DNA from: Planctomycetaceae bacterium
GTDB taxonomy: Bacteria; Planctomycetota; Planctomycetia; Planctomycetales; Planctomycetaceae
DNA length: 25,377 nt
Direction of reading: 5' to 3'
Assembly: GCA_029259875.1 (NCBI GenBank)
Contig: JAJDEK010000235.1
Location: forward strand, 1-25,377
Part shown: positions 1-25,377 of the stretch, piece by piece
Position numbering within the stretch: position 1 is the first letter of the stretch
Layout of the letters: each line of letters opens with the position of its first letter
The notes under the pieces: generated by a model
What the model saw: the letters and a program-made list of their open reading frames with translations, nothing else
What the model was told of the DNA's origin: nothing
The model's database searches: none
Translations under genes and position numbers: made by a program

Positions 1-621
1 AACTGTGATAATTCGATTTTGTAAATCGATTTCTTTTACCTTACCCCAATTGAGCTTCTGGGCAAATGCAAAGAGATCTGCTGGAACAGGGCGTACAACG
101 AGAACCAGTTGTTTATCAAAAACGAAATTCTCAAAGTCTTGCTGTGAAGTCTCTGTTAGAAGGTCCTGCTTTTGCAAGTTGGTAGTCGATGGGGGCGGAA
201 TTGATGACCGTATCTCTTTTTGGAGAATTGGCAGTGCCATGGGCTCATCACCACTAACCCCACGTACGATGATGGCAACCCCCGGGCTTTTGCTGTCTAA
301 AGTTCGTTTGCTCGTCTCGGTAATAATATTAGTTTCAACAGAAGTATCGTTTGTTTTAGGTTTGGAACTTTTTTTAACAGATTCCGTTTTATGCTGCGAA
401 ATTGTGGTGGAAGTCTCGTTTGGGGGCAGTTGCACCTGTTTGGTCTTTGGCCTATTTGGTGTCTGTGGACGTGCGGGCGCAAAATTACCATTTGAAGGGG
501 CAAACGGATTCGATTTTGCCGAACGCTGATTATTAGAATTCGATCCACCACATCCAGCTAGAACGAATGCAATGCTAATTAGTAAAGGAAAAAAAGTGGT
601 TTTATAAATGGATGACAACAT
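1..621 (-). CDS. Lipoprotein, partial (C-terminus beyond left edge)
   Basis: An open frame of 207 codons runs from an ATG at 621 to the window edge with no stop. The N-terminus is a lipoprotein signal: a short basic start (residues 1-7), a hydrophobic stretch, then a lipobox ending LAGC at about residue 25, followed by GGS and a low-complexity Ser/Asn/Pro/Thr/Lys-rich linker to about residue 125. After the linker comes a more ordered segment (GVAIIVRGVSGDEPMALP, then an acidic/aromatic part ending QNRIITV). The protein should be anchored to a membrane with its C-terminal domain in the periplasm. I do not recognise the domain. Plus-strand and other-frame ORFs over the same bases are shadows. 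The gene is expected to continue past base 1. Confidence 0.75.
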   Translation of the reverse strand, partial: MLSSIYKTTFFPLLISIAFVLAGCGGSNSNNQRSAKSNPFAPSNGNFAPARPQTPNRPKTKQVQLPPNETSTTISQHKTESVKKSSKPKTNDTSVETNIITETSKRTLDSKSPGVAIIVRGVSGDEPMALPILQKEIRSSIPPPSTTNLQKQDLLTETSQQDFENFVFDKQLVLVVRPVPADLFAFAQKLNWGKVKEIDLQNRIITV

Positions 622-785
622 AGGTATTCGGTTCTGTGTACTTTCTTGGAAGAATCAATACTACTGCTTACTATATGTAATGGAGCAGAGTGTTCTTAAT
701 AGGTAGAAGATCAGGTGGGCAAGGCATATTTGTCTGGTCAATCAGAGAGATTGTTATTAAATCGTAATCATAATTAAGTCCAGAT

Positions 786-821
786 GTATATACAATATCT
801 CTGTTTGGACGTATATGCAAT
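786..821. repeat. 11-bp near-direct repeat in intergenic region
   Basis: GTATATACAAT (786-796) and GTATATGCAAT (811-821) are direct copies with one mismatch, 25 bases apart. They lie between the lipoprotein start and the sugar isomerase stop. The first copy sits inside an inverted repeat (GTCC/GGAC plus AGAT/ATCT). The spacing would suit a dimeric regulator upstream of the lipoprotein gene, but chance in AT-rich DNA is possible. Confidence 0.3.
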
Positions 822-843
822 GCCGATTGGGTTCTCTATTTTA

Positions 844-873
844 CCGATTTGTTCTATTTGCTAGTACAATCGG
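844..873 (-). terminator. Possible hairpin downstream of the sugar isomerase gene
   Basis: CCGATT (844-849) pairs with AATCGG (868-873), and the stem can be lengthened by two pairs with a one-base bulge. It lies just past the TAG stop at 876-878 of the minus-strand gene. No clear U-tract follows on the minus strand, so it is a weak terminator or an mRNA 3' end structure. A further CCGATT copy lies at 823-828. Confidence 0.3.
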
Positions 874-875
874 AA

Positions 876-1760
876 CTATCCCCAGTATTGAGACACCTTT
901 GTCCTGAGAAAAGTTGCACTTTTTTGCAATTCTTCCATCCCATTTACACCATCTTCGATACTGATCCAACTGTCAAAACCGACTTCTTTGAGTTGGGAAA
1001 AGATTGCGTCATAATCATTTAATCCTTCACCAATGACACCATGACTCAGTCGGCTTGCATATCCCAGGCTATTATTTTCTTCTTTTCGTAAATCTTCAAT
1101 TGTGCCTTCAATCAAATAACGATCACTGGCATGCATGGTGACTACCCGATGTTTAATCCTCGAAAGTAATTCTAATGGATCTTCACCAGCCAGAATGGTA
1201 TTACTCGGATCATAATTGACACCGAAATTCGGAGAATTGATTCGAGACACAAGCTCACAGAAGACATCAGCCATCTGTGCAAATTCTGGATACTCCCAAT
1301 AGTTGTCTTTATAATGATTTTCGATAATCAGGATGATTCCCAGTTTTTCAGCCAAAGGGAGACAGGCTTCAATAGATGAGACCGCATACTGAATGCCTTC
1401 TTCGCGTGAGACTTCCGGGCGCTTTTGACCTGAAAGTACTCGACAATACTTCCCTCCCAAGGCTGCGGTCATTTCCATCCAGAATTTTTCAGCTTCGATC
1501 TGTTCGTTTCGAAATGATTTATCAGGGTGAGTAAAGTCGGGCGAGCAACACATCATGGGGATTTCTAGACCTTGATCCGTCGCCATTTTTTTCGCTTCCG
1601 ACCAAAAATTCTGGTCCTTCATTTCCAGGAAGCCGGCATAAAATTCCAGTCCATCAATGTCAAGAGTGGCTGCCAGATCGATCCACTGGCGAAGGGTCAT
1701 TTCTCCGGAAAGACATAACTCATCCATAAAGGCTTTCGGAAACGCGGCTAGTTTTGGCAT
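876..1760 (-). CDS. Sugar phosphate isomerase/epimerase-like TIM-barrel protein
   Basis: A 294-residue protein of the AP-endonuclease-2/xylose-isomerase-like TIM-barrel superfamily, which holds isomerases, epimerases and dehydratases of sugars and inositols. Visible family landmarks are DGLEFY (beta strand 2), LIIENHY with a metal-ligand Glu in mid-protein, NYDPSN with a conserved Asp, TMHASD with a conserved His, and SIEDG with a C-terminal Glu; together they make up the usual divalent-metal site. No signal peptide, so cytoplasmic. I chose the ATG at 1760; an in-frame TTG at 1775 would add five residues, and neither has a strong ribosome binding site. It follows the dehydrogenase gene by about 90 bases on the same strand and is likely co-transcribed with it, suggesting catabolism of a sugar or polyol. 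Exact substrate unknown. Confidence 0.85.
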   Translation of the reverse strand: MPKLAAFPKAFMDELCLSGEMTLRQWIDLAATLDIDGLEFYAGFLEMKDQNFWSEAKKMATDQGLEIPMMCCSPDFTHPDKSFRNEQIEAEKFWMEMTAALGGKYCRVLSGQKRPEVSREEGIQYAVSSIEACLPLAEKLGIILIIENHYKDNYWEYPEFAQMADVFCELVSRINSPNFGVNYDPSNTILAGEDPLELLSRIKHRVVTMHASDRYLIEGTIEDLRKEENNSLGYASRLSHGVIGEGLNDYDAIFSQLKEVGFDSWISIEDGVNGMEELQKSATFLRTKVSQYWG

Positions 1761-1852
1761 GGAATGTTCTATCAAATCAAAGTTGAAGTAATGGGTGACG
1801 TTTAGAGCCTATTTTCCTGATATATGTTAGTCGTAGTCGTTCTCTCGTTAGC

Positions 1853-2893
1853 TTATGGAGTAAGTACTGCTTTCACAATTTCACCGGAATGCATGGTTTC
1901 AAAAGCCGTATGCCATTCATTTAATGACCAAGTTCCGCCGATGATAGGTTCGATGTTTAATTGGCCGGTTGTCAGCAATCGAATAACACGCTCCCAAATC
2001 GGCCAATTGTGACTGAAGCTGCCTTGCAGACGGATGTTTTTTTGTACTAAGGGGTCCAAAGAAAAACCCAGGGGTTGAGGTCCCCAGCCGACTTTGCTTA
2101 TCCAGCCACCCGGGCGCACAATTTCTAATGACTTCTTCAGTGTGACAGAGACACCGGCCGCATCTACCACACCATTCACGCCTAGGCCATCCGTTTCCAT
2201 AGTCCACTCATCGAGCCCATCAATGATGGGTTGGCAACCGTAGAAGCGTTCGGCAATTTCCAAACGTTCTTTGTCTCGTTCCAGACCGACAACAGCGACT
2301 TCAGCTCCTTGCAGTCGTGCCATGGCTGCACAAAGTAAACCAATAGGTCCAGGGCCGAATACAACCACGCGGTCGCCTGGTTGAATCTCTCCATTCATCA
2401 CCACGGCATTAAAAGCGACACAGCACGGTTCAGTGAGTGCCGCTTTTTCTAATGGTAACCGATCGGGTACGCGATGCAGGCAGCGTGCCGGAACGCGCAC
2501 AAATCGAGTCATTGCACCGTTGACACCGTATCCAAAGCCTTTTCGCGTTGGGTCCAGATTATAACGACCTTCTCGAGACATCGGGTTATCCAGATCAATC
2601 ACCGCTGCTGTTTCGCTGACAACACGATCTCCTTCTGACCAATTTTTAATCAGGCTTCCTGTTTTAAAAATTGTCCCTGCAAATTCATGGCCGAGTACAA
2701 CCGGATAATTCACAGGCCAACTATGGTCGGCCGTCCATTGATGAAGATCGCTGCCACAAACCCCCACAGCAGAAACTTTAAGCAGCACTTCGTCTGCTCC
2801 GAAATCAGGAATTGGAATGTCCTGTAACTCAACTGATTTTGCTTCAGGTGCATAATTCACAACAGCCGTTTGTGTCATTTCTGCCTGACTCAT
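1853..2893 (-). CDS. Zinc-dependent alcohol/polyol dehydrogenase (MDR family)
   Basis: 346 residues, typical length for a medium-chain zinc alcohol dehydrogenase. The GroES-like N-terminal domain has catalytic zinc ligands C46 (GVCGSDLH), the GHE motif at 68-70 and E155. The Rossmann nucleotide-binding motif GPGPIG is at 180-185. It should oxidise an alcohol or polyol with NAD(P)+ in the cytoplasm. The loop that normally carries four structural-zinc cysteines (about residues 95-121) keeps the family pattern around REGRYNL and RKGFGYG but has no cysteine, as in sorbitol-dehydrogenase-like enzymes. The ATG at 2893 has GGAGG six bases upstream and overlaps the TGA of the preceding gene (ATGA), so translation is probably coupled. 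Closest guess is a threonine-, sorbitol- or galactitol-dehydrogenase-like enzyme; substrate not determined. Confidence 0.9.
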   Translation of the reverse strand: MSQAEMTQTAVVNYAPEAKSVELQDIPIPDFGADEVLLKVSAVGVCGSDLHQWTADHSWPVNYPVVLGHEFAGTIFKTGSLIKNWSEGDRVVSETAAVIDLDNPMSREGRYNLDPTRKGFGYGVNGAMTRFVRVPARCLHRVPDRLPLEKAALTEPCCVAFNAVVMNGEIQPGDRVVVFGPGPIGLLCAAMARLQGAEVAVVGLERDKERLEIAERFYGCQPIIDGLDEWTMETDGLGVNGVVDAAGVSVTLKKSLEIVRPGGWISKVGWGPQPLGFSLDPLVQKNIRLQGSFSHNWPIWERVIRLLTTGQLNIEPIIGGTWSLNEWHTAFETMHSGEIVKAVLTP

Positions 2894-3598
2894 TTTTGTC
2901 CTCCAATCGGAACATCACCGTAAGCGTGTACTTTTTCGCAGATCAATCTCAATGAGTCTTCTAGATTTCCGGAGGCAGTCTTGAACGAATCAGCATCAAT
3001 TGTAAGCGGCGCTCCTAGTACAACAAGTGGAGCACCGTATTCTGGGGTCCTGATGGCTTGCTCCAATGAAAGCCCTCCTACCGCCTGAACGGGAATGCTG
3101 ATCGCATCTACGACTTCTTTTAATTGATCCCAATGGGCTGGGCATTCGCTCTCCCCTTGCAGCAATTCCACGACGTTCATCATAGCCAACATGATGAACC
3201 ACATAGTCGCAACCCAGATCTTCCAGTTTTCTGGCTGCTGAGACCATGTCATCAGCAAGGTTGTCTCCCATGACTTTTACGCCATGATCTTTGCCGGCTT
3301 TCACGACACAATGAATAGTTTCTTCATGAGCACGCGACATCACAACAACATGTGTTGCACCTGCCTGTGCCATCATTTCAGCTTCAAGATAACCACCATC
3401 CATCGTTTTTAAATCTGCAACAATCGGGGTTTCCGGAAATTGTGCTCTGAGTTCTCGAACACAATTTAAGCCTTCTGCGAGAATTAAAGGAGTGCCTGCT
3501 TCCAGCCAATCCACACCAGCTCGTATCGCCATTGCTGCTGTTTCCAGAGCTTCACCTATGTTGGTCAGATCTAATGAGATTTGTACGATTGGTTTCAT
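2890..3598 (-). pseudogene. 3-hexulose-6-phosphate synthase / 3-keto-L-gulonate-6-P decarboxylase family, frameshifted
   Basis: Two overlapping frames together encode one protein of about 235 residues in the orotidine-decarboxylase superfamily. The first frame (ATG 3598) carries DLKTMD at 62-67, with D62, K64 and D67 forming the family's metal/substrate site, and VVHHVGYDERRGIAARGE with H136. After MPSPL the frame breaks. Dropping one C from the CCC at 3129-3131 restores DQLKEVVDAI, PVQAVGGLSLEQAI, APLVVLGAPLTI and the TGA at 2890-2892. Total length is 3n+1, consistent with a single inserted base. The enzyme condenses formaldehyde with ribulose 5-phosphate (HPS) or decarboxylates 3-keto-L-gulonate 6-phosphate (KGPDC); the motifs are shared. 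It leads the operon with the dehydrogenase (ATGA overlap). The coherent remainder suggests a very recent mutation or a sequencing error. Confidence 0.85.
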
Positions 3599-4040
3599 GA
3601 AACCTGTTTCACTTTCATTACCAGTTGTGTTTGTAAGTTTTTGTTCATATTTGACAATTACTAAGAACAGTTACAAATCATCCTAACGGAAGAATTCTGG
3701 AATTGCGACCACACGTGCATTGTTGCTTCTTTGCTGGATCGTTGCCTGTGTAATAGATCAACTTCAATTGATTGATTCCTATCAGTTGGGGGCTTTCAAG
3801 ATGAAGGACAGTCTTTTCTGATGGCTTTATTTTGTATAAGAAAAGACGAGGAAATGTATACAAATAGTCCCTGTTCGCTGCTGGCCAATTGGGCTGTAGA
3901 TTTCGTAGGCGTTAAAGTTTAACAGGAATGTTTTGGGCAGGATACATTTTGCTGAATTTGAGGTAAATTCTGGTTGCTTAGAATCCGATTCGATAAGTGG
4001 CGCATTGTGTAGCGCGATTTATACTACTAAATGAATCTGG
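3599..4040. other. Divergent intergenic region, no gene seen
   Basis: 442 bases between the minus-strand aldolase operon and the plus-strand HlyD-like gene. The short ORF at 3678-3863 has no recognisable composition or ribosome binding site and is not accepted. Divergent promoters must lie here, but I see no convincing -35/-10 pair, repeat or terminator. Confidence 0.6.
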
Positions 4041-5204
4041 ATGATTTTAGGACAGCCAGAAATGCCTTCTGAATTAATTGATGACTATCAAGTTCAAAAT
4101 GATTTGCACGAACACTCCTCTTCATTTGGGTTTCGGGCATTAATTATTTTAATGCTTGCTTTGGCTGGAGGAATCTGGAGTGCTCAATGGGTGAAAGGTG
4201 TCCGTGTTGAAACCTACATTGGTTCTTTGCAGGCCCCGAAAACGATCATCACAGCTAAAAATGACGCAGTCATTCAAGAGATCTATGTTAAGGAGGGGCA
4301 GGTTGTCTCTAGTGGAGAACGAATCCTGGCTCTCTTTGATTATTCTTTAGATAGAAGCTGGAATAAAAAACAACAGGAATTAATTGCACTTGAAGCCGAG
4401 CTTGAGCAATCAAAGGCAAAATCAGAAGTGGAATTAGCCTTGCGAAATAAGGACATTGAATCTGAAGTCTTCAATGCTAAGTTGAAATCTTCGCAATATC
4501 TCAAAGAGCAATACATCCACCAGATAACCAATTTGGCATGGCAGGATTTTCTTCAAGATTATAATTCGATTTCCAGTAATGGTTCAAAGGAAGAAGTCTT
4601 TCGGTCTTTGGTTTATGAAAGCCGATTACCAGACGAAAACCGAATCACGGCGATGTTACGTCAGGAATCTGCTCGTAACTCCGCTGAAGTGTTCGCAGCC
4701 CGTGTCAAACTCTGTGAAGAACAGATGACAGATTTGAAGGCCATTCAAAAAAAACTCCCCAAACAGATCCGGCTGGCAATGGGTGTGGAAGTAATCATGA
4801 ACCGTTTAGACCGGGTGAAAAGTGAGCTAAAAAATCTGGAATTCCAACGCGATGCTTTGCGACTGAATGCTGATCGGTTTGGTGTGGTCGGGATCTTCAA
4901 AAAAGAGATCGGAGACTCAGTTCAGAAAAGTACTCCGATTGTGGAGCTATTCGATAAAGAACGTCCGTTTTTGATTGTGGATGTTCCTTCTCGAAAGCTA
5001 AATTTCTTCAAACGAGGGACAGAAGTAAAAATCGTTTTTTCCGGAAACATTAAAGGAAAAGGAACTGTTAGCAAAATTTCAGAGCAAGCAGTCTCAAAGC
5101 CGGGATTTCGTGAAAGCGTTGTCATGGTCTACATTGAACCATCAGGACGGCTTTGGCCCGATCTGCCAATGGGGAGCACGGTCGATGTCTCTTTAGAAAA
5201 ATAA
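4041..5204 (+). CDS. HlyD-like membrane fusion protein (periplasmic adaptor)
   Basis: 387 residues with one N-terminal membrane segment (about 30-48). A split lipoyl/barrel-sandwich domain follows: first half around AVIQEIYVKEGQVVSSGE (about 75-92), a long alpha-helical coiled coil rich in Glu/Lys/Gln (about 105-280), then the second half around VVGIFKKEIGDSVQKSTPI, and a beta-barrel end with LPMGSTVDVSLEK. This is the architecture of RND/ABC/HlyD adaptor subunits, which span the periplasm and link an inner-membrane pump to an outer-membrane channel, or act as sensors in some planctomycete systems. No pump gene is adjacent in the window. An in-frame ATG at 4062, with AGGA nine bases upstream, may be the true start. 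Confidence 0.85.
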   Translation: MILGQPEMPSELIDDYQVQNDLHEHSSSFGFRALIILMLALAGGIWSAQWVKGVRVETYIGSLQAPKTIITAKNDAVIQEIYVKEGQVVSSGERILALFDYSLDRSWNKKQQELIALEAELEQSKAKSEVELALRNKDIESEVFNAKLKSSQYLKEQYIHQITNLAWQDFLQDYNSISSNGSKEEVFRSLVYESRLPDENRITAMLRQESARNSAEVFAARVKLCEEQMTDLKAIQKKLPKQIRLAMGVEVIMNRLDRVKSELKNLEFQRDALRLNADRFGVVGIFKKEIGDSVQKSTPIVELFDKERPFLIVDVPSRKLNFFKRGTEVKIVFSGNIKGKGTVSKISEQAVSKPGFRESVVMVYIEPSGRLWPDLPMGSTVDVSLEK

Positions 5205-5543
5205 AGGGACGTGTGAGCAGAAAACAGTACTTGCCTTTAACGGCGCCGAAATTCTAACTCTAAGTATCATTTGATCTTCGGTCATTAATGATCTTTGTTA
5301 CTGAATTTCGACTTGAAATTGTGGTAGATTAGATACAATATGTGACAAATCTGGTGACGAATTTCAGGATTGGTCTTCACCAGAAATCTGAATAACTCTC
5401 TCATTTTCTTATGGAACCGGATACGGTTTTCCTTAGTTTGAGAGTCAATTCAGACTTGTTCTTTAATAAAAAGGGTCTCGCGGCTGCAGGAAGCTGGTTC
5501 GACGAGTTTTATTCTCAAGATGTTTTGAGTGAGGAGTAGACCG
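5205..5543 (+). other. Intergenic region with possible weak promoter
   Basis: About 340 bases between the HlyD-like gene and a small plus-strand gene. It contains TTGAAA near 5312 followed 15 bases later by TACAAT, a poor but possible sigma70-type promoter, and a short hairpin ACCG-gata-CGGT near 5416. There is no obvious U-tract terminator after the HlyD-like gene and no coding potential that I can support. Confidence 0.35.
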
Positions 5544-5723
5544 TTGGGTATTTCAGCTACAATTTCTTTTTCGGCACAAGAAGCAAGCAGATTTTCAGTC
5601 GATGCCATTGAGGAGATGCGGCTGCGCACCTGGGCTAGAAAGAACTACACAGAGCAATCACAGCGCGACGATCTCTGGCACCCCGTCATTTTAGACGAAA
5701 TGCTTCGAATTGATCAGGAATAA
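5544..5723 (+). CDS. Small conserved-looking protein of unknown function
   Basis: A 59-residue protein if read from TTG 5544, which has GAGGAG seven bases upstream; an in-frame GTG at 5529 would add five residues but lies before that site. The body has a pattern typical of a real protein: EEMRLRTWARKNY, then DDLWHPVILDEMLRIDQE, rich in Trp, Arg, Asp and Glu. No signal peptide, membrane segment or metal motif. It stands alone between the HlyD-like gene and the convergent aminopeptidase gene. I do not recognise a named family; short proteins with a WAR..Y / WHPV.LDEM pattern seem planctomycete-specific, but this is memory, not a search. Confidence 0.6.
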   Translation: MGISATISFSAQEASRFSVDAIEEMRLRTWARKNYTEQSQRDDLWHPVILDEMLRIDQE

Positions 5724-5754
5724 TAAAGATCGAGATTGGTTTAAAAGAGCTTAG

Positions 5755-6945
5755 TTAATACTCGCTCAAGATCGATAGAATCTCTGTTTGACGCTCTCCT
5801 GCTGTTACATGGATTTTATTTTGTCCGTCTATGAAGACATTCACTTCACTTCGAACTCCAAATTCGGGAAGATAAATTCCCGGCTCAATCGAGAAACAGG
5901 TTCGAGGTAGGATAAGACGCTCTTCATGTGTCTCAAGATTGTCCATGTTGGCACCATTGCCGTGGGTCTCTTGTCCAATGCTGTGGCCAGTGCGATGCAC
6001 AAAATACTGGCCATAACCAGCTTCTTCTATGACATCTCTACAAGCTTGGTCAACTTCCCAACCTTGAAGGGGAGTGCCCGAAGAGAATGCCTTTTCAACT
6101 AAAGTGATTGCGGCATCTCGGGCCTCGGCGACAATTTGAAAAATCTGAGAATATGTTTCGGGAACCTGTCGGCCGACAATGCCAACACGCGTCATATCAC
6201 TATAAACGCCCCTTGGGACATCCAGTTTGGCCCACAAGTCAATTAGTACAAAGTCACTCTCTCGAATGGCAGTATCAGAACCGGTTCCCGTTTCATAATG
6301 GGGATCACCACTATGCGACTCACGAGCAACAATCGGAGGGTGATAAGTTGTTAATCCACTCTGTTCAAAGTGCTCCATAATCACATCTGAAACGGCTTGC
6401 TCTTCAACGCTCCCTTGCTCTCGAATTTGAGTCGCGATGAATGACCACGCAACCTCAAAGGCTTTGTCAGTTTCTACACCAGCTTTTTGATGTAACTCCC
6501 ATTGCTCAGCATCCCACACTGCTTCGAAGAGTTGAACCAGATCTCCAGAGGGAACGATGGACTCAACCGATTCACGAACCAGTTCTACAGTTCCCGCATC
6601 AACTCGAGAAATGTAAGGATTAGAATTCCGTGGAGAATATTCCATTGCGATCAGTTTTGCATTGCGCAATATTGTTTCGATCCCCGCTTCCAGTTCTTGC
6701 CATTTTAGATAGATGACTTTTTCTCCCGGGAGGTGGTCCAGTGCTTCCGATTCAATTCGGTGAACCAGTTTAGTAGGCTGTCCTGATTTGGGAACAAAGT
6801 AGAAAAAACGCCGTGAACCCATCGCATCTTCGGGGATATCGAGGATTCTTCTGGCCAGAACATTGCTCCCTCGAAAATCATAAAATAACCAACCATCAAG
6901 CGAGAATTGTTCTAATGCTGCTTGCACCTTTGTGAGCTCGAACAT
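5755..6945 (-). CDS. M24 family metallopeptidase (Xaa-Pro aminopeptidase-like)
   Basis: 396 residues from ATG 6945. The N-terminal creatinase-like domain (about 1-140) precedes a pita-bread M24 catalytic domain (about 150-380). The five metal ligands are visible: D236 in VLIDLWAK, D250 in YSDMTRV, H321 in HRTGHSIGQETHG, E354 in FSIEPGIY and E367 in VRSEVNVFI. A dinuclear metal site of this kind removes N-terminal residues before proline; it can also be a dipeptidase. There is no signal peptide, so a cytoplasmic role in peptide turnover is likely. The longer ORF start at 7011 adds 22 residues with no family match; ATG 6945 has AGG about ten bases upstream. It is convergent with the small gene ending at 5723. 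Confidence 0.9.
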   Translation of the reverse strand: MFELTKVQAALEQFSLDGWLFYDFRGSNVLARRILDIPEDAMGSRRFFYFVPKSGQPTKLVHRIESEALDHLPGEKVIYLKWQELEAGIETILRNAKLIAMEYSPRNSNPYISRVDAGTVELVRESVESIVPSGDLVQLFEAVWDAEQWELHQKAGVETDKAFEVAWSFIATQIREQGSVEEQAVSDVIMEHFEQSGLTTYHPPIVARESHSGDPHYETGTGSDTAIRESDFVLIDLWAKLDVPRGVYSDMTRVGIVGRQVPETYSQIFQIVAEARDAAITLVEKAFSSGTPLQGWEVDQACRDVIEEAGYGQYFVHRTGHSIGQETHGNGANMDNLETHEERLILPRTCFSIEPGIYLPEFGVRSEVNVFIDGQNKIHVTAGERQTEILSILSEY

Positions 6946-7209
6946 ATCGGGAGTACCTGAAAATAAAAGTAGGCTGAATGTATCAGCAGAAATCGTCGTT
7001 AAACAAATCAATGTAAGGCGTTAGAATCGCAAATTCAAGATGAGGGTCGTAAGAGATGCCCTCAAAATAAGACGTTCTCTAGGAAAAACAGTTTGAATCA
7101 ATAAGCTTTCAGTTGCGAATCGTTGTGACTGCCTAGACAATAAACGTTTAGTTCACGAAATCTAGTACACTGTTTTTAAAATTTCAATAATCTACCAACC
7201 ATTTGTATT

Positions 7210-7215
7210 GAGGAG
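7210..7215 (+). promoter_or_regulatory. Ribosome binding site that places thrC start at ATT 7224
   Basis: GAGGAG at 7210-7215 overlaps an in-frame TGA (7209-7211) and lies eight bases before ATT 7224. No ATG, GTG, TTG or CTG is in frame between here and TTG 7293, which lies inside the zinc ribbon. The site therefore supports initiation at the AUU codon. Confidence 0.65.
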
Positions 7216-7223
7216 AAACGACG

Positions 7224-8627
7224 ATTTCCACTGTATCGACTGAAATTGCTTACCAAAAGTGTATTTCACCCAGTTGTCAGGCAACATATGCATTGGGTGA
7301 AGTGTTAACAAGCTGCCCAAAATGTGGTGAACTGCTGGATGTTTCTTATGATTGGGATCAGGTTCCGGTCCCTCAGTCGTTACGGGAATTTGAAAAACGT
7401 TGGAGTACTCGTAACCGTCCCATCGATTTCAGTGGCGTCTGGCGGTTTCGTGAATTGTTACCCTTCGCTCAAGATGATCAGATTGTTACGATCGGCGAAG
7501 GGCAGACCATGCTAAAAGCTTCTCAGCAGGTCGCGCGATATGCAGGTCTGAATGATGATGGGCTTTTCCTACAATATGAAGGGTTGAACCCTTCCGGTAG
7601 CTTTAAAGACAATGGTATGACGGCTGCTTCTACCCATGCTGTCATGGTTGGTGCCAAAGTTGCTGCGTGTGCCTCTACCGGTAATACCAGCGCTTCCTTA
7701 GCGGTTTATGCAAGCGTGGCCCAAAAATTCAAAGTCGTCGTATTTGTGGGTAGTGGGAAGATTGCATTTGGAAAACTAACACAAGCACTCGACTATGGCG
7801 CAAAAACCGTTCAAATTCAGGGAGATTTTGATGATGCGCTGGCGCGTGTTCGCGAAGTATGTACTTCTGAAGGAATTTATTTGTGTAATAGTGTGAACCC
7901 GTTCCGACTGGAAGGCCAGAAATCAATCATGTTTCGTGTCCTTGAAAGTCTGAATTGGGAAGTGCCTGACTGGATTGTTGTCCCAGGCGGAAATCTGGGA
8001 AATTCCAGTGCGTTTGGCAAAGCATTTATGGAATTGAAAGCACTGGGGCTCATTGAGCGAATTCCTCGTCTGGCAATCATCAACGCGCAGGGAGCGAACA
8101 CGCTTTATCAACTTTACGAACAGCAAGGCCTACGTTGGAATGGAGGCAATTACGACAACTCTCGTTCTTCTGAATTCTTTTCTCAGATGGACAAAGAAGA
8201 TCGGCGCGCCTCGACTCTAGCAAGCGCGATTGAAATAAATCGTCCGGTTAATTTTTCTAAGTCCTTGAGAGCACTTGATGTATGTGACGGTGTTGTACGA
8301 GAAGTCAATGATCAGGAGATTCTTGATGCGAAGGCCCAGATTGGGGCAGGGGGATTTGGATGTGAACCAGCCAGTGCGGCCAGTGTGGCTGGGGCGAAGC
8401 TATTGAGAAGCGAAGGGGTTATTGCCTCCAGTGATCGCGTCGTTTGTGTTTTAACCGGCCATCAGTTAAAAGATCCTAATGCGACAGTAGCCTATCATTC
8501 TGCAACTAATGAACATATGGACGAAAAACTAACAAGTCACGGTGTAACCGAGGCTCTTTTTTCTAACGGACCTATTGTCGTTGCGAATGATTTAGATAAA
8601 ATAATAAAAGTGATTCAGTCTTTTTGA
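7224..8627 (+). CDS. thrC: Threonine synthase with N-terminal zinc ribbon, probable AUU start
   Basis: Converts O-phosphohomoserine to threonine with PLP, the last step of threonine synthesis, in the cytoplasm. Read from ATT 7224 it has 467 residues. A zinc ribbon at the N-terminus uses C13, C18, C31 and C34 (KCISPSC ... [16 protein letters not shown]). The PLP lysine is K128 in [11 protein letters not shown], followed by the [11 protein letters not shown] phosphate-binding loop and VVPGGNLGN. If translation began at TTG 7293, the first two ligand cysteines would be lost, although the upstream reading frame encodes them and is open back to the TGA at 7209. A GAGGAG site precedes ATT by eight bases. 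The ribbon-bearing form is common in planctomycetes and actinobacteria. Either a rare AUU start or an ATG-to-ATT change explains it. No other threonine-pathway gene is adjacent. Confidence 0.92.
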
Positions 8628-8753
8628 CTATATTTTCCAAAGTTGTTTTTCTTGTTACTAATCACAAAAGCTCAGTACATCACGGTTTTTCAACTTCAGA
8701 ATAACAGATATTATGATTGTGGCGGCGGTTGGAATTGAGATAAGGGGCATGGA

Positions 8754-9248
8754 ATGAGTACACCCTTTGAAGAATTGGAGTATTTAGCTGATTTTCTCCC
8801 TGATGAAGGAGAATCAGTTATCGTTTCACGTAGTCACGGAGAATTGACTTGTGAAAATTTCCAGAAAGAACGGTCACTCGATGAAATGGCGAGTCCGGAA
8901 TTTTACGGGCACTTAGTTCATGCGAATGAGAGATTGAATTCATTGATCGCGCGGCCAATCTGGATTTCTACTCTTGCCTGGTTCTGGGTTTGTGTCTTGA
9001 TTCACAAAGTGTTTGGACTGGGGTGGGAAAGCTGGTATTTGGATCTGGGATTAGCACTTGTTGCGATGGCCGCCAGCTATGTGGCAATACGTCTTCGTCA
9101 GGATCGGTATTTCAAACAAGAAGTTCGTCCGACATTGAACCGGCAAATGTATGGTAGCAATTTGAGTAAATATGCGCTTGTCGGAGTGATTAGACAACGT
9201 CCCGAGTTGCGAACATTGCTCGATACACTTTCTCGTTCGTTACATTAA
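8754..9248 (+). CDS. Membrane protein of unknown function (two TM segments)
   Basis: 164 residues. The N-terminal 65 residues are acidic and soluble ([22 protein letters not shown]). Two adjacent membrane spans follow (about 70-87 and 93-112) in a Trp-rich hairpin, then a basic tail with [14 protein letters not shown] and a C-terminal helix. The ATG at 8754 has AAGGGG six bases upstream, a good ribosome binding site. It lies 126 bases after thrC on the same strand and is convergent with ribD. I recognise no family; the topology suggests an inner-membrane protein with both ends in the cytoplasm. It may share the thrC transcript, since no terminator is seen between them. Confidence 0.75.
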
Positions 9249-9264
9249 GTCTGTAAAAGTCTAA

Positions 9265-9287
9265 ATCAGATAAAAGCTAGCTCTGAT
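9265..9287. terminator. Hairpin between convergent genes
   Basis: ATCAGA (9265-9270) pairs with TCTGAT (9282-9287) around a loop containing AGCTAGCT. It lies between the convergent membrane-protein and ribD genes and covers the ribD stop. The position suits a bidirectional terminator, but U-tracts are poor on both sides. Confidence 0.3.
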
Positions 9288-10410
9288 AATCTAACAGGCC
9301 ATGCACGTAGATGTCTGAATCCAGTAGTTGAATCTGGTGTTCAATGACATTTTGAAACTGTGGGATCATTTCCAATCCTTGTCCTGCAATAGGAGTGATT
9401 GCTCTTTTTCCTCCTACAATCTTTGGGGCGATGAAGACGTGAACCTCATCGATGAGTTGTGCATCAAAACAGGATCCGAGTAAACTTCCTCCTCCTTCGA
9501 TGAGTATATTGGTCATTTCCTTGTGTCCAAGTTCCAGCAGACATTTCTCGAGGTCGGGTTGGGCTGTTTTTGTTCCTGGTGCACTTTGAATCTGCAAGAC
9601 TTCAACGCCCGCGTTTTCAAGGCCTTTAATATTTTTGCTGGAAGCTGATTCGTGTGCGATGACAATGACAGGCGCATCATTGATAGATTGAACCAATTTT
9701 GATTCGCTTGAAAGTGTTGCCTGTGAGTCAACAACAATTCGAGCGGGTGTTCTCGGCCCTGCAGGTCGAGCAGTTAGAAGCGGGTTATCCTTTTCTGCAG
9801 TTTGATGACCAACCATTATCGCATCCATGCGACCACGAAGCTGGTGCACTAACTCGCGCGAACGTTCATTTGAAATCCATTGTGAATTACCAGTTTTTGT
9901 TGCAAGCTTTCCATCCAGTGTCATTGCCCACTTGGCATGGATCCAAGGCAGCCCCTTTGTAACTCGTTTTACAAAAGGGCGGACCAATTTATGAGCATCA
10001 GATTCCAGTAGACCGACTTCAACATCAATTCCTGCCTGTTCCAACTCAGCAATTCCGCCTCCATCAACGTGCGGTGCAGGATCGCGCATCGCGATGATTG
10101 CTTTCTTAATGCCAGCTTGAATTACTGCTTGCGAGCAAGGTCCTGTTTTCCCTTGATGACAGCATGGTTCCAAGGTGACATAAATAGTTGCCCCGTTCGC
10201 TTTTGCTCCGGCGATATCCAAAGCATGGATTTCAGCATGAGGCCCACCGTATTTTTGGTGATATCCCTCACCGATCAAGTTCAGATTATCGTCAACAATA
10301 ACCGAACCGACTGCAGGATTGGGTTCAACAAATCCTTGCCCTCGAGTGGCTAATTCGAGGGCTCGTTGCATCACAGCTTTTGAACTGGAAAACTGCCTGA
10401 TCGTATCCAC
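9277..10410 (-). CDS. ribD: Bifunctional riboflavin biosynthesis deaminase/reductase RibD
   Basis: 377 residues, usual length for RibD. The N-terminal cytidine-deaminase-like domain has the zinc site HAE (H58, E60) and PC...PC (C83, C92) in TLEPCCHQGKTGPC. The C-terminal reductase domain begins near WIHAKWAMTLDGKLA, with the conserved SQWISNERSR and later NILIEGGGSLLGS. It deaminates the pyrimidinone riboflavin precursor and then reduces the ribosyl side chain, in the cytoplasm. The start is GTG at 10410; the next ATG (codon 14) would cut into the first helix. No ribosome binding site stands out. No other rib gene is next to it, so the pathway is dispersed, as often in planctomycetes. Confidence 0.95.
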   Translation of the reverse strand: MDTIRQFSSSKAVMQRALELATRGQGFVEPNPAVGSVIVDDNLNLIGEGYHQKYGGPHAEIHALDIAGAKANGATIYVTLEPCCHQGKTGPCSQAVIQAGIKKAIIAMRDPAPHVDGGGIAELEQAGIDVEVGLLESDAHKLVRPFVKRVTKGLPWIHAKWAMTLDGKLATKTGNSQWISNERSRELVHQLRGRMDAIMVGHQTAEKDNPLLTARPAGPRTPARIVVDSQATLSSESKLVQSINDAPVIVIAHESASSKNIKGLENAGVEVLQIQSAPGTKTAQPDLEKCLLELGHKEMTNILIEGGGSLLGSCFDAQLIDEVHVFIAPKIVGGKRAITPIAGQGLEMIPQFQNVIEHQIQLLDSDIYVHGLLDYQS

Positions 10411-10504
10411 TGACTGATGTGCTTTCCTGTACGGTGCATGCCTGAGATTGATCGCTCTTAGAATAAAAGAGTGAGTTTAACGCAGGGGATTTTCATTATT
10501 ACAA

Positions 10505-12691
10505 TTATTCACCAGGTAACCAGAGTTTCTGTCCCGAATCGGGAGAATCATCTGGTGCGGTTTCTCCTGGAGACCAAATGCCTTCACTGGAAGTAGTGCC
10601 TAGCTCTGCTAGAGCTGATTGGTTCATCCAGGATACATCTAGTTCAAATGCTTGAGCGAACGCTTTGAGGTATTCTTTGATTTGTGGAGTCTTTTTGCCA
10701 TATTGATTCCAGATCTGTTTCATAAAGTCTGAAAGCCCGGGATCAGATGTATCTTCTAATCGAAATGAGAGTTCTCGCATTTTCCATTGCAGTTCACTTT
10801 CAAATGCGTTGGTTGGTTGCGTTTGAGCATTTTCCTGACCTTTGTGAATCCATGAGAGCGTCTCATCTCGATGGTGACGCTTGTGGCAAATTTCAGTCAA
10901 TGTCGAATAAACTCGGTCGAGATCGACCTCTTTTTTGCATTCTTCACGACTCAAGATCTCAAGTAAGACTTCATATAGGAATCGAGGATGTCGAATGAGT
11001 AATGCACGGTTAAAAATATACATTAACTGCTCATTACTTAGCTCTTTAGCTGGAATTCTGTTTTGAGTCATCGAAGAGCAGGTGTTAAAACGGGATGACT
11101 TATCAACACTAAGGTTGGGAAGTTCCGAAATTCCGAGTTTTGGATCAAGTTCGTCAAACTTCAGGAAATGACCTAATGAAAGTGATTGTGCATCAAGTAC
11201 ATAAGCAGCAGCCGTTAAAGCGACTTTCAGATTATCTTTACCAGCTGCTTCCTGAGGAGTTTTTCCATCCAGCCCTGCTAATTTTGTGTTTGCCCAGGCT
11301 TCAGAGAGAAGCTTTTTCCATTGTAGTGCTTCTAATTCTCTACGCTTGATAATAGGCATTTTCTGTGGAAAACTCCACCTGAAAAAGAGAGGCCATTGTT
11401 CTGATGGGACGGGAGAGAGCGGATTGCTTGACGCTTCGTCGTCTTGATCTAAAACTTTTAAACCACAGTCTTTTTTGCCTTGCTCACCTAAAGCTTCGCC
11501 AAACAATTTTTCTGCTAAAGTGATTTGCTCTCCTTCGTAAGCATATAGACGAACGATCGCAGGTTGTTCCATTTGTCGATCGGCATCAATGACATCAATA
11601 TCACCAATGACGACAGGCACATTATCAAGATCGATTTCTTCTCCCCTTGACTTAACATCGATGGGAGTACTTAGAATTTGAAAGTATGCGATAGGAGTGT
11701 TTTCATCCACGTCTTGTTCTTGTTCCGACGGAACATTTCCACGCAATATTTGAGTATGTTGTTCTAATAATGTAATGAACTTGGAAACCGAGTCCACTTC
11801 ATAAACTTTTTCGATGGAATCAACTACTTCATCAGTGTTGTTTAAATCAAGCAATTGCGCCAGAGTTTCGAGTTCGACAGCTTCAGCAAAATCGTTCTCC
11901 AGGCTTGCAGCTTTATGAAACAGTTCAGCCGATTTTGTTTCATCTGTTGCCCAGGCATAACAAAACGCAGCATTTTTCCATAAAGTTACCTGTCCGGTCG
12001 CTTCTGCTAGTTGTTTGAACAAGCCAGCGGCTAATCGGTAACAGCCCAAATTTGCAAGACGTTGAGCTCTTTCAAACGTTTCCTGATGCTCTGAATCTTC
12101 AATAGTGCAGCGTTCCAGGATGTGTACCCCACGGAACTGATAAGGAATTTGGTCATCACCATCAAATTCCAACAGATTCATAAACAGGTTCTGTTGATAC
12201 TCCTGAGAAGCGACACGCATTGCCAACGCAAAATGCTCACGTGCTGCTAAATAAAAACCGCGCATTTGTAACGCGATTGCGATGCTGATCGCCAATGGTG
12301 TTGCCAAACTAACATCGACTGCAGCACACTTTTGTAATGCAGTGTAAATGGTTTTTTGTGCCTGTTTGTAGCCTTGAGCAAGAAATGTCGAGGTAGCCAA
12401 TAAGGAATGGGCGGCAGGATGATCCGGGTCACGTTCCAAACATTGTTCCAGCGGCTTGCAGGCATCTTCAAAGCGCCTTTCAGCCATTAAAATTTGAGCT
12501 TCTGTTATGAAACTCAAAGGTTGTTCAGGGTGATTTATTTTGAGCCGATCCAACAATTGCAAGGCAGTGGCGGTTTGGTGTGTTTCATGCAGGTGCGAAA
12601 TTTTGCTGATTTCATCGCCGATCGAATGACAGCAAAATTTGTACTTTTTTCCGCTATTGCAGGGACAAGGATCGTATGAATCTATACTCAT
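10505..12691 (-). CDS. SEC-C zinc-motif protein with TPR-like repeats
   Basis: 728 residues. A SEC-C motif opens the protein: C9, C11, C20 and C21/H22 in CPCNSGKKYKFCCH, the zinc finger found at the end of SecA and in many stand-alone proteins. TPR-like helical repeats follow from about 30 to 270 (for example ALQLLDRLKINHPEQP and ACKPLEQCLERDPDHPAA). The middle is acidic and less ordered, followed by a domain with GKTPQEAAGKDNLKVAL and more helices. The tail carries two W-x-PGE copies (IWSPGE and LWLPGE), the second at the very C-terminus. No signal peptide or membrane span. The likely role is as a protein-binding scaffold; the function is not known. The ATG at 12691 has GAGG close by. Ends about 95 bases before ribD on the same strand. 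Confidence 0.85.
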   Translation of the reverse strand: MSIDSYDPCPCNSGKKYKFCCHSIGDEISKISHLHETHQTATALQLLDRLKINHPEQPLSFITEAQILMAERRFEDACKPLEQCLERDPDHPAAHSLLATSTFLAQGYKQAQKTIYTALQKCAAVDVSLATPLAISIAIALQMRGFYLAAREHFALAMRVASQEYQQNLFMNLLEFDGDDQIPYQFRGVHILERCTIEDSEHQETFERAQRLANLGCYRLAAGLFKQLAEATGQVTLWKNAAFCYAWATDETKSAELFHKAASLENDFAEAVELETLAQLLDLNNTDEVVDSIEKVYEVDSVSKFITLLEQHTQILRGNVPSEQEQDVDENTPIAYFQILSTPIDVKSRGEEIDLDNVPVVIGDIDVIDADRQMEQPAIVRLYAYEGEQITLAEKLFGEALGEQGKKDCGLKVLDQDDEASSNPLSPVPSEQWPLFFRWSFPQKMPIIKRRELEALQWKKLLSEAWANTKLAGLDGKTPQEAAGKDNLKVALTAAAYVLDAQSLSLGHFLKFDELDPKLGISELPNLSVDKSSRFNTCSSMTQNRIPAKELSNEQLMYIFNRALLIRHPRFLYEVLLEILSREECKKEVDLDRVYSTLTEICHKRHHRDETLSWIHKGQENAQTQPTNAFESELQWKMRELSFRLEDTSDPGLSDFMKQIWNQYGKKTPQIKEYLKAFAQAFELDVSWMNQSALAELGTTSSEGIWSPGETAPDDSPDSGQKLWLPGE

Positions 12692-12895
12692 AACCTCGGC
12701 CTTCTTTGTTTTCAGGAGGTTGTATTAGTGGAATTGTATCTCTAAATGAAAACAGAGTTCTCTTATAGAATCGAAGTAGAGCTACGTTTATTTGAATTGG
12801 ATTAGAATTCAACAGGGTATCATATCATAAAAGAAACGTAGATTGCACGCGCTTAACGATCTCATCTGAGAGAAATTGCATACTCCCTTACCAAG

Positions 12896-12922
12896 ATTGA
12901 CATTTGATTCAATCAGGTCAAT
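12896..12922. repeat. Nested inverted repeat downstream of the cystathionine synthase gene
   Basis: ATTGAC (12896-12901) pairs with GTCAAT (12917-12922), with an inner TGAT/ATCA pair around TCA. It lies about 40 bases past the stop of the minus-strand gene. It may be a weak, AT-rich terminator or a regulator site before the SEC-C gene. No U-tract is seen on the minus strand. Confidence 0.35.
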
Positions 12923-12961
12923 TTCATTCTACAAATAAAGGGGAGCGCGACGGTGGTCAGA

Positions 12962-14107
12962 CTAGCTATCTAAGGCTTGCTTCATGTCGGCAACCAAATC
13001 TTCGCTGTTTTCTATTCCCACTGAGACCCGAACCGTTTTTTCGGTAATTCCTGCTGCGCGCCGTGCTTCCAGGGTCATTGAGGCGTGGCTCATGCTCTCC
13101 GGATATTCAATCAATGACTCGACTCCTCCCAGTGATTCTGCCAAGAGAAATAGTTTTGAGTTTAACATGACTTTTTCAGCAGCAGATCGCCCTTCTTTCA
13201 CATCAAAACTCAGCATTCCTCCAAAACCATCTTGCTGACGTTTTGCTAATTCATGATCTGGGTGTGACTCCAAACCTGGATAGTAAACGTGTTCTACTTT
13301 GGGATGTGTTTCCAGCATTCGAGCTAAAGCCATTGCGCCGCGTTGATGCGCTTCCATACGAGGGCCCAGAGTTTTGATGCCACGTAAGACAAGCCAGGCA
13401 TCAAAGGGAGAGCATCCCAGTCCCAGCGAGTTCGAATTATAAGCGACCCGTTCGGCGAGTTCTTCTGTGCGTGATACGACACAACCACCGACAACATCTG
13501 AATGCCCATTTAAATATTTTGTCGTCGAATGTACTACAATATCAACGCCGAATTCAATTGGTCTTTGAAGATAAGGAGAGCAAAATGTATTGTCGGCAAT
13601 TGTGATAATATCTGTGTCTGCTTCAGAAGCAACTTTGACTACTGCGTTAATATCTACAAGATTCATTAAAGGGTTACTGGGAGTTTCGATCCAGATTGCT
13701 TTGGTTTTTGGAGTCAATGCTGACTTGACATTCTCAATATCTCCCATCTTTACAAATGAAAATTTGATTCCCCATTTCGTAAAAACATCTGCAAACAAAC
13801 GATAGGTGCCACCATAAATATCATCTCCCGCGATAATATGATCACCGGGTTTGAATAAGTGCATTACCAGAGTGATCGCAGACATTCCAGTCGAAGTGGC
13901 TCGGCAAGACACTCCGCCTTCTAAAGCGGCGATGTTTTCTTCCATTGCACTTCGAGTCGGATTTCCACTACGCGTGTAATCGAAGCCCTTGTGACTTTCC
14001 AAGCTATCCCAGTAGAAGGTTGATGTTGGATAAATGGGAGTAGTACAGCTGTTAAATGTACTGTCTTTGTCTACTCCAGTATGAACGCACTTCGTTTCAA
14101 AACGCAT
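12962..14107 (-). CDS. Cystathionine gamma-synthase/lyase family PLP enzyme
   Basis: 381 residues from ATG 14107; a TTG at 14122 would add five residues. It belongs to the Cys/Met metabolism PLP enzyme family: YTRSGNPT (44-51), STGMSA in the cofactor loop, IETPSNPLMNL, the Asp of IADNTF that binds the pyridine nitrogen, and the PLP lysine K197 in VHSTTKYLNGHSDVVGG. The C-terminal LLAESLGGVESLIEYP and HASM segments are typical. It could make cystathionine from an activated homoserine (MetB) or cleave cystathionine (MccB/CGL); sequence alone does not decide. It follows cysteine synthase by about 260 bases on the same strand, so the pair links cysteine and methionine metabolism. Cytoplasmic tetramer by family. 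Confidence 0.92.
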   Translation of the reverse strand: MRFETKCVHTGVDKDSTFNSCTTPIYPTSTFYWDSLESHKGFDYTRSGNPTRSAMEENIAALEGGVSCRATSTGMSAITLVMHLFKPGDHIIAGDDIYGGTYRLFADVFTKWGIKFSFVKMGDIENVKSALTPKTKAIWIETPSNPLMNLVDINAVVKVASEADTDIITIADNTFCSPYLQRPIEFGVDIVVHSTTKYLNGHSDVVGGCVVSRTEELAERVAYNSNSLGLGCSPFDAWLVLRGIKTLGPRMEAHQRGAMALARMLETHPKVEHVYYPGLESHPDHELAKRQQDGFGGMLSFDVKEGRSAAEKVMLNSKLFLLAESLGGVESLIEYPESMSHASMTLEARRAAGITEKTVRVSVGIENSEDLVADMKQALDS

Positions 14108-14261
14108 GGTAAAACAATCCAAAAGTTACTTGGTTACACGAGAAATACCCATTTTTTGTCTGTAGAGCCACATACCCCTTCAGGAGACACAAAACAGAAC
14201 TTGGGGTTCTACTTTATTTTATGTAGTGAAGAATACAGTCGATGGCCACTGGTCGCTACTG

Positions 14262-14275
14262 TTCTGAGTTCAGAA
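14262..14275. promoter_or_regulatory. Candidate operator palindrome upstream of the cystathionine enzyme
   Basis: TTCTGA-GT-TCAGAA is a 6+2+6 inverted repeat in the 258-base gap between the cysteine synthase stop and the cystathionine enzyme start. Its dyad form suits binding by a dimeric regulator of sulfur amino-acid genes. No promoter was firmly placed beside it, so this is a candidate only. Confidence 0.35.
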
Positions 14276-14365
14276 TTTAAGTCAAAGGTTTTTCTGCATT
14301 GCATTTCTACAGATACAGTTTTCTGAACCTATGGTTTGATAATAACTTGTGGCGTTTTGGTATGA

Positions 14366-15295
14366 TCAGCGCGCATCATCAAATAGCGGCGTTGACAAGT
14401 AACGCTCTCCTGAGTCAGGCAGCACAACCACGATTGTTTTTCCTTCTGCTTCAGGACGTTTGGCAATCTCCACAGCAGCGTGCATCGCTGCACCGCAGCT
14501 AATTCCACACGTAATTCCTTCTTGGCGGGCGATTTTTCCTGCCATTTCGAATGCCTCGTCATCTGTTACCTGAATGACTTCATCAATGAGTGATGTGTCA
14601 CAGTTTCCCGGGATGAATCCCGCTCCGATTCCCTGAATCTTGTGCTTACCCGGTTCTCCTCCTGACAAAACGGGGCTGCTCGTTGGTTCCACGGCGATGG
14701 ATTTGATATTAAGGCCTTTTTCTTGTTTTAGATATCGCGAAACTCCCGTGATAGTTCCACCGGTACCAACACCAGCTACAAAGTAATCGATGTTTCCTTC
14801 AGTATCATTAATAATTTCTGGACCTGTGGTCTTAAAATGAATTTCCGGATTCGCAGGATTTTCAAATTGTTGAGGCATAAAAAATTCGGGACTGGCAGCT
14901 AATTCTTCTGCTTTTTGGATTGCTCCTTTCATGCCATCAGCGCCTGGAGTGAGTACCAGATTGGCACCAAAGCCTTTCAACATTAAACGACGTTCTACTG
15001 ACATCGAGTCTGGCATGGTTAGTGTTAACTTATATCCTCGAGCAGCACACACGAACGCGAGTGCAATTCCAGTGTTACCGCTCGTTGGTTCTACAACCTG
15101 CATGCCCGGTTTCAGTTTGCCATTTTTTTCAGCGTCCCAAATCATATTCGCACCGATTCGGCACTTCACACTGTAAGCGGGGTTACGTCCTTCAATTTTG
15201 GCAAGTACTGTTGCCTTAAGCCCCTCAGTTAAGTGATTGACTTTCACTAAAGGAGTTTGACCGATTGTTTCCGAGTTATCTTTGTATATTGACAT
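14366..15295 (-). CDS. cysK: Cysteine synthase (O-acetylserine sulfhydrylase)
   Basis: 309 residues, full length for CysK. Beta-replacement PLP fold: GQTPLVKVN near the start, PLP lysine K44 in [13 protein letters not shown], the phosphate/substrate loop [12 protein letters not shown] (69-80), [17 protein letters not shown], and the C-terminal GISCGAA and [15 protein letters not shown]. It makes cysteine from O-acetylserine and sulfide in the cytoplasm. The DSGERYLST ending is characteristic of CysK rather than cystathionine beta-synthase. The ATG at 15295 lacks a good ribosome binding site. The leader just upstream has a hairpin (AAGCC-aaa-GGCTT, 15343-15355). Immediately downstream on the same strand is the cystathionine synthase/lyase gene. 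Confidence 0.95.
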
Positions 15296-15582
15296 GTCTA
15301 GTTCTTTCAGCGAGAGGTAATTCTGGAAGAATCATCAAAATCAAGCCAAAGGCTTAATGATTATCTTATGTGGTAAAGACGACGATAGGGCTGAAACTCA
15401 ACAGCTCCTAGTCAGATTAGCAGTATTATGTAAAATCATTGAGAAAGTGGCAATCCCTTTATTGAGCTGTAGAAAGAGTAAGCATAAATCAACACGAATC
15501 GATATCAGTGCCTATTTTAACATGGTGAAAGCAGTCTATTATGAAGGAAATGTTTAAGAGATCTAATGATTTGCAATAGAAA

Positions 15583-17340
15583 TCAGATTTTCAAAATGGA
15601 TTCAAAATAAGGGATAATTTGTACTTGAAAAGCTTGTAAGCTGAAATAACCGAAGAAAGCGGCAGCCCAGACCATAACGACAAATCGCAAGGGATTGGTA
15701 CTGATGCTTCGACTGAGTATTTTCGTGTTCATATACAATAGAATCATCGAATAGAGAAACATCACTCCACCATTCATGGCGGCTGAAGTTTCAATGAGAA
15801 ACAATGGTTGCTTGAATAGGGGGTTAATTGAGCCATAAAGTAGGATTGCAGAACCAAGTAAAATCTCGCTCCAAAGGAAGACATAATAAAGTTTGCTCAA
15901 CGACCAGTTCTCATTCTCCCTCAAATAATTCACTTTCAGAATATCAGCAGAGATACGTGCGGTTACGTCGAGGACTCCCAATTCGGTTGTGAGCAGTATG
16001 GCAGCCCCCATGAGTAAGAAGAGCAATTTGAAAGTTCCACCAAGCCTGTCTTCAAGAAGAGTTGCCTGGCCCCAGATAAAATTAAGACCGGATCCAAACT
16101 GCGCCACGCCTTCTTTAAGTTGCCCGTTTGCATCATAAAACAGGGAATAAGAAATCAGCGACAATAAAACCAGACAAGCCAGACAGGTCAGAAAGAAGCT
16201 GAAGAAATGTTCGATGTTGGCAGCACGCCACCATTGTCGCCAGAGCTTTTGATTTTCATCGGTATGTTTAAAGTGATATCCGGCTTCACTGACGGCTTCT
16301 TCTTGTCCGGTAATCGGACTGGTGATTCGTCCGATATACTTGCCCATTCCGTAGCCTTTATCTTTGATGAAGTTGCTTTGGCCAAGATTCATGGTTCCCC
16401 CAGCGCCGGCAAATGCCAATGCTCCAAGAAGTGCCATGGTTGACAAACCACTGGATTCACTAGGCATCTGCCCAATACTGACTGCCCCTTGCATCATAGA
16501 TGTAACGGCATAAGGTTCAATGAGATAGATTCCCAGAATCACTGCAATTACGAAGATTGTACCGACCAGAAAAATCTGTATTTTTTCAACGGTGTTATAA
16601 ACCACTGGCCCTGTTGTTAAGACAATACCTACTAAGAGTAAGCCTGCAATTCCCAGAAACGAACTATACTTGGCCTCATATTGCAGGTCGTATCCTTGAT
16701 TAATTTTGTTGAACAGTTCATTTGATTGGTCTTGGCTCTGATTCTTCGTGAAAGCGCTACTTAAGTTGTCTCGTTCGGATTTGTCCATAGATCCACGCCA
16801 CTTCAAAGTATTTGTTTCGGCGGAGTAAGAGGCTTTGTCGGGTAAATCTTGAAGCGAGAATTGAGACGCAGCTGGTTCTACTTGTATGCTGGCAATGGTT
16901 TCCGGACCCAAAAAAGTCCAGCTTAGCATGGTACCAGCGCCGGTTGCCCAACCTGGCCAGGCCCAGGGAATGATATTCAGGATGAGCATGATCCAAGCCC
17001 AGTTTTTATTCATACGACAGAAGCCGATAATAGCGCTCTCACCAGTAGCCAAGGTCCAGCGTTCAATTTCCATATTCAGAAAAAACTGAGTCATTACACC
17101 CAGAAGGCAGGCCCAAAAGAAAAGGAAGCCCGTTTTATAAGTTATGTAAGGCCAATGAACAAATTCACCCGATCCAAGCGAGAGTCCTGCCAGCATAATG
17201 CTGGGGCCGATCATTTTTCTCCAGGAGATGGCTGGGGGTAAGTCTTTGTATTTCAGAGGAGGTAACGACTGGTGTGGAATCACCTCATCAGGTACTAATT
17301 CTTCTTCTTCATCGAGATCAGAGTTACCTTGATCTGTCAT
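15583..17340 (-). CDS. Nramp-related membrane transporter lacking canonical metal motifs
   Basis: 585 residues from ATG 17340, which has AAAGAGG five bases upstream; an ATG at 17355 would add five residues but lacks a site. A soluble acidic N-tail (1-38) leads to helix 1 (MIGPSIMLAGLSLGSGEFVHWP). About eleven membrane helices follow, with a hydrophilic insert at about 148-225 before the sixth. The fold and the GSGE..HWPYIT pattern match the planctomycete branch of the Nramp/NRAMP-like family. The usual metal-binding DPGN in helix 1 is replaced by SLGSGE, and I see no MPH motif in helix 6 (GALAFAGAGGTMNLGQ instead). Substrate may thus not be Mn2+/Fe2+. Inner membrane. Possibly co-transcribed with the isochorismatase-like gene upstream. 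Confidence 0.8.
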   Translation of the reverse strand: MTDQGNSDLDEEEELVPDEVIPHQSLPPLKYKDLPPAISWRKMIGPSIMLAGLSLGSGEFVHWPYITYKTGFLFFWACLLGVMTQFFLNMEIERWTLATGESAIIGFCRMNKNWAWIMLILNIIPWAWPGWATGAGTMLSWTFLGPETIASIQVEPAASQFSLQDLPDKASYSAETNTLKWRGSMDKSERDNLSSAFTKNQSQDQSNELFNKINQGYDLQYEAKYSSFLGIAGLLLVGIVLTTGPVVYNTVEKIQIFLVGTIFVIAVILGIYLIEPYAVTSMMQGAVSIGQMPSESSGLSTMALLGALAFAGAGGTMNLGQSNFIKDKGYGMGKYIGRITSPITGQEEAVSEAGYHFKHTDENQKLWRQWWRAANIEHFFSFFLTCLACLVLLSLISYSLFYDANGQLKEGVAQFGSGLNFIWGQATLLEDRLGGTFKLLFLLMGAAILLTTELGVLDVTARISADILKVNYLRENENWSLSKLYYVFLWSEILLGSAILLYGSINPLFKQPLFLIETSAAMNGGVMFLYSMILLYMNTKILSRSISTNPLRFVVMVWAAAFFGYFSLQAFQVQIIPYFESILKI

Positions 17341-17478
17341 GGAAACCTCTTTCATGAACGGCGAGCGGAATTCAGAATGATCTCATTCTAAGTCTGGAAC
17401 ACTTTATCCGCTACTCAAGCAAGGTTTGGATCGAGAGGAATATGAAATTACCTTTTGATTAGTAGCATGTCATATAAT

Positions 17479-18546
17479 TCAGTCAGAATGGATTTTCTTA
17501 ATCCAGGAGACCTGTGTGATCAAATGATTTAATGAGGCAAAAGAAATATGCGCATTTGTTGCATATTTAGGTGAAGAGTTGGCAGGAAAGGTGGCTAGGC
17601 TTGCATCACCTACCAGAAAAACATTGAAATCGCGTGAGAGATTTTCATAGCCAGCAGTCGTTTTGCAGAAGCACATATCTGTTGCGTATCCTGTTAATAG
17701 AATATGGCGAATGCCCTCTTTTTTCAAAAACAGCTTTAAAGGCTCATATCCCTCTTGGTCAAAGATCAACACGTCATCATCATGAACAGTAATGTCACGT
17801 GTGACGGGAACGGGGACATCCCAAAAACCTTTACCATTGAACCGATCACGTGCACTGAGTCCAGAGAATTGTTTGAAATAATCAATCACTGGTTGTTCTT
17901 TGGATAGAGTGAGTTGAGTCGGTAATGGCTCTCCCTTGTAAGGCAGGCTTTTTAATTGCTTTGTAAGATCTTTACGAGCCTGTACTCGCTCTGCTTTTGT
18001 AGGGTTATAGTCAAACGTGCGGTACAGTTTTTTTCTGATAGGATCTACTTTGCCGATAAGGCTATACATCACCAGCGCGACATCTTTTCTGGAACGCTTT
18101 AAAAATGGATCAATGACTTCGCGTGTATGTCGTCCTGCTAAATGGTTTTTGTCGGGAGTACAGAAATCAGCAGCACCAGCCGGTTCAGGAGTCATCCAGC
18201 CTTGACCATCATCAATTCCCCAGGGATGGACCATAATCACTGCAGTCTTGTCGGCTCGTATTTTGTTGGGAATTTCGATAATGCCTCTTGCGTTATATGA
18301 GAATCTCCAGGCTCTCACACTAAGGTCAGCCCCTTCATCGCCCACTAACAATGGTGCTTCATATCGACGAAGTTCCTCAATAGGTTGAATAAATTCGGGG
18401 TAATCAGCGAGTAAAGGAGTGGGGTCTGTCAGTTTTTTTAATGTGTTTTGATAGACACGAGATTCACCACCAGCATTACCGATATGTGGGTACAAAATTG
18501 TGTAGAATAAGAACAAACTACATAATAGATAACGTGAGCCGATCAT
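17479..18546 (-). CDS. Secreted isochorismatase-like cysteine hydrolase
   Basis: 355 residues from ATG 18546. This start gives a clear Sec signal peptide (basic MIGSRY, hydrophobic LLCSLFLFYTILYP, then a small-residue stretch near GNAGG); the longer ORF start at 18624 would bury the signal and overlap the upstream gene. The body matches the isochorismatase-like hydrolase fold: AVIMVHPWG holds the first Asp/His region, and the nucleophile region is TGYATDMCFCKTTAGYENLSR with the cysteine in DMCF, followed by VFLVGDASLA. Long insertions (about 125-260) set it apart from short nicotinamidase types. Its substrate is unknown; members hydrolyse amides or vinyl ethers. It is preceded, 46 bases upstream, by the deacetylase gene on the same strand. 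Confidence 0.8.
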   Translation of the reverse strand: MIGSRYLLCSLFLFYTILYPHIGNAGGESRVYQNTLKKLTDPTPLLADYPEFIQPIEELRRYEAPLLVGDEGADLSVRAWRFSYNARGIIEIPNKIRADKTAVIMVHPWGIDDGQGWMTPEPAGAADFCTPDKNHLAGRHTREVIDPFLKRSRKDVALVMYSLIGKVDPIRKKLYRTFDYNPTKAERVQARKDLTKQLKSLPYKGEPLPTQLTLSKEQPVIDYFKQFSGLSARDRFNGKGFWDVPVPVTRDITVHDDDVLIFDQEGYEPLKLFLKKEGIRHILLTGYATDMCFCKTTAGYENLSRDFNVFLVGDASLATFPANSSPKYATNAHISFASLNHLITQVSWIKKIHSD

Positions 18547-18592
18547 CTTTGAAGAAGCTCCTTTAAATGTTGAAGTTTGTGAAAACGAGGGA

Positions 18593-19609
18593 TTAGTGTT
18601 GATTCTTAGAAACGCGTTTTGCAATGTCGCTTAATCCAACAATTTCAGCTTTATCCCCTGCTTGGTTGACGAGATCACAGATTAACTTGATTGTTTCAAA
18701 CTTTGGATCTTCGACATACATAATAGATGGATGACACAGAAAATCGAACACGCCGCCTTGTTCTATCGCCTGTTGAACGCAGAGCTCTACAGATTTGAGA
18801 AAATAATTTAATTTCCAATAGCCGGACCGAAAAGCTCCTACATCACTGATGGGACTCATAGGGATTTCAATCAAACCAGTTGGATAGATATAGGGTTGAG
18901 CCTCTTTTTGTGCTTGTAAAATGGACTGATAGATTTCCTGGGTAGGCTCTTCTTTGGGCCGACTATATTTATGTTGTGGGTATTTAGAACTGACCCATTT
19001 AAAACCCTCAGCGAGTAACATTTTTTGCAAATCTGGTCGCTTATTTAGCGCATTGCTCGAACCACCTGGTGTTCTGAATCCATCAGGTATAATTCCTAAT
19101 CGCTGCTTCATTGCGTCAGTGGTTAATCGAATATTTTGACGAATGACTTGCTCTGCTGATTTTCCTCCTAGTAACCAGGGAGAACGTTGAAAACGAAATT
19201 GCGTTTTTTGCGGTTCTGTGGCCCACACATTGACATGGTCATAAGTATGATTGCCGATAGGATGGCCCATTTCTGAGATATTTTTAAGCCAAGTAATATC
19301 TTTTTGTTCTAAGACACGACCCACACAAAAAAAATGAATCAACCCACCTAATTCTTTTGCAGTCTCAGCTGCTTTCAATGAGTAGTCCTTTGTTTCTTGA
19401 TTCAAGTTTCCTTTTTGGAAGTCCCATTCGAATATGTCCCTCTGTGGATATTGGCGGCTCATTTCCAGATCAAAGGTAATCGCAATTTGCGATTTTTTCG
19501 GAGCGTGAGAATCAGCGGATCGTGTAAATGCTGTTTGTATTCCAAAGGCCGACCCCGTTAAAGCAGTCACGAATGAGCGGCGCGAAATTGCAGCATTTAA
19601 TTCTGACAT
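18593..19609 (-). CDS. Tat-exported polysaccharide deacetylase (NodB fold)
   Basis: 338 residues from ATG 19609; this start places a twin-arginine signal (SRRSFV at 9-14, then ALTGSAFG) at the N-terminus, whereas the longer ORF start (19669) would push it inwards. The NodB-type carbohydrate esterase family 4 domain shows ITFDLEM with the metal-binding/catalytic Asp (D47), the metal motif GHPIGNHTYDH (H...H), and GFRTPGG. These enzymes remove N-acetyl groups from glycans in the periplasm or at the surface. The motif is TFDLE rather than TFDDG, so it may be a divergent member. FLCHPSIMY near the C-terminus fits the leaving-group His. It lies next to the secreted isochorismatase-like gene and may share its transcript. 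Confidence 0.85.
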   Translation of the reverse strand: MSELNAAISRRSFVTALTGSAFGIQTAFTRSADSHAPKKSQIAITFDLEMSRQYPQRDIFEWDFQKGNLNQETKDYSLKAAETAKELGGLIHFFCVGRVLEQKDITWLKNISEMGHPIGNHTYDHVNVWATEPQKTQFRFQRSPWLLGGKSAEQVIRQNIRLTTDAMKQRLGIIPDGFRTPGGSSNALNKRPDLQKMLLAEGFKWVSSKYPQHKYSRPKEEPTQEIYQSILQAQKEAQPYIYPTGLIEIPMSPISDVGAFRSGYWKLNYFLKSVELCVQQAIEQGGVFDFLCHPSIMYVEDPKFETIKLICDLVNQAGDKAEIVGLSDIAKRVSKNQH

Positions 19610-19820
19610 CAGTGTTTTTCCAATGTAACAAGTGATTTCAGCTAAGTTAAAAATCCAATCCAGAGGCACTTTTGCCTGATTATATAAGAATTAATAGATG
19701 TATCTTCTGGAATCACGCAAAGCAATTGCCAATTTAACAAATGGACTAGTTTCACTCTATGAATAAAGGATTATTAACTGAGATCGGATCGATTCCACTT
19801 AAGAAATAATAAATTGTATA

Positions 19821-19849
19821 TTGCTTTGTTCACTGGGAAGTGTTAGAAT
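19821..19849 (+). promoter_or_regulatory. Sigma70-like promoter for the accessory block
   Basis: TTGCTT (19821-19826) and TAGAAT (19844-19849) are separated by exactly 17 bases. The -10 matches the consensus at 5 of 6 positions, the -35 at 3 of 6. Transcription would start near 19856, just before the structured leader. The promoter reads toward the accessory block. Confidence 0.45.
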
Positions 19850-19864
19850 AATTCTGTGTTGTTT

Positions 19865-19944
19865 TGGAGTGGTTTTGCCACAATTCCACATCTGCCAGGA
19901 GGCAGCCGCGTAGTGACCGCTGTAGGTGTCACTGAACTTTTTCT
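19865..19944 (+). promoter_or_regulatory. Structured leader with three consecutive hairpins
   Basis: Hairpin 1: TGGAGTGG (19865-19872) with CCAC (19878-19881) and TCCA after a 3-base bulge. Hairpin 2: CTGCC-AGGA-GGCAG (19892-19905). Hairpin 3: AGTGAC (19912-19917) with GTCACT (19928-19933). The last is followed by GAAC and TTTTTC, so it could act as an intrinsic terminator or attenuator, or as the 3' end of a small RNA. It lies between a promoter-like element and the first gene. I could not match it to a known RNA family. Confidence 0.45.
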
Positions 19945-19974
19945 CGCGTTGTTTCTTTCCAAGTCTATATAAAA

Positions 19975-20301
19975 ATGCGCAAAGCGTACGCGCTTTATGA
20001 AAATTTAAAAGACAGCGTTCGAAAAATTCTGGTAAGGTTTGATCTCATGACGGAATCAAACAGATATATTGAGTCAGATAAGTTTGCATTTGATCTTGTT
20101 GCAAACCTTGTAAGTTCTCCTGGCGCTTTTCCTCAGTCTGGAAAATACAGTAGTAAAATTTGGGCGCAGCTTTTTGGGATGACAGAAAAAAACTTTAAAG
20201 AAATTTTAAAAGAATCCGATATCCCCTATTTCAAATTTGGAAGCAATGTCATAGTTGACGCACAAGACTTTTGGAAATTTCAAGGGCAAAAGAAACCTTG
20301 A
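19975..20301 (+). CDS. Excisionase-like helix-turn-helix DNA-binding protein
   Basis: 108 residues from ATG 19975, or 84 from ATG 20047, which is preceded by TAAGG at about 11 bases; the longer start has no ribosome binding site. The C-terminal half resembles the MerR/excisionase (HTH_17) winged helix: YSSKIWAQLFGMTEKNFKEILKE is the helix-turn-helix, followed by DIPYFKFGSNVIVDAQDFWKF, the wing and the final helix. Such proteins bind DNA at attachment sites or promoters and assist excision or regulate phage/plasmid genes. Here it is the first gene after the structured leader and is on the same strand as the phage-like genes. No integrase is visible. Confidence 0.6.
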   Translation: MRKAYALYENLKDSVRKILVRFDLMTESNRYIESDKFAFDLVANLVSSPGAFPQSGKYSSKIWAQLFGMTEKNFKEILKESDIPYFKFGSNVIVDAQDFWKFQGQKKP

Positions 20302-20493
20302 ACAAAGTCAGATCGTTTTATGGAATTGGTCATATGGTAAATAGAAATTCTTATGGTTCAGATTTAGAGGCTAATAAATATTGAGTAGAGTGAATTAATT
20401 TTTCGAATAGGCTGCTAGCTGAGAGAAATACTTATAAAATTCTAAATATGGGGTCTCTTTCTCTTATGTTCAGGACTAGAATGATTGAATAGA

Positions 20494-20509
20494 CTCAATG
20501 GTTATTGAG
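20494..20509. repeat. Short inverted repeat before the zinc-binding protein gene
   Basis: CTCAA-tggtta-TTGAG lies about 50 bases upstream of ATG 20558, in a 256-base gap after the HTH gene. It could be an operator, for instance for the HTH protein, but it is short and may be chance. I see no other signal in the gap. Confidence 0.25.
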
Positions 20510-20557
20510 ACTCAGTAAGTATGTTTCCTTATTGGTAGAAATTATAAGTAAAGAGCT

Positions 20558-20899
20558 ATGGCAAAGTGCGATCAAGGATATCTCTGCGTAGTATGTGGTC
20601 GAGAGGTCGAGAATATCGAAGACAGCGCACTCTATCTGCGTTATATCATCGGAGAAGTAAACGAAGATGAGTTGAATTCACAACCCGAGCATCATATTCG
20701 ATGTAATCCTGCTTTAGCTCAATTCATTGTCGATGATCACTTCGAACCGGTTTTTATAGAGGGCCCATTTGATAAGCGTGAACTTGATTCATCTGAGGCC
20801 CTTCTTAGAGAGAAGTTAATCACCAAAGGCTGGAGAAGGCTATGTGAAGTCAAAAGCAAGCAACTCGCAATCAGTGAATTCCCATTAAAAGATCAATGA
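20558..20899 (+). CDS. Small protein with a CxxC/HxxxC zinc-site pattern
   Basis: 113 residues. LCVVCG near the start (C9, C13... CxxC type) and HHIRC later supply four potential zinc ligands. Between them lies a helical YLRYIIGEV segment, followed by NPALAQFIVDDHF. The C-terminal half has a second helix-rich domain (LREKLITKGWRRLCEV). No signal peptide. The pattern fits small conserved planctomycete zinc proteins but no function is known to me. A strong terminator lies downstream at 20976-21015, so it is transcribed separately from the cassette that follows and may belong to the host chromosome rather than to the element. Confidence 0.7.
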   Translation: MAKCDQGYLCVVCGREVENIEDSALYLRYIIGEVNEDELNSQPEHHIRCNPALAQFIVDDHFEPVFIEGPFDKRELDSSEALLREKLITKGWRRLCEVKSKQLAISEFPLKDQ

Positions 20900-20975
20900 A
20901 TGCTACTCAATGATTAACACAGTAGCCGATTCTTACTGATGTCCGCCCTTGGGCCTTCTTTTATTTGGTTCTAAT

Positions 20976-21015
20976 AAAACACCTGTCGTTCTGAGCAACG
21001 CCAGGTGTTTTTTTT
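20976..21015 (+). terminator. Rho-independent terminator
   Basis: AAAACACCTG (20976-20985) pairs perfectly with CAGGTGTTTT (21002-21011) around a 16-base loop and is followed by a run of eight T (21008-21015, overlapping the 3' arm). On the minus strand the stem is followed by TTTT as well, so it may work in both directions. It separates the gene ending at 20899 from the cassette beginning at 21103. Confidence 0.85.
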
Positions 21016-21102
21016 GCGCATTATTATCTTGTGCCACTCACGCCATTAACGAGTATTAACTACCACAAATGTTGATACTTAATTCTGCTGATTACTGGGA
21101 TC

Positions 21103-21351
21103 ATGATGCCTGAAACGGTTCGTAAAGGAATATTTATTCCAGCATGGGTGATTGCATGTGTTTTCTCTCCCATTGTTGCTGGAGGTGTTGGTGCAATTAC
21201 TTGGACCGCAAAAACATTAATCGAACATAGTCAGCGACTAATAGAGATTGATGAAAAGCTAGATTCCAATAAAGAGTTACTCATCGAAATGGTGAACTCG
21301 CATGAGAGACGAATCAGCCGATTAGAGGACAAGGCTTTCGGAGAAAAATGA
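21103..21351 (+). CDS. Small one-TM, coiled-coil protein (holin-like candidate)
   Basis: 82 residues, starting ATGATG (either Met). A membrane segment at about 10-32 (IFIPAWVIACVFSPIVAGGVGAITW, listed in parts here: IFIPAWVIACVFSP then IVAGGVGAI) is followed by a charged amphipathic helix with heptad pattern (LIEIDEKLDSNKELLIEMV, RISRLEDKAF). This is the build of phage membrane accessory proteins and some holins. Its stop overlaps the ATG of the phospholipase-like gene (ATGA), so the two are translated together. Could also be an unrelated membrane anchor or a spanin-like part. No homologue recognised. Confidence 0.55.
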   Translation: MMPETVRKGIFIPAWVIACVFSPIVAGGVGAITWTAKTLIEHSQRLIEIDEKLDSNKELLIEMVNSHERRISRLEDKAFGEK

Positions 21352-21725
21352 TGGTTGAAATTCAAACTACCGATCTGCCATTGCAACTCGTCGAATTAAT
21401 GGAAGGCCCCACGCCTCCCGACTATTTCGTTTCAAATGGGTGTAGTTATTCACCGGATCGGTGGGGAGGTATTGATATTAGAGCAGCTTGTCACTGGCAT
21501 GATTACGCTTACCAAATAGGTGGGTGTAAGAAAGATCGCCAATTGGCTGATTCGTCATTTTATCGAAATCTCAGACGCTGTGATTTAGGAAAGTTCATGG
21601 CGAATATTTATTACCGCCGTGTGCGGTTGTTTGGAGTTGCTGCTTTTAACTGGGCTGAAGGGAAAGTGCCTTTGAATCCCTGGCATTATTTTCTACTGTT
21701 TTTTGAGAGGTACATTCAATGGTGA
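21348..21725 (+). CDS. Phospholipase A2-like protein
   Basis: 125 residues. The pattern NGCSYSPD (about 30-37, a calcium-loop-like segment), then AACHWHDYAYQIGG with C48, H51, D52 and Y55, then KKDRQLADSSFYRNL, matches the PLA2 catalytic helix CxxHDxxY and the second helix Asp. Phospholipase A2 cleaves the sn-2 acyl chain of phospholipids; relatives in parvovirus capsids and bacteria serve membrane escape or attack. No signal peptide is seen, so export might use the upstream membrane protein. The C-terminus has an aromatic hydrophobic segment (WHYFLLFF). Start ATG 21348 (or 21351) overlaps the previous stop; its own end overlaps the protease start by seven bases. Confidence 0.7.
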   Translation: MMVEIQTTDLPLQLVELMEGPTPPDYFVSNGCSYSPDRWGGIDIRAACHWHDYAYQIGGCKKDRQLADSSFYRNLRRCDLGKFMANIYYRRVRLFGVAAFNWAEGKVPLNPWHYFLLFFERYIQW

Positions 21726-22561
21726 GGGTGCTCACGATTTTAGTCGTGTTGATAATGACCTCTGTAGTGCAGGCTCAGGCATTGGTCCTTCGAACAGTGG
21801 GAAAGCAATGCACTACCAACGGTTGTCGTCAAGTCATTGGTACAGGAGCTTGTGCCTATATCGGAAACATTGATGACAGGTCGATCTATTTGACGGCTGC
21901 TCACAATCTGGAAGGGAACCCGGCAGTATTCATTGGCTATGCCGGTAGGTGGTGGCAAGCCAGAGTCATCCATAAGCGATATCAAAAGAATATTGATTAT
22001 GCGGTGATTGAAACTCAGAAAATATCTTCTACACGATGCTTTAAAATTGCAGAAAGCCAACCCGGTAACGGAGTTGATGCAGTGGCCTATGGCTATGCGA
22101 ACGGTATATATAATGTGAAGACTCTGAGAGCGAAAATCAGAGTGAACAGGAATGGGAGATTCTTTTCGAAACTCGTTGCCAAAGGGGATTCAGGTGGACC
22201 AATCGTTGTGAATGGTCACGTGGTAGGGATCATTAAAGGTCACGATTACGCGAACACGATCTATACAGATTCGGTCTTGATTAGAGCAGAATTGCTCAGG
22301 ATTTATGGAAGGATGCCTGCTTGTGGGGGATCAGCGATTGTTGTGGAGAATCCACCAGAACCTGATCCTCCCGTACCCAAGTACGAAATGGAAATCACGA
22401 CCTTGCAAGGAGAGATTTCAAAACTACGAAAGCAGTTAGATCGGCTTTCTAAAACAAAGATTCCGATCCAGATCATTGGTTCAAACAATGAGGTCTTAAG
22501 CGAACAGCAATATCCGCTGGGAGACCCAATTAAACTCAGGTTTAAAGCCGTTAAAAAGTGA
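21719..22561 (+). CDS. Secreted trypsin-like serine protease with coiled-coil tail
   Basis: 280 residues. A Sec signal peptide (VLTILVVLIMTSVVQAQA, 4-21) leads to a chymotrypsin-fold protease: H62 in LTAAHNL, D93 in NIDYAVIE and S158 in KGDSGGPIV make the triad. Cys residues (31, 36, 45, 107, 202) may form disulfides. A proline-rich linker (VVENPPEPDPPVP) joins a predicted coiled coil (about 222-245, EITTLQGEISKLRKQLDRL) and a short beta tail. It should act outside the cytoplasm, cut proteins, and perhaps multimerise or attach through the coiled coil. It overlaps the phospholipase gene by seven bases, implying coordinated expression. Confidence 0.85.
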   Translation: MVRVLTILVVLIMTSVVQAQALVLRTVGKQCTTNGCRQVIGTGACAYIGNIDDRSIYLTAAHNLEGNPAVFIGYAGRWWQARVIHKRYQKNIDYAVIETQKISSTRCFKIAESQPGNGVDAVAYGYANGIYNVKTLRAKIRVNRNGRFFSKLVAKGDSGGPIVVNGHVVGIIKGHDYANTIYTDSVLIRAELLRIYGRMPACGGSAIVVENPPEPDPPVPKYEMEITTLQGEISKLRKQLDRLSKTKIPIQIIGSNNEVLSEQQYPLGDPIKLRFKAVKK

Positions 22562-22570
22562 GGCCTAATA

Positions 22571-22843
22571 ATGCCAGACGGCGATGTTTTAGATGTGGAA
22601 ATCCCCATTGAGGATAAAGGAGAAAAGGAGATGGCTGCTGTGGATTTATCAGAAAATGTTGCGAATCATATGCTGACACAACTCATGCAAACAGGAACGG
22701 TGGCACAGAATAACTTTGTGACTGTTCAGAAGGTTGTTGACTATGACTACTTGGAAAACAAACGGATGGTGACCCTTGATGAGGCAGTTGGTATTCGTGA
22801 GGTGCAATCTAAGGTGAACCCCGGTGGACCGGCTGCTACGTGA
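22571..22843 (+). CDS. Small protein of unknown function with two possible starts
   Basis: 90 residues from ATG 22571 (GAGG seven bases before) or 70 residues from ATG 22631, which has AAAGGAG eight bases before. The extra N-terminus of the long form is acidic. The body is helical (VANHMLTQLMQTGTVAQNNF) and then has YDYLENKRMVTLDEAVGI and a Gly/Pro/Ala end. No membrane span or metal motif. Its TGA overlaps the next ATG by one base (TGATG), so translation is coupled. Function unknown. Confidence 0.65.
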   Translation: MPDGDVLDVEIPIEDKGEKEMAAVDLSENVANHMLTQLMQTGTVAQNNFVTVQKVVDYDYLENKRMVTLDEAVGIREVQSKVNPGGPAAT

Positions 22844-23091
22844 TGCCCGATCCTCTGGAAGAACTGATCAGGCAAAACAATATGTTTCATAACAGCCTGA
22901 TCGAACAGAACAACGAGTTAGACCGAGCGTTTCAAAATGGAACGTTCGGTCAATTTGTGCAATCATGGAGCGAAGAAAATGATGGAGGAAGCTCAACCGA
23001 AGACATGGCAGGAGAAGATAGCGAAACACTTCTGGTCGATCAAAGCGGGGGAGAGAGCGGAGAATCTGAGACAGGCGAGCCGACGATTTAA
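22843..23091 (+). CDS. Small acidic protein, overlaps the next gene in another frame
   Basis: 82 residues from ATG 22843, one base overlapping the previous stop; a GTG at 22840 is also in frame. The first 45 residues (PLEELIRQNNMF, EQNNELDRAFQNG, FGQFVQSW) look structured and helical. The remainder is a low-complexity acidic tail with Gly, Ser, Glu and Asp (about 46-82). That tail coincides with the overlap with the next gene (22979-23091), so its composition may be dictated by that gene's frame. Unknown function. Confidence 0.5.
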   Translation: MPDPLEELIRQNNMFHNSLIEQNNELDRAFQNGTFGQFVQSWSEENDGGSSTEDMAGEDSETLLVDQSGGESGESETGEPTI

Positions 23092-23404
23092 CAATGTGGA
23101 ATCGTTGGTGATGTCCACTCGCGAAAAGCTGCTTGGAAAAGAGGTTGTTGACAATAACCGTCCAGAGGCCGAAGACATGCATATTGGTGACGACAACAGC
23201 GTGGTTCATCAGTACTTACCAGCAAGCCGAAACACTGCAGGTACACTAGCAAAGCTTGCAGTAGGAGCGGGGCTTCTGGCTACAGGTGTCGGCGTACCAA
23301 TTGGTGGTTGGTTGATTGCTGATGCATTGAAAAACAATTCCGATAACGAGGTCGTGATTCCTATCGATAGCGATACTTTATTTGATTTAGAGTTAGTGAA
23401 GTAA
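22979..23404 (+). CDS. Membrane protein of unknown function, overlapping start
   Basis: 141 residues from ATG 22979, which has GGAG eight bases upstream; an ATG at 22937 lies further upstream in the same frame but lacks a comparable ribosome binding site. The N-terminal half is basic and helical (KTWQEKIAKHFWSIKAGERAE, split here: KTWQEKIAKHF / WSIKAGERAE). A Gly/Ala-rich hydrophobic segment near the C-terminus (LAKLAVGAGLLATGVGVPIG) suggests a membrane span or membrane-active helix, followed by an acidic tail. It overlaps the preceding gene by 113 bases in a different frame. Function unknown; membrane-active roles (holin, pilot) are possible but unproven. Confidence 0.6.
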   Translation: MMEEAQPKTWQEKIAKHFWSIKAGERAENLRQASRRFNNVESLVMSTREKLLGKEVVDNNRPEAEDMHIGDDNSVVHQYLPASRNTAGTLAKLAVGAGLLATGVGVPIGGWLIADALKNNSDNEVVIPIDSDTLFDLELVK

Positions 23405-23534
23405 GAATATCATGTGATTCAATTTGTGCACCGATGCTTGATTGCACCCGATGACAGCGGTTGAATTTCATTTAGAATGAGCATTGAATGTCGTTTGACA
23501 CCGAAAGTTTCTCGATTTGAAAAGGAATATGACA

Positions 23535-23795
23535 ATGCCTCATTTTATTGTTTATCTTGCGCAAGATAAAAATCAACACCCTGTAAAACGTCTTGATTGC
23601 GAAGCACAAACGCATATATTGGCGGCGAAACTGGTGGAAGCCGAATATCCCGATTTAGTTGTCAATTCTGTATTGGTAAAGCATGAACCGATTTCGTCTT
23701 GTGCCCGGTGTGGGGCACCAATTTTTAAGGGCGATTATCACAAAGATCATATACGTCAACGCTATGGAGCGAATCGTTGTCTGGACTGTATGTAA
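23535..23795 (+). CDS. Small zinc-ribbon-like protein
   Basis: 86 residues from ATG 23535, which has AGGA eight bases upstream; a longer ORF starts at TTG 23517. The C-terminal third has two CxxC pairs (SCARCGAP and NRCLDCM) separated by a charged segment (KGDYHKDHIRQRYG), so it probably binds one zinc. The N-terminus (PHFIVYLAQDKNQHPVKRLDC) looks like a beta-alpha domain. No signal peptide. It is 21 bases before the ParB-like start and likely co-transcribed. DNA or RNA binding is plausible but inferred only from the motif. Confidence 0.7.
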   Translation: MPHFIVYLAQDKNQHPVKRLDCEAQTHILAAKLVEAEYPDLVVNSVLVKHEPISSCARCGAPIFKGDYHKDHIRQRYGANRCLDCM

Positions 23796-23816
23796 TACAT
23801 TTTAAAACGAGTGATT

Positions 23817-24374
23817 ATGCAAATTAAAGACCGCATTAAAAGTTTTCGACGTATCAAAGCTTCACAACTTAAACGCAATGCGAAAAACTGGCGAGTTCAT
23901 CCTGAATCACAGGAAACAGCATTAAGAGCGATTCTAACAGATGTGGGGTTTGCTTCCGCTTGTCTGGTGAGAGATTGTAAGAATGGGACATTCGAATTGA
24001 TTGATGGTCATTTAAGAGCTGACATCGCCGAAGATGAAAAAGTCCCCTGTCTGATTTTGGATGTGACAAAATCTGAAGCCGATAAAATATTGGCAACATT
24101 TGATATGGTCACATCCATGGCAAATACTGAGCAAGCAGCATTGGACAAATTGATTGCTTCGATTTCTACTGAGTCTAAAGAACTACAAAATGTGCTGAGT
24201 ACTCTCTCGAATGATGGTTCTAAATTGCTGGAAATGATTCAAGCTGAAGATGAGTCACATCTTTTGATGGACTCTTTCAGCATACTGATTGATTGTGAAG
24301 ATGAATTCGATCAAATAACTCTTTTACAGCGGCTAAAAAAAGAGGGGCTGGCATGTCGTGCGTGGATATCATAA
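23817..24374 (+). CDS. ParB-like nuclease-domain protein
   Basis: 185 residues from ATG 23817 (GTG 23811 would add two). The N-terminus matches the ParB/Srx fold: LKRNAKNWRVHPESQETAL, then ACLVRD, then the signature IDGHLRADIA (62-71), then VPCLILDVT and the ATFDMVTSMA segment typical of phage and plasmid ParB-like proteins. The C-terminal FSILIDCEDEFDQITLLQRLKKEGL is a helical extension also seen in phage forms. The ParB box here is DGHLR instead of GERR. It overlaps the ABC-GNAT gene start by 22 bases in another frame and is probably functionally coupled to it. Chromosome-partition function is unlikely; a phage DNA-processing role is more likely. Confidence 0.85.
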   Translation: MQIKDRIKSFRRIKASQLKRNAKNWRVHPESQETALRAILTDVGFASACLVRDCKNGTFELIDGHLRADIAEDEKVPCLILDVTKSEADKILATFDMVTSMANTEQAALDKLIASISTESKELQNVLSTLSNDGSKLLEMIQAEDESHLLMDSFSILIDCEDEFDQITLLQRLKKEGLACRAWIS

Positions 24375-25377
24375 AGGAAAGTAATATCGTACGTACTCCT
24401 CGTGTCATGCAATTAGAGGGAATGTTCGGTATTGATGTTGAAAAGAAGAGCCGTGTTGAATTATCCGTAGAGTTACCTCTAGATAATCACAGTTGGAATA
24501 TTGGCTTGATTGTCGGTCCTTCTGGATGTGGAAAGACAACCATTGCAAAAGAGCTTTTCAAAGGAGAGTTAATTGGAGACTTTGAATGGTTTCAAAACAA
24601 AAGCATTCTCGATTCATTTCCGAAAGAAATGGGAATTAAAGAAATCACAGGTCTCCTTTCTTCAGTTGGTTTCTCTTCACCTCCGAATTGGTTAAGACCA
24701 TTTCGTGTTCTTTCAAATGGCGAACAGTTTCGAGTGACCATTGCACGAGCTTTAGCCGAGCAACCAGACTTAGTTGTTATCGATGAGTTTACTTCAGTCG
24801 TTGATCGGACTGTGGCCCAAGTCGGAAGTAGTGCCATTGCAAAATCGGTTCGGAAAAGGCAACAAAAATTTATCGCTGTTACCTGTCATTACGACATTAT
24901 TGACTGGCTTGACCCCGACTGGACTTATCAACCAGCAACTGGTGATTTTCAATGGAGGTGTGAAAGGCAGTCTCGGCCCTCAATCTCTCTCGAAATTATT
25001 AACGTGCATCGAAGTGCGTGGCAACTATTTCGGAAACATCATTATTTAGATTCAACAATTCAAAAGTCTGCCAACTGTTTTATGGCATTAGTCAATGGCC
25101 GGCCGGCTGCTTTCACCGCAGTGATTCATTTTCCACACAAAACAGCACCTTCGTTCCGAGAGCATCGCACGGTCTGTCTCCCTGAATTTCAAGGAGTTGG
25201 TATTGGAAATGCGATTAGTGAATATGTGGCTTCTCTATATATATGTAAAAAATCTTACACGAGTGTCACTGGTCATCCCGCCATGATTCGACATCGGGCG
25301 AAGTCCAACTTTTGGAGAATGACCCGCAAACCATCTTCAGTACAGCGTCAAAGTGGGTTAGAGCGAATTCGAAATCG
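24353..25377 (+). CDS. ABC-type ATPase fused to GNAT acetyltransferase, partial (runs off right edge)
   Basis: At least 341 residues from ATG 24353, with AGAGGGG five bases upstream; no stop is reached. The ABC domain has Walker A GPSGCGKTT (55-63), signature LSNGEQFRVTIARALAE (120-136), Walker B DLVVIDEFTS (139-148) and an H-loop CHYD (178-181). There is no membrane domain, so it is not a transporter. The second half is GNAT-like: WQLFRKHHYLD near 223-233 and the acetyl-CoA/cofactor-binding motif EFQGVGIGNAI (278-288). This is the architecture of COG2401 (ABC ATPase fused to a predicted acetyltransferase). It may work with the adjacent ParB-like protein on DNA, for example in modification or packaging. 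The gene continues beyond 25377. Confidence 0.9.
   Translation, partial: MSCVDIIKESNIVRTPRVMQLEGMFGIDVEKKSRVELSVELPLDNHSWNIGLIVGPSGCGKTTIAKELFKGELIGDFEWFQNKSILDSFPKEMGIKEITGLLSSVGFSSPPNWLRPFRVLSNGEQFRVTIARALAEQPDLVVIDEFTSVVDRTVAQVGSSAIAKSVRKRQQKFIAVTCHYDIIDWLDPDWTYQPATGDFQWRCERQSRPSISLEIINVHRSAWQLFRKHHYLDSTIQKSANCFMALVNGRPAAFTAVIHFPHKTAPSFREHRTVCLPEFQGVGIGNAISEYVASLYICKKSYTSVTGHPAMIRHRAKSNFWRMTRKPSSVQRQSGLERIRN

Follow-up and report, generated by a model that had tools for sequence, protein, structure and literature searches.

The right end of the window, i.e., the whole 25,377-nucleotide stretch of Planctomycetaceae DNA that was analysed, carries two overlapping genes, one for a ParB-like protein and one for a fusion of an ABC ATPase with a GNAT domain. 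We consider, with about even confidence, that the pair stems from a phage cassette and has been domesticated, in intact form, in Gimesia; the fusion would be an ATP-gated acyltransferase of DNA bases and the ParB-like partner would tether it. The gene structure, motifs, overlap, adjacency, single site and purifying selection that form the basis of this explanation were computed, and the folds were predicted; from these we infer the acylation of DNA, the role of ATP, the docking by a C-terminal module and the present function. What is new here is the domestication throughout Gimesia, the conservation of the 22-nt overlap and a module of ~35 residues that also occurs without the ParB domain.

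In the ParB-like gene, the motif IDGHLR begins at 24000. The fusion contains Walker A (GPSGCGKTT, 24515-24541), the ABC signature (LSNGEQFR, 24710-24733), Walker B (VVIDEF, 24773-24790), the H-loop (CHYD, 24884-24895) and QGVGIG, which we take to be the acyl-CoA loop motif. The initial annotation had described two genes that share 22 bases (24353-24374) and had placed Walker A and B, the ABC signature and QGVGIG in one chain, and both descriptions agree with these positions. Among Pfam models, ABC_tran matched the fusion above cut-off (E 2.4e-10), and the GNAT models Acetyltransf_7 (E 0.007) and Acetyltransf_1 (E 0.019) remained below it. Predicted structures of a fusion ortholog, with two globular, soluble domains, confirmed the ABC fold as well as the GNAT fold that the initial annotation had assigned to the C-terminal half. 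Its suggestion that the HHYL segment may be part of the active site gains from the conservation of this segment, in which Y231 is invariant and H230 nearly so among 69 aligned sequences. No permease domain was found in the fusion model and no permease gene among the scanned neighbours, i.e., no sign of an ABC transporter.

Table. Features of the gene pair and of the island at the right end of the window (L131 is a 47.5-kb viral contig from IMG/VR)
Feature	Position	Strand	Remarks
Small protein with hydrophobic segment	21103..21351	+	by eye
Phospholipase-A2-like	21348..21725	+	PF09056 below cut-off; phrog_1158 4.7e-9; relative in L131
Trypsin-like protease	21719..22561	+	PF00089 above cut-off; relative in L131
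90-aa protein, no family	22571..22843	+	in 17/17 Gimesia genomes; relative in L131
155-aa protein with hydrophobic segment	22937..23404	+	by eye; relative in L131
Small protein, two CxxC pairs at end	23517..23795	+	zinc-ribbon-like by eye
ParB-like gene (ORF1)	23817..24374	+	185 aa from ATG; GTG start at 23811 possible
C-terminal module of ParB-like protein (FSILIDC...CRAWIS)	24276..24374	+	start approximate; elsewhere also without ParB domain
22-nt overlap, ParB-like gene/fusion	24353..24374	+	conserved in Gimesia and many phages
ABC-ATPase/GNAT fusion (ORF2)	24353..25377	+	cut by window end; orthologs 372 aa
HHYL motif, upstream of GNAT core	25037..25048	+	
QGVGIG motif	25190..25207	+	

The window is a single contig (C152) of a 3.59-Mb genome in 589 contigs. 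Its last 140 nt (25238-25377) recur at the end of contig C297; the 4 mismatches between the two leave 46 residues identical and perhaps reflect strain variation within the assembly. On C297, the fusion frame reaches a stop and chromosomal genes come next, namely those for a PIG-L deacetylase, a transaldolase and a sulfatase (Pfam, above cut-off), together with a glucosamine-6-phosphate isomerase-like protein (below cut-off). The join of the two contigs is putative in this assembly and is supported by relatives, which carry the equal gene order on single contigs, with a 372-aa product. Among the database matches listed, the closest protein to the ortholog in locus L021 was from Gimesia aquarii, and the window genome was therefore taken, presumptively, as a Gimesia species.

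Counting the genome of the window, 16 of 17 Gimesia genomes have the fusion; it is single-copy in 15 of the 16 other genomes of the genus, at 72-87% identity. In the one genome without it (G006), searching the DNA for the right half gave no match, and contig C54 ends beside the 90-aa gene, so that a gap in the assembly may account for the absence of the fusion. Two other island genes are present in all 17 Gimesia genomes, compared to 0 and 1 (a weak match, E 1e-5) of 42 relatives outside the genus. A member of the fusion family at E <1e-40 occurs in nine of these 42 relatives, one of them (G021) in the same bacterial family, and 294 genomes drawn from the phylum gave 15 matches at E 1e-40, six from the same genus and nine others. 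The Gimesia fusions form one clade (21 rows, support 100/99); the 6 changes that the tree group test counted for Gimesia result from five unlabelled database rows inside this clade, of which three are named Gimesia, P0009 is identical to a Gimesia row, and the last is P0021. Pairwise distances of the fusion are correlated with the distances of five genes in the flanks (r 0.91-0.96, for pairs that are not independent). Over eight pairs, dN/dS was 0.065-0.33 for the fusion, 0.09-0.27 for the ParB-like gene and 0.017-0.24 for flanking genes, the highest values coming from the closest pair, with dS under 0.1. These results fit purifying selection on the fusion and vertical descent. It should be noted that dN/dS of the two genes is somewhat higher than that of several flanking genes, which counts against our preferred explanation; the protease and the 155-aa gene are looser still, with values of up to 0.44 and 0.46, respectively.

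The island extends from ~21.1 kb to the end of the fusion (~25.5 kb), comprises about eight genes and occupies one site across Gimesia. On its right, orthologs of the PIG-L and isomerase-like genes are present in 15/15 Gimesia loci; on its left, the polysaccharide-deacetylase-like gene of 18593-19669 is present in 13 of the 14 loci having the left side, and the remaining locus (L025) has the gene of 15583-17355. We place the left border at ~21.1 kb because the preceding gene (20558-20899), for a 113-aa cysteine-containing protein of which the family was not found, is widespread in Planctomycetota and stands without island genes in 43 of 44 loci. No preserved empty site was found elsewhere among these 44 genome loci, island genes occurring only in a Gimesia locus. 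Pfam and PHROGs revealed no integrase, terminase or virion genes (portal and capsid included) in the island or its flanks, the sole phage-type label there being a weak tail-chaperone label, and searches for tRNA genes in the window, L006, L021, L028 and L131 were negative.

Several loci show further features. An 83-aa ORF of the window (22840-23091), which overlaps the next gene and for which no family was found, has an 80-aa counterpart at the equal place in L131 and may be a real ninth island gene. A response-regulator gene lies left of the island in L031 (8401-8979) and at the equal place in many Gimesia species, with no call in the window, L021 or L022. In genome G015 (locus L030), the island is altered by a 487-aa ORF inserted on the opposite strand by the phospholipase-like gene, of which a second copy lies elsewhere in the genome. 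With the simple ORF caller used here, some of the island genes went uncalled in part of the Gimesia loci (e.g., L023, L026 and L030).

Four of the island genes have relatives in L131, in the same order and with 51-80% identity, near matches to endonuclease, tail-fibre and terminase genes, and a phage origin of this four-gene part is likely on the strength of these sequence matches. L131 had no match to the fusion; thus, the cassette and the four genes may differ in source, and transfer may have run in either direction. A phage origin of the whole island is putative. Scans of viral sequences with four island proteins (the phospholipase-like, zinc-ribbon-like and small membrane ones and the protease) returned no relative, and the scan with the 90-aa protein returned only L131; since L131 holds relatives of the phospholipase-like protein and the protease, such word-based scans miss relatives. 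The initial annotation had proposed a candidate phage module, for DNA modification or packaging; the chromosomal character of the right neighbours does not agree with a locus that belongs to a phage or serves packaging. It had also held that plain chromosomal genes on this side would dissolve the link to phages; such genes are indeed there, whereas the phage relatives of the four left island genes preserve a part of that link.

A prediction of acyl modification for the phage ABC-ATPase/GNAT family reportedly goes back to Iyer et al. in 2013. Sequence searches indicate that the Gimesia fusion belongs to this widespread family, which is well represented in phages. It matches phrog_11143 (E 7.2e-107, residues 17-327 of 341) over both domains, in the equal order. 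A tblastn search found 74 phage records, among them Tenacibaculum phage pT24, whose protein is of one family with the fusion; 44 of the 74 had at least 80% query coverage. In the protein search, at least 7,990 of 8,000 scored candidates matched at E 0.001, a number that may include other ABC proteins, and the best 120 matches had 55-96% identity. In contrast to the phage family, the Gimesia fusion is fixed in the chromosome genus-wide, without phage genes. Iyer et al. 2021 (PMC7824862) refer to a GNAT coupled with an ABC ATPase that the same authors had identified earlier, name phage pT24 for this coupling, and predict an uncharacterised acyl modification of a DNA base. Given this prediction and the pT24 match, the core idea of DNA modification is already in print for the phage family. 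The proposal of the initial annotation that the pair modifies DNA is plausible; acylation of DNA is an interpretation drawn from the fold and the gene neighbourhood. Among open-licence PMC papers, we found no experimental test of the predicted chemistry, and we found no paper that joins Gimesia and DNA modification.

The ParB signature that had been attributed to the partner was upheld in part. IDGHLR is present, and the protein matches phrog_498 (E 4.7e-11, over residues 34-151 of a DNA-methyltransferase family) and phrog_620 (E 2e-8), whereas Pfam gave no ParB match for it; taken alone, the window protein allows a weak ParB assignment. ParB_N (PF02195) was matched by 27 of the 45 members in the partner-family alignment (39 viral and 6 Gimesia rows, hand-chosen among the Gimesia loci and 51 ORFs that lie upstream on the same strand). 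The absence of an HTH domain (Pfam) and of ParA among the island genes speaks against a segregation ParB. Viral loci were obtained by keeping 80 of 160 stretches, 79 of which had the anchor ORF, and 63 remained after those at least 90% identical were dropped. A partner-family ORF, module-only ORFs included, lies at most 400 nt upstream of the fusion in 53 of these 63 non-redundant loci, although the profile was partly built from the same loci; among the 10 loci without it, 2 lacked upstream sequence. The window, 15/15 Gimesia loci, 2 other planctomycete loci and 34 of the 63 viral loci share an overlap of exactly 22 nt (for the viral loci also 4 nt in 11, 19 nt in 2, other in 6), and, judging from these counts, this 22-nt overlap exceeds chance.

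The C-terminus of the partner contains ~35 conserved residues, among which Q164 is invariant and both E161 and C178 are almost invariant. We detected this module in 97 ORFs, of which 15 had no match to the ParB part; 2 of these are cut by contig ends, and the loci of the remaining 13 gave no ParB-like domain at E 0.1. The 13 cases come from three planctomycete genomes, nine viral contigs and phage Komp_PAO1_1; 6 of the matches are strong and the rest weak (up to E 0.013), and, because several are close relatives and many matches are weak, the cases are few in independent terms. In eight named phage loci, none of them in the profile, the module was present in seven and the ParB part in six: Komp_PAO1_1 and a Porphyromonas phage (the ORF of the latter being annotated as an acr candidate) have the module alone, and in Pmp13 the ParB part is present but no module could be detected. 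In locus L089, a CPCC stretch precedes the module. We suggest that the module may be the constant partner, which probably docks the fusion, and that the ParB domain may be the exchangeable, DNA-binding part. Other ParB-like proteins are also linked to DNA modification, by fusion or otherwise (ParB-methyltransferase fusions, DpdB and DndB; PMC12704722 and PMC12839542), and there, as predicted here, a ParB-like protein is tied to a DNA-modifying enzyme. In contrast to these systems, the constant part here seems to be the short module, which also occurs without a ParB domain.

Phage Mu Mom, the enzyme of N6 adenine modification to which the initial annotation had likened the fusion, shares the GNAT superfamily with it, and closer kinship found no support in the sequence. 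There was no Pfam match to Mom (PF25680) at E 0.1, and hhalign against 40 Mom proteins was not significant for the whole fusion (P 0.35) or, in local mode, for its GNAT part (P 0.05-0.07); the HY motif was in register in this non-significant alignment. Membership in the Mom family was rejected on these grounds. Unlike the fusion, Mom (241 aa) has no ABC domain. The Mom structure 8bv8, which is in the PDB, was absent from the best 50 structural matches listed, which is uninformative either way. In Mu, com-mom comes after the tail-fibre genes, with an invertase gene between, and in the Mu-like phage Komp_PAO1_1 the fusion comes after tail-fibre genes. In locus L119, the last 4 nt of the fusion are shared with the next gene (6972-7439); PHROGs labelled its product Mom-like (2.6e-32), but the Pfam Mom score (25.3) was under the cut-off (27.1), BLAST and a Mu-type Mom profile gave nothing significant, and it was not counted as Mom.

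A formyltransferase-family ORF follows the fusion in 6 of the 63 viral loci, 4 of which helped to build the formyltransferase profile. Pfam Formyl_trans_N passed its cut-off in four of the six viral loci as well as in Komp_PAO1_1 and a Porphyromonas phage. In Gordonia phage BiggityBass, the gene that follows the fusion carries a tRNA-methyltransferase annotation and matched the formyltransferase profile at 2.5e-52. A second acyl-transfer enzyme after the fusion supports a modification pathway without defining it, and the formyltransferase is possibly the second step in a DNA-modification pathway. No formyltransferase neighbour was found in the Gimesia loci. Formyltransferase-family genes directly 3' of the fusion were seen in the phage or viral loci L130, L134, L128, L104, L107, L109 and L121.

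Other functions have to be weighed against acylation of DNA. The fusion could be a protein or RNA acetyltransferase whose ATPase remodels the target, by analogy with TmcA, which acetylates tRNA(Met) cytidine and likewise joins a P-loop ATPase and a GNAT in one chain. The ATPase of TmcA is not of the ABC type. The best Foldseek matches of the GNAT half were IAA acetyltransferase-like, RimI and Naa50 structures, with TmcA sixth (E 1.9e-5), i.e., the closest solved folds are protein and small-molecule acetyltransferases including one with an RNA target, and the predicted fold does not point to DNA. Conversely, the ParB-like or module ORFs in 53 of 63 viral loci (by the partly circular profile) and the ParB kinship to DNA-methyltransferase families do point to DNA, and we regard this alternative as unlikely, if worth serious thought. 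A role as a packaging helper, with ParB and ATPase working together with terminase on phage DNA, is very unlikely. No packaging role is known for a GNAT, which counts against it, and the pair is under selection in Gimesia although the island and flanks have no terminase, portal or capsid genes, an absence that argues against packaging. At least 21 of 85 hand-picked downstream ORFs in viral loci matched the terminase large subunit PHROG, and terminase follows in BiggityBass, Pmp13 and SL25, as well as in LE4 according to PMC6078989; however, the annotated neighbours in EastWest, Komp_PAO1_1 and a Porphyromonas phage are not terminases.

The retention of protease-like and phospholipase-like accessory genes would also suit an anti-phage defence island in which these genes and the pair act jointly against infection. 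PADLOC gave weak partial matches (fusion to mad3, 2.1e-13, residues 104-158; protease to RT-Protease, 1.7e-6), but these span general ABC or protease stretches only. The island is fixed in Gimesia, whereas defence islands usually differ between strains. We regard defence as quite improbable. A recent prophage or a decaying remnant without function, to which the phage relatives of the island genes might point, is already contradicted by the one site genus-wide, the intact frames and motifs, the low dN/dS and the distances that track those of the flanks, and we give it hardly any credence.

For the domesticated phage cassette that we prefer, a phage-derived fragment carrying the cassette would have entered one chromosomal site in the Gimesia ancestor, and the cassette would have been retained after the virion and packaging genes were lost, or these never arrived. 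The fusion would most likely be an ATP-gated acyltransferase on DNA bases; the ParB domain of its partner would bind DNA, and the C-terminal module would hold the fusion. At present, the pair probably serves to mark the chromosome of its host, or it acts on DNA that enters the cell.

More speculatively, and with considerable doubt, the Gimesia chromosome may carry an ATP-gated acyl mark on a DNA base, set by an enzyme once of phage use and serving genus-wide in epigenetics or self-marking; in phages with the formyltransferase, the mark may be an amino-acyl group that is formylated on its free amine, analogous to glycinamide formylation in purine synthesis. Gimesia, with one chromosomal copy and the named, fully sequenced G. 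aquarii and G. fumaroli, is a phage-free host in which the chemistry of a common phage cassette, reportedly predicted in 2013, can be put to a direct test. Should its chromosome prove to be modified, normal bacterial physiology would have taken up an enzyme of phage DNA hypermodification.
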